A stretch of 64,000 bases of DNA, from assembly GCF_035582795.1 (NCBI RefSeq), contig NC_134390.1:1124560-1188559 (forward strand). The letters run 5' to 3'. Of the stretch, positions 1 to 64,000 are shown piece by piece. The stretch comes from Mycteria americana (lineage: Eukaryota > Chordata > Aves > Ciconiiformes > Ciconiidae). Every line of letters starts with the position of its first letter. Within the stretch, counting starts at the first letter, position 1. A program made the translations under genes and the position numbers. The notes below the pieces were generated by a model that saw nothing but the letters and a program-made list of their open reading frames with translations, searched no databases and was not told the DNA's origin.

Positions 1-839
1 AGAGTGCCTCTGGCTGGGGGGCGGTTAACAGCTCAGCAGAAGGTGGAAAAAATGAGAATAAAATCATAACACTACCCCCAGTAATCGCATTTCTTTCCTA
101 GTTTCTTTATTTTCGCCTCTTTCTGTCATTCCAGAAATCCCCGGGCAGGGGCTGGCGAAAGGGGAAAGGGAGAAAAGGGAAACGAAAAGAAACTGAAGTT
201 GGCTTTTTGGGGGGGAAAACGCCTGTAAAGCTTCCCTGTGTAGATGAGTCTTATATCTGCACCAGGCTGGCTCCAAGTTGGGCAGCCTTAGGTGGGAGCT
301 GGGTGTGCAGGGCACCTATGCAAAAGGAGATGGTGCACACTGCCAGCGATCTCCTTTTTGGTTAGAAACTTTATTTTTTCCCCTAGTGACACTCAGGGGA
401 AGCCTTAACGTTATAGAAGATGAATACACGAGCTTTTTTTTTTCAGTTGTAGTCTCGTTTATGGTTTTATTGCTACCATTGATTACTTTGCTTTGTTACA
501 CAGAGGAAAAAGAGCATAAAATCCGTTGGCATCCGGGTTCCTGTTATAGCTGGGGAAAAAATATACACCCCCCCCCCAAACCCTTCTTTGTCAGCTAAAA
601 ATCTTTTAGGGATACATCGCTAAAGAAGGAATGAAGTCTGTTGACTGAGGGCAAGACAAACAAATACTCTCAGTTTTGAATTTGAGTGTGCACCCACAAA
701 CCTTCCTCTCCCCAGCCCCCCGCACCCTCACATTTAAAATAAAAACGTGGACACGATGGAGGTTTAAAAAAAAAAAAAAAACAACAAAAACAACAAACCA
801 ACAAACCCACAGAGGAGGCCAGGGTTTCCCTGCCATAAT
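1..839. other. intergenic DNA 5' of HOXC6, no gene seen
   Basis: No supported gene. The open frames here are short and of low complexity. Poly-A/T and poly-C runs are frequent. By cluster order this is the HOXC8-HOXC6 interval. Confidence 0.5.
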
Positions 840-1085
840 TGAATTTTTAAATAGCAAGCCACCAGAATGATAAAGATACCTCGCAATATTTACAGATCAG
901 CAGGTATGTTTTACATTTAAGGGGCAATTTATGGCTCTAGATTGAAATGAAAATTAGATTAGCTGTCTTCATTTCAATTAGTTCTAGGTGCCATCTACCC
1001 AGAGAAGAGAGAATATAATCCCCCCTTTCATCTAACTAAATATTTGCAGTAGAAGTTTCCCAATCAGTTGTAAATATCTGCAACT
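840..1085. promoter_or_regulatory. AT-rich putative conserved element upstream of HOXC6
   Basis: This complex, AT-rich block interrupts GC-rich, homopolymer-laden DNA. It carries a TTTATGG Hox/Pbx-type core near 929-934 and an 11-bp inverted repeat (941-951 with 968-978) whose 16-base loop contains ATTAGATTAG, two homeodomain cores. Its place between HOXC8 and HOXC6 and its composition suggest a conserved cis-regulatory element. That is inference, since no cross-species alignment was possible. Confidence 0.4.
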
Positions 1086-1559
1086 ATAAATTGCTGCAGA
1101 CACAAACACGAGGTTGCGTCCCCAGCCCAGGCTCCCCATCGCTCTCCATTACGAATAGAAATCTTTTTTTTCTGTTTTCTTTCTTTTTTTTTTTTTTTTT
1201 TTGCTGTTGTAGTTGTTGTTGTTGAAAATGTAAATATCCTCTAGCATTGAAAATTAGCAGGGAAACCTTGGAGGGGAGAAATGTCAAACTAGAGGAGAAA
1301 TCTAACTTCCAGGTTAACGTGAGTTTGCAATGTTGGGTGTTGCTTTTCTGGATGTCTTTTTTTTTTTTTTTTTTCCTCCCCAAGACAGACTTTGGGAAGG
1401 CTCTGAAACACGTTATCAATTCAGAAGTCGCCATGTTTTCCCCCCTCTCTGTATGTAATATTTTCTCATCAGGAACACAACCATTTGATTCCATAATATT
1501 GACCAATGCTACATGAGAACAAGAAGGGGGGGGGGGGGGGAAGGGAAAAAAAAAAAAAA

Positions 1560-1670
1560 GGAGGGTAATTTATGGCTTAATATTCTGTGGACATCTGAGA
1601 TTTATTACTGTGGATTCTGAGCTATTTTATTGCAAGATATTAAGCAAACATTTCTTAAAATAACACAACA
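1560..1670 (+). promoter_or_regulatory. HOXC6 distal promoter element (putative)
   Basis: An AT-rich block containing a TTTATGG core (about 1569-1575) and TTTATTGCAA, both resembling Abd-B/Cdx-class sites. It lies 500-600 bp before the HOXC6 start codon and is followed by a G-rich and pyrimidine-rich stretch. The promoter role is inferred from position and motifs. Confidence 0.35.
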
Positions 1671-2039
1671 CAACACAAGCAACATCATGCACAGACACAC
1701 AGACGGTGCTTCCAAACCCCAGTGTCCACGAGCAGAAAAGGGGGGGTGGGGGGGTGGGGTGGGGGAGTGGGGGGAAGGAAAAGTTAAGCCTGGCTTAAGA
1801 AATTTGTGCCACCCCCCCCTTCCAGCCCAGCTGCCTCCCCAGGCAGGACCCCCAGCCCAGGCTCCGGGAGCGCTCCCCTCCCCGCCGCATCCCCCCCATC
1901 CCCCGGCAGCCCGGGGGTGCTGGGGGGGTTTTGGGGGTGCAGGACTTACTTTCCATGCCCACTTAGTTTCAACTAGGGAATCAACAGAAGCAAAAGCAAT
2001 TTTTTCCCTTTTTGACACCCGCCTCCCCATTGGCTCCCC

Positions 2040-2169
2040 CCGGGTCAGCTGACTTTGTCATTTTGTCTGTCCTGGAGCAGAGCCTTCCCTATAACAATCT
2101 AGTTCAGACTACAAACTGGAGACAGAAATAAATATTAAAGAAATCACACAGCCAGGTATAGAGGACGAT
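2040..2169 (+). promoter_or_regulatory. HOXC6 proximal 5' UTR/leader
   Basis: The 130 bases before the HOXC6 start codon are complex sequence that reads, from memory, very like the mammalian HOXC6 leader (for example TATAACAATCTAGTT and AAATAAATATTAAAG). The leader runs into ATG at 2170 without an obvious TATA box close by. The transcription start cannot be placed from sequence alone. Confidence 0.55.
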
Positions 2170-2569
2170 ATGAATTCCTATTTTACAAACCCATCTTTAT
2201 CCTGCCATCTAACCAGTGGCCAAGAGGTGCTTCCCAACGTAGCCCTCAATTCAACTGCCTATGACCCTGTCAGGCATTTTTCTACTTATGGAGCAGCCGT
2301 GGCTCAAAACCGGATTTATTCTTCTCCTTTTTATTCACCGCAAGATAATGTTGTGTTTAGCTCCAGCCGAGGACCTTATGACTATGGATCTAATGCTTTT
2401 TACCAAGAAAAAGACATGCTTTCTAGCTGCAGGCAAAATTCTATGGGACATAATACACAGACATCAATCGCACAGGATTTTACCAGTGACCAAAACAGGA
2501 ACACTTCGCAAGAACAAAAAACTAGCATTCAAATATACCCATGGATGCAGCGTATGAACTCCCACAGTG
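2170..2569 (+). CDS. HOXC6: HOXC6 coding exon 1 (N-terminus and YPWM motif)
   Basis: This exon encodes residues 1-133 plus one base of codon 134 of Hox-C6, a nuclear DNA-binding transcription factor that specifies thoracic/limb-level axial identity. The start gives [10 protein letters not shown], the family N-terminus. The Pbx-binding hexapeptide IYPWM is at residues 122-126, just before the splice donor (G|GTAAGT, 2570). The 728-bp intron is phase 1, as usual for Hox genes. With exon 2 the protein is 237 residues, against 235 in human. Met83 (ATG at 2416) matches the start of the shorter human isoform made from the alternative promoter, so a 155-residue form lacking the N-terminus is possible here. 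Residue-level similarity to mammalian HOXC6 is very high, which makes the assignment near certain. Confidence 0.97.
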
Positions 2570-2652
2570 GTAAGTTTTACAGCTCGGAGATATAAATTAA
2601 ATAAACTGAACCATCTTTACGACCTTCTCCCTAGCAGAACAGGCTGAGCGAC

Positions 2653-2672
2653 TTTTTATGGCCCCATAAAAA
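2653..2672. promoter_or_regulatory. perfect palindrome of TTTATGG sites in HOXC6 intron
   Basis: TTTTTATGG at 2653-2661 and its exact reverse complement at 2664-2672 are separated by CC. TTTATGG is the core preferred by Hox9/Hox10-class proteins with Pbx. The surrounding intron (2581-2870) is AT-rich and complex, unlike the GC-rich 3' half of the intron. A palindrome of two Hox half-sites suggests an auto- or cross-regulatory site. Function is inferred. Confidence 0.45.
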
Positions 2673-3263
2673 CAATAATATAGCTCCTTCACAGTTGCAG
2701 CTACAGGCCTTTTATTTGTTAAGTTGTTGCAAGCAAATATGGCTTGTTATGCTCTTTCTAATTAAAAGACTTCGAGAGTGTAAAATATCTATAATAAAGT
2801 GCAGCGAGCTCTGCTCGGGAGTTAAGCACAAAATATTACCGGGGTAAAAATAAGTTTTAATGACGGGTGCGGGAAGTGCGGCGGTGGCGGGTTCCCCGCA
2901 CCAAGAAGGGCCGGGGGAAGCTCCCATTCCCCCCCCCCCGCTCCCCCAAATCCTCCAATTGGCAGAAATAATGTGGGAAAAAGAAGGAGGGGGGGGGGAG
3001 CAGCATCCCGGGAGAAAATGACCCGGGAGAAAACGCTGCGCGCACAGGGTCGATTTGATCCAAAAATAGAGATATTTAGGGTTTTTTTTTTTTCCGGGGG
3101 GGGGTGGGGGTGCTGGGGAGGGGGCAGGCGGCCGCGCTGCCGCCGGGGGTGGGGGGGGGGAGGAGGAGCGGGGCGGGCGCGGGGTTGCGCGGGGGCGGAG
3201 GGGTTGCGCGGGTGCGGGTCTTCTTTCCCCCCCCCTCCCCGCGTCCGCGTTCTACCGGGCTGA

Positions 3264-3611
<348 letters not shown>

Positions 3612-4372
3612 AAAAGTGACAGCTCGGCGGCAGGACCCCCCCCCGACCCCCGACCCCCCCGTATTTATCACTGGAAGAATGTTTGGCTACGTCAAAAAAA
3701 AAAAAAAAGAATAAAAAATAATAATAATAATAATAATTAAGGGGGGGAGGATTTAAAAAAATAAGGTCTAATGTGGAAATGTGGACACCCCCTCCCCACC
3801 GCTACACAGTCCACCCCCCCGCTCTCCCCAGTGACCCCCCCCCCCCGCACACACATCTCAGCCATCGCCTATTTATCTGACTCGGGATAAGACTGTTTCA
3901 AGCCGCACACTCCCCCCCTTCCTCCCCCATCCCTCCGCCTCCCCCCCCCCCAAATTGGGCATCCACCCGCCGCTGTGCCGGGTCGGACTGTGCCCAGGCG
4001 CTTCTCCTCCCCCCCAGCCAGAGCAGTTCTTCCTCTTTCCCCTGGTGAAAAAAAAAAAAAAAAGAAAATCTGATTTCCCTGAGAAAGCTCCTTCCACCTA
4101 AATATCGCATTTCCAAGAGCATCCTCCTTGTATTTAAGCAGATACCTGGGCTCATCGCTGCATACTACAAACTGTGACAGTTTCTGTGTGAATATTTTTA
4201 ACTGTGTTTGTGGTACCTGTATTTATATTTATGTTTAGCACTGTAATGTTCCACAGTATAAAGTGAATGGAGTTCTATAGCAGTAGAAAAGGAAAAAAGA
4301 AAAAAAAAAAAAACCTTGTGTTACACCCTCTCATGTATAAAGGTCATGTCCAGAGGACTATGTTGAGTATTT

Positions 4373-4378
4373 AATAAA
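4373..4378 (+). other. HOXC6 polyadenylation signal
   Basis: AATAAA follows a 3' UTR of about 760 bases, in which 4130-4400 is complex AT-rich sequence. It is the first canonical signal in a non-homopolymer context after the HOXC6 stop codon. Confidence 0.6.
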
Positions 4379-4395
4379 AACTGAATATTATTTTT

Positions 4396-6395
4396 AAAGT
4401 TTATAGAATGGCCTCTGAGCTTCAGTTGAAACCTTGCGTGTTGATAACAGCCTGTTAGAAAGTTCACTGATCTTCTGTGTGTTGTTCCTGAAAATCAGCT
4501 CCCTCTCTCCTTTTTCTCCCTCCTTCGTACCTCTCTCATTCAAGAGTATTCCAAAAAAAAAAAAAAAAGGGGGAAAAAAAATTACATTTTGCTTTGTCTC
4601 CTTGAACTAGTCTTGTTACTGTATTGTTCGGTGGCATCAGGAATCTATGCCATACCTCTCGCTTCATGATTAAAAATGGATTTCCAAAGTTCAAAACAGT
4701 ATATATTTCTTATTGCACCCTCCTCAGTCCAATACCAGGTCAAAGGTTCTGCTTCTTTGTTTTATTATTTTGATTTAATTTGAGCTCTACACAGCTGAGA
4801 ATCCCCCAGCTCTGCGGAAGGACCCACTTCTCCCCCTCCTCCCCCGACTTATTTCGACCCAATAAACCTTTCCAGGGAGGGGGGGGAGTCACTTTTATCC
4901 AGAAACTCATCCTTAGGAGAACGGAAATTGTGGATATAACGCTGGGAAACAAACCCTGCTGCTGTGGATCGCAGGCTCGGAGAACCCATTGCGAAGGCTG
5001 GATAAAAAAAAAAAAAAAACTGCATTTTTCTCGCCTCTTTGTCACTGCTCTAATATCTGCTGGGCTGTTCACTTAGCCAGGGATGATATTTCCCTGGAAG
5101 CAGCTTAGTCCCCTTCAAGTTTTGGGTGTTTTTTTTTTAAGGAAACAACCAGGATTTGATGATAAGTGACCATAACCAGGAAAAAAAGGGAAGAGAGAGG
5201 AAAAAAAAAAAAAAAAGCAGCCTGGGGAGGTTTTTTCAGCCCATCCTTTGCTCGTCTCCAGCCTGGAATGTGCAGGCGATTTTTACAAGGCGCAGGAAAG
5301 ACGAAAAAAAAACCCAACATCTCTTTTAAAACGAAAGAAAACCAGCAAACAGCACCAAGAAAGAGGAGCCAAGAGCGTTTTGCAAGAGGGTAACGACCTG
5401 GCCGGGGAGCAGGAGGCTCCCTGGGTGTAAACCAGTTTGAATTCCCCCCCCCAAAAAAAGGACAAAAAAAAAAAAAAAAACCAACCCACCAAACCCCAAA
5501 CAAACCAAAAACCCAAACATATATCCACAACCACACATATATAATGCAGCGCCTATAGAGGGAAGGAAGGCGATATGTAACACCCGGCGCGTTCAAGGCA
5601 TTCTCCGGCTGCTGAATGGAGACGGAATAGAAAGAAAACGTGCTCAGGTCTGCAAGGCAAAGCCCGCAGCGGGCTGGGGGGGCTCGGAGCTGCCCATCTC
5701 CCACCGCCCCCCCTCCCCACCCTGCTCCGGAGCAGCAGGGAGGGCTGGAAATTCAGATTTTTGAAGGTATTTATTTCCCCTTCGCCATGCCCTTTGAAGA
5801 GAGGGGCTGGTTTCTCCAGCGAGCAGCAGACAAGGAAGATCCAGGCTTCTGCCAGCAATAAATTGCACAAGGGGGGGGGGGGGGGTGTCTGTGTGTGGGG
5901 GGGAAGGTAACAGGAATGTAAACTTTGGCGCATTGGAGGAGCTTCCATGCGAGGAGCAGCCCCTGCAGAACCCTCAGGAGCTTCCCCGGCCGCCACCGCT
6001 CCCCAAAACCTCGGAAAACAACGCGGGGAATGTGCTTCCTTCCAGGCAGCCCGCCGGTCTTCGTGCAATTAAAACAACAACCAAAAAAGACATTAAAAAG
6101 GATGCGGAGGGAAGGCGCTGCTGCCGGCTGCCCCCCCTGCTTGCACCCACCGAAAAGAGAGAAAAAATCCAAAAAAAAAAAAAAACAACCAACCCAAAAA
6201 ACCGCTTTGTTGGGTTTTTGTGGGGTTTTTTTTCCTCCACACGCACCCGCGCAGCTGCGATTTTGGGGACGGAAGAACGCCAGCCCGCGCAAAAATGCGC
6301 GCAAGAATCCCCCCAAAGGACCGACAAAACCAAAAAAAAAAAAAAAAATCATAATTTTGCAAATCGCCGAGCGGGGCGCGGAGGCAGCTCGGACG
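4396..6395. other. HOXC6-HOXC5 spacer, no gene seen
   Basis: No supported coding region. The stretch is GC-moderate with many A and T runs, including A-rich tracts near 5195-5215 and 5463-5480. Open frames over 200 codons are absent, and the shorter ones are built from homopolymers. The sequence around 5030-5110 is complex and might hold a regulatory element, with no firm evidence. Confidence 0.5.
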
Positions 6396-6760
6396 CAACC
6401 TCCCCCCCCCCCCTCCCTTCCCCTTCCCCTCCTTCCCCTCCCTCCCTCCCTCCCTCCCTCCCCTCCGCGGGGGCGGTGCGGTGCGCGGGGGGGCGCGGAG
6501 CGGCGGTGCGCTGCCGCGGAGCAGCACTAGGTGCCGCTGCCGCCTCGCCGTCCCGCGGCGCGCGCTGCCCGCGCTCCCCCGCGCTCCCCCGCGCACCCCC
6601 GGCGCGCTTCCGCGGGCGCCCATCAATAACCCGCCCCGGGGTCAGGGCGGCAAACGGATGAGTGGCCGGCGCCTTCACGTGACGCCACTTAAAGATCCCA
6701 TATTTGGGCAGCGCGTAGAGGGGGGAAAAAAAAGAAAGAAGAATCCCCACCTATAAATTC
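6395..6760 (+). promoter_or_regulatory. HOXC5 promoter region (CpG-rich; E-box, CArG box)
   Basis: A CpG-dense block follows a C/T tract (6400-6470). At its 3' end is compact complex sequence with a palindromic E-box CACGTG (6676-6681), the segment ACGCCACTTAAAG and a consensus CArG box CCATATTTGG (6698-6707). These lie about 700 bp before the HOXC5 ATG and are followed by purine repeat, so transcription probably starts between about 6720 and 6860. The motifs are seen directly, while promoter activity is inferred. Confidence 0.55.
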
Positions 6761-6865
6761 TGGACTTTAGGAGGAACAAAACGCGCCCCCCCACCCCCCA
6801 CCCCCACACCCCCCCCCACCCCTGAACTTCAAAGGGCCACAAATCACCCTAATCAAAGCGGTTGC

Positions 6866-6897
<32 letters not shown>

Positions 6898-7340
6898 AAA
6901 AAAAAAGGGGGGGGGAAGAAGGAAAAAAGAGGGGAGGGAAAGAGGGGGGGGGAAAGAAGAAAAAAAGAGGAAAAAAGGGGGAAAAGAAGAAAGAGGGGGA
7001 AGAAAGGGGAAAAAGAAGAAAAAAAGAGGAAAAAAGAGGGGGAAAAGAGAGGGAAAAAAGAAGAAAAAGAGGGGAAAAAGAAGACATAAAGAGGGGGAGA
7101 AAAGAAGAAAAAAGAGGGGAGAAAAGAAGAAAAAAGAGGGGAAAAAAGAAGAAAGAAGGGGAAAAAAGAAGAAAAAAGAGGGGAAAAAAGAAGAAAAAAA
7201 AGAGGGGAAAAAGAAGAAAAAAGAGGGGAAAAAAGAAGAAAAAAGAGGGGAAAAGAGAAGAAAAAAGAGGGGAAAAAAGAAGAAAAAAGAGGGGAAAAAA
7301 GAAGAAAAAAAGAGGGGAAAAAAGAAGAAGGAAAAAAGAG
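6866..7340. repeat. purine minisatellite (GAAGAAAAAAGAGGGGAAAA type) before HOXC5
   Basis: About 475 bp of almost pure purine on the + strand, organised as a degenerate unit of about 20-23 bp (GAAGAAAAAAGAGGGGAAAA). It lies between the HOXC5 promoter motifs and the start codon, so it probably belongs to the 5' UTR or the immediate promoter. It is followed by a C/T tract up to the ATG. Such mirror-like purine tracts can form triplex DNA. The Lys/Arg/Gly-rich and Phe-rich open frames over it are artefacts. Confidence 0.9.
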
Positions 7341-7410
7341 GGAACCCCCCTCCCCAAATTTTCTTTTTCCCCCCCTTTTTAAATTTTTTTTTTCCCTCCC
7401 CTCCTCCGCC

Positions 7411-7867
7411 ATGAGTTCTTACGTCGCCAATTCGTTTTATAAGCAAAGTCCCCCCGTTCCTGCCTATGCCATGCAAAGTTATGGAAATTATGGAAGTGTG
7501 CCTGAGGTTCCGTCACCCAGGTACCGCTACAGTGGCTTGGATCTAAGCATCACACTCCCCTCCTCCGGGGCTGCCACCTCCCTGAGCGGCTTGGACATGT
7601 CTGCGACCCCCCGAGCTAACCCCGAGCGACCTTCCTGCACGGTCATGGGTTCTTCGGGGCATCCTTTAGCCAGAGACGAGCAAGCATCCCTAAATCCCGG
7701 GATTTACAGTCAGAAGAGTGCTAACACGACGCTGGAGGAGAGATCTAAGAGCTCGGGTGAAATCAAAGCTGAGCCCGTGCAAACAGCACAACAAGGAGGA
7801 CCACAACTGCAGCAGCAACAACCTCCACAAATTTACCCCTGGATGACCAAACTACACATGAGCCATG
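7411..7867 (+). CDS. HOXC5: HOXC5 coding exon 1 (N-terminus and YPWM motif)
   Basis: This exon encodes residues 1-152 plus one base of codon 153 of Hox-C5, a nuclear homeodomain transcription factor acting at cervical/anterior thoracic level. The start gives MSSYVANSFYKQSP, the family N-terminus (the SSYxxNSF activation motif). A Gln-rich stretch precedes the hexapeptide IYPWM at residues 141-145. The donor is G|GTAAAA at 7868, phase 1, and the intron is 806 bp. The complete protein is 223 residues, against 222 in human. The ATG directly follows a CT-rich leader. Mammals have miR-615 in this intron, but I see no such hairpin here. Confidence 0.97.
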
Positions 7868-7934
7868 GTAAAACTTTCACTTCTTGATTTTTGTTTCACA
7901 GGATTTTTTTTTTTTTTTTTTTTTTTTTTGCCTT

Positions 7935-8105
7935 GGGTTTTTATAGGCCATACGGGGCAAATAATAAAAAACCTGAGGTCGTAAATTTTACGACTAAGGC
8001 ATCAATTGCTCGTAAAACTGTCCACTAAAAGGCTTAGAGGCTATATACGCCCAAATTTATGACAGCATAATTGGATCATAGAAACAAAACGTGTATAAAA
8101 GGCAA
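7935..8105. promoter_or_regulatory. HOXC5 intronic element with three TCGTAAA sites
   Basis: This AT-rich complex stretch of the HOXC5 intron contains a perfect palindrome at 7978-7994 (GTCGTAAA, one base, TTTACGAC) and a third site CTCGTAAA at 8009-8016. CTCGTAAA/TCGTAAA is the established preference of Hox13-class and Cdx proteins. The block also holds a TTTATGA core and a TATAAAA-like run near 8094. The motif content suggests repression or activation by posterior Hox or Cdx proteins, which is an inference. Confidence 0.5.
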
Positions 8106-8346
8106 TATTCCATTTTTTTGGGAAGGGGGGGTTAAAAATAACTTGAAATACACATGTTCTTTCAGGGCGAGCTTTAAAAAAAAAAAAAAAGACACCAGAA
8201 GCGAAGGTGGAGGGAAAGCGGGGAGAGATTATTTTTTCCCCCCTCCACCTTCCCAGGGTTGAAGAGGGGGAAAAAAAAAGAGACAAGGTCCCCAAGAAAA
8301 GATATTTCCCTCCTTTGTACACTTCCTTATTGTCCGAGAGGAAACA

Positions 8347-8363
8347 GGTTCACTTCTGGCTCA
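8347..8363 (+). promoter_or_regulatory. weak DR5-like retinoid element in HOXC5 intron
   Basis: GGTTCA, five bases (CTTCT), then GGCTCA. The first half-site is a perfect RAR/RXR half-site. The second has C where G or T is expected. The spacing is right for a DR5, but it is weaker than the sites at 23383 and 46447 and could be chance. Confidence 0.25.
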
Positions 8364-8673
8364 TCTACATGCGTTTGATCCGGGCTGCAGAAAGGAAGGG
8401 GGGGACTTGGGGGGCTGGAGGTGTTGGGGGAATTAAGGATTTCAAGCTACTTCGCTCCCTGCGTGCCCCAACAGCCCCAGCAAACTTCTGTAGATTCTAG
8501 ATGTGTAACCGGGTTTTATCATTAAAAAAAAAAAAAAAAAAAGCATCATAATAAACAAAATTTCAAATCCCTCCAGAATTGCTTTGGCTTTTCATGCGGT
8601 GTCTTCCCTGGTGTTTGTTGGTTTTTTTTGTTTTGTTTTGTTTTGTTTTTTTATTTTTTTATTCCCCCCCCAG

Positions 8674-8888
8674 AAACGGATGGGAAACGCTCCCGAACCA
8701 GCTACACCCGCTACCAAACTCTGGAACTAGAGAAAGAATTTCATTTTAACAGATACCTGACCCGGCGGAGGCGCATTGAGATCGCCAACAACCTCTGCCT
8801 GAACGAGAGACAAATCAAAATCTGGTTTCAAAACCGGAGGATGAAGTGGAAGAAAGATTCCAAGTTGAAAAGCAAAGAGGCTCTTTAG
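8674..8888 (+). CDS. HOXC5: HOXC5 coding exon 2 (homeodomain)
   Basis: This exon follows a T/C-rich tract and acceptor CCCAG (8669-8673), completes Glu153 (family [11 protein letters not shown]) and ends at TAG 8886-8888. The homeodomain is residues 156-215, with Arg5, Trp48, Gln50 and Asn51 all present and helix 3 [14 protein letters not shown]. Only ten residues separate YPWM from the homeodomain, typical of paralogue group 5. The C-terminus SKLKSKEAL is the short basic tail seen in Hox-C5. The reading frame is intact. Identity to the known family is so high that no other paralogue is plausible. Confidence 0.97.
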
Positions 8889-10120
8889 GTGGGATTGCAG
8901 GAGAATGGGGGGGGGGGGTGTCCCTGCTTTTTTTTTTTGGTTGGTGGTGGTGGTGGTGTTGGGGTTTTGTTTTTTTTTTTGGTTGGCTTTCTTTTCCATC
9001 GCTTCTGGTGGAAGCTACCTTGAGGAAACTTTGATTTTGGGGTGGGGAGGGTGGGAGCTGCTGGATGGACTCTGGTCCGTACCCTCACAAATCCCTCAGA
9101 CAAAGGAGAGCTCTTATTAGTATGCAAAAAAAAAAAAAAAAAAAAAAAAAAGAAAACCAACCCCAAACCAACCCCGCTGTTAGCTTCCTGCAAAAATTTA
9201 GTGTATCGCTCTTTAGGTTGTTACTAAGTGTCCTAACCTGTGCGCTCTTTGGGGGGAAAAAAATCACCAAGGAAAAAGAAAAAAAAAAACCAAACAACCA
9301 ACACCAAAAAGGCTTAAAAAAAATTCCGCAGGGTGGCTGGGTCGTGTCGTCCTAGCTCTAAAAATCGCGATATTCATAGGAAAAATGAAAAAAGAGCTGG
9401 TGAAGGAGGAAAAAAGGAAAATGGGGGGGTGGGGGGAGAAAAAAACAACCCCAAACGCAGTAAGTTTTGTGAAGTCCCGGCCTCTGCTCGCCCTGACGGG
9501 AGAAGGAAAAATCTGCTTTGCTGGGAATCGCCCAGGAAAGATGCTCTGATGCCTCCGCTTTGGCTCTCTCCAGTCGGAAAGAAAAAAATATTACCCCTCG
9601 CTGGGGCTGGGAAACCCCTAAAATCCACTTCTCCAACCCCGGAGAGGAGCCGGGGGGGTCCCTGGTGTGTGTTTGCGTGTTTTCCTTGGGACTCGGACGG
9701 CATCGTTTTATTATTATTTGCATATAAAAAGAAATGAATAGACTTTGGGGGGGGGGGTGGGGGGGTGGGGGACACCGGTTTGCGCGGCTTCTCCGAAATC
9801 TCCGGGCAGGAAAGTGCAGCATGGGAGGTGGGGGAGGGAGAAATAGCCTCTGGACTTCATATTATTGTGTATTTATTTGTTGCGTAATTAATGTAGATTT
9901 GCTAAATGCTAAGATATATATTAAAAAAAAAAAAAAAGCCAAGGCGAACCCCAATTTGTACATCTCTGTCTAAATTCAGTCCATTGCAGTAACTTCTTTT
10001 ATTCCCCCTCCCCCCCCCCCCAGTGATGTACGCGGTATATTTATTAGTTGTCGTTTCGTCTGCGAAAGGGCGATGAAACTTCTATTTTGTCATATGGAAT
10101 AAACAGTAAATAATCCAAAA
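8889..10120 (+). other. HOXC5 3' UTR (approximate)
   Basis: From the HOXC5 stop to the first convincing AATAAA (10098-10103). The first 900 bp are rich in G, T and A runs. From about 9840 it becomes AT-rich complex sequence, as expected of a conserved 3' UTR end. The exact cleavage site is not visible. Confidence 0.45.
10098..10103 (+). other. HOXC5 polyadenylation signal
   Basis: AATAAA in complex AT-rich context 1.2 kb after the HOXC5 stop codon, followed within 50 bases by GT-rich sequence. Confidence 0.5.
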
Positions 10121-12700
10121 GTTGGTGCGCCGGGCAGATATTTCTGTGCTCCTTCCCCGCCTTGGAGCAGCTTTCTGCTCCTCTGTTACTTTGGCGAAGT
10201 ATTGATTTTGTTATATTATTATTTATTTAAAAAAAAAAAAAAAAAGAAGCAGATTTCAGGAGGGATGAAGGCATGCTTTAGCTTAGAGCATCCTTTTCTC
10301 CCCCCTCCCGGAAAAGGTACGTGCTGCTTTTCCTATTTCCCAGAGCATGGGGAAGGGGGGAAAAAGGTGTTGGTTTTTTTTTTTAATTTGGTGAGGAAAT
10401 GCTGGCTGGGCCCTGAGGAAGGTGAGCTGCTCCCTGTCCCAGCCGGGACTTTTTTATCTTTCTTTATTGCTCTCAGGCTTTTCATTCCAGGCTGGTGTCC
10501 TCGCCTGGCAGATGGCATTTTAATAGGAATATCGGATTAAAATTACCTTCTCTCTCTGTTTCTCTCTCCTCCCCCCTCTTCTCTCCCCAATGTATACTCG
10601 GGATAACACGATTTTGCCCCAAAATCTCGCAGCCGCTGCCTCTTGCTGCAGGTTGGGCAGCACCTGGACGCGGGAAGGAGATCCCAGTGCCTGACTGGAG
10701 GTGACTGGGATGGGGACGGGGATCGGGGGGGGGGGGGGGAGGCTGTCTGGGGAGGAGGGGGGGCTCCAGGCCCTGCTGAACCCCCCTTTCCCGAGGGGAG
10801 CAGCCCCCAGGGAGGCTGGGGGGAAGGGGGGAGGCTGCACCCCCCTTCTTGGCTTTATATATATATATATATTGCTTTTTAAAAAAATATATCTGTTATT
10901 TTCTGTCTCTGCTAAGGCGGAGGGGCCTAATGCGGAACACATGGGCTCTGCCCCTGGGGTGGAAACGCGCCTTCCATAGGGTGTCCATACATCCCGGAGG
11001 CTCACACTTCGGTCCATATGGACTTCTCCATACCTACAGCCATATGGCACAGGCGCGGGGCTGAGAAAAACCTCCGTGGCGGGTCTCTAGGTGCCTCCCC
11101 ACGCCCTTTCCACCCACGAAGGGGTCGGGTGGGTGCAAACCACCCCCCCCCCCCCCCTCCAAACCCACTCGTGCACCGCCGAGAGGTGCGCGCACAACGT
11201 CTATACGTCTGCCGGCGTATTTGCATAGAGCTCAACCTATATGTTGCCAGGAGGGTGGCTCCGCTGTGCACCCAGACACGCACACGCAGGGTGACTCCTC
11301 CTGGGTCCTGCCAGCTATTTACAGGCGAAAACAAATGCTGGGAGAAGCCAATAAGCTCCATAAAACTTTATAGGATTTCCTTTACACATGGGAAACAAGG
11401 GAACAATTTCCTGAACCTGCCAAACAAAAGTTTCTTCCAGCAGCGGCTCCGGCTGCCTTGAGGGGTACAATTAGCAAATGGGGCACCTCCTCCTCCTCTC
11501 CGAGGGCTTTTATTTCAATTCTTATTATTTTATTTGATGGTTGTTATCGGGGGATGGTGGGGTTCTGGTTATTTGGCGGGTTGCGAGCTGCAAAGGTATT
11601 TAATTTGACTGTCGTTTAACAGTCAGCGGATAAAAATCCTCTTTTGGGGGGGATTTTTTTTTTTTTTTTCCCCGTCTCGACTGTCATTTTCCCGTCGGTT
11701 TGGAGTGAAATACTGCAAAGCCAAGCAAGGCATTTATCTGCTGCCTGTGTAAGAGTGGCTCCCCCACTCCTGGGGCCTGGGGTGATTTCAGGGGGGCTGG
11801 GTGGGCTCGGGAGCCATTCTAATCATCTCTTTCTTTTCTTTTTTTCTTCCCCCCCCGGTTTTTATTTTTTCCCCATGCTGTGTAAATCTATTGACTGGTT
11901 GTTCAGGCACAAAACCCTCTTGGCGTGTACTGGTAATTGCTCGTTATTCCGTTCAATTTTCTCTTAAGCAATGTCTTCCCCTCGCTCTCACCGGTATTAT
12001 TGCAGCGTCTCTGGGTTATTATTTTTTATTCTGATTACATTTCGCACTCTAACACCACCTTTTCCCTCTCCTTTTTAACCGGGAAGCTGTCAAGGCAGCT
12101 TGGGTCTGTCAAGGCAAGGGTTAACCAGCTCCCAGACCACGCGTGTTTTATCTGCGAGAGCAGGGGAAAAAAAAGGAAAACAACCCCGAAACACCCCTAA
12201 AAAAACCCACTTTAAATTTCAAACTTTCGCATTTCCACCCTGCGGAGCGGAGTGCGGCTACTTATGATTAATTATTGGCTTCTCCTGGCCCGGGGGGGGG
12301 TAGAGGGGGCCGGGGGGGGCTCTGCACCCCTCTTCCCTCTCTTCTTCAGGGCGCATTTTTCTGGGGACTGGTGGGTGTTTGGTGGATGTTGTTGCTGGTG
12401 CTGTCTGGAAGAGATTTGCCTTTTTATTTCCCCTCTCGGCTGCTCAATCCCTTCCCAAAGACTCAAGAAGGAAATAGAAAAGGACTTACCTTGCCCCGTC
12501 ATCCGTGTCAACCCCGTGAGAACTTAAAATGGCCCAAAACCAACAAACCAACCAAAGTTCCTTTTTTTTGTTTTTTTTTTTTATAGAAATCCAGGACTTT
12601 TTTTTTTTGTTTGGTTATTGGTTTTTTTGTTGTTGTTGTTGTTGTTGTTGTTGTGGCTAAAAAAAAAAAAAAGCAAAGCTCTTTTAGTTTCACCGAGAAC
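10121..12700. other. HOXC5-HOXC4 intergenic, part 1; no gene
   Basis: No supported gene. It holds a short (TA)n at about 10857-10872, a perfect palindrome GTCCATATGGAC at 11012-11023 with a second CCATATGG at 11040-11047, and a (GTT)n tract at about 12628-12653. The stretch 11490-11660 is moderately AT-rich and may be regulatory. Confidence 0.45.
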
Positions 12701-12714
12701 ATGAGAACATTAGC

Positions 12715-13011
12715 AGAAATACTCATGGCTTCTATGTGAATTTAGTAGTTTAAAACTTTTGAAGGTTATTTATGTGGATGGCCCTAAGCAAAAGCCCTGA
12801 ATGGCTCTCAGGGAGCACGTGATGTCATTAAACTAAGTTTTATGGTTTGGGGGAGCTGACAAACCCACAATATATTTACATCATATATAATCTTAACTGT
12901 CCACCATCGCAGCTGCTAGAGCTGTTTAATGCTGGGACAGTGGGACAAGGCGCTTAGTGCGGAGCGCGGCGGCTGCGGGGCTCCTGGAGCAGCATCTCCC
13001 CGGCCACCCCA
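12715..13011 (+). promoter_or_regulatory. putative upstream promoter and noncoding first exon
   Basis: A complex AT-rich block with E-box CACGTG (12816-12821), the segment ATGTCATTAAAC, a TTTTATGG core (about 12839-12846) and a TATA-like TATATAA (12884-12890). About 120 bases after the TATA-like box is a good splice donor, CCA|GTAAGT (12012 positions later than 1000, that is GT at 13012). This suggests a noncoding first exon of roughly 12915-13011, perhaps spliced to HOXC4. Alternative upstream noncoding exons are known for mammalian HOXC4/5/6. The exon is an inference. Confidence 0.4.
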
Positions 13012-13017
13012 GTAAGT

Positions 13018-14350
13018 TTTTCTCCTGAACTTTCCTTTTTCTTTTTCTTTTTTTTTTTTTTTTTTAAGTCTTTTTTAACCTCTTTTACTTATTCCCATTT
13101 TTTTAACCCTCTCTAGGAACGGCGAAACAATTTTTTGAAAGGGGGGGGTGGGTGGGTAAAATTCCCTTCCCCGCGTGGGAAAAGGGGGTGGGGGATGTGT
13201 TTTGAGGGGGGGGGGTAGAGCTGGAATGTGAGGTTTGCAAAGGGGCGAGCTGCAGGCAAGGATCTTATCTGGCAGGAATCGCAGCTCCCCCCCCCTTCAC
13301 CCCCCCGCCCTCGCATCCCCAGGGCTGCTGGAGAGGAGATAAGGCCAAAGAAGGTCTATACATTACTGGTTCGGCAGGCAAACCCCCCCCCCCCTTCCCC
13401 ATCAGCCGCCCCCCCCCGTCCAGCCTGGGCGCATCCCGAAGTTTCAACCCCATTCCTGAGTTTGGAAAGGGGGGGATTTATTTGTGGTTGGGGGGGCGGA
13501 GGGGGAGCTGGGCTTTGCAAGGAGAGGAAGGGAAAGGGAAAGAAATGGGGAAAAAAATGAGAAAAAAAGGGGGAAAGCCCTAAGTGGTGCCGAGGAAGCG
13601 GCCGCGCCGGGAAGGGCATGCGCGGGGGGGGGGGGGGCGGGCGGGGCCGCTGCAGGTGTGCGGAGGGAGGGTCGCTCCGTGGGCGGCCCCCACGGGGAGG
13701 GGGGGATGCCCACGCCGAGGGGAAGAGGCTCTGTGAAGAGAGTGGACCCCCCCCCACCTCGCCCCGTGGGGAATGGTTGGTGAAGTGGGGCTTGTCACGC
13801 GTGTGTGTGTGTGTGTAGGGGGGTGTCACGCGTGGGGCAGGGCCATCTCCTGGGTCTGAGTGGTAGCTGAGGCTCCTCCCGGCGACTTCTTGGGGTGCCG
13901 GGATGCCCCCAACCCCGGGGGTCCCTTTGGGGTCAAACCTCCCCGAGGAGCCCGGGGCGGTGGGGAGGGGGGGGGTGAAGGAGGGGGGTGCAACCCACTG
14001 GGAACCCGGGACGGGGGAGAGATGGCCTTGCTCCCTGGCTCCCACCCCGGGGTGCCCTCCACGAGGAGTGGGTCCCACGGAAAACAACGGGGCACCCCCT
14101 CCCCACCCCCTCCCAGACAATAGTGGGGCCCCTATTGTTCCCGGGGGGGGGGGGCAGGTGCTCAGCTTTGTGTGTCCCCCCCCCGCGAGGCCCCATCCTG
14201 GTGTCATCCCAGGCCTGGTGTTTAGGGGGGACGCATCCTCGGGGGGGGGGGGGGGCACGTCTTGTATTTGGGGGGGGGCACAGTGCAGGGAGCAGAGGCC
14301 GCAGATTCCCACCCGTGACGTGAGTTGTCTGGAGGGGTTTCCACCCGGGA
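13018..14350. other. GC-rich intergenic, no gene
   Basis: Long G and C runs dominate, with a small (GT)n at about 13800-13816. The 534-codon open frame on the - strand reaching into this region is a by-product of high GC and few stops. It shows no domain. Confidence 0.5.
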
Positions 14351-14351
14351 G

Positions 14352-14645
14352 TGCACGCTCACACCCACGCGCACCCACGCACAAGCACGAACGCACGCAC
14401 ACGCGTGTGTGCGCGCAGGCAGGCGTACAAATGCACGCAGAGGGGCACGAACACACGTGCACGTACATGCGAGCGTGCAAATGCGCACACACGCGCACGC
14501 CTAGGCCAGCACACGTGCAAGCAAGCAAATGCACGCTCATATGCACGCACATGCGCACGCACGTGCTCACGAGGGCGTGCATGCACCCCCCCTGCAAGTG
14601 CACGCGCACACGCAAGGCCTCGCACGCGCACAAACGCCCACAAAC
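14352..14645. repeat. alternating CA/CG-rich low-complexity tract
   Basis: About 290 bp of mainly alternating pyrimidine-purine sequence built from CAC, GCAC and GCGC words (such as GCACACACGCGCACGC). It has no strict unit. Alternating CA/CG tracts favour Z-DNA. A similar tract lies at 40410-40745. Confidence 0.7.
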
Positions 14646-14649
14646 CCGG

Positions 14650-17600
14650 TGTGCGACCTCCCCCGTGGGTGCTGGGGGGCTCTGTGGGTGCTGGGGGGGG
14701 TGTCTGTGGGTGCTGAACCTCTGCCGGCAGCTCCCTTGCAGGGATGGGGACCCCCCCCGCCCTTGCAGCCAGGGCCAGACCCCCCTCCTCCGTACCCCAG
14801 GGACCACTGCTCCCCACCCAGAGGGGGGGGACAGGGCTGCCCCCCCACCCTGGGGTGCTCGGGGAGCAGGAGGGCAGCCGGGCTGCACCCCACTCCGCAG
14901 GCACAACCTTTGGGGAAAGGATGGAGGCAGGGACATGGTGAAACACCCAGGGACCCCCAAATCTTTTCCTCTCCAGAGCCCTGTGGGGGCTTAAGCCCCC
15001 CCCAAAAGCAGGGAGCAACCCAGCAGGAGGGTCTGGGGCAGCACCCTGGGACCTGTGGTCCTTTTGGGGCGCCCGGTGTGGGGGGAGGGATTTTAAGCCC
15101 CTTCTCCATGTGCCTTACTCGGGGACCCTCAATTGGGGGTGTCCCGCGGGGGCTGAGCCCTCCCGGGGGGAGCAGTTCTCTGTCCCAGAGGGTCTTGGCG
15201 AGGTCAGAGGGAGGGTTTCAGCGATTGGGGGGGGGCCTGCTCTTCTGCAGAAGCCTTGTAAGCCCCCCCAGCCCTCGCTGCCCCCTTTTTGCACCCCCAT
15301 TTTGACACCTTGGGGCTGCACAAACCAATGCAGAGGCGTATTTTGGGGGGGCCGGGTTTTAGTCTCCATCATGAGGATGGAGAAGAATTTTTCCCCCCAA
15401 ACCCACTGGGAAGGTGGATTCCGCCCCCCCCCCCCCCCGCCCCGGGCAGATCTGTTTACCTGAGCCCTATGCAACAATGGGGCTCTATAGGGCTCATCTA
15501 TAGGGCTCGCCTATAGGGCTCCATCGCTGGGGCGGGTGTGCCCTGAGCATGCCACCTCCGAGGATATATCAAAAAATAGCATCAGAAATAATCAGTATTT
15601 TCTTTACCCCCCCTCCCCAAGCAGAGAGGTGTCCCCACGGGAGTGGGACAAGGCCACTGTCCCCAGTTCAGGGCTCTCCGGGGGGGTCCCCGGGGTCTCC
15701 GGGGGGGTCCCTGGGGTCTCAGCATCCTTTTCTCGCCCCCCACCTCCCCCCCGCCTCCGGGACAGGGCATGTCCTGTCCCGGCCTGGCTGGGTGCTGCGG
15801 GCTTGGAAAGGGGGAAAATGCTAAAAAATAGATTTATTCCCTTTATTTAGCGGTGGTTAATAGTGGGAAATGATGCTAGGAAAAAAACCCGCTGCCAAAA
15901 ACTCGGGCAGCTCCCAGCCTGGGGAGCTGGGAACACGCAGGGGCTGGGGGGACCCTGGAGCACCCTCACCCCCCCCCCATCACCCCAAACCCCACGAAAA
16001 GTCCTTGCGAGGCTCGTTTAAAAAAATGTGATTCTGGGATAAGACGAAGTCGCTCAAAACCTGGAAGCATCCAAAAGGGAAGAGGGGATTTGGGGGGACC
16101 GGTCCCCCCAGCTTCACCAGGGACCACCAGCGCTTTCCGGGGGTAAAAGGGGATGCTCTCCCACGCGTGTCGAGGCTGGCTGTGGCAGAAACACGGGGGG
16201 GTCGCAGATTTGGGGAGAAAGAAGAAAGTTTGTTGCGTCCGACGTGAAACTCGGCTCTTTCTTTCCCCTGCGACCTCTCATTTCCCACCTCTTCCTCTCG
16301 GCGATGGCTGGGGGGGGGGTTAAAAAGAGGTGCCGGGTTGCAGACATTTCTTCCGGATATTTTAGGGCTTTTATATTTTAAATTAAATATAATTTAATTT
16401 GAGGTTAGATGCTGCTCGCCTTTGCGTATGCGACCGGGAGAGCTCCCAGTCGTCTGTTGTGTGAATTACGGGATTAAAAACCTCCAGTGCTCCTAAGAAA
16501 TCCCCCGTTGGAGTAACAAGCACAAGAATTTTCTGCATAATTGGACAGCAGAAAGAAAAAAATAAAGTCCGGGGAATAGAATTTCCTCGCATCCAGCTCG
16601 GTGTTGGGAAAAAAAAAAGGGGTTATTGGAGGGTGGATGAGAGGACGGAGGAAATCCGGCTGAAATAGGTGCAGCCCGATGTTTCCATCCCATCATCTGG
16701 GTGGGTTTTTTTTCACTCCCCGAGGTGGGGAAGAGAGTTTCTGAAGATCATCTTCCATTTCCCCCCTGCCCCTTCCCCAGCAGCCGGGCTGCGGAGCCGC
16801 CTGTCCCTGCAGATCCTATTGATGGATTGATTTTATTGATTTATTATCCACTCCTCAAAGCGCGTTTCTATCAAATGATGTTTTGATCTGGGTTTTCCCG
16901 GTCAAGAGTTGAATCCCGAGTTATCGATTTATATTTTTCCCCTCTTTTTTTTTTTGGTGGGGGGGAGGCATTATTTGCCATTTTCCTCTTGCCTGGCAGA
17001 CACGACCCCTTTTCCCAGCAGGGACTGGGAATTTCCATCCTCCCCATCCACTTTCCCTGCTTTTAGGAAGGAAGGGACGAAAGAAAATAAACACCCCAAT
17101 GACTTTCGCTCCGGACACATCCTTTATATCTCTTTATCCCAACTCTTTTCTCCTCCTTATGGGGAAAAGGGTCAAAGCACCACGCTTTGGCCAGACCTGA
17201 GATAAACCCCACCTTTATTTCCCCCTATATCCAATTTATTCCTCCTTTTTCCTCCTGCTTGAGCTGCGTCTATGTGCAGATTTCTACTACACGCAGCCAT
17301 AGGCACCGGTATGCTGTGCATGTAGCAGTATGGATATTCTATACGTGCAGTCCATAGGTGGCTGGGAGGCTGCAGAGGGTGTGCACACAGACACGCACAC
17401 TTATCTAAACAGACACAGATATATTTAAATGTTTTCTTGGCACTTAGCAGATTCCTCTGGTTCCCTCTCAGCAGTAAAATAATCACCAGGGAAGGGAGAG
17501 CGGCTACTGTTGACCTCTGGTATTTATCCGCGTCCAGGGCAGGATTTTAAGAGTTTGCTGGAGTTCGGGCAAGAGGAGCTGGTGCTCACCCTGCTTTAAA

Positions 17601-17930
17601 AACAGAAACTTTATTTCCCCTAGGTTTAGGCGAAATAAATAAATACAGCTCGGAGGGAGTCAGCAGTATGCGATACGGGTTTTGCAATTTGGGTCGTATT
17701 TTTGTTTTCAAGACACCCGCTCCCCCCTCGCCCCGACCCCCCGAGCCGGCGCTGCGGGGCTCGGCTCCGTCCCGGCTCCCGGGCGGGGGGGTGAAGGCAG
17801 CCGGGGGGCTCTGCTGGGAGACCCCCGAGCCGCCAGCCCCCCAAAACCCGGCAAACGCGCCGGGATCTCTTCTGCCAGGCGCGGGGTGTTGGCGAACACA
17901 CCTCCATCCCTGATGTAATTCCTTCCGCCT
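14650..17930. other. HOXC5-HOXC4 intergenic, part 2; no gene
   Basis: No supported gene. It contains a small cluster of CTATAGGGCTC repeats (15482-15524) and an AT-rich island near 16345-16600. At 17270-17410 a TATACGTG- and ACACAGACACG-rich stretch resembles those at 11010-11300 and 47215-47770. Confidence 0.45.
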
Positions 17931-18173
17931 TTCTTCCTCTTTTCTTCCTTTTCTGCCTCTTTTCTTCCTGTTGTCTTCCTATTTCCTTCCTTCCTTCCTT
18001 CCTTCCTTCCTTCCTTCCTTCCTTCCTTCCTTCCTTCCTTCCTTCCTTCCTTCCTTCCTTCCTTCCTTCCCTGTCTCTTTTCTTCCTTCCTTTTTTCTTT
18101 TTCTTTCTTTCTTTCATTCTTTCTTTCTTTCTTTCTTTCATTCTTTCATTAATTTTCTTTCTATTTTTCTTTC

Positions 18174-18260
<87 letters not shown>

Positions 18261-18540
18261 CTCTCTCTCTTTCTCTCCTTCCTTCCTTTCCTTTCCTTTC
18301 TCTTTTCTTTCTTTCTTTCTCACTTTCTCACTTCCTCTCCTTCCTCCCTCCCTCCCCCCCTTCTCTCTTTCTCTCTCGGCCTCTCCCCCCCCCCTTCTCT
18401 CTCCCTTTCTCGCCATCTCTTTTTCTTTCCATATTTCCCTCTCATTCTCTCTCTCTCTCCCCATCTCATCTTTTTTTCTCTCTTCTCCCTCTTATCCTCC
18501 ACCCCTCGTCTCCCCCTCCCCCAAACTCTGCTTTTCCACC
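17931..18540. repeat. pyrimidine microsatellites (CCTT)n and (CTTT)n
   Basis: About 600 bp of almost pure pyrimidine on the + strand: (CCTT)n at about 17982-18070, (CTTT)n at about 18100-18260, then mixed C/T tracts. The long Ser/Phe/Leu open frame over it and its Lys/Glu/Arg complement are artefacts. Confidence 0.95.
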
Positions 18541-18559
18541 CCAAACCGAAGGCACCTCA

Positions 18560-19858
18560 CTTGAAGCCCCCCCCCAAAAGCCTGAGCAGCCCCTGGGCAA
18601 ACCCCAGCACCTGGGGGATTTTCCCCCCCTATTTCTCCCCATTCACTCGTTCCCGTGTTTATTTTTAAGGCCTTTCCCCCTCACCACCACCACCCCCCCC
18701 AGCAGATTCGTCCTCCGTATGGACCTTGGGGTGGGGCACAGCTTGGGGGGTACAGCTTGGGGGACACACAGCTTGGGGGAGGACACAGCTCCTGCAAAGC
18801 TCAAACCCTCCTCTCCTTTTGGGGTGTGGGGGGGGACACCGTCCCTCTGCTAGAGCCACATTAGGGGGTTTGCAGGCCAAGCTTGATGAGTTTCTGTAAT
18901 TAATAACGAGGTACTTCGTGTGCCCCCCCCCGATGCTCCCCCCCTCTCCGCACCCTTCACCGGGATCCAGCATCCAGCGCACTTCGCCCAAATGCCCCCC
19001 AAATTTGGGATCTAAGCAAATCCCCCCCCCTTCCAAGAGCCACCCCGGTGCGTGCAACCCCCCCGGGTGCTGAGAGAGATTTTTGGGGAGCAAGGAGGGG
19101 TTTCTCTGCTGGGGGGTGTGCGTGTGCTGGGCATTCCCCTTCTTCTTTTGCCCCTTGGGCATTTCTTCTCCCTCTGGAGCACACGGGTGGGATTTTTTTG
19201 GGGGAAAAAAAGCCACTTGGGTGCGTGGGCTTGTGCGTGGCCACGCGTGTCCCGCACAAACAAAACTCCCTTTTCCCTGCTATTTTCCTTCCTCTCCTTT
19301 CTGAGGCAGAATAAAGCCCTTTTGCATGTTGGAAAAGGGGGAAATATTTACCTGCAGACTCAAGCTGACACTTTACATCTGTGTCTGCTCCTCTTCGGTA
19401 CCTGTCTCTTGTCGAAATTAATTCTCTCTAATATTGTGGCGAACTAGAAAGCTTTAAAAAATAGGCTGGGGTTGGAACGGCTGGGTCATGTGTGAGGGGA
19501 GAAGTGGAGTATGAACAAACCGATATTTTATGGGAGGCTTTCAGCCTGCCGCACGAACGCCTAATCCTTCACTTAAGCCCCAAAAGCGATGTTTCCAGTC
19601 AGATCTGGGGCTTAAAAGCAGATTTTGGGGAGCTGCGGTTTGCACAGCCCCTCGCAGGCTGCTCCGTGCAGCGACCCTCACCGTGTCCTCTGGGCCAAGG
19701 GCTGCTTTCCCTTTCTTTTCCATTCCCCCCCCCCCAGAAAATCAGCTTACCTTTCCCAGTTTTCCCAGAGAATCTAAAGGACCGGGAGCACCTTTTAGCG
19801 TTGGGAAAAGGCGATTTTCCCCCCAAAACCTCTACGGCCCAGGCAAGCAGGCCATGAT
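18560..19858. other. intergenic, no gene
   Basis: GC-rich, with C and G runs. The short repeated phrase CAGCTTGGGGG occurs four times at about 18738-18790. Nothing coding was recognised. Confidence 0.45.
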
Positions 19859-19985
19859 TTTTTTTTCCTTCTTTTTTTTCCTTCTTTTTTTTTCCCCTTT
19901 TTTCTCCTTTTTTCTTTCTTTTTTTTTTCCTTCCTTTTTTTCTTTTTTTTTCTTTTTTTTCTTTCTTTTCTTTTTTTTTTTTTTT
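19859..19985. repeat. T-rich pyrimidine tract
   Basis: About 125 bp of T with interspersed C (TTTTTTTTCCTT type) on the + strand. Low-complexity repeat. Confidence 0.9.
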
Positions 19986-20274
19986 CAGGGAAGCAGCCGA
20001 TTTCTTATCAGGTCGGGATTGATGCCGGCGGCCTGCTTCTCTAGATCATCCCCGCGGCTCCTCTTGTTCCAGCCCGGCTCCCTTTGCTCCCGGGGCCGTG
20101 AGTGATGGCTCCCGCAGCTCCCCATGCCGCCAGAATCCTAATGGCCCCACGGAGGGGGGGACACCCTCTCCCCCCATTTTACTAGCAGGAAATTTTAGGG
20201 AGACCCCCCCCCCAAAAAAAATAAAAGACCTCAGGGCTCACCCTTCCTCAGCCCCTCTTGCTGGAGGCCCCCGC

Positions 20275-20405
20275 GGAAGCCACGAAACGTTTTATTAAAA
20301 GGTTTTGATGGATTCGCCTTGGGGATTAACTAAGATAATAGTTTATTGCACTGCGAAAGATTAAACTGAAAGTACCCTAGTGAAAAAAAATAAATAAACA
20401 TTAAA
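20275..20405. promoter_or_regulatory. AT-rich putative regulatory island
   Basis: Complex AT-rich sequence with ACGTTTTATTAAAAGG, GATTAACTAAGATAATAG and TTTATTGCA words, flanked by GC-rich DNA. Homeodomain-type TTTATT and TAAT cores are frequent. Regulatory role inferred from composition only. Confidence 0.3.
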
Positions 20406-21665
20406 GGGAGCGGGGAGCGCTTTTCCTAGCGTGAAATCCCTTCTTTCCCACCCTAAAAAGGGTCTCCCGGGCTCCGCGCCGCCTTCCCAGGGCGTTATTA
20501 TTATTATTGCAATTATTATTAAGATTTAAATACATGTGATGGCTCGGCGAAGCGGTTGGCCAGGCTTCAGGCTGCGGAGGGGCCATCCCTCGCCATCCCT
20601 ACCCCACGGGGGAGCAGAATTACCCCTGAGAAAAACCCAATTTCCCCGCCTCACCCCGAGCTGTCAGGGCTGGGGCTGCGCCCATGGGCGCGGAGCTGCG
20701 CGCATCTGGGTCGTTGTCGGGTTTAAAGAGCGTGTTTACACCTCGAGAGAGTTTAAAACACGGCCCGAAAGGCGATAAAACCGGGACTTTAAATCATCCT
20801 GCCCTTCATCCCATCGCTTCCCCATCTGCAGCTGGCTGCCATGCTGGGGATCTGCCCTCCGTGTGATGCTGCCGGGCCCCGCAGGGGCAGGACCCACTCC
20901 CCACGCGTGTCGTCCGCTTTTCCATCCCTCCTCACCCCACTTTTCATTGACCTGCAGCCAGAGGAAGGGATACCCCAGGTTTTTAGTACCAGCGGGGTAT
21001 TGATCCCAGCTCTCCGCAGCCTCCAAGGTGAATGGACGGGGGCTGGGTGTCTCAGGGATGGGTTTGCTCAGAGCAACGCGGCCATTTGAACACCCAGGCG
21101 GAAAAAAAAAGAGGCTTTTCTGCATGTTTTTTTGGCTGCTTTTTGCTTAAAAAGTGCTGGGTCGCGTCCCCGGAGGCAGCCCCCCCCGGGATTGATTTTT
21201 AATTGCAAAGGGTGTTAAAAATCGCAGGGATGAGCGCAGCCTGCTAAAAACTGGGCTTCGTCTTGGCTTGGCAGGACTCAAAATGCAGCGAAAAGAGGGA
21301 GTTTTCGCTTATTTTATCCCCTTCCCCCCCGTTTTGGTGCCAGGCCAGAGGTTCTGCATCCCTGCGAGTGAAGGCTGAGCCACCTCTGCCACGTTTCCTC
21401 TGCAGCAGCAGCGGGTCAGGGCTCCCCCCTCCCCAAATTCCCCGGTATAACCCCCCCGGCTGGGGCTGGATTAACTTTCTGGGGGGAAAAAAAGAAACCC
21501 AACCAAACAAAACCCCCTTCATTTTTATCCTCTGTCCCTACACAGAAACTTTTTCCAGCCCCTTCTCCCCGGCCCAAGCCACCAAGAAGGACTCGGGATG
21601 ATGGAGCCGAGAAGTGGATTTGCGACCCGGGGGGGTCTGGGGAAGGAGGCTGGGGGGGGGGGGGG
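20406..21665. other. intergenic, no gene
   Basis: GC-rich single-copy-looking sequence without a recognisable gene. A CCTCGAGAGAGTTTAAA stretch near 20740 and TTTTTAATTG near 21196 are the only AT-rich interruptions. Confidence 0.4.
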
Positions 21666-22040
21666 GGAATGATGTTAATTATTAATATTGTCATCCCGGA
21701 GGAAGATTTCCAGGGGGTGAGAGCAGTAAGTACCACTCAAGCAGAAGCTCTCTCCAACAAGAGGGATCAGCCTCGAGTTTGTATATGTTTCCATCCCATA
21801 CAATAACAGCTATAGATCTGCTAATGGGCTCGCTGCAGCCCCTGGACACTTTCTCCTACAACTTTCACTTCCCCCCCCCCCCCCCCCAAACACGCCCTTT
21901 CCCCAATACAAGCCCAATGTTTTCTTTTCAACTTAACCCAGGGTTCAGCAATTATCCAGCGGGTCAGTATAAGTCGTCTTTGTCTACGAAAAGTCAAGGA
22001 GAAATCTTAGTCCCTGTGTATACATCACTTAAAAGCATCC
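21666..22040. promoter_or_regulatory. putative regulatory island, two blocks
   Basis: Two complex blocks (21666-21870 and 21900-22035) are separated by a run of C. They contain AATTATTAATATTGTC, a TAGATCTGCTAATGGGC phrase and GGTTCAGCAATTATCC, with several TAAT cores. The composition contrasts with the flanking low-complexity DNA. Regulatory role inferred. Confidence 0.35.
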
Positions 22041-22435
22041 CCCAGCCGAGTCCTCCTCTGCCTCTCGCCCCCCCCCCCAATAAACCCTCCCTCAAATAAA
22101 TATTTTAAGCCTAAAAAAAAAAAAAAAAAAGGATCTGAAGGAAGCAAAAGGGAGAAAACCCTCCCCAAGGCCAACAAACCAGGGGAGAGCCCAGATGTGG
22201 TCACATGAACTAGGGCGACCCAGCACACAAATAAAAACCCGGGGAAGAAAATGAGTGCGAGGGTTATTGCTCAGCTCCAGTTCCGAGCGGCTCTGGAAGG
22301 GGTTGATTTGCTGGGGAGCAGAGCTGCAGCAGAAAGCTGGGGCTGCCCGGTCCTGCTAAACCGCAGGACAAGTTGGAGAGGAAAAGAGGAGGAACTTGAT
22401 TACTGGCGTTTTTGATTTATTGTAAATCAAAGCTT

Positions 22436-22935
22436 TCCAAAAAAAAGGGGAAAAAAAAAAGAAAAAAAAAGGAAAAAAGAGAAAAGAAAAAGAAAAAGAA
22501 AAAGAAAGGAGAAAAGAAAAAGAAAAAGGAAAAGAAAAAGAAAAAGGAAAAGAAAAAGAAAAAGGAAAAGGAAAAGGAAAAGGAAAAGGAAAAGGAAAAG
22601 GAAAAGAAAAAGAAAAGGAAAAAGAAAAAGAAAAAGAAAAAGAAAAAGAAAAAGAAAAAGAAAAAGGAAAAGGAAAAGGAAAAGGAAAAGGAAAAGAAAA
22701 AGAAAAAGAAAAAGAAAAAGAAAAAGAAAAAGAAAAAGAAAAAGAAAAAGAAAAAGAAAAAGAAAAAGAAAAAAGAAAAAGGAAAAAAGGAAAAGAAAAA
22801 GGAAAAAGAAAAGGAAAAGAAAAAGAAAAAGAAAAAGAAACAAGAAACAAGAAAACAAGAAAAAAGAAAAAAAACAGGGGAAAAAAACAGAAAAAAAAAC
22901 AGAAAAAAAGGAAAAAAATTTAAAAAGAAAAAAAA
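22436..22935. repeat. purine microsatellite (GAAAAA)n / (GGAAAA)n
   Basis: About 500 bp of A/G on the + strand, mostly hexamers GAAAAA interspersed with GGAAAA. The Lys/Glu open frame on + and the Phe/Ser/Leu frames on - are artefacts of the repeat. Confidence 0.95.
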
Positions 22936-23189
22936 AAGTGTGTTTCCTACCAAGCAGCAAGTTTCACTCTTGCTGGGCTCCCCGCTCCACCGAGTCCCGA
23001 GGAGTTCCCAGGCTGAAGCGCCAGTGCCAATTAAATTATAAAGAAAATAGCAGATATTTCCAGCACAGACAAACCTCGGCTCGGAGGGGCTTCGCCCAAA
23101 CCCGATTATTTTTATTTTTTGCCCCCCCCCCCCCCCCCCCTTTGGAGAGGCAGAGAGGGGCAGAGCGGGAGGTGAGAGGAACAAAAACC

Positions 23190-23470
23190 AACAATTTCTC
23201 CAGCATAAAAATGAAACATCAAATTAGTTTGCCTCTGGGCTTCATTTTTCCCCTTCTACATTATAACTAGTTATTGAACTCGCTAGAAGATCTAAAGGCC
23301 ATTTGTGAGGAGAGAAATTTCAATGGAGTTCCCCCATCAATAACTCCTTGGCAGTGACCTATTGGATCAAGTCAAACAGTTGAGGTGAAATTCAGGTCAC
23401 GCTGTCTAACCAATATTAAAATGCGCCCACTTTTTAAAAAGCCACTTTCAACGAGATTTGAAGAAAATTG
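23190..23470. promoter_or_regulatory. HOXC5-HOXC4 enhancer-like block containing the DR5
   Basis: A complex AT-rich block surrounds a DR5 retinoid element (23383-23399). It also contains an inverted half-site TGACCT (23355-23360), CCAAT sites in both orientations (ATTGG 23361-23365; CCAAT in TAACCAATATT near 23408) and TAATAA/ATCAATAA cores. DR5 elements in the same relative position serve paralogue-4 genes in the other clusters. The function here is inferred from that. Confidence 0.6.
23383..23399 (+). promoter_or_regulatory. retinoic acid response element, DR5
   Basis: AGGTGA, spacer AATTC, AGGTCA: two direct hexamers five bases apart, the arrangement bound by RAR/RXR heterodimers. The 3' half-site is perfect, and the 5' half-site AGGTGA is a variant that I recall from retinoid elements of Hox4-group genes. 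It lies 4.3 kb upstream of the HOXC4 ATG and 2.4 kb upstream of the miR-10 hairpin. Confidence 0.75.
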
Positions 23471-23574
23471 AATTCCTGGGTGGGGTGAGAAGGGGAGGGG
23501 GGGGGGGAGGAGGGAGAGATGGGGAAACTGGTTTGCATATTTTATTTTATTTTTCCACTTCTTTCGCAAACGAG

Positions 23575-23830
23575 AGGGATTCGTCTTTAATACCTTAAAA
23601 TGGAGGGATAAATATTTACATTATTAGTTTCTTTGAGGCGCAAGAGGCTCAAAAGAAAAATGTGAAGGCTAGGACTTTGGGTGACAGGCTTTGCTTATTA
23701 AAATCGTTTTAGGCCGATTCATTACTTTTACTGACAACAGATTTAAGAAAAAAATCAATTAAGCATTTGCATATTTCTTTGCATAAATTAGACCTTGTCT
23801 ATTTGCATTAGGAAGGGACAAAAAGAAAAG
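23575..23830. promoter_or_regulatory. AT-rich regulatory-looking block with octamers
   Basis: A long complex AT-rich stretch. ATTTGCAT, the reverse of the POU octamer, occurs at 23765-23772 and 23801-23808, with a near-match CTTTGCAT between them. TTATTAAAATCG and ATTCATTAC words add homeodomain-type cores. The composition suggests a conserved enhancer bound by POU and Hox factors. Inferred. Confidence 0.4.
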
Positions 23831-24149
23831 GTCTTCTGGGCACTCGCCGCTTTCAAGTTGGTAGGGGGAAAAAAAAAAAAAAGAAATTTAATTAATTGCC
23901 TTTCGTCGCCTATGGCAGAGAGAACCCAACTATTAAAAAAAAAAAAAGGATTCCAAATAAATAAATGTATATACACAGGCAGGTTTTTGGTTCTCCTGCC
24001 ACTAATTGTGCAATAATCACCTTAAAAGAAGCTCGGCATAAAACTCCGCTCCCAAACTGATTCCCACCTCCCGCATCTCCAGGAGGCAGAGTTCACCCAC
24101 CGCGAGCTTTTCCCCCGCTTTTCCTATTATTATTAAACACGGGATAACG

Positions 24150-24375
24150 AACCCCCAGTAGATAGGTACTTCATTTTTTTCTGGAAAGCACAGATTGCTA
24201 ATGGGCTGAGGTACAGGTTACCAAACGGTCAGTATGGTAATAGCCAGCACAATGAATCCGGAGAGACAATGCATACTTATTTTTCTTCAGTACTGTCAAA
24301 AAGGCGCTTTGTACTTAAAAACCTCCCCGCGATGGTAACCAGATCTCTATTTCGCAGCTAGGAAAAGGAAATAAA
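24150..24375. promoter_or_regulatory. putative conserved block
   Basis: Complex sequence with two related phrases, GGTTACCAAACGG (24217-24229) and GGTAACCAG (about 24333-24341), and little low complexity. The regulatory role is inferred from composition and from its place in the HOXC5-HOXC4 interval. Confidence 0.3.
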
Positions 24376-25095
24376 GCCCAAAATGAGATTTTTACATTTT
24401 TTCACCCCCTTTTTTTTTTTTTTTTGGTTTTTTCTCTGCCGAGGTGCTGCGTTTCTCTGGGTTTTGTCCCTCCCAAAGTGTTTCTCGCCACGGTTGTGCT
24501 GGTGGGGGGACGAGGGATGGAGAGCGGTGGGAGGGCTGCTTTATAGACAAAAGAGCCAGATTCTTGTACAACTATTCTTCACACGTCCCTGCAGACTTAT
24601 TTTACAGAGAAAAAAAAAAAAAGGGGGGGGGGGGATTAAATAAATAAAAAATCCAAACACTTCAGCAAGAGGCACAGCTCTAAACTCCGGTTAAAAAGCA
24701 AAGGGGAGGGGGGAAACATTAATCCGCGAGCAATAAAAAGGGGAAAATAGGATTTTTTGGGTGCATTTGTAAGAAATCCGGGGGATTTCTCTTTTATTTT
24801 GGTTGGGTTTTTTTGGTGCACTTGTAAGAAATCCGCGGGCAGCCCCCAAAAACACACAGAGGGGGTGAAGGGAGATGGGGAAGAGAGGATGGAGAAGGGA
24901 GTCCTCAAAAAGGGGTATATTTGGGTGGGAATCGGGGGTGGGGGGATGCAGACGGTGCAAATAAAGTTGCGTTTCCCCCCTGAGAAAGGGAGAGAGTCCG
25001 GAGCCGCCCAGTTTGTGACCTTCACGCCTTGAATTTTCTAATGCTTTGATTGCTGCCGGTTTGTTTCGTGCTTTATTTTCTTTTTTTCTTTTTTT
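24376..25095. other. intergenic, no gene
   Basis: Homopolymer-rich sequence. The phrase TTTGTAAGAAATCCG or a close variant occurs twice (about 24767-24781 and 24822-24836), within a short direct duplication. Nothing coding. Confidence 0.4.
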
Positions 25096-25099
25096 GTTT

Positions 25100-25400
25100 T
25101 TTTTTTTTTAAACACCCAGCATAGCCTTAAGAGAACTACCTGTGGATATTTATTTATTCTGCCGGTGCTTATTGAAAACCATATATTCAGGGCGGGGGGG
25201 GGGGGGGGGGGGGGGAGGATGTGCGTAGGTAAAAATTACTTTATTAACTCTCCATCTTTATTCAATATTCCCTCAGCCTTGGAATAAAGTTGTTGCATCA
25301 GTCTGAACTATAAATGTCAAAGCCCTGCATGAGGCTGAGGTGTTTGGGCAGAATGAAGTATAGCTGGAGAAAAGGAATTTATTGGATATATTTAAATCAA
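25100..25400. promoter_or_regulatory. AT-rich putative regulatory block, split by poly-G
   Basis: Complex AT-rich sequence on both sides of a 22-base G run (25194-25215). It contains GGATATTTATTTATTC, TTTATTAACTC and TATAAATGTC words. Likely cis-regulatory DNA in front of the miR-10 locus. Inferred. Confidence 0.35.
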
Positions 25401-25764
25401 TGTTTTGGGTTCCGGAATACATTTCTATTCATGTCTTTTCCCCCCAACCTCGCAGCTCCCATCCCCCCCTTCTCTCCCTATCCCCGAACCCTTTCTGGGA
25501 AGAGCAAGGCTTTTACCTTATATAGGTGTATATATAGGCGTTTCTATATGTAATCCCGGGATTTACAACTTTAGGAAGGAGCAGGCTCTGCCGGAGCACG
25601 GGGCCAGCAATTAGCGAAGCCCTGCAAATCCGCCGCCAATAAACCCCCCTCAAAACAGCCCAAGAAAGCGAGAAAACGCCTCAGTCCCCGTGTCCTGGTG
25701 CCCCAAAAACTGTGGAGCTGGGTCCGAGGGGTCTCAGCCCCCCCTTTGCCCCCCCAACCCTCCC

Positions 25765-25850
25765 CGTCGCTTATATGTACCCTGTAGACTCGAATTTGTG
25801 TGAGCGTCTCCCAGTCACAAATTCGTCTCTAGGGGAATATATGGGCGATG
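25765..25850 (+). ncRNA. miR-10 family microRNA precursor (HOXC copy, miR-10c position)
   Basis: This is an 86-nt hairpin. The 5' arm (25778-25800) begins TACCCTGTAGA, the complete miR-10 seed and anchor, and ends CGAATTTGTG. The 3' arm (about 25818-25839) is the usual miR-10-3p type ending CTAGGGGAATA. CGAATTTGTG pairs perfectly with CACAAATTCG around a 15-base loop, and CGTCGC pairs with GCGATG at the base with one wobble. The 5p differs from miR-10a/b only at central positions (GACTCG where they have GATCCG or GAACCG). It lies between HOXC5 and HOXC4 on the same strand, 1.9 kb upstream of the HOXC4 ATG, as miR-10a and miR-10b do next to HOXB4 and HOXD4. miR-10 represses target mRNAs, including Hox mRNAs. 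Mammalian HOXC has lost this copy. Confidence 0.93.
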
Positions 25851-25960
25851 CCAGAGCCTTGGAAAGTTCTGCTTTCCTTTAATTGCAGCCCTCCTAATTA
25901 AATCCTCAAACCCTGCTGATGTCATTTGCTAAAGGTAGTTTATTCAAAGCGCGAAAGCGG
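25851..25960. promoter_or_regulatory. conserved-looking flank of miR-10
   Basis: AT-rich complex sequence directly 3' of the hairpin, with TTTAATTGCAG, CTAATTAAATCC and GATGTCATTTGC. TAATTA is a homeodomain core. It is probably part of the miR-10/HOXC4 regulatory region. Confidence 0.35.
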
Positions 25961-26214
25961 CGTTTGCTCTTTGCCAGGGCTTGTTAATAATAAATACCTC
26001 AAAAAAAAAAAAACAAACCCACCCCAAACCCCCCAAAAACCCCACCCCACCCCACCAGGTAAAAAGCAAAATCACGGCGATGATTGGGGTGTGCGGGGGG
26101 GTGATAATAATCAAAATAAAATCCCATTATTACTTTTCATCTCCAGAAGAACCAGCAGCCACCGCAAACACAACTCTCAGCCAAGAGCACAAAGAGCCCC
26201 GACCATTTCGCAGT

Positions 26215-26410
26215 GACTGATTTATGGCGTTTTACAACCCCATAAAAAGCTGTAACAACCAGCCAAAAGCCTTCGACACCGCTGGCACATTTAGTCTAAT
26301 AAATAAAACATAAACAGTTAACTTTATGTGTCACTTTTATTGTTATCAAGTAAAATATGGCAATGCCTTGCAAGCTATGATTTTCAACTATAATTGTTAT
26401 CAAGCACAAG
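26215..26410. promoter_or_regulatory. Hox/Pbx-type motif cluster upstream of HOXC4
   Basis: A complex AT-rich block with TTTATGG (26221-26227) facing CCATAAA (26240-26246), followed by ATAAATAAAACATAAAC and the phrase TTGTTATCAAG (about 26340-26350 and 26393-26403), which occurs twice. The inverted TTTATGG pair echoes the palindrome in the HOXC6 intron. Likely a cis-regulatory element of HOXC4/miR-10. Inferred. Confidence 0.4.
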
Positions 26411-26599
26411 GAGGGAATACCCCACCTCCCTCCTCTGCCCCTCTCTTTAGGGCGAGATGGAGATTTAAAAAAAAAAAAAGCTTTAATTGAGGGAGCTAAA
26501 ACCCTCCCAAAATGTTGACATCCCTCTGCAGCTCCCCGACCTACGCCGGGGAGGTGGGAGCCATTTTTAACGCAGCCCTCCGGCTTTGCCCCCAAAATC

Positions 26600-26648
26600 A
26601 TCCATATATATCTATATATATCCATATATATCTATATATATCTATATA
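26600..26648. repeat. (TATATATC) microsatellite
   Basis: Tandem CATATATATCTATATATATC units over about 48 bp. Confidence 0.85.
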
Positions 26649-26649
26649 C

Positions 26650-27590
26650 GCACACCCCCAGAGCTGGAGCATGGGGAGGTCAATGCTTAAAGCAAGGGCC
26701 AAGCGGCCTGGGAGCGGTGCACACGCGTGGCTGGTGCACACGCGTGGACGTGTAACCCCGTGGGTGCGTTACCTGCAGCACCCAGGGCCGAGGAAAAAGC
26801 AGGGTGCTGCCTCCCCCCCCCCCCCCCCAACCCCTCCCTCCCCGCTCTGCTCCCAAAGGCCGGGGCTAAGCAAAGCGGGAGCGGTTTGGGGAGCAAAGGG
26901 GGGGGGGGTCCCCGCTGTTTGCGGGGGGGGGGAGCCCCGGCCTCGCCCTGCCTGTGCCGCTGGTTGCAGGCAGGGGAGGGCAAACCTCCCTGCCTGTGAT
27001 TTCAGGCAGGGTCAGTAACGGATCTGCAAACCCGCCTCCACCTTCCAGGTAACTGCCCCCCCCCAAAATAGGTGCTGAAGGTGTTTAACCCTCTCCCCTC
27101 TGGGATGGGGGGGGTCTGGGGTGCGGAGGGAGGAGGGGGCACCCCCCCCGGCGGTGTCCCCAACCTGCCCTGTCCCCTCCCCAGCCTTGGGAGGGGGGGA
27201 TGGAGATGGGGTAGAGTTTGGGGGGGTCTGAAGGGTCGGTGCAACCCGGGGCGGGGGTGTCACACTCACACTCACACTTAAACTCACACTCACACTCAAA
27301 GGGCGGGGGGGGCTCATTGTTCCCAGCTCGGATTGCGGCGGGATGCCCGGCGCCCCCCAAACTCCCCCATCCACACCCCCTCACCCTCACCCTTACACAC
27401 TCACACCCCCACCAAGGGGGGGGGGGGTCCCCCCATTGTCATGTCCCCCCCCCCCCAGCAGCCCAGGGGGTGGGGATGGAGCCCGGGACCCACCACCTCC
27501 CACCGGCAGCGCATCTCCCCGGCTCCCCCCGCGCACCCACTCCCACTCCCACGCCCCCCCCCCCCCCAATTTGGGTACATTTTGCAGAAG
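26650..27590. other. GC-rich DNA upstream of HOXC4, no gene
   Basis: CpG-rich with long C and G runs and a (CACACT)n tract at about 27258-27298. A reading frame open upstream of and in frame with HOXC4 from about 27218 is due to lack of stops in GC-rich DNA. Confidence 0.45.
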
Positions 27591-27594
27591 CTTT

Positions 27595-27742
27595 TGGTTC
27601 CTTATCCGGGGACTGGGCTGGCGGGTGTGATTGGCCGGGGATGTCACATGGTGAAAGTAACTTTACTCGCCAGCTAGTAGGAGGGCTTTATGGAGCAGAA
27701 AAACGACAAAGCGAGAAAAATTATTTTCCACTCCAGAAATTA
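27595..27742 (+). promoter_or_regulatory. HOXC4 proximal promoter / 5' UTR
   Basis: Complex sequence before the HOXC4 ATG. It contains an inverted CCAAT box (ATTGG, 27630-27634), GATGTCACATGG (CRE/E-box-like, about 27640-27651) and a GCTTTATGGAG Hox/Pbx-type core (about 27685-27695). The last 60 bases match my memory of the mammalian HOXC4 leader closely. The CAG/TAG acceptor-like ends near 27671-27680 could serve an upstream noncoding exon. Confidence 0.55.
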
Positions 27743-28187
27743 ATGATCATGAGCTCTTATTTGATGGACTCTAACTACATCGATCCGAAATTTCCTCCAT
27801 GCGAGGAATATTCGCAAAATAATTACATCCCAGACCACAGTCCGGAATATTATAGCCGGACAAGGGAGTCCAGCTACCAGCACCACCATCAAGAGCTGTA
27901 CCCCGTGCCACGACCCTCCTTCCCCGACCGCCCGTTCAGCTGCGGGGGTCTCCAGGCTCCCGGCAACCCGGCCGCGCTCCAAAGGGGACACGGGCAAACT
28001 CCAGGAGGCCAACACCTCTCAGAGAAAGCACAGCAGCTCTGCGAGCAGGCTGCTCTATCCACCTCCTCCACTACTCCTTCCCCAGCCCCTCCAGCCTGCA
28101 ACCAGCCAACCCCCGACCATCCCAACAGCACAGCTTCCAAACAGCCCATAGTCTATCCCTGGATGAAAAAAATCCACGTCAGTACTG
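27743..28187 (+). CDS. HOXC4: HOXC4 coding exon 1 (N-terminus and YPWM motif)
   Basis: This exon encodes residues 1-148 plus one base of codon 149 of Hox-C4, a nuclear homeodomain transcription factor of cervical axial level. The start MIMSSYLMDSNYIDPKFPPC is the paralogue-4 N-terminus. The first of two close Met codons (27743, the second at 27749) is used in the human protein. A His run (QHHHQELYP), a Pro/Ser-rich middle and the hexapeptide with YPWM at residues 138-141 follow. The donor is G|GTATGC (28188), phase 1, and the intron is 547 bp. The total is 266 residues, against 264 in human. The middle (residues 60-125) diverges most from mammals, and both ends are nearly unchanged. Confidence 0.97.
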
Positions 28188-28319
28188 GTATGCAACTTTT
28201 ATTTTCCTCTTCTGTCTCTCCGCTCTCTTATTTTCACACCATGCTCGCTCCCTCTCGCCTCTCTCTCTCTCTCTTTTTTTTTTTTTATTTCCTTCCCTTC
28301 CATGAGAGTCTTTGGGTTA

Positions 28320-28480
28320 GCACAATTGAACTGGATTTACGACTCCGAATGGGTAATTACACCCACCATAAATTTTATAGCCGAGCTACTGTGGGCAGCC
28401 TTAGCCATGTGGCTCGTTCTGTTATGTATGTGTGAAACTCCGAAAGCTTTGTAAGGGGTGCATAAATAATTCAGTCTTTT
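28320..28480. promoter_or_regulatory. HOXC4 intronic AT-rich element
   Basis: Complex sequence inside the HOXC4 intron with GGGTAATTACACCC, CCATAAATTTTATAG and GCATAAATAATTC words: TAATTA and ATAAA-type homeodomain cores in close array. Possible autoregulatory element, by motif content only. Confidence 0.35.
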
Positions 28481-28734
28481 GAGCCAGGGAAACCCCTTCC
28501 TATTAGAATAGAAACTCTTGAGCTGCCCAAAGTTCTTTATTACCTATTTAGCCTATTACTTTTCCCCCCCCCGGCTCCTCCAGTCGCCTCTCCCGACCCT
28601 CTCTCCATCCACGCTGATTTTCCTTGTGTGTTTTTTTTTTTTGTCTTTTTTTTTTGTTGTTGTTTTTTTGTTCTCCTTTCCTTTCTTTTTTTTTTGTTTT
28701 TTGTTTTTTTGTTTTTCCTTCCCCTCCTTTCCAG

Positions 28735-29090
28735 TGAATCCCAATTACAATGGAGGCGAACCCAAGAGATCCAGGACAGCCTACACCAGGCAGCAGGTTT
28801 TGGAGCTGGAGAAGGAGTTTCACTATAACAGGTACCTGACCCGGCGGCGACGCATCGAGATCGCCCACTCGCTTTGCCTCTCCGAGCGACAGATCAAAAT
28901 CTGGTTTCAGAACAGGCGGATGAAATGGAAAAAAGACCACAGGCTGCCTAACACCAAAGTACGGGCAGCAACGGCAGCGGCTGCCAGCGCCTCCACCGCC
29001 CCCGCCGCCCCGGCGAGCACGGCCGCGGGCGAGGAGCTGCCCTCCGCCGCCGCGCAGGACCCGCGCACGGAGGATATCACCAGGTTATAA
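28735..29090 (+). CDS. HOXC4: HOXC4 coding exon 2 (homeodomain)
   Basis: This exon follows a long T-rich tract and acceptor TTCCAG (28729-28734), completes Val149 and ends at TAA 29088-29090. The homeodomain is residues 158-217 ([20 protein letters not shown] onward), with Arg5, Trp48, Gln50 and Asn51 intact. HYNRY in helix 2 and the adjoining [10 protein letters not shown] are paralogue-4 signatures. Sixteen residues separate YPWM from the homeodomain. The tail is an Ala-rich low-complexity stretch (about residues 227-256) that differs from the mammalian tail but ends in the conserved EDITRL. Its codons are GC-rich (GCC/GCG), in keeping with local composition. Confidence 0.97.
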
Positions 29091-29950
29091 ACACCCCCAG
29101 ACCCGCACACAAATGACTCTGGATTATTTATAGAATCTAATATATATATATATATATATTTTGGTTCTTTTCCCCCCCTTCCCCTTTCCCTCGTAGTTTT
29201 TCTTTTATTATTATTATTATTATAATTATAATTATAATTATTATTATTATTTTTTTTCCTGTGCGTATAAAAAAACAGTGGGTCTCCCCCAAGACCACGG
29301 GCTTTAGATGCATGTCAGATAGCATGAGGCCAGGTGTCTGTACCTGCAGGGTTTTTTTTACGCCATTTCAGGGGTTTATTTATTTTTTAAAGCTGGGGGA
29401 TGGGGAGGGAAGGCAGGGTGGGGGGAGGAAGAGGTAAATGTTCTGTTGGGTGAATTTAATGAAGAAATGACGGTAATATTGAGGGCAACAAACAAACAAA
29501 CAAACAAACAAACAAAAAAGGCGAACGTAGGTGATTTTTTTCCCCTCTGCGTTACCATGAGCGAAGGAGCTGTGAAGTTCTTTTGTAGCAATGTGAAAAA
29601 AAGCTTGGGGGAAAAAAAAAAAGCTAAAAATAATCACGATTGAGAGAGAGAGAGAGAAAAAAAGGGAAACAAAAAGCAGCTACGAAACAGCACACGAGGG
29701 TGGACGAGGCTTTGCTGAGAAATTGAGAAGAAAAAGGGGGGGGGAGAGAGGGAGAGAGAAAGAAAGAGTGACATATTTAAGAAATAAAAGCAGAAGAAGG
29801 TTTTAAAAAGTCAGTAGCTAGGGGTTTTTGTCGTGGTTATTTGTGTTTTTGGACTGATTTTACATGATCATTGTAAACTTGCAATAAAGAGTTTTAGTGT
29901 GTATGTGAAAGTCCCAGTGTTCAATAAACCAGTCAGTGTGAATTAGTTTT
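29091..29950 (+). other. HOXC4 3' UTR (approximate)
   Basis: From the stop codon to the second AATAAA. It includes (TA)n at about 29143-29160, (ATT)n/(AAT)n at about 29207-29250 and a (CAAA)n run at about 29490-29516. The last 100 bases are complex AT-rich sequence. Confidence 0.5.
29883..29928 (+). other. HOXC4 polyadenylation signals (two)
   Basis: AATAAA at 29883-29888 and again at 29923-29928, both in complex context and followed by GT-rich sequence. They are the best candidates for HOXC4 transcript ends. Confidence 0.65.
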
Positions 29951-30336
29951 ACTTTTATGTCTGGTGGCTTATTTTATCCCCACATCTCCCCGCAAACCCA
30001 CCCCAAAATAATAATAATAAGGATAATAAAATGCTGGGACGATGTGTGCAATGGATCCCATGTGCACCAGTTACTGCTTAAGTTAAGTTTAAGCAAACCT
30101 AAAGATAACTCTCAACTCCAGATTTTTATGACATCACGACGTGGCCAGTGACTTTAAATCTCAGACCCTCCCAACCTGTAAATATTGGGGGGGGGGGGGG
30201 GAAGAAATCTGAGTTTTCAGAGAAGTGCTGTGGATTGGGGTTAGCTTCCAGTCATGCTTCTTTATTTTCTTTCCGTCCCACAGGAAATTGTCTGGTTTTA
30301 GCTCCTTTCCCTGCTTTGAACTTTTTCTCGTGGTTG

Positions 30337-30337
<1 letters not shown>

Positions 30338-30385
<48 letters not shown>

Positions 30386-30425
30386 TACTATTACTATTAC
30401 TATTACTATTACTATTACTATTATT
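30338..30425. repeat. (TTA)n / (CTATTA)n microsatellite
   Basis: About 88 bp: TTA triplets to about 30380, then CTATTA hexamers. A matching A/T-rich triplet tract (AATAAC type) follows at 30510-30545. Confidence 0.95.
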
Positions 30426-30549
30426 TTCTCTTGCTGTCGTGGCGCGCTCGTGTTGACTCGTTCAAGCCAAGAGGTCATATTGAATTTTGCCAGGCAATGA
30501 AAAGGCTGTTAAATAATAATAATAACAATAACAATAACGAGAATAATGG

Positions 30550-31995
30550 CAGTAATAGTGCTAATAACTGTAATTCATTGCTCCTGGCCTTTGGAGGCAG
30601 CCTGCAAATTGGCAGCAGTGGGGGGATTTTAGGGAAAAACCTGGGTGTCCCGTCCGTCGTTCCCCCCCCCCCCCCGGTGCAGGGTGTCTGTGCTTCCCTG
30701 GCAGGGCAGGGAAGGGGGTGCATGGGGATGGGGGGGGACTGGGGCTGAGCCCCCCCCTTTTTATTTTTAGGCCTTGGCTTTGGGAAGTTTGCTGCTTAAA
30801 AACCCCAGTGGCAGGGGGCTGGGAGAGGGAGGCCTGCTGCAAGTGCCCCCCCAAAGCCCTGGGACCCTGTCTTATTGGGCAGGAGGCTTTGGAAACATCT
30901 TTATTTAGGATTAATTCTATTTATTTATATTTTTCCCTCTCTCTCCAATATGGATTTAAGCTGCCATTAAACAAATCATGGTCTCAAACCCCTTTGTGAT
31001 AGCTGGGGACGCGGATCTGGAGAGGGAGAAGGTTATAATTTATCCTGGGGAGTTTATATGTAAAGCTCATCAGCTTTTTTTTTTTTTTCCCCTTCTCTTT
31101 CGCATCCTGCTTTAGTGATATTCATATAAGGACGAGGCTGGAAAGATAAAACATATCGACAGGCCACGTAACCATTAGTCCCCTTTAAACATTTCCTCCA
31201 CAGAGCAGGGAAAGCTGCTGGGAACCAGTTGGGATTTTGGTTTTTTCCAGGGAAGATCCCAGTCCGCACAGCTGAAGCGGAGAAGCCAGATAAAACCCAG
31301 CCCTAGAAAAAGAAAATAAAATAAAAAGACGAGCAGTAAACAGCACCCAAGGCTCGGCCCATCCCGTGGGGTTTTGGGTGGTTTTAATTTTCTTTTGTAT
31401 AGGGAAGAAATCAAAGCAGAGAGGGGAAAAATAGGGGGGGGGGAAAGGCACCAGGGAGGGGGGGAGGGAGGTTTAATGCAGGAAAAACCAGAAAATCTGC
31501 GGGGAAAGCACAGCCCCAGGTGCTGGGAGGTGGGTGCTCTCCCCGAGCACCCAAGTGCCCCAAAGTTGAGGCAGGGCAGCACCCCAAATCTCCTCGGGGG
31601 GGTGGGGAGGGAGGGGACAGAGCTGGGCATCTGCACCGCTGCAGGCTGGGCTGGAGCCAGGAGGAGGAGGAAGGTGGGGAGGAAGGAGCATGGCTCCAAG
31701 TGGGATTTCTACCCCTTTTTTTTTAGGGGGTGTGTTGGAGTTTGGAGTTGTGGGTTGGGTTTTTTTGGCTCTTGGGGGGATGCTGTGCCCCCCCCCTCCC
31801 CCATCCCCTCCGCCAGGCTGGGTGTATCCCGTGAAGGTGGGTGCTGGGGATGGCACCCGGGGGTGGCAGGTCCCTTGGGTGCCAGGGACATGGAGCAGGG
31901 GTGGGGTCCTGCCTGCTGCCCACAGGAGGGTCCTCAGCCAGCATCTCCCTCAGCCTTGGCCGTGACACAACTGCGGAGGGAGAGTAAAAATGCAG
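30550..31995. other. downstream of HOXC4, no gene
   Basis: No homeobox or other recognisable domain. GC-rich parts alternate with AT-rich ones. Short complex stretches near 30900-31060 and 31110-31200 could be regulatory, without firm motifs. Confidence 0.45.
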
Positions 31996-32004
31996 GATAT
32001 AGCC

Positions 32005-32335
32005 CGGGGAAGAAAGGTGGGGGGGAAGAGAAAGGAAAAAAGAGAGGGGGAAAAAAGGGAAATAAAGGGGGAGGGGGGACGAAAAAAGAAGGAAAAAAAA
32101 GGGAAAGAGAAAAAAGGGGAAAAAGGGGGGGAAGGAAAAAAGAAAATACAGAGGAAAAAAGGAAAAAAAGGGGGAAAAGGGGGGAAAAAAGGGGGGGAAA
32201 AGGGGGAAAAGGGGGAAAAAGGGGGAAAAAGGGGGAAAAGGGGGGAAAAAGGGGGGAAAGGGGGGAAAAAAGGGGGGAAAAGGGAGAAAAAAAGGGGGGA
32301 AAAGGGGGAAAAAGGGGGAAAAAAAGGGAAAAATG
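32005..32335. repeat. purine minisatellite (GGGGGAAAA)n
   Basis: About 330 bp of purine on the + strand with a 9-12-bp unit of G4-6 A3-5. The open frames over it are Lys/Gly-rich on + and Phe/Pro/Ser-rich on -, and are not genes. The regular G runs could form quadruplexes. Confidence 0.95.
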
Positions 32336-33225
32336 CCTGTTCCTGCTGCAAACAGCCCGAAGCACGGTCCCTTTTTAGCCTCTTGACGCCTCCATGTAGA
32401 GAGGCTGAAAGAAAACTTTATTGAAGTTCGGGTAAACGGCAAAAGCGGGTTCATGGAAAGGCCAACTTTTCTATCCCAGCAGCTCCATTGGAGGCGAGCA
32501 AGCTGACCCCGAGCCCTCCTGACCCGCTGCCTCTCCCAACGTTGTACCTTCTGTGTCTGCGGACATAGATTTAGAGGCACCATCGCTGTTTAGAGGCTTT
32601 GTAGGTTTTACCATAGTAATGGGGTGTATGGGGAGGGGGGGGGGGGGGGAGCTGGGGCAGATGCGATGCGTGTTATGGCATTGTTTCCTCGCCAAATAAC
32701 CCGGGAGAAAAGGGGAGAGAAGGGTGAAGTGGCGGCCAAACTTCTCTCCCTTCTTTTCCTCCAGAGATGCTCTCCCTCCCGGCTGGTCCAGGAGCGCTCC
32801 CAGCCACGTAAGTAACCCCCATTTCAGGGAAAAAAAATATTTAAAAAATTAATATTATTAATAATAATAATAATTTTTAAAAATTTGAAAATAATAATTA
32901 AAAAATTAACCCAAGCAGAGCAAAAGGAGCCCTGAAAGTTTGGGAGGTGTGGGGATGAAAATCAGGATGCAAATGGGAGCGGATGATGGGGTGGGGGGGG
33001 AGGCAGAGATTTCCTTCAGGGCAGCGATGGAAAATAACCCCGGGCTTCTCCAGCGGCAAGGAGCTGCGGGACAGACGGACAGACAGCCACAGAGAGAGAG
33101 ACAGGATGGGTGGAGTGTTGGAAGGAAGAAATGCTCCCCCCGAGGCATCAGAGCTTGCTCATCCCTGGGCTATATGTCCCAGACCCGGCCCTGGCACCTA
33201 TAGATGTGGCTGCAGGAGGTGCCCC
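32336..33225. other. intergenic 3' of HOXC4, no gene
   Basis: Mixed sequence with an AT-rich patch of AATAATAATAATAATTTTTAA type at about 32840-32910 and a run of G near 32634-32650. Nothing coding. Confidence 0.4.
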
Positions 33226-33235
33226 CCCCCGGGTG

Positions 33236-33700
33236 CTGCATTGTTCGGTGCTCGGATAATTCGCTTTACTTTGATTATTGGGCTATAAAACTCCCAGCAA
33301 CAACGTGTTTCTGGAGGCTCAAATTAACATCTGAGGCCAGGGTTTTTTTTTTTTCCCCCCTTTTATGTTCTTCGAGTCCAATTTGTTTTGAAGTTCCCTG
33401 ATAAGTTTTTACCGGTTCCTTTCGCAGCTCGGTCTTTATTTTATGTTATTTTTTTTCTTCCCCCCCGCCCCCCTCCCTTTAACTAGCTTCGCTAAGGACT
33501 CGGGTTTTAAGAGGGCTGCAAAGTCGTTTTACGAAGGGTTTAACTGGCAATAAAAAAGGAAAAAAAAAAAAAAAAAAAGCGTGAGGAAGTCTTTGTATCC
33601 AGAGCCTGCAGGAATGGTAACCCCTCTTCAATTTACATCAGCAGGCTGAGAAAATTAGCTTCCTGTATTGCCTGTTAGAAAGGGAAAAAAAAAAAAAAAA
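33236..33700. promoter_or_regulatory. putative regulatory blocks 3' of HOXC4
   Basis: Complex AT-rich blocks (33236-33345 and 33590-33685) with TTTGATTATTGGGC (Pbx/CCAAT-like) and TTTACATCAGC words, separated by T- and A-runs. Position 3' of the anterior-most gene and composition suggest enhancers. Inferred. Confidence 0.3.
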
Positions 33701-34069
33701 AAAAAAAAGGAAAATTAAAGCTCCAGAGATGCTTGGGGAGATAACTGCAGGCGGACGAGGGTCCTCAGCAGCTTCTCTTTGAGGAGAACTTTTTCATTTA
33801 TTTTTTATGCAGTGGAAAGACACGATTTCCCCCTTTTTTTTTTTGGTGGTTGTGTTCTTGTTGCCCCAGGGCTCTCCTGTTGAGCCGGCTTTAGCTCGCA
33901 GTTAACACGGCATCCCGGCTCCTTCCAGCAATTTCCTTCCACCCCTCGTAGGTTGGAAGCGTTCCTCGTCGGTGTTAATTGAATTAAAAGCCAAAACACG
34001 CACCCGGGGTTAAACGAGTGAGTTACTGGTTCGCCCCAGACCTGACAGCACCGACCTGACAGCACCTCC

Positions 34070-34195
34070 AACGTGCAACTTTTATTTATTGTGCTCTCGT
34101 ATATCATTATCCAGAGATATAGTTTTATGTACTTCCTAATCTGTCGCTGTGATTAATTTTGATGGGCAAGGTACCAAGCTAAACATTTTGGGATT
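34070..34195. promoter_or_regulatory. putative regulatory block
   Basis: A complex AT-rich block with TTTTATTTATTG, TATCATTATCC and GTGATTAATTTTGATGGG (TAATTA-type and TGATGG Hox/Pbx-type words), flanked by poly-T. Inferred regulatory. Confidence 0.35.
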
Positions 34196-34199
34196 ATTA

Positions 34200-35510
34200 T
34201 TATTTTTTTTTTTTTTTTGGTAATTTTTTAAGTGAAAGACTCGGATTTCCTTTCCAATCAGCAGCCGCCGTGGGGATGCTGTCAGCAATTTTCAAATATC
34301 ACCTTTTCCTGCTTGTTTGGGTGTTTGTCTCAGTGCAACCGGATTCTTCTCTCTCTCTCCCTCTCTCTTTTTAATTTTCCTTTTTTCGGGGGAAAAAAGG
34401 TGTCTTGGTGGTGTTTTGGGGGGATTCCCCCTTCCCCCCCCCCGAAAAATAGACGTGCGTGGGACAAGCTCCAGGAGTGAGCAAAATAAATAATAGGTAA
34501 ATAACTAAATCATCCCCTTTCTGCGTAGGGAATTAAATCCTGCTTTGTAAATGATTAACTTTTTCCTCCCATGTCTTAATGAACATTTTTCCTTGCTCTC
34601 TAATCCAACATATGTATCGCATAATTTCCCGAGCCGTGTAATGGATAAGCTGGGATGCAGCAGAGGGGAGAGGTGGGACCGCTCCCTGCCTCAGAAGGGA
34701 CATTTAGCTGTATCCCCCAAAGAAAAGTTGGGGTTTTTTTTATATTTTTCTCTTGGTTTTGCCTTCTTTCCGAGGAGTTTGCTGCCCCGATGACACTTTT
34801 TGATCCCTTGCCCTTCCTCCGAGGAAGAGGATGGGGTTCTCCCCAGCTCAGGAGCAGCCGGAATCAAATAATTCTGCTTGGAAATAAACTGTTATTTCTC
34901 CCGCCGGGGGATGTCAGGAGGTTTGGGGCAGAGGATTTCTCCAAACTTCATCTGGTTTTAATGTAATTTTTTTGCATTTATTTCCACCGTCCAGCTTGGG
35001 CTCTGCCTGCCTTGTCTGACAGCTGCCACTCAAAGCCAGCCCCATCCCTGGGGGGGCTCTTGCTGTCCCCCTCCCCGCCTTGTTCTGGGGGAATTCAGGG
35101 CAGAAAGGAGCAAAATCACCCTTTGCTTGGCAGGGACCGTCAATTTGGGTGAGAAACAGCCAAAATATCCCGAAAGGGAAGGAGCGGCGTCTCCAATAAA
35201 AAGCCCTCCGCAGCAAATCCCCCCCCTGCGACCATAAAATACCAATTTTTAGCACCGAAAAGGAGCATGCTGGAAGGTGGGAAACGAGAGGTAATTTATG
35301 ACCAGGGCATCCCCCCCCCTCCCCAAATCCTTCTCCCCTCGCTAAGATGCTGCTGCGACTCCACCTTCCCCCCCCCCCCCCGCCCCAACTCCATCCCCTC
35401 CTCTGCCCTCTCCTTAGGAGCCACTCTCCATTTATTCCCAATTAATTCCCTGATTATGCAATCAGAAACTTAAACAAGCTGAAAGTGGTTTGCGATTCGG
35501 GAATTCGAGG
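34200..35510. other. intergenic, no gene
   Basis: Moderate-complexity DNA with scattered C, G and T runs. No recognisable coding sequence or repeat family. Confidence 0.4.
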
Positions 35511-35512
35511 AG

Positions 35513-35553
<41 letters not shown>

Positions 35554-35555
35554 TT
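35513..35555. repeat. (ATT)n microsatellite
   Basis: About 14 ATT triplets. Confidence 0.95.
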
Positions 35556-36124
35556 AATGAATAAACTGGATAAAATGAATAAATTAATGAATTAAACCCG
35601 CCTGCTCCCAACTGCCCCCCCCTCCCCTCCCTGGAAATAAAACTGCAGGGAGAGGCGGAGGTGCCGGCTCGTCTTCAGGCAAATTCTCCAAATACACATT
35701 TATTCCTCCCCGAGTGGGTCTTTTTAACTAAAAAGCGTGTTTCTGCGGGTGCGCTTTTAACCATGCCCAGCCATGCACATACCCAGCGCATATGGATTTA
35801 TTTATAGGGACCGCTGAGCCAGTATGGGCAGGCAGAGAGATCCGGCGAGATGCATTTATAATTATAATTTATAATTATCCCCCGGTTTTATAGGGACAAT
35901 TAGAGGCACACAAGGCAGAGAGCTGCAGGCGGAGATGCCTGGGGAGGGATAAAACCAGGGACATCCACGCGTGTCCCTCCGCATCGCCCAGGTACACACC
36001 ACCACGCGTGGATCTGCACAGGCTTAACAACCACAACTTGGTATTTATTACTCTTAATTTTAAAGACCTCCAAGCTGCTTCGTCCTCGCTTAAAACCTCA
36101 CGATACCCCCGGCGTTTAAATACC

Positions 36125-36358
36125 CCCCCCTGCACTTTATTCTTATTTTATCCCTATTTTATTCCTATTTTATCCATATTTATCCCTATTTTATTCCTAT
36201 TTATCCCTATTTATCCCTATTTTATCCCTATTTTATCCCTATTTATCCCTATTTATCCCTATTTTCTCCCTATTTCTCCCTATTTCTCCCTATTTTATCC
36301 CTATTTTATCCCTATTTTATCCCTATTTTATCTCTATTTATCCCTATTTATCCCCATT
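36125..36358. repeat. TTATCCCTATTT minisatellite
   Basis: About 230 bp of tandem units of 11-13 bp, core TATCCCTATT. The units vary by insertion of T and by TCCC/TTCC changes. The resemblance to the telomere word CCCTAA is superficial. Confidence 0.95.
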
Positions 36359-36359
36359 T

Positions 36360-37260
36360 CCGTGCCCATGTTTATTTTTGGAGGAGGAGGAGGGTCCTTT
36401 TGCAAAGGAGGACGCGAGATAAAAAAAAAAAACAACCCACTAAACCCCTCAAATACCCTGAAACCCTGCCAGCCCCGTCCCGGGTTCCTTGAAGTGCCTC
36501 TAAATATTTAAAGAAGAGCCCATAAAGTGTTTACGTCCAGGTTGGCTCTGCATTAGCTGGGTCATGACCCCGGCTCTGGACAGACGGACAAAAGGGGCTT
36601 TTTTTTTTTTGGGGGGGGGGGGCTGGGGTTGGGGTGGCCCCCCAAAATCGGGGGGTGGGCTCCGGGGGAAGGGGAGGGAGCTGGGGGGGTAATTTAATCC
36701 GTCGCTTTTAATGTTTATTATATTTTTTCTTTTTTTTTTTTAAATTATATTTTTTCATTCTATCCAGATTGTGGGTTAGTTGGAGAGGGGCGGGGGCGGG
36801 GGGGGCAGCCGGCTGGGGGTAAATCAAATACACCCGCAACCGGTTAAAAAAACCCCAAAACCTCGATTTCTCTCCTCCCTCCCCCCCCAAAAAAAAAAAA
36901 AAAAAAGCAAAGCGAATTTCAGAGGAGGAAAGGGGCTCATCCTCCTTCCCCGGGCTCGGGGGGAATTTTAATTGCAGCTGGGAAATGGGTTTATTACCTC
37001 CCCCCTCCCCTTTTAACTTTACTTTCCACCTCGCTGTTTGCAAACTTCGCTTAGGGGAGATGCGAAATTGAGGCGGAAAAAGCTTTATTTAACCCCATCT
37101 GGATTCGGGGGAAAAAAAAAAAGACCCCAAACCCCACCAAACAACGCCGGGACGGGCCTCTGCCTTGGCAAGTTTGATAATAACAATAGGATTTATATCT
37201 TGGGTTTCTAAGATGGGGAGGGGGGGGGAGACCTTCGAGATTTTCCCGATTGGGGTTAAA
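36360..37260. other. intergenic, no gene
   Basis: GC-rich with G, C and A runs. It contains the perfect palindrome GGGTCATGACCC (about 36559-36570). No coding sequence. Confidence 0.4.
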
Positions 37261-37264
37261 AAAA

Positions 37265-37460
37265 TGGCTTCAGCACTTCAGGAGCATCTTTAATTATTAG
37301 AAATATTTATTAGCAATAATACGCGGGGCATTTACCGCTAATGGGTACCAGCATTTGCGGAGATGTAATTGCGCAGAGACCTAATTAGACATGCATTTGT
37401 GTAATTTGTGTGGCTGTAAATAGGGTTTTGCCTCCGTGCGCCTGTGTGTATGTCGCGATA
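37265..37460. promoter_or_regulatory. AT-rich putative enhancer 3' of HOXC4
   Basis: A complex block with TTTAATTATTAG, TATTTATTAGCAATAATA, CGCTAATGGG, GACCTAATTAGAC and GTGTAATTTGTG. It has at least four TAAT/ATTA cores in 150 bp, flanked by low-complexity DNA. Strong homeodomain-site content suggests an enhancer. Inferred. Confidence 0.4.
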
Positions 37461-38109
37461 CCCGCCGATATACACGGAAAAAAAACTTTTTTCTACCGTC
37501 CCCGGACCCTGCATCAGCTGCCCCGCACGGCTGCGGGGGAGGAAAAGGCAAAGATTCACTTAAATTTGTGAAATTTCAGTGAATTTAGGAAAATTTGGGA
37601 GTTTATTACGGATTTTTTCCCCCCGCTTTTTATTTTTTTTTCACCCCCCCCAAAAAAAAACCCGGTAAAAACTCCTCCCTGCCTTAAAAAAAACCCGATC
37701 CGAAGAGGTTTTAAATGGGGAAAGAAACACAGGAGGGAAAGAAGTAGAGGGAGAATTGCGGAGCTGCAGGAAGGGAGGGGGTTTCTCACGCCGCCTCTGC
37801 AAATGTAGGGGTCTGAGTGATTTGGGGGGGGTAGAAAAGGCAGGGCAGAGCCCTAAAACACCCCCCCCCTTTTATTTTTTAGGGGTTCAGGCTTTCCCGG
37901 AGCAGGAATCTAAAGATCTCCGCTGGCTGGAGAGAATCTTCCCGGGAGGAAAGGTTGTTTTTTTTTTTTTTTCCTCCTAATCCGGATAGATAAGAGGGGG
38001 AAGGTCCCCTCAAAGGTCAGTGGCAGAGAGAGCCCCCCCCCCCCCGCGGCGTGGGGACACGCGTGGAGGGGGGGGGGCTGCAGTGGGAGGAGGTCCAGCC
38101 AGTGGATGG

Positions 38110-38635
38110 AGTGATGGCGTGCCGGGGTGGCCAGATGTGGGGTGCTGCGATGGGAGGGTGGCCAGATGTGGGGTGATACCCCGATGTGGGGTGATGCCCC
38201 GATGTGGGGTGATGCCCAAGCGTGGGGTGCTGACGTGGGAGTGCGTCCCGGTGTGGGTGCTGTTATTGGGGGGGTGTCCAGGTGTGGGGTGCTGCTGTTT
38301 GAGGGTGCTCAGGTTTGGGATGCAGCTGTTTGAGGGTGCCCAGATGTGTGGTGCTGGCCCGCTTGGCCGTCCAGATGTGGGGTGTCACTGAGGATGTCCA
38401 GATGTGGGGTGTCACCCTAAGATGCTGTCCAGAAGCGGGGTGTCACCGCGGGATGGGGGTGTCCAGGTGTGGGGTGTCACCCTAGGATGCTGTCCAGATG
38501 TGGGGTGTCACCCTCAGATGCCGTCCAGATGTGGGGTGCCACCTGCTTGATTACGGGGTGTCACCTCGACGGGGGTGCCAGCTGTGGGGTGCCACTGTGG
38601 GTGCTGCCCAGCTGTGGGGTGCCACCCCAGCTCTT
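38110..38635. repeat. GATGTGGGGTG minisatellite
   Basis: About 525 bp built on CCAGATGTGGGGTG. Units are about 18 bp near 38160-38220 (GATGTGGGGTGATGCCCC) and about 35 bp later (with TCACCCTAGGATGCTGT). Degenerate copies. Open frames over it are rich in Gly, Val and Cys and are not genes. Confidence 0.9.
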
Positions 38636-38639
38636 CCCC

Positions 38640-40405
38640 CATCACCTCCAGACGGCGACCCGCCGTCGGCGCGACGGTGACCCACGCGCGCGTGAGCACC
38701 CACGCTGCGCTCCCGCGTGTCCGGCCGCCCTCGTGCACCCCGGGGGTCCCCGTGCGTCACCCCCCCGGCCACGCTGCCGGCTCCGGGGCCGTGGCCGGCA
38801 CTTTCTCCGGCACGCGCGTGTGCTGCCTGTCTTTCCCCATTGTAAACCGGGGGATTCCTTGAAAAGGCTTCGCACGGGTGTCTGGCAGCGCCAAGCTGTA
38901 AATCCAACTGCTTTATAGCCCTGGCAGCAGATGTTTTAAAGCCCTTTTCCCTCCCCCCGTGCCGCCGTTCATCACCCACCCTCCAGGCCTCGCCGTTTCT
39001 TTGCCTTCTCCCCACTCCAACCCCAATTTTTTCCTCTTGGGCCCCACTAAATCCCTTCGGATCCTCACTCGGCAGCTCCCAGGGCGGCCAACTCCCCCAT
39101 CTCTGCATCCCGGGGGGGGTTGGATGGGGGAAACCCACAGGGAAAGATGCCCACGAGGGACAGGAGGGAAGGGAGGAAGGTCGTTTCCCTCTCCGGCGGG
39201 GGCAGACACCTCGATACCCTCTTTTCTTTTTAAGGCATCAGCGTGGGCATATTCTCATAGCGAAAGGCTGGAGGTAATTAGCCAGGGTGGAATCCATTGT
39301 CTCCTATAATAGCTCCCCCCCCCAAAAAATAAATAAAAAAAAGATATTTTTGCTCTGGTTTGGAAAATCCTTGAAAATATCCCAAGGCAACAACAACAAC
39401 AAATTGCTAAAGCCTGAATTTTTGGCTTTTTTTTCTCCCCCCACGCCTGCTTCGCCTCGTTTTCCGTGGGACGTTGCGGGAGCCCTGGGGAAGTTCTGGC
39501 GGGGCCTCGGCGCATCCCCCCGCACCCCTCGGAGGGGAGGTTTGGAGAGGAAGATGAGCCTCCCAGGCCGGGTAACCATGGCAATGCGGATCTGGAGCAT
39601 CCAAACACCCGGCTCCTTCCCTCTCCTCGTTAGCAGGGCCTGCCACGCTCCTGCCATGCATACAATATTTATCTTGATTAGCCAAACACGCTCACCTACC
39701 ATATTGTGCTGCTGCTGAAGGAGAGGGGCAGGGTTTTTTTTTTTGTTGTTGTGTTGTTTTTTTTTTTTTCCCAGCCCTGGATGCAACTCAAGGGGGAAAA
39801 AAAATATTGCTTCCCATCCCCTCCCTGCACCCCTGAGCATCGCTCGGCCGCCACGGCGAGAGCCCAAATCTCCTGGCCAGGGAAGGGATGTTAATGAGTG
39901 GAAGCTCTTAATTAAGGATTTTATTTTATTTTTTTTTTCCTCCCCCCCCCAAAAATATGTGATTTGAGACCTTCCTTGGGCCAAGCCTGGTAAAATTTGG
40001 GGAGAGACATCATAGAGACGCCTCGTTTCGCTAAAACACTCTGGTTGCGAGGGGAAATAAAGCGGAAAAGGCGATTGCTTGCCTGGGGGGGACTTCGCTC
40101 CCACGTGCGATACCAAAATAACGTGGCCGTCCCTGCTCGCCCTTCCCCACCCCGGACGCTTCGTTTCGGGCCCCTTTTAACGTAAAGCTAGTTTTTTCAG
40201 GCCGCGTCGCCTCTTCATCACCTGCTCCGACGTGAAATGTGAAGGGGAAATGCAGTTTGCTTTAATTGTCTTCCGTAATTGGCTTTTCTGCGCGGGGCGG
40301 GGGGGGTCCGGCGGGGTCGGGGGGGTCGTGGAGAGGGGTGAGGGTGGCCGGGCACCCCCGTCGGGTTGGGGTTGGGGTGCTCGGGGCTGCCGGTTTGCTA
40401 AAAGC
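38640..40405. other. intergenic, no gene
   Basis: GC-rich CpG-dense DNA followed by mixed sequence. No supported gene. The stretch 39585-39715, with CCATGGCAATGCGG and ACAATATTTATCTTGATTAGCC, is complex and could be regulatory. Confidence 0.4.
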
Positions 40406-40409
40406 GTTT

Positions 40410-40745
40410 GAGAGTTGCGCGTAACACCCGTGCACGTGTGTTTGCACGCCAGCGTGAGACCCGCGCGCGCGAACGAGCGTTTGCACAGAGGCGCGGGATA
40501 CTTCGTGCACGCGCGTGCAGGCGTGTCTGCGGCCGGGGGTGTGTATGACACCTCTGCACGCACCTGGCGGGCACGCCCGCGGGCGCGAGCGTGCGCTTGC
40601 TTGCAGAAGCGCGCCTGCACGCGTGAGCCCTCGGCGCACGCGGAGGCGTCACGCGCGGGCGCGCGCACGCAGCGCCCGTACCCGCGGGCGGGCGAACGCA
40701 CGCGTTTGGCACACGCGTGTGCACACACGTGGAGCGGAACGGGTG
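40410..40745. repeat. alternating CG/CA-rich low-complexity tract
   Basis: About 335 bp dominated by GCGC, GCAC and ACGC words, CpG-dense and largely alternating purine-pyrimidine. Same type as 14352-14645. Likely Z-DNA-prone. Confidence 0.7.
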
Positions 40746-41199
40746 ACGGCTCCCGCCACCCGGTGCCACCCCCCGAGAGAGGTCCTGGTGTCGGGGGGGC
40801 TGCTGCGTGCGTGGGGGGGTGGGGGGGCCCGGCAGAGCGCAGTGGTCAGGATCAGGCCCCCCCCCCCCTTGACACGGTGGACGGTGCAAACTTCACCAGC
40901 CAAGTCCCAGCTTCTCCAGGCCCCTCGGGGGGGGGGCTGTGGGTGCGGGGGGGGGGGGGCTGGAGCTGGTGTCCCCCCCCACCCAGCCATGCCTGCAGAG
41001 GGGCTGCTCCCACCCGGGGCTTTGTCTCCCCGCAGATTTTAACGAAGGGCACCCAGAGGTCAGGCTTGGGGGGGGGAGAGCGGCCCACCAGCACCCAGCA
41101 CCGCTGGGCTTCCCTTATACTGGGGGGGGGGGGCTTGGGGATAGTGGGACCCCCCAGGTGACTGGGGGGGGTGCTGTCCCCAAACCCCCTGGCTGGGTT

Positions 41200-41860
41200 T
41201 TCTGCTCGGGCTGAGGGTGATTTGGGGGTGCTGAGGGCTCTGGGGATTTGGGGAGACCCCCCCCGGGTGTTAAAGGGGGGGGGTTGGCCAGGGGAAGTGG
41301 CCCGGGGGGGGGGGGGTTGTTGCCCCTGCGAGGTGTCCCCATATAACAGGGGCTGGGAAGGGGCATTTTGGGGGTGTTCTCCACTCTGGAGCATTTTGGG
41401 GGGGATCTGCGTGGGTGAGCACCTTGGGGGAGTCTGCAGGGGTGCGCGCTGGGGGGGGGGGGGTCTGCACTGTGTGTGGGCAACTTGTGGGGTGCGTTGG
41501 GAGGTTTGGGGGGGGTCCTGCACCGGGTGTATGCAGCTTGTGGGAGGGTGTGTGGGGGGGGTCTGGGTTGTGCTGACACCCTTAGTGAGGGGAGTACGCG
41601 CTTGTGGGGGGGGGTCTGAATGCATTTGCACTTTAGGGGGATCCGCATTGGGTGTGCAACTCGGGGAGGGGGTATTTGGGGGGGGGGGGGTTGCACCGTG
41701 CATGGGCCTCGGTGAGGGGTCTGCACTGGGTGTGCAGCTTGGGGGGGGGTGTCTGCGTAGGGTGTGCGATTTGAGGGGGCGTCTGCACTGGGTGTGCACC
41801 CTTTGGGGGGGGGTACAGGGGTCTGCACGGGGTGGGCACCTTGGAGTGGGGTTTTTTTTT
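41200..41860. repeat. G-rich minisatellite (GGGTGTGCAACTTGGGGG / GTCTGCACTG)
   Basis: About 650 bp of degenerate units of 30-45 bp, each with a G run and a phrase like GTCTGCACTGGGTGTGCA. Many runs of eight or more G make it a strong quadruplex candidate and an assembly hazard. The - strand open frame of about 470 codons (40852-42264) is Pro/Thr-rich repeat translation, not a gene. Confidence 0.85.
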
Positions 41861-41869
41861 GGGGGGGGG

Positions 41870-42900
41870 GGGAATCCTCTGCGTTTGGGCCATGTGGGCT
41901 GTGCACGGGTTACCTGCGTGTTCACACACGCAGCTTTTGTGCAAGGGGCCAGGGCCCCCTTGGCGTACGCTGCAGCTTTTTGGGGGGGGCGGGGGTCCGT
42001 ACGAAGCCCCGGCGTTCGTGCCAGTGCACGGACGAAGCTCCGTGGCTGATTTGGGGGACACACCAGCATTTTTTTTCTACCCGGGGGTGCAGTTGGATGT
42101 GTTTTATCCACCATGAGCCCGGGCAGGTTGTGCCACGCGTGTGCACCCGAGTCTGGGTCCGCTGGCAGCGCGTGTGCGTGCGTGCGCGCCGCATCCCGCA
42201 GCCGTGCATCAGCTTGCGGGTGACCGAGAGGCAGCTCTGCCACAAATCCACCTTTCATAGCCAAAAAATCCCCATTTCATGCCGCTTTCCGGAAAACCCC
42301 GTTTCCGACTCGGTCCCTCTGAAAAGCCGCCGTGACTCAGTTTCCCCCCGCGCGATCGCAGGTGACGTGGTGGCCGGTTCACGTCCCCTCTCCGCCACTG
42401 AAGCCGTGCCTGGTGCTCCCCTATAACCCTTAAAAAAGGCCCGTAAGCGCCAGCGGCTGCGATTCCCCCCCCCGGGGGCTGCCGCAAAGGGTCCCTGCGG
42501 GTCTTGATTAAAAGTAACTTTGGTGGAGAAGATCCGTCGCAATCGGTCGCGGCCGCTGGAGGCCGATCGGGGGGAGTGTGTGCACGCGTGTGCGCACATG
42601 TGCTGCGCGCGGGCCTAGCGTGTGCGCGCACGTGTTACGCTCGTCTGCCGTGCCGGAGGGGGACGCGCACCCCTGCGTGGGACAGCCCAGCCCCGTCGAC
42701 CGCCGAGCCCTGGAGATGCTGAGGTTAATTAATAAGGATGTAAAAATGAGGAGGAAAATGGGAAATGAGCGGTGCTGGGCTGAGGGCTCTTCCCCGGAGC
42801 CTTCGTGCGTTCCCCCTCCTCCAGAGATGCTCCCAAATTCCCAAGTTGGGACATTTTGCTTTGAAAAAGAAAAGAAGCTCCGAAACTTTGTTCTGAGGAG
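41870..42900. other. GC-rich intergenic, no gene
   Basis: CpG-dense DNA with short GCGTGTGCACGCG-type tracts (about 42165-42190 and 42578-42640). No recognisable gene. Confidence 0.4.
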
Positions 42901-42904
42901 ATAA

Positions 42905-43110
42905 TAATGATGGTAGTTAGGTTAGTAATGATAAGAATAACGAATGAGTATTAATAAGTAAATAATAAGCAGATCATGATAGTAACGATAATAGTAATAG
43001 CAAGAATAGCAATAATAACATCAACAATAACAACAACAATAATAATAACGACAATAATAACAATAACAACAACAATAACAACAATAATAATAATAACAAC
43101 AGCAACAATA
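42905..43110. repeat. degenerate (AATAAC)n microsatellite
   Basis: About 200 bp of imperfect AAT/AAC triplets on the + strand. Confidence 0.85.
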
Positions 43111-43228
43111 GTAAAAAAATAAAGGGGGGGAAGGTAAAAAAGGACTTTTAGGCTCCCTCCCCCCCGCGCTATACCCGAGCGGGCGGAGCGGGGACTCGAA
43201 CCGGGGACGGAGCGGGGATGACGTGGGA

Positions 43229-43261
<33 letters not shown>

Positions 43262-43289
43262 GGGAAGGGGGGGTCCGGAGTGTGGAAAA

Positions 43290-43570
43290 GGCTGGGAGAT
43301 ATTTAAGGCACTCCAGGCAATTGCTCATTCGGCGGTGAGTTATTACAGAGCCGAGCCAAAGGTTATTAGGAAGGATAAGGGCAGCCATAAAACCAGCACA
43401 ACTAGCGTGCTTTTCCTATAGAGATTATCATTATTGGCTTATTAATACACGATAATTTTGAATTATACACTGCAATAAATAGAAAAGGCTTGACTCGGGG
43501 CTTTAAATATTTTATGAATCTCAAAGCGAACATTTTGAGTAGCACCATGTGGCTCCGACCCATCACACGG
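43290..43570. promoter_or_regulatory. strong putative conserved element 3' of HOXC4
   Basis: A 280-bp complex AT-rich block right after a 26-base G run (43239-43264). It has CCATAAAACC (inverse TTTTATGG), TATCATTATTGGCTTATTAATAC, AATTTTGAATTATAC and TTTATGAATC: dense TAAT, TTAT and ATAAA cores plus a CCAAT-like ATTGG. The contrast with its flanks is among the sharpest in the window. Inferred enhancer. Confidence 0.45.
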
Positions 43571-44044
43571 ACTCGTCGCCTTTCTTCCCCCGGCCAAGTT
43601 TTCTTCTTCTTTTTCTTTTTTTTTTTTCCTTTTTTTTTTTTTTAAAATCCTCCCTCTCTCTCCCCCCTAAATAATAATAAAAGAAAAGTGGTTTGAAAGA
43701 GCAATCAGCTTAAATTGGCAACATGTGAACGAGGAGGAGGCGTGTTCTGCACATCCCCAAAAATAACCCATTTGGGGTTTCAGTGGATATTAAAATAATC
43801 CTGCGAGCCGGGAAGGAGGGAAAGCCTGGATCGGCTCCTGCCTCGCCGGGGCCTTTTTTTAAATATATCTTAGGCACGAAGAGAGGGAGGCGAGCGGAGG
43901 GTTTCTCGAGCTTTGCTGCAAACCCCGGGTTCCAAAACGAGTAAAAATGGGGAGTTCCCACCTCTCCTGGGAGGATTTTGGTGAGTTTTTGGTTGGGGTT
44001 TTTTAATTTTTTCCTCGATGCAATACAAGCAGCTTTCTAGGTTT

Positions 44045-44295
44045 TTTTATATATATATATATATATAAAAAACATCATTTTTATATATTTTTATATCATT
44101 TTTATATATTATTTAGGTTTATATATAAAACAAAACATTTATATATATATATATATGAAAAACTGTGTGTGTATATATAGTATATATATAATATATAAAA
44201 TTTATGAAATATATAATATACAAAATAGATATAATACATAAATACATTATATCTATAATATATAAATAGATATATATAATATATCTAGTATAATA
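44045..44295. repeat. AT-rich (TA)n low-complexity region
   Basis: About 250 bp of almost pure A/T with several (TA)n runs of 10 or more dinucleotide units interrupted by short A or T runs. Confidence 0.9.
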
Positions 44296-45364
44296 CATCC
44301 GCAGTCAGTCCCGCTACTGAAAACTACTTTCCAAAAAGCCCCGGCAAACACAACTCCGCCCAGAAATCTAACTTCATTTCCTAAAAAAAAAAAGAAAAAA
44401 AAGCCAATAACAGGTATAATAAAAGCGAGTGGAAACTTCACCGAGGTTTAAATTCCTCTTCACATCCCTCCCTCCTCCAGTTTGGGGTTGGTTTGGGGTT
44501 TCCTCCCCCCCCCCCCCCCAAAAAGGCATTTTTGGGGCCTCCCGGAGTCCCCAAACCCCGCAACCCCCCGCACACAGACGCCGTTTTCACCTACCAGCCC
44601 GCAGCGTTCAAGAAATACAATTTTAGCTTAGCAAATCTTTCCCGAATCTTTCCGATTTACACCCAAACTCCGGCATCTTCGTCCCGGTCCGGCGGCTGCG
44701 AACGCGGCGGCGGCTCCGGAGGAAAAACACGGAGAAGCGAGGATTTTCCCCGATTTGCTCTTTTTTTGCGGCATTTCGGGTTTGGGGGTTTTGTTTTTTT
44801 TTTTTGTGGGTTTTTTTTTTTCCTTTCTTCTTCTTTTATTTTTTTTTTAAGCTGTAATCTCTTCCGGGGGCAGCGGGAATGCCTGGAGGAGGAACCCGCC
44901 GCCGCTCCCGCCTTGCTCTGTACAAACACATCAAAAAAGAGAAATTATTAAAAATAAAATCCCAGCATTAAACCCCCGCCACCCGCAGCTCCTCGCAGCT
45001 CCTCGTATTGCCCCCCCAGACCCCCGAATCCCCCCCCCAGGACCCCCCCCCTCCACCCCGGGGAGGGCTGCGCGGGGCTGCGCGGGGTTGCGCGCTCCGC
45101 CCGGGGGGGGGTGGAGGGAAGGAAACTCCCCGGGGCTGAGCCCCCCCCACCCCCATCCCTGCAAATCCAAGCTGGAAATTTGCTGCCCCGCTCTCCGCAC
45201 CCGGGCTGCAAAAATGTGATTTTTTCAGCCTGTAAAAGAGAAAAAAAAAAAAAAATTAAAAAAATTCAAGTTTTGCGCCCGCTGCCGCCCTCCGCTTTTT
45301 TTTTAAGGCTCCTTCAGGTAGTAAGCGGTGCATGGACTGGCTTTTTTTTTTTTTTTTTCTCCCT

Positions 45365-45600
45365 TGTTTACAGCTACAGAAGGCAAAAGAGTCATAAATC
45401 TTGGGGCAGCCCACAGAGACAAGTACATTTGTATGCATCGTTAGAACCAGCTAATACCTCAGCCCATTAGCGAAGCAGGGAGAGCTGGAGTTTCCGGTGT
45501 ACATTAACTTACAGTTAAATTCTGGAGGAAAGGGCATTGTGAATTAACATAAACTATATCCATCATATTGTTTGTCATCTTAGATTAGCCAGGAGAGAGG
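45365..45600. promoter_or_regulatory. strong putative conserved element 3' of HOXC4
   Basis: Complex, moderately AT-rich 235-bp block with AGTCATAAATC, CAGCTAATACC, CCCATTAGCG, TTAACTTACAGTTAAATTC and GAATTAACATAAAC. The flanks are poly-A/T and GC-rich. Homeodomain-type cores are frequent. Regulatory role inferred. Confidence 0.45.
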
Positions 45601-46404
45601 GGACGCGGGTGGGTGAAAGTTTCCCCCGAGCACCCTGGGCTGGGGCGAAGCCGTATTTTATTTTTCCTCTTTTTTTTTTTTTTTCTCTCCTACAAGCCTC
45701 AGGGATGCCCAGGTCAATGAGTTTTTATTAAGGGGGGGGGGTTAAAAAAATAATAAAAAATAAAAATCCCACCCCGTGTCGTTAATAAGCGGGGTGAGAA
45801 GCGGGAGCCTGGGCTGCTGCCGGCCGGCCGAGGGGCAGGTACGGGCAGGGGGCAGGCAGCCCTGCCTATATGTATGCAGCGCACACTCCCCGCTATTTTA
45901 ATAGGCTTTTTTAATATATATATATATATTTTTTTTTTTTTTCTTGCTCCCATTTTCTTTCTCCCATTAGCGGATCAATGGCCCCTCCGCCAAAGAGCCC
46001 TCTCCTCCAGATCCATTACGCCAGCTATTTCCTTTCACTAATCAATGCTTTTTTCTCCTCCATCTCCCCTTCCACCCTTTTCCTTCCTCCCCCCCTCCGC
46101 AGCCTCCTCCTCCTCACGCTCCCTCCCTTCGCTGCCCCCCCCCCCCCCTTCCTACCCCAGCACCCCAAAAAACCCCAACCCATCGGCGGGGGTGAAGAGC
46201 CTTCATTTCACCCTCGGAAGGCACCAGCATCCCCCTCCCTCCTCATCCTCACGCCCCCACCCTCAGGCAGCGCACAGATAACGTGAAAAAAAATTTTTTT
46301 TTTAATTTTTTTTTTTTTGGGGGGGCCATTTTTTCCCCCCCTCCCCTCCTTCTTTCCTCCTTCGCCCGTGAAAGCGTTAAAGGTAGGAGCCCGGCACCCG
46401 CATC

Positions 46405-46530
46405 CAACAGCAGGCTTTTGTAGGGCTGATTTATGACTTCAATCTTGGTTCACCCAGAGTTCACGGGGATTTGCTGTTCCTGAGGGCTAAAAGATGGTCT
46501 CACTTGACAAGTGTGACTATTGGAAATGCC
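46405..46530. promoter_or_regulatory. retinoid-responsive enhancer-like block
   Basis: A complex block carrying a DR5 element (46447-46463), TTTATGAC upstream of it and the palindrome CACTTGACAAGTG (46501-46513) downstream, flanked by C-rich low-complexity DNA. Retinoid enhancers 3' of anterior Hox genes are well known in other clusters. The function here is inferred. Confidence 0.5.
46447..46463 (+). promoter_or_regulatory. retinoic acid response element, DR5 (3' site)
   Basis: GGTTCA, spacer CCCAG, AGTTCA. Both hexamers fit the RAR/RXR half-site consensus RGKTCA and have the same half-site sequences as the classic DR5 elements of RARB and of the HOXA1 3' enhancer. It is 17.4 kb downstream of the HOXC4 stop codon. 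Confidence 0.75.
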
Positions 46531-46534
46531 TCTC

Positions 46535-48625
46535 CCGCTCCCTCGCTCTCTCAACCGCCGCCTTTCCAGAGAGTAAAAGGTTTTCTAATTGAGAATGAGA
46601 CTCGGGGGCTGCCCCCCCCCCCCCCCCCCCCTTGCTTTCAGAGCCTCAGGTATCAGGAGGTGGAAAGGGAGACCTGGAGGGGCTCGGCACCCCGAAAATC
46701 CACCGCCGTCCCCCTCGGTGCCGGTGGGTGTCGGGGGGAGACGGTCAGCGGCGGCCACAGGGATGCGACGGGCCCCCCCAGCCCTAATTCCCAAGGTAAA
46801 TACAAATACCCCCCCGCCTCCGCCGCCCCCCAAATTCTTTTCCAGCCCCCGCCGCCGCCACCGTGGGTTTTAAACAAGTAAAATAGTTTATGGAAGGCAT
46901 CGAGGTCTTAAACTCCCGCAGAAGCATCAACCATAAATTACCCGACGTGACTCGCTTCCCAATGCGCCCCGGCCCCGCGTCTCCCACCGCCGGGTCCCAC
47001 CGCCCCCCCAGCACCTCCCCGCTGCCCCCCCCAGCTCTTCCTCCCCCCCCCAGCCCTGCCTCATCCTCCTCCCGCACCCCAAAGCTTGAGGGTTTCATTT
47101 TTTTTCCCCCCTCTGTGCAGCGAGCATCCGCCCGCCTTTGGCTGTAAAATAACCCTTGTGGGAATGTTAATAAGATGCAAATTTGAGCGGCGGCTAATCG
47201 CTTTCCGGGCCAGCGCACGCGTGTGTGTGCGTGTCTATGCGTGTGTGTGTCTGTATGCACACACCTAATTTATGCTCCGAGGTAACGAAGCGGCCGTGCT
47301 TTACCGGGATGCTCCCGGTGCAGGATGCGGCCCCGTGGCTGCCTGGGTACCCGGTGCAACAGCTGGATTTATGCGTGCGCCGTCACAACCTCCATATGTA
47401 TGTGTCTCTATACGTTATCTATGCGGATGTATATAGCCCTGGGCTTGCAAGCAGCGAAAGGTAGCCGGGGGTGTTGGGTGGGTGCTCAAAGACACCCCCC
47501 AACGCGCGGTGTGGCCGCGCGCGCCCCGTTTTGTGCTGACGGCCTCTCCCCGATATACCGTCCTTACGTGTACATTATATACGTGCCGACTGCGGAGACG
47601 TGTGTCAGGTCATTGCATGGACGGAGCTACGGGGGGGGGGGGATTATAGGGTGATGTCTAGGGACGGAGCTATAGAGCGTCTGCGGGTCTGTATGTCCCC
47701 ATTTCCGTATGTCTGCAATTCTGTACGTCCCCGTTGCTATACGTGGATGTATTTTCCTTATGCATGGAGGCATGGCTGCGCAGTGCGGTGCGGTGGGGTC
47801 CCCCAGACGTGCCAGCCGGGGCTCAGAGGGATGTCACCCCGCCAATGGGGCCAGCATGGGGGTCTCCAAGTGACCCCCAAAGGGGAAGGACCCCCCCGAG
47901 AGCGGCCGGGAGAGGAAAACCTTGGAGCAGAGCAGGGGGTGCCCTGCAGACCCCCCCCGCTCCCCCCGCAGGCCCCTCTGCTCCTTCTCCCTCCCACACT
48001 GAGGACCCTGTGGGTCCCGTGGGTGGCAGGGCCTGGCCTCAAGGTCACCCTTCCTCTTCCAGCCTCTCCCAGGGGACAAATTTGAGGGCTTTTCATCCCG
48101 AAACCTGACGGGCAGGAGCACATCCCAACGGGTACCCCCGGGCAACCTCCACCCCAACCCCTTCCTCCGCTCGGCATCTCCCGTAGCTCTCCTCGCTCGG
48201 CGCTTCGGGAGCCCTCAGGATTTGTCACCAAGGTCCCGGCGAAGCCGCCGTTCCCAGGGACGCCGGTACTCCGAGCCGAAAGCATCCGCAGCCGAGCGGC
48301 ATTGCGATGCTGCTGATGCTGGATCCTTCGCAAGCCCCCCCAGCCCACCCCCCCCCCCTCCCCCCGCCACCTTTCCCGAAACCTGGAATTACTGGAAATC
48401 CACCCAGGTCCCATTCTAGTGCCTTATGTGGCTTTTTTAAGCTCAATTAATTTCCTTAAAATGATGATTCTTGTGGAAATGAGCTTTAATCCAGCTCCCC
48501 AATACTCTGCGGAGCTCCCGCGTCTCGAGCCGGTCCGTGGCAGGCGTTACATTTTGCTGGCACTTCGGTTCCCTGCGTGTTCACGAGGGCACGGTGGGAC
48601 AGCGAGAGGGAGGCAGGGACGTGAC
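46535..48625. other. intergenic, no gene
   Basis: C- and G-rich DNA. It holds a (GT)n-like tract at 47218-47266 and a TATACGTG/TATGTCCCC-rich degenerate stretch at 47390-47770 resembling 11010-11300 and 17270-17410. No supported gene. Confidence 0.4.
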
Positions 48626-48629
48626 AAGA

Positions 48630-49228
48630 AAGACGGAAGGAAGGAAAGAAAGACGGAAGAAAGGAAAGAAAGAAGGAAGGAAGGAAAGAAAGGAGGACGG
48701 GAGGAAAGAAAGAAGGAAGGAAGGAAAGAAAGAAGAAAGGAAGGAAAGAAAGATGGAAGGAAGGAAAGAAAGAAGGAAGGAAGGAAAGAAAGAAGGATGG
48801 AGGAAAGAAAGAAGGAAGGAAGGAAAGAAAGAAGGAAGGAAGGAAAGAAAGAAGGAAGGAAGGAAAGAAAGAAGGATGGAGGAAAGAAAGAAGGAAGGAA
48901 GGAAAGAAAGAAGGAAGGAAGGAAAGAAAGAAGGACGGGAGGAAAGAAAGAAGGACAGGAGGAAAGAAAGAAGGATGGAAGGAAAGAAAGAAGGATGGAG
49001 GAAAGAAAGAAGGAAGGAAGGAAAGAAAGAAGGATGGAAGGAAAGAAAGAAGGAAGGAAGGAAAGAAAGAAGGATGGAAGGAAAGAAAGAAGGACAGAGG
49101 AAAGAAAGAAGGATGGAGGCAAGAAAGAAGGAAGGAAGGAAAGAAAGAAGGATGGAAGGAAAGAAAGAAGGAAGGAAGGAAAGAACGAAGGACGGAGGAA
49201 AGAAAGAAGGAAGGAAGGAAAGAAGACG
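48630..49228. repeat. GGAAGGAAAGAAAGAA minisatellite
   Basis: About 600 bp of purine on the + strand in 15-16-bp units, with GGATGGA and GGACGG variants. The long Lys/Glu/Arg open frames on + and Ser/Phe/Leu frames on - are artefacts. Confidence 0.95.
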
Positions 49229-49229
49229 G

Positions 49230-51330
49230 GAGAAGAGCAGAGCAGCCCCGCTCGGGGCTTGGGACCCCCCCAGCATCCCCCCAGCCCCGCTCGCTCCCCG
49301 GGGTTTAACCACATATCCTGCGCCCGGGGGAAGTTTGCAAGGATCTGCCTGGCTTCTGCATCTGGGAAGCGCGTGGGAACTGGGCTGGGAAAATTTCTCC
49401 CGACCTATTATGTCATTAAAAAAAACCCTACAGCTAAGCGTAACCACCAGCGTCCTGCCTTCGCCCCTCTGCTCCGGCCCCTCTGGCTCCCCGGGTATTA
49501 AATTAGGGGGAGACGTGGCGCGGAGGGCGGCCGCAGCGGCGATGCCGCTCCCCATCTTGCTCCGTCCCTTTCGGGCGGGTTCGGGGTCACCGTCCCCCCG
49601 GCAGTCCCCTCCGGTCCAGCCCCGGGGATGGAGCGTCGCGGGAAGGGGAAGCTGGAAATGAGCGTGGGTGCGCTGCGTCCGCGGGGGGAGAAACCCGCCG
49701 GTTTTAGCTGCTTTGCAAAAAAAAAAAAACAAAAACCTCCTTCAGGTCCTGGGGTTTTGCTCGGATTGGGGGGGTCCCCCCGTGCCGGCCCCCCAAAACC
49801 GCCTCGCACCAGCTCTACCAGCGCCTGCCCTCTTCCTCCCCGTGGGTTATTGTTTTCTAAGCAAATAGAGATGTAAATATACGGCAGCTCCCAGGCGGCT
49901 TTGACCCGGCAGCGCGCCGCAATTCTCACTGCCATTTACACGTCCTCGTCGCACTTATTTATTTTTATTAAAATAGTTAAAAAAAAAACAACACCAGCCA
50001 GGAAAAAAAAAAAAAAAACCCAACAAAAAACCCAACCAACAAGGCAAGGAGGAGAGGAACCCTCGGCTCTGCAGGCTGGGGGGAATAAAGTGTATTTTCT
50101 TTTTTTCCAGGAGGCTTTCTGGGCAAACACTGCTCTCTTGTTCTTCGAATCACTTTGCCATCTTGTGGCTCTGGGGAAGGAGGGGCCTCACCCTCCGCTC
50201 ACCCCCATTAATCACCCCGACAGCCCTCGCTTGCCGAGGCCTCTCACCCTTTTCATCTCCGGGTTTGTATGCAGCCGCCCAGCGCTGCCCCGCTCCGGCC
50301 TCGCACAATGACGCCGCCGTCGCCGTCGCCGGGGCATCCCCTCCCCGGCGCGCCCGCATCCTGCTCCCCGGCATCTCGGAGGGGCTGGAGGATGGAGACC
50401 CTTCCCCGGGCAGGGGGGGGTGATAACCCCACTCCCATATATATTTTATTACCCCCTCCAAAATGAGCAAATCGCCCTATTGCAAGGGGCTGATTCAGAT
50501 TTCATCGGGGGGAGAGCTGCTCCGTTGGGTGCCTGGCTCTCCTGAGCAAGGACATCCCAGCCTGGACCACGAGGTTCGTTTAGAGGACCCCACCGCAAAT
50601 AAAACCAACCGCTGCAAGGGGGGAAAACGAGGAGAAAAAGCGTAAATCCCCTCCCGTTGCATTTTGCTCTCCTTTAGGAGATGAGCGTCCATCTCCCCCC
50701 TGTATCCTGCCGTGGGGGATACGGGGGTGCGCGTGCCCTGGCGCTGGGCAGGGGTGTGTTTTCACCCTCGTGCACGTGTTTTCACCCTCGCGAGTGTGTC
50801 CGGGCAGCGCGCAACACGGATTTTTGCCCGGGGCAGGAGGATTTGCACCATCTTATGCTTTTACCCCGGCCGGTGGGATAAGAGCTGCCCGGGGGTGAGC
50901 ACCCCAGCTTGACGGCACGAAATCCCGGCACCCCAGCAGAGCCGGCCGCTCCAGCGCTGCCGGAAAATGGCTGCTGTAAGCGAATTACAGCTCCATCCCG
51001 GGAATTAAATCACAACTCGGCGCTAACTCGATTGCACCTCGTATGGCGGAAAGGTCAAACGGGACTCACGCTAGCTCCTCGCCGCTCTCTGATGGTAACG
51101 AACGCTCCCGGGCAGCTTCTCCCCGCGCTAACGAGCCCGGCGGCGGGGTTCGCAGGGCACCGCGTTGCCCGCAGCCCTGCCACGGCCCCGAATTTGCACC
51201 CGCCAACCCCCTTCCCGGGGCTGATTTTGTCCCCTCGTGCCCAGACCTGCAAACCCTGCGGCGGTGGGGAGGCTGGGGCAGAGCTCCCGGCGCTTGCGGG
51301 CGTACACGCGTGTGCACGTGCAAGACGACG
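49230..51330. other. GC-rich intergenic, no gene
   Basis: CpG-rich mixed DNA with A runs at about 49720 and 50005. Nothing coding was recognised. The stretch 50105-50175 is complex. Confidence 0.4.
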
Positions 51331-51331
51331 G

Positions 51332-51432
51332 CCGCGTGCAAGGCAAAGGCCCCGTGCAAGACGAAGGGCGCGCGCGAGACGAAGCTCGCACGCGAGAGGC
51401 GGCCGCGTGCAAGGCGAAGGCCCCGCGGCTTT
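51332..51432. repeat. GTGCAAGGCGAAGGCCCC-type short tandem repeat
   Basis: About 100 bp of degenerate units of about 16-18 bp (CGTGCAAGGCAAAGGCCC, CGTGCAAGACGAAGGGCG and similar), extremely CpG-rich. Confidence 0.7.
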
Positions 51433-51434
51433 GC

Positions 51435-52995
51435 ACGGGTATAGCATGGCCGGGGGCGATGCGGGCGTCTCAGTGCCAAAGCATCGCCCCGGCTTGCCTC
51501 CCTTTGCACGCCCACCCACGCACCAGCCACCCCCAACGGCATAATTTGGGGTGCAGGGTCAAAGCGGGGCTGGGACCCCTTGTGAGTTGGGCAGGGTGAA
51601 CCGCGACTCCCCCTCAATTCCTCCTTATTCAGGCAGAGCCCACCCTCCCGCCGATGGGTGCGGGCGGCCGAAGCCGCTTGGAGGGTGCCCAGAGCTGCCC
51701 CCCGCCCCGCCCCACAGCGGACCCATGGGGTGTTGTGGAAAATCCAAGAAAATTGCACAAATCCATCTCCAGCTGTACGTGGAGCCATATAGACAGGGAT
51801 ATATGTCACCTCAGCGCAGGTCAGCACGCAGAGAAAGGGAGGCAGCCGGCCGGGAGCGCGCGACGTTTGCCTTCCTGATTAATTTAATTGGAAACGCCGC
51901 AGGGAGAGGCACGGGGCTCGGCGTCCCCCAGCAGTGGGGCTGTGAATTTGGGAAACCCTCGGCCGCGAACCCCCTCGTTCCCACTCCATCTTCACGCCAC
52001 GGACGTTCACCCGAATTTTTTGCAACGCGTGGGGTGCCCTCTCCCACGCCACCGAGCAAACAATGGGTGATAAATAAATGAGCATCCGATTTTAAATTTT
52101 TTTAAATATTTTTTTTATCGGAAATCCCGGCGGTGCATTAGCATGCGAGGCGTCGGGAGCGGGCGCTCGGTGCCGCGGCGTGACCTTTCCTTGCACCCGG
52201 TGCCGGGGAGGAGCCCGGCGCGGCGGCTGCGCTGGCGAGCGCGGGGGCTCGCGATGCAGATTCTAATTTGGCGATTACTGTCACGAAGTCATTTGTCACC
52301 CGCCCCGGGGAGACTGAGCGGACGGCAGCCCTCCGATGCTCCTTATTGCTGGCTTAATCTTTACAGATTGAATTAAGATTGGGGGACTTTATCAGCGGAT
52401 GGAGCCGGGTGAAGGGTTACGCGCGGGTTTCATTTGTTCAGCCGCGGAGGGACGGAGGCTCCCACCCCGTCGAACCCGAAAGAAAGACCAAAAAAACCCA
52501 ACCACCCTCAACCCCCACCTATTACCCTGTAATCAAATCGCCTTTGAGACGCTCTTCGGAATAAAGCAAGATGGATGGAGCATCCTTCCCCCAGCCCGCG
52601 GAGCGGAGGCCATCACCCTCCATCCCCGTATTAATTTTCCTATTAAATTAAATAACGTGAAGGCTTGTGTTGCTTTCGTGAAGCGTTGTGGGCGAACGAG
52701 CTCCCTGCAGCCTCCCGTCCTCGGAGCAGCACTAATTAGCAACAGGCAGGAGCGATGCCCTCCCGCCTCCCCTTTTTTTCTTGCTTATTAATCGCTGCCG
52801 GTAATAAATAGACTTCGGGGTGCTTGAGGCGGGGATGCGGGTGCTTGCGGACCTGGGGGCACCCGCTGTCACCCCCCTGCCTTGGTCCCCGGGCTCTCAT
52901 CTGGGCCAGCCCCTCTGAAGAAGCAAGGAGGAAGAGGAGGGTGGGGGTCATCCCCTTCTGCTGCTATTGGGGGGAAATAATCAGCGCCCCAAGGA
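51435..52995. other. intergenic, no gene
   Basis: CpG-rich DNA with complex islands at about 51865-51900 (GATTAATTTAATTGG) and 52255-52380 (CTAATTTGGCGATTACTGTC; GGCTTAATC). The islands may be regulatory. No gene. Confidence 0.35.
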
Positions 52996-52999
52996 GGTG

Positions 53000-55900
53000 A
53001 CCGTGGCCTGCTAACGAGGTCGGGACTTGTAATTACACGTGGTCGGGGATGGGGTATAAACTGCTGATAAATCCTGAGTCAGGCTACGGCCGGAGGGGAA
53101 CGGTTTGGGAAGCTGATGTGGGAAATCCTGTGCGTACCGGGGAAGTTTAGTCCTGGCCTTGGTGGAGAAGCTTAATTCCCTTCCTGTGGCTTTTATGTTG
53201 GGGATATAAATCCCTCGTCATCGCTAGCCCAGGCTCCCTCTGGAGTCAGCGGAGAGAATCGGCACAAATCAGCTATTTACAGGAAAACGCCCCAAAGTGA
53301 CCCCATCCCTTCCCACCCGAGGAGCTGGCCTAACTTTTCGATAAGCCACGATGGAAGGGGAAAGGCGAGGCTTAGCCACGAGGGCAGGCTGATCACCGAG
53401 GCCGTGGCCATCCCCACCACCCATCACCGCGCTTGAATCGCTGCCGGGAGCGGGTGGCCGGGTACCACGGCCCAGCCGACGGGGAATCGCTCGTTAACGG
53501 TGACGGCTTTCCCGGGGTCACGCTCATCTGTCCGGCCTTTACTAGGAAGAGATCGATTTAAAATCTGGAGCTTAAAGTCAAAAAATCCTTCGTAAAAAAC
53601 GTGTTGCTGCTCGTTAGGGTAATCGGTTTTGCTCGCTTCGTTTGCAAGACCCCGGCTCATCCCTGCAGCTCCTTTGGGTACCCGGCCCCGCTCGAGGATT
53701 ATTGAGTTTCACGCTGAACTTCACGTTAAACGCGCTCGGGTTTAGGAGAGCTCAACTATTTTCCACCCTTTTTCTCGCCCCGGAAAACCGGGAGTTTCAG
53801 TTACATCGCTGCGGGAAGCGTCTCGCCCCCGCTGATTTACCCCTCGCGCCTCGTTTTTGCTCATCTTTTTAAAGCCCGCTGGCTTTGCGTGTCAACGCCA
53901 GGGCTTTGCCTAAATATTTGGGATGCTCCTGCAGTATTCCTAGCTTTTCTCTTCAAAGGGCCAAACTTGTCTTGAAAATCCCTCGCAAAAATTGGAAAGA
54001 GGTGGTTTCACCCCAATTTGCTATAAAAACATCCCTGAGCCGGGGGATTTCAGCTCACTCCAAGCTTTTAGGAGGGAACTTGCTTCAAGCTCAGCTCTTT
54101 GGGCTTAAAAGCCCGGACTTTGGCACCCAGCCCTTGGCTTTAATGGTGTTCAGCGGCTTGAGTTGACCTTTATTTTGCAAGGCAATGCTTCACGGCTCTG
54201 GCTGAGCTTCTCGGAGCCGCCTGTCCGGGCTTGTTGGCTTCCCGGTAAGATTCATGGGACCCATAAAAACATCAGTTGTCTTTTCTAAACAAAGCTGTTG
54301 CCAGCCGTTTGCAGGGGAGAGGCTGGAGGAAGGGAGGGAGGGATGGAGGGAGGATGCTGTGCATTTTTTTTTTTTTTTTTTCCCCAAGCCGGCGAGTTGT
54401 TTATTTTGTTGCTGTAAATACGGCAGCGGTGCTGGCAGAGCCTCCGGGTCGAGGGCAGGGGCTCAGCCGTCTCCTGGCCGTCTCTCAGCAGCTCGTCACC
54501 CACGTGGGGAGAGACGGAGGTGGCATTATAAAATGGGCTGCGAAGGGATGCTCTGCCCCTCCTGTCCATCCACGAGGGATGCGTCTCCTTTGGACACGCT
54601 CCGGGTCGTGATCCAGAGCAGCGTTGGCCTTCTGGAGGTTGCTCCTCATTCAAGTTCATCTTCCAAAGAGATGGATCCTGCTTTCCTCATCCTGGAAGTC
54701 AACCAGTGACTTGAGACCTCTCCCAGGGCATAATTCCATGCGGGAAAGAGTGGGCAATCAGCCCAAGGGTCGGATGCTCCCCCGGCTCTTGGTTACTCAT
54801 TCCCCTGCAAGGCGTTGTCCGTCTTCTTCCCAACCGGGAAAGAGGGGTAACTGCGGGAAGCGATTTGCTGCATCCCGTAAGCCGCGGTTCACGGTGGGGA
54901 ATTGCCCATGCCGAGGGAGATGCTCTTCAGGAGGAGCTGAGCTGAGAAGCCCATCTTCGCTAACGAACCTGCGGGCGTCTACGGTAAAGAGAGATGGATC
55001 CTGACCGAAATGCCAGGGGACGGGCAGTAAATTACCTTCCATCGACAGAGGAGCACTTTCATTTGGACCAAAGTGCACTTTGCATGCATTTTGCATGCTC
55101 TTTAAATGCACTTTAAATTAATGCACTTTCAACTCAAACCCTTAGTTAATTCAGATTCGCCTGCCTGAGCGTTCCCCTGCAGACACGTCCCCGCTGCAGG
55201 ACCCAATCCAGCGGCCTTCGTAGCTGGGAGAAGGGTCTTCAGGTTGGCTTCACCTCGTGTCCCACAGCTAAAAAAGTAGCGTCTGGTCTCATCTCCTTCT
55301 TGTATCCCTGGAGAGAGATGGGCGCTCGCCCATTCGCCCTCCGAAGGGACGAGTAGGACAGGAGAGACAACCCACATCTAGTGGTCCACATTTCTCCATT
55401 GACCCTGGAAGGAGCTGAGATAACCCATCCAGGCCAACATTTTCTAGCTAAATAAGCAAAACCCACAACTAGTGCTGGAAGAAACTATTCAGCCCTTCCC
55501 AGGCTTTCCTTCACTTCGAGGAATGAAGCGGAGCTGGCCCAACCTGCGTGAGGGTGTGCAGAAGACACGGACGTGGTGACGGAGAGGGACAGGGATTTGC
55601 TGAGCTAATTTCTATCCCAGCTTTTCACCCCATCCGCTCACTGTGTAGCCCCGTGCCAAGGCCATGGGATGCGAACGCATCCTAGCAGGATCCACCATCC
55701 AAAAAGCTGCTCTAGATCAGCCCCGTCTGCGGGGCGGCGAGGTGCTCTGCTCGCTGTCGTCTCCACGTTGCCTCCCAAAGGGAAATAATTTATTTAGCTC
55801 CTGTCCTACTAACTTTCCCCTGTATTGATCCGTTGCCAATTGGCTGTTCTGCAAGAGAAATGAAGCCGACAGCCACAGTATTAGCCGTTAACACGTCAGC

Positions 55901-58900
55901 AGACTCTAGAAAGGACAAAGTCAAGGGGATACGGTCTTCCTCTGCGACAGAGGGATTTTGCCAAGCTGTTTTTGGAATGAGGTGAAGATATTTGGGGTCC
56001 GGTGCCTCCACGGCCTCACGCGGGCGGTGGGATGTGGGTGGACAACCCTATCAGCGTGGGAATTTTTGCAGGTTCCTCTCAGTACCTCCTTGCACGAGCA
56101 GCCGTGGCATTGTAAAGGTTGGGTCCTTGCTGTGCCTGCTTTCCTTTTGGATCGGGGGTGCGTGATTTTGTTACATTAATTAGCCGTGTGGACACGTTTC
56201 ATCTGCGTAACGTTAGTCATTTAATAGACGTGCCTAAATGAGGAGCTTCATGCCCAAACTCCTCTATAGAGTCCATGCAGAGAGCGCAGCACTCGCAAGT
56301 CTTAAGGAAGGGCTAAATTCGGGTGCTCATTGCAAACCCACCAGGAATCGCCCAAAATACGCCCAAAATAAGTGTCTTGCCTCCTTCCATTGACCGGACA
56401 GGAATCGAACACCCAGCTAAACCCAACGCCAGTTAGTTGGTGAAGCGGGACGGATCCTGTCCTTCAAGAAGGTGGTTGAACCCCAGCCTCAGCATCCCCT
56501 GGAAGGAGGAGACAGCTCATGATCTTGGAGCAGGTCCACAAGGGAGGTGGGTACGGGGGGGCTGGTACGCTGTAAATCCTCGCTGCACGGTGTGTTGGCA
56601 GAGCCGGCGAGCCCAGCAGCACCGAGACATATCTATAAGGGGACATCCATCAACATTAATCCAAATCAACTTCTAAAGTGGATTATCTAGAGCACATGAA
56701 GCCCCTTTCCGGACACTTATTCAGAATTACAGTTGGTTTAATTCAGTTTAGCTTAATTCGCAAAGCTAAACCGAATTAAGGCAGGCTGCATTTTGAACGA
56801 GAAGGTCCACGCGCGGGTTTAATATAATTTAGCCGGCCCGCTTTAAATTCACACCCTTAGTTGATCTATACGCCCCCGGGGAAAGCAACTTGGCAGGTAA
56901 CCTCAAGGTAAAAATTACAGCGTCTCGTCTGCGTTAGGGCTTTGCTCTGCTTGTTCTGGGCGAATCATCCTGTCCCTGTCAGAGCCATACGCTGGGCTGC
57001 CAGCCTGCCACCCGCCTGAGTTGTGGCCGCTCCGAGAGGTCTTTCGCGACACATCCAGCAGCGTGATGCGAGACCAAATGAGATGCAAGGACAGAGCTGT
57101 GAGTGATGCAGCTACGCTCCAGGTGGAGCAACGTGGAAAATCACTCTTGGAGCATCCGCGTGTCTCTGACGGCAACCGGGTCCATCACGCACCCCGTGGA
57201 TGGAGGGGAGAAGGTCCTGATGGTGGTAAATGGGATCCTGAGGGACTTTTAGTCTGTCAGAGAGAGGTCTAACGGGACGCAAATCCCTTGGGGTGGAATT
57301 TTCCAGCCCTGAGAATGGGGAGATGTCTGGAGAGGTTGGGGTCGCACGTGGGGTTGATGGGACGCCTGGCCATGGTCGCCATCACTTGGCAGGGGTGAGA
57401 AGAGGATGCAACGGCCCTGGAGGATGGGTCTCCAGGTATCTACACCCCCTCTGCAGGCACCGACCATCCCCCAGGTCCTTTCCAGAGGTCAGACCCCGAC
57501 GTCATCAGGCTTCCTCACCAGCCACATCATCTCACTACCTCCATCTACGGCCTGATCCCCCAGACATCTCAGCAGGGTCACCAAACTTTGGATCAGGCTG
57601 GAGGGAGAAGACTTTCCCAGTCTGGGTGTCTCCTGCAGCCACTGAGATGTGGCTGTCGGGGCGGGATTCGGAGCACTCCAGGCACAGGAGACCACGAGCA
57701 GGATGGGACCCTCCAATCCTCCGAGGGAACGATATCTACGGCGGAGATCACGCTGGAATTTGGCTGCAAATGACCCTGTCAAGCTGGGCACCGGGAGGGG
57801 AAATGCCTCCACCAAGGCTTTGAGGAGGTTTCTTGTCTTCTGCTTGTTAATCACGGAAAAGAAAGCAGGTCCCTTCCCCTCCCATAAATCTTGCGGTGGC
57901 GTCAGCCCTGTTTGTCCAACCCTTTGCTCACGCTGCTTCCCAGCTCCGCTCCCACGACGGACAAACCAGGGAGGAAAACCGCCTGGCAGCACCAAGCTCC
58001 CGTGGGTGTTAAGCACATGCTTAAAGTTAAGCAAACATTTCCGTGCTCTGCTGAGCCCAGACATTAAAATCCCAAGGTTTGCTTTAAATTCCTGAGATGA
58101 ATTTCCTGGTGCCTCCAGAGGGTCTTTGATTTTTGAGGATTTGGAGGTGGGTTTTCTGCAGATGAGAGGAGGGGAAATTTTATCTTTTCAGGGAAAATTG
58201 AGGCTCCTGCTCTGCATCTAGGCAGGACCTGGTGTCTGTATCACAAGGCTCCTGATAACTTGTCAAGAAGCCCCAAAATACTGAACTTAGGAGGAGTTAT
58301 GAACATTTTAGTATTAACCTAAGAGCTAACTCAGCGTCTCCGCTAACTTCGACGGACCATCTTCAGATGCGGTTGATGGAAACCCAGCGATCTCCAGCCT
58401 AACCTCTCTCCTTTTGCTTGTCAGCGATGGAGAAGCAAAGCCCTCGCTGGAGGCAGAGGTCTGCTAAACATCTCTGATCGACCCTTTCTTATGGTGCAAT
58501 TGGCTTTGATCTCCATCCATCCACCACCACTCCATCTCATCCACCCAGGACCAAAAGCAGAGGAAGGTCTGGGGTTTGGAAGAGACACGGAGCTGGCACA
58601 GCTCCCTGCGCCATCCCCCTTCCCCTCTAAATAAGGCCAAAATATTCCTGGTGTCTTCACATCTCCTAAACGTCTTGTTTCCATTAGTTGGTGGGCAGCT
58701 ACCGAAGTATCTCAGCAGAGGGATTTTAACGTGAACCGCTCTCCAGGTAACCATTACTAGATCTTAAAAACATTTTATTACGAAGGCAAATGTATGTTTT
58801 AGCAATGCTCAGATGGCTACTTAATGTCATGTTTATCCCAGGCCAGACGCTTCTCAAAATGAATGAGACTTTAAGATCCAGGATCCCCCTTTGTTTAATG

Positions 58901-59580
58901 GACTTTAAGTTGTTTAAATCATCAGCTTCACTTAAACGTCTCACTTAAATAGGACGATCCATTTTTCTCCATTAAAAGTTCATTCATCACAAGTGGGGGA
59001 TGAATCTTTCCATGAAGCCCCGATGGAGAAGAAAAACATCCACGCTGGGTCATGGCCATGGTTTGGCCGTTTCCACGCAGGGATGGACCATTTCTTGGCA
59101 GAACGGGCCTAAAATCAGCCAAGAGGCAATGGTGCAACCTCCATCCTCCCACGCACTGTGGCTGGCATGGATGCTCTTGGCTCTGGTGGTCTGATGGATA
59201 CCCTGGACCCTTTTCCTTCTCCCGTTCCCCCTCTTTCAGCTGGAAACTCCCGAATTATTCCCCTGCCAAGACACTCAGCCCCCATGGTCCCCCCGTGGTG
59301 AGACAGAGGAGAACGTCTGACGGGGACAAGCTGGGGCCAAAGGCCACCGTTGGGCGTCCGCTTCAGCATGGACCGTGGAGAAGGACCACACTCACCTTGG
59401 AGAAGAGCTGGGCAGCAAGGAGCAAAGCCAGGCAATGGGGTCAGCGTGGCAGAACCTGAAATGGTGTCGGCTCCTGCTGCTGGGTTTTGCATTGAGATTT
59501 AGGGTACCGCGGTAGGACCAGAAAAAAGGTCTCCACCGACACGTGCAACCAGCCCTCGTGATGGACTCTTCATCCACAGC
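53000..59580. other. low-homopolymer intergenic stretch, no gene
   Basis: This 6.5 kb has few of the long homopolymers and satellites that fill the rest of the window, and looks like ordinary single-copy DNA. Open frames are short (up to about 190 codons) and have no recognisable domain or splice pattern. A TGCACTTT/TGCATTTT cluster lies at 55068-55128. Decayed transposons are possible but not identifiable by eye. Confidence 0.4.
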
Positions 59581-59583
59581 AGC

Positions 59584-59938
59584 TGTTAAATCACAATGCT
59601 TTCCTCTTAACTATAAGAAAGGAGAATCCTTGCAGCATAAAGACAGACCAAGCTTACACTCACCGTCACCCCTTTTATTCCCTGTGCACCCACAAATTTA
59701 CAGCTGCCCCCCCCGTAACCCACAAAGCCCCCCCCGAACCTACACACCGGCAGCCGTTGCCTCTGTGACTTTGTATTCTCCTTGCAATATTCATGCGCGT
59801 AGGGTAGAAATGTAAATACATCCAGGCTGTCCCGCTTTGATTCATGCTTTGGTATCAAATCACATGTGCTTCCCCGTACGCAATAAATCTCTTTACGGTA
59901 ACTCCACCTGAATTGTTCTTTGTGTGTTTCTCGGATCA
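59584..59938 (+). mobile_element. possible solo LTR (uncertain)
   Basis: The stretch begins TGTTAAATC and ends TCTCGGATCA, with a TATAAG-like box near 59611, an AATAAA at 59881-59886 and a T/GT-rich segment after it. That is the order expected in a retroviral-type LTR. No flanking target duplication or internal retroviral sequence is visible. The resemblance may be chance. Confidence 0.25.
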
Positions 59939-59939
59939 G

Positions 59940-61075
59940 GATGAAGAACGGCGGCGCGGGGGGAGCTGCAGACCCCCCTGCCACCCACCGGCGAAATATT
60001 TCCCAGCACGTGCACAGGCTGACGTCTTCGGTGGGGTGGATGGGATCGCCCTTGGGCTGGTCCAGCATCTCCGATGCAGAACTCAGAGAAAGAAAAAAAG
60101 TGCTTTTTGGTGATTTGATGTGGTATAAACCATGGACTTTGTTGTCCTACCCTGGGAACGAGAACCTGAGAGCCCGGGGTCTAGGCTGGGAGCAGGAAGG
60201 TGGTCAGCGTGGTGTTGGAGCTGGGCTGAAGTGGGGTCAGATGTCCCTTTCCCTTTGCTGTTAGCCCAGCCATCACCTTGAGTCCTTCTGCCTGCCCAGA
60301 AGATGAGCTCCATCTGCTCACGGACCCCAAAGTCAGCAGAGGGAGCTTGGCACACCCAGAGCCCGACTCCTTCCACCGGAGAACTGCGTCCGAGCCCGAT
60401 GCATCGCCCCTGGGAGCTGAGCTCAGCCGGGAGCCGTCTCACCCCACTGTGACCATGTAGGAGGCAGCACTTGGCCTCAACCGGTCCCCAAGGCTCGCTT
60501 GGAGGCCAAGGGAGAGAGACGGGAGCATCCCCTGGGCGGGTGGGTGCATCCTCGGGTGGGCATAACCGGGGTGTTTTCTCTCCGGCAGCAGCAACGTCTC
60601 CCTGGCAGTGTCCAAGTACCCCCAGCCAAAGAGAGTTGACCAAATTCCACCTGAAACCACCCAGAAAGGGCCGGTCATGGATCAGGGTGGCTCCATCCCA
60701 ACAAGGGCTTGAGCTGACCCACTTCGTGTCCCCCCGAAATGGGTCAGGAGCAGCAACGTGGGGCTGGTGACCACTCTTTGGCTGAGGACTTGATTTCGGA
60801 GGAGGTTTGGAGACCCCCACACTCATCTCGGAGGTCCCCCGAGGCTCGTCCCCTCCCTGACACGGGACGCTTTGCATACCAGAACTCTCCCTCTCATTAA
60901 GATAACACAGAGCGAAGCCTCAGTGGAAAACTGAGCTCACAGATCAGGACAGATTCCAGGAAAAAGGGTTTTGAATTCTTTTTCCTTGAATCCTGGGGGA
61001 AAAAAAAAAGAGAGAAACCCTCACGTACTTCCAGGGAGAGCAAGAAAGATTGGAGACAATTACAGAGCCCGGCAC
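59940..61075. other. intergenic, no gene
   Basis: Mixed GC-rich sequence. The - strand frame of 264 codons (60083-60877) has no recognisable domain, and I do not call it a gene. Confidence 0.35.
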
Positions 61076-61079
61076 AAAG

Positions 61080-61495
61080 CCCTCAACATCTTTCATTATA
61101 TCGGCAAAATTAAAACGCGGGGAGTTGAGCATCGAAAATTCGCCGGCTAATAACAGAAGTAAAAAGTTGTTAATCAGGCACGTGACCCTATAAAATAAAG
61201 GGAATAATTGAAAAGATATCTAATTTATCTATTGAATGCCTCCAACGCTCTCTTTATCACTTAGATGGACAGAATATAATTGGTACGGTGAAAGCCATCA
61301 ATCTTAGGAAGTGGGCTTTCTGTACAAGATACAACTATTACTGTCATATTATGACACCATAATATCAAGATCAATGACATTTTAAATGCACTCCAGTTAT
61401 GGGCAATTGGTGACAATAAAAACAGTGACAAATTGATGAAACAAGCGCCAAATGATCTGGTGTCTAAAATAAACCATAAATAATCTTCTTCTTCA
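61080..61495. promoter_or_regulatory. large AT-rich putative conserved element
   Basis: About 415 bp of complex AT-rich sequence, sharply different from its flanks. It contains CACGTGACCC (61179 on) immediately followed by TATAAA (61189-61194), CCATCAATCT (61295-61304, inverse AGATTGATGG, a Hox/Pbx-type bipartite site), ATTATGACACC, and ATAAACCATAAATAATC near the end. It ends at a poly-A run. Inferred enhancer or noncoding transcript promoter at the 3' flank of the cluster. Confidence 0.45.
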
Positions 61496-61519
61496 AAAAA
61501 AAAAAAAAAAAAAAAGATA

Positions 61520-61750
61520 TCCGCCAAATTTGCAGTGGTTGGGGGACTTCTTCAACCGATCAATTTATCCGGGGACTGAATTATCCGATTTTCATGAAGG
61601 GACAACTTTCTGCGTTGATTTAAGGGTCATTCCCATGCAGTTTAATAACGTTATCGTTAGCATAATTGTTGCCATAAAAAGCAAGGTTCTCATTAAGCCA
61701 CGGAAGTTACTCTCAGCTGAAGAGTCAACACTATCGTGCTGTAAACACCG
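61520..61750. promoter_or_regulatory. AT-rich putative conserved element (second block)
   Basis: Continues the previous block after a poly-A run: complex sequence with CGATCAATTTATCCGG, GAATTATCCG, TTTAATAACGTTATCG and AGCATAATTG. Homeodomain-type cores recur. Inferred regulatory. Confidence 0.4.
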
Positions 61751-62082
61751 AGGCGGGTTTTTTTTTTAACGTGTTATGGCACCGGGACGACGTTATTCCC
61801 TCGTGGTGTCCGCGGCCCTTAAATAAAAGTAATAACACCAGCAGCAATAACGTGTGGATCTTGACGGAGCTTTCTGCCGGCAGACCTGGCCGTGTTCCTC
61901 GGACCACAGGGGAAGCTGGGGGTAGGAGCGTGCCGGTCTCCTGGGAAAACCGGGGGGAAACCCTGCTTTTCCCCCTCTCCGGGGGGTCCCGCCGGCTCCC
62001 AGACCCATCCCCGGCTGTTGTCACCTCCCTCGGGTGGGCAGGAATAAAAGACGCCGAGGACAAGTACGGGAAGGGAGGATAG

Positions 62083-62541
62083 ATCCTATAGGAATGCACC
62101 TGATAGGAACGGCTCCTATAGGAACAGATCCTATAGGAACGGATCCTGTAGGAATAGCTCCTATTGAAATGGATCCTATAGGAAGAGATCCTATAGGAAG
62201 AAATGCCCTAAGAACATATCCCATAAGAACGGATCCCAGGGAGATGCATCCTGGATCCTATAGGAGCAGATGCCACAGGAATAGATCTCATGGGAATGTG
62301 TCCTATAGGAACAGATGCTGTAGGAGTGTATCCTAGAGACAGGGATACTGTAGGGATAGGTCCTATAGGAATGGATCCTAGAGGTACAGAACCTGTAGGA
62401 ATGCGTCCTAGAGAAATGGATCCAGTAGGAATAGATCCTATAGGAACAGGTCCTATAGGAGCAGATCCTGTAGTAATGCATCCGACGGGAATGGATGCTA
62501 TAGGAGCAGATCCTATAGGACTTGACCCTATAGGAAGAGCC
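62083..62541. repeat. 15-bp minisatellite GATCCTATAGGAAYR
   Basis: About 30 degenerate tandem copies of a 15-bp unit, consensus GATCCTATAGGAACG with CTGTAGG and CTAGAGG variants. The core TCCTATAGGA is palindromic. Because 15 is a multiple of three, long open frames appear on both strands (such as I-G-T-D-P repeats on +). They are repeat translation, not genes. The array ends about 60 bp before the CR1 element. Confidence 0.95.
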
Positions 62542-62604
62542 GTTGCAGCGGGCTGTGACAGCCGCTGCGGGATCCGAGCCCTGGGATCCAAGCCCGGCAG
62601 CGGG

Positions 62605-63258
62605 CGGGCGCGATGCTGAAGCCAGGAGATGTTGGCCAAGAAAGCCAACGGCATCCTGGCTTGTATCAGCAATGGCGTGGCCAGCAGGAGCAGGGCAGCG
62701 ATCGTCCCCTGCGCTCGGCACTGGTGAGGCCGCACCTCGAACGCTGTGTTCAGTGTTGGGCCCCTCGCTCCCAGAGAGACATGGAGGGGCTGGAGCGTGT
62801 CCAGAGAAGGGCAACGGAGCTGGGGAAGGGTCTGGAGCACAAGGCTGATGGGGAGCGGCTGAGGGACCTGGGGTTGTTCAGCCTGGAGAGAAGGAGGCTG
62901 AGGGGAGACCTCATCGCTCTCCACAACTGCCTGAAAGGAGGGGGTAGAGAGGTGGGGTCGGGCTCTTCTCCCAGGTAACAAGCCATAGGACAAGATGAAA
63001 TGGCCTCAAGTTGCGCCAGGGGAGGTTTAGACTGGATTTTAGGAAATTTTACTTCACTGAAAGGTTTGTCCAGCACTGGAACAGGCTGCCCAGGGAAGGG
63101 GTTGAGTCCCCATCCCTGGAGGTATCTAAAGGACGTTTGGATGAGGTGCTCAGGGACATGGTGTAGTGGTGGGCTTGGCAGTGTTAGGTTTACGGTTGGA
63201 CTCGATGATCTTAAAGGTCTTTTCCAACCTCTACGATTCTGTGATTCTGTGATTCTGT
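62605..63258 (+). mobile_element. CR1 non-LTR retrotransposon, 5'-truncated
   Basis: The right end has the avian CR1 signature: GGTTGGACTCGATGATCTTA, then GGTCTTTTCCAACCT and three GATTCTGT 8-mers ending at 63258. The body matches the 3' part of CR1 ORF2 and the CR1 3' UTR as I know them. The left end near 62605 is approximate, as expected for target-primed integration with 5' truncation. It is the only clear interspersed transposon in the window, 33 kb beyond HOXC4. Confidence 0.93.
62640..62990 (+). pseudogene. CR1 ORF2 reverse transcriptase C-terminal remnant
   Basis: The + strand translation gives pieces of the CR1 ORF2 end: [16 protein letters not shown] in one frame, then [18 protein letters not shown] and [18 protein letters not shown] in another. 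A one-base deletion near 62702-62708 shifts the frame, and a second shift occurs near 62955. It is a dead fragment of the protein that copies CR1 RNA into DNA. Confidence 0.85.
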
Positions 63259-64000
63259 CAGTCCTCGCCTCCCCGTGTCCGTGCCAAGGCATCCGCCGGC
63301 TGCCACCCTGCTGTCCCCAGCCCTCCCCACCCTGCCCATGGCCCCATCCTGCCCTCCTCCCTCCCTGAGCCCCAAACCCCAGGTTGGCTTCACCCCTCAG
63401 CATCCCCAGACGTCTCGGATGCTCCGGCATCCTCTGGCCGCTCGCGGCCTGGGCGTGGGAGGCGGCCGAAAGCTGTTTGTCCTTGGAGGCAGATGCTACC
63501 TCCTCATTCCCCAAACTTCTCCGAACGAACGATATTTTACATCCTTCAAGGCTGTTTGAGCAACACTTATTGAATTTGGCTCCAAACAGCTCCCTCTGAT
63601 GTGCTTTCCCTGTCCCCCCCCCCTTGCTCCATCTTCTTGATGAATATGAAACCTGGCCAAAAGCTTGAGGAGCGTGAAAGTCTGACAGATCCTTCACAGA
63701 TCCCAGATTCATTTTCCTGGAGGCATTAATGGATTTTCCTTGGCTGGAGGAAAGGCTTTGGCAGCGAGCTTGGGACGGAGCAGGGATGTGGAAGATGCTC
63801 TTCCCATAACTTCTGAGCTCCAGCCCCATAAAGGCGGACGGAGGAGCCCTCACGGCGTCGCTCGGATCCAGGGACAGGGACACGTGTACGCAGGGACACC
63901 AGGACAAGTTGCCACCTTCAGTCTTTCAGAAATCCTCCCCCCCTTTTAGGCGTTTCAAGCACCTAAAATCCAGCCCTGGGATGACGCTGAGCCCTCAAAG
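63259..64000. other. 3' flank of window, no gene
   Basis: C/G-rich then mixed DNA with no recognisable gene or repeat. The open frame of 385 codons on the - strand (62750-63907) runs antisense through the CR1 and is not a gene. Confidence 0.45.

Follow-up and report, generated by a model that had tools for sequence, protein, structure and literature searches.

Genomic context of the hairpin

The window examined in the present study, a 64-kb stretch of Mycteria americana DNA with a GC content of 51.6%, contains part of the HOXC cluster and a microRNA hairpin on the same strand. The genes and features referred to below are the following:

2170..3611, + strand, HOXC6 (ATG at 2170, homeodomain exon, stop ending at 3611; motif scan only)
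7411..8888, + strand, HOXC5 (ATG at 7411, homeodomain from 8685, stop ending at 8888)
25765..25850, + strand, miR-10c hairpin, pri/pre form with basal stem, both arms and loop (Rfam RF00104 and fold)
25778..25800, + strand, miR-10c-5p, guide arm (25778-25799 identical to gga-mir-10c-5p; seed ACCCTGT at 25779-25785)
25789..25790, + strand, mature nucleotides 12-13 (CT), an internal loop in the predicted hairpin
25801..25815, + strand, apical loop region (15 nt, flanked by the two arms of a perfect 10-bp stem)
25818..25839, + strand, miR-10c-3p, star arm (ends by analogy with miR-10a-3p)
27743..29090, + strand, HOXC4 (ATG at 27743, homeodomain from 28764, stop ending at 29090)

A motif search located three homeodomain exons, all on the forward strand (reading-frame landmarks 3318, 8685 and 28764); Pfam verified the identification for the last two, and the first rests on the motif. 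The names HOXC6 and HOXC5 were assigned from the N-termini together with cluster order. HOXC4 was confirmed by a protein search in which the N-terminus was 97% identical to hoatzin Hox-C4, and among the 120 of 169 matches listed, nine of the best ten bear bird names, the tenth being alligator. The HOXC5 stop lies 16.9 kb before the first base of the hairpin, and the HOXC4 ATG 1.9 kb beyond its last. In the same orientation as the Hox genes, the hairpin thus occupies the Hox5-Hox4 interval in which the initial annotation had placed it, the location expected of a miR-10 family gene.

In the HOXC4 N-terminus alignment, the proteins of the songbird-named Pyrgilauda, Camarhynchus and Poecile are shorter and more divergent over the segment that links the N-terminal box to YPWM. 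These three show 48-52% identity to the window (27743-28198), compared with 84-97% for hoatzin, kakapo and alligator, in which the stretch is kept; the alignment took in those six plus a shark, and gene-model errors in the songbird-named entries are possible. Upstream of HOXC5, the stretches 6866-7084 (219 nt) and 7088-7344 (257 nt) consist purely of A and G; the latter stops 66 nt short of the ATG at 7411, and the region 6866-7344 as a whole produced sub-threshold plant-miRNA matches in Rfam.

Within the HOXC5 intron (7888-8684), Rfam, which includes a mir-615 family, listed no mir-615 either at the gathering score or at E-values up to 0.5. This lack fits the description of mir-615 as mammalian in PMC9498476. 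On the distal side of the cluster, the few exact homeodomain and YPWM motifs tried were absent from both strands of 29091-64000, and no candidate HOXC3 or HOXC1 is apparent in the 35 kb downstream of HOXC4, which would set this locus apart from the lizard of PMC9498476. The initial annotation further stated that the avian HOXC cluster was long missing from assemblies owing to its GC content. PMC5470226, in which HOXC4 on chr33 is among the chicken genes recovered from RNA-Seq, lends this general support for chicken, but the window itself is only 51.6% GC.

Family assignment and predicted structure

The Rfam mir-10 model (RF00104) matches positions 25771-25845 of the forward strand with 60.9 bits (E 8.3e-13; gathering score 47.5), and mir-10 is the sole Rfam family to reach its gathering score anywhere in the window. 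As the match spans model positions 1-74 of 74, end to end, it bears out the earlier description of a miR-10-type hairpin that includes the 3' arm. The complete miR-10 5' end claimed there, TACCCTGTAGA, is present exactly at 25778-25788 of the forward strand, its sole exact copy in the window (expected mean 0.01; present in one of 100 shuffles). Adjoining the loop is the perfect 10-bp stem that had also been described, formed in the predicted fold by CGAATTTGTG at 25791-25800 and CACAAATTCG at 25816-25825. At mature nucleotides 12-13, two base pairs that the Rfam model has are unformed in this hairpin. Inspected by eye, the 30 nt downstream contain no CNNC motif. These two features count against the reading as mir-10c.

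Membership of the miR-99/100 group, rather than miR-10, was considered, given that a U after CCC, not in the RF00104 consensus, appears as an insertion in the window and that the RF00104 model also covers miR-99/100. The 5p arm nevertheless starts with UACCCUGUAGA (seed ACCCUGU), as in the miR-10 family, and not with AACCCGUAGA, the 5' end of miR-100. The seed already rules this assignment out, the mature form equals chicken miR-10c at 22 of 22 bases, and we regard a miR-99/100 identity as vanishingly improbable.

Folding of 25765-25850, which the initial annotation had suggested as a check, predicts a stable hairpin with a minimum free energy of -40.3 kcal/mol and folding z-scores of -6.59 (200 shuffles), -8.18 (40 shuffles), -7.02 (200 shuffles) and -7.28 (1000 shuffles). 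The complement also folds (z of -5.5 and -5.0 on the reverse strand) and its positions 25770-25844 score 34.0 bits against RF00104, so that a second microRNA processed from an antisense hairpin might be envisaged. This score is, however, below the gathering score of 47.5, and folding of both strands is to be expected of a good inverted repeat; we consider antisense processing very improbable.

Weight of the fold as evidence

Raw folding energy was rejected as evidence, since 274 of 6,392 windows, GC-rich ones first, folded at or below -40.3 kcal/mol. At 10-base steps on the forward strand, 6,039 of 6,391 windows were scored with 16 shuffles (352 of low complexity omitted) and 25 places were re-scored in a second stage with 200 shuffles; the hairpin ranked first among these 25 (-7.02 vs -4.87 for the second), the 10-base grid having by luck fallen exactly in register with it. 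At 30-base steps on both strands, 40 shuffles per window were applied to 4,028 of 4,262 windows (234 of low complexity omitted); nothing was found at or below -6, the best being -6.0 (rounded) at 62435, and the hairpin, with which this grid is out of register, was not listed. At 5-base steps, z reached -7.92 at 62440 and -7.22 at 62445 (300 shuffles), compared with -7.28 (1000 shuffles) for the hairpin, and the idea that the hairpin is the most unusual fold of the window was therefore dropped.

Several windows of low folding z, the one at 62440 being the best, are clustered in 62085-62605. The 62440-62445 region has no Rfam match, and because its translations are repetitive on both strands, the low-z stretch is probably a minisatellite; it is followed near 62.6-63.0 kb by a CR1-like fragment. 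The hairpin at 25765-25850 is singled out by its family match and mature sequence, not by its fold alone. Confidence in its reading as mir-10c is unaffected by the rank of its fold, since that reading rests on the family match and on the identity with chicken.

Mature arms and identity with chicken miR-10c

The ends of the 3' arm (25818-25839) are assumed from those of miR-10a-3p. If the 3' arm is as assumed, each end of the duplex would carry a 2-nt 3' overhang, given the predicted pairs T25778-A25837 and G25798-C25818. The mature form has a single copy within the 64-kb window, and a scan of viral contigs for 21 of its bases returned no stretches, as one would expect of a gene from a vertebrate.

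In a small-RNA study of chicken (PMC9876980, Table 3), gga-mir-10c-5p is printed as taccctgtagactcgaatttgt. Comparison with positions 25778-25799 gave 0 mismatches over 22 bases, GACTCG centre included, the printed column being either reads or the reference entry; of the comparison with bird miR-10 entries that the initial annotation had called for, the chicken part thus yields complete identity over these 22 mature bases. The same table prints gga-mir-10a as taccctgtagatccgaatttgt and gga-mir-10b as taccctgtagaaccgaatttgt, each with two mismatches to the window form, at nucleotides 12 and 13 only, where the window has CT, chicken miR-10a TC and chicken miR-10b AC. These are the bases by which the GACTCG centre was said to differ from miR-10a/b outside the seed, and the CU that they form in the mature RNA is the mark of mir-10c. 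Elsewhere, a duck study (PMC7460075) names cli-miR-10c-5p_R+1_1ss11AG, in the notation of that paper the pigeon entry with A to G at nucleotide 11; miR-10c reads of duck may therefore depart from the window form by this one base. Literature searches on miR-10c in Columba livia, and on mir-10, HoxC paralogs and MirGeneDB, found no papers.

Expression data for chicken show that miR-10c is already known and measured in a bird, since gga-mir-10c-5p has been named, printed with its letters and quantified. Comparing the ZS-1 line with primary fibroblasts, the log2 changes were -1.33 for miR-10c-5p, -5.93 for miR-10a and +1.43 for miR-10b (PMC9876980, Table 3), and these differing values argue that the chicken miR-10c counts are not merely miscounted miR-10a/b. 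Mean abundances of gga-miR-10c-5p in ovarian follicles were 2,348 and 3,137 TPM (PMC9003977), gga-miR-10c-3p is named in PMC8241840, and seven papers of the literature searched name gga-miR-10c, with published quantification against miRBase 22 or 22.1. The suspicion that this copy may be poorly annotated consequently does not hold for chicken. The initial annotation would have been contradicted by small-RNA reads that lacked the GACTCG centre or were wholly explained by miR-10a/b; for chicken, this is answered in its favour by the printed gga-mir-10c-5p letters and by changes in gga-mir-10c-5p unlike those of 10a and 10b.

These data also bear on whether the locus could be a decayed, unexpressed mir-10 relic, retained in HOXC only through slow local change. 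Loss of the gene would be tolerated, given the same-seed paralogues in chicken. Against this, arms, stem and seed are all intact in the window, and the 22 of 22 mature bases shared with chicken belong to a copy measured there in follicles and fibroblasts; a relic is in our judgement very improbable.

We are all but certain that 25765-25850 is the bird mir-10c gene, which represents the HOXC cluster within the miR-10 family of vertebrates. This assignment draws directly on the sequence, the predicted hairpin, the family match, the position and the 22-base chicken identity. The central claim of the initial annotation, that this bird has a miR-10 gene linked to HOXC, accordingly stands on the RF00104 match, the HOXC5-HOXC4 interval and the bases shared with chicken miR-10c.

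Comparison with mir-10 genes of other vertebrates

PMC9498476 places mir-10c in the HoxC4-HoxC5 spacer of the lizard Darevskia valentini and notes miRBase entries for green anole, alligator, king cobra and turtle. The mir-10c of squamates, alligator and turtle resembles the window locus in its HoxC4-HoxC5 position (as given for the lizard), a likeness drawn from the published description; the likeness to chicken gga-mir-10c, identical over 22 nt of the 5p form, was drawn from the mature letters. The paralogues mir-10a (HOXB) and mir-10b (HOXD) share the seed and, in chicken, 20 of 22 mature bases, differing at nucleotides 12-13; in the lizard they lie between HoxB4 and HoxB5 and between HoxD4 and HoxD8, respectively (PMC9498476). 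Searches for literature linking miR-10c with HoxC4 and HoxC5, or with turtle and lizard, returned nothing beyond PMC9498476.

In that paper, mir-10c is called absent in chicken and mammals and apparently reptile-restricted. The stated absence from mammals agrees with the initial annotation, and the stated absence from chicken is contradicted both by the chicken gga-miR-10c data and by the Mycteria americana locus. A broader evolutionary reading is that miR-10c is an old HOXC-linked paralogue kept across sauropsids including birds and lost on the mammalian line, with some targets of its own through the change at nucleotides 12-13, which extends as far as the beginning of the 3' supplementary region. 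We offer this reading tentatively and consider it unlikely in full.

Proposed function and targets

Most likely the locus works as a canonical microRNA gene: it would be transcribed within a HOXC transcript, and Drosha and Dicer cuts would release a 22-23-nt 5' arm starting at 25778. Once loaded into Argonaute, this arm may repress mRNAs with ACAGGGU sites via its seed ACCCUGU, and the repression would act in the trunk domain that HOXC regulation defines. Its targets are predicted to be largely those of miR-10a and miR-10b, which have the same seed; in zebrafish, miR-10 represses HoxB1a and HoxB3a (PMC2148072). Seed sites within the window are at chance level on the two strands together (seven found vs 6.65 expected), and one of the seven is the hairpin's own complement. 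Just one of them falls on the Hox coding strand; it is located at 3044, in the stretch that separates the coding exons of HOXC6, and no forward-strand site lies inside the coding exons of HOXC4, HOXC5 or HOXC6.

Implications

That a bird has retained a mir-10 gene in its HOXC cluster, between HOXC5 and HOXC4, counters the view in PMC9498476 of mir-10c as missing from chicken and confined to reptiles. In other respects the finding adds a known gene in one more bird, a correct but ordinary observation. Studies of bird Hox genes that test miR-10 function would have to take account of no fewer than three genes, mir-10a, mir-10b and mir-10c.
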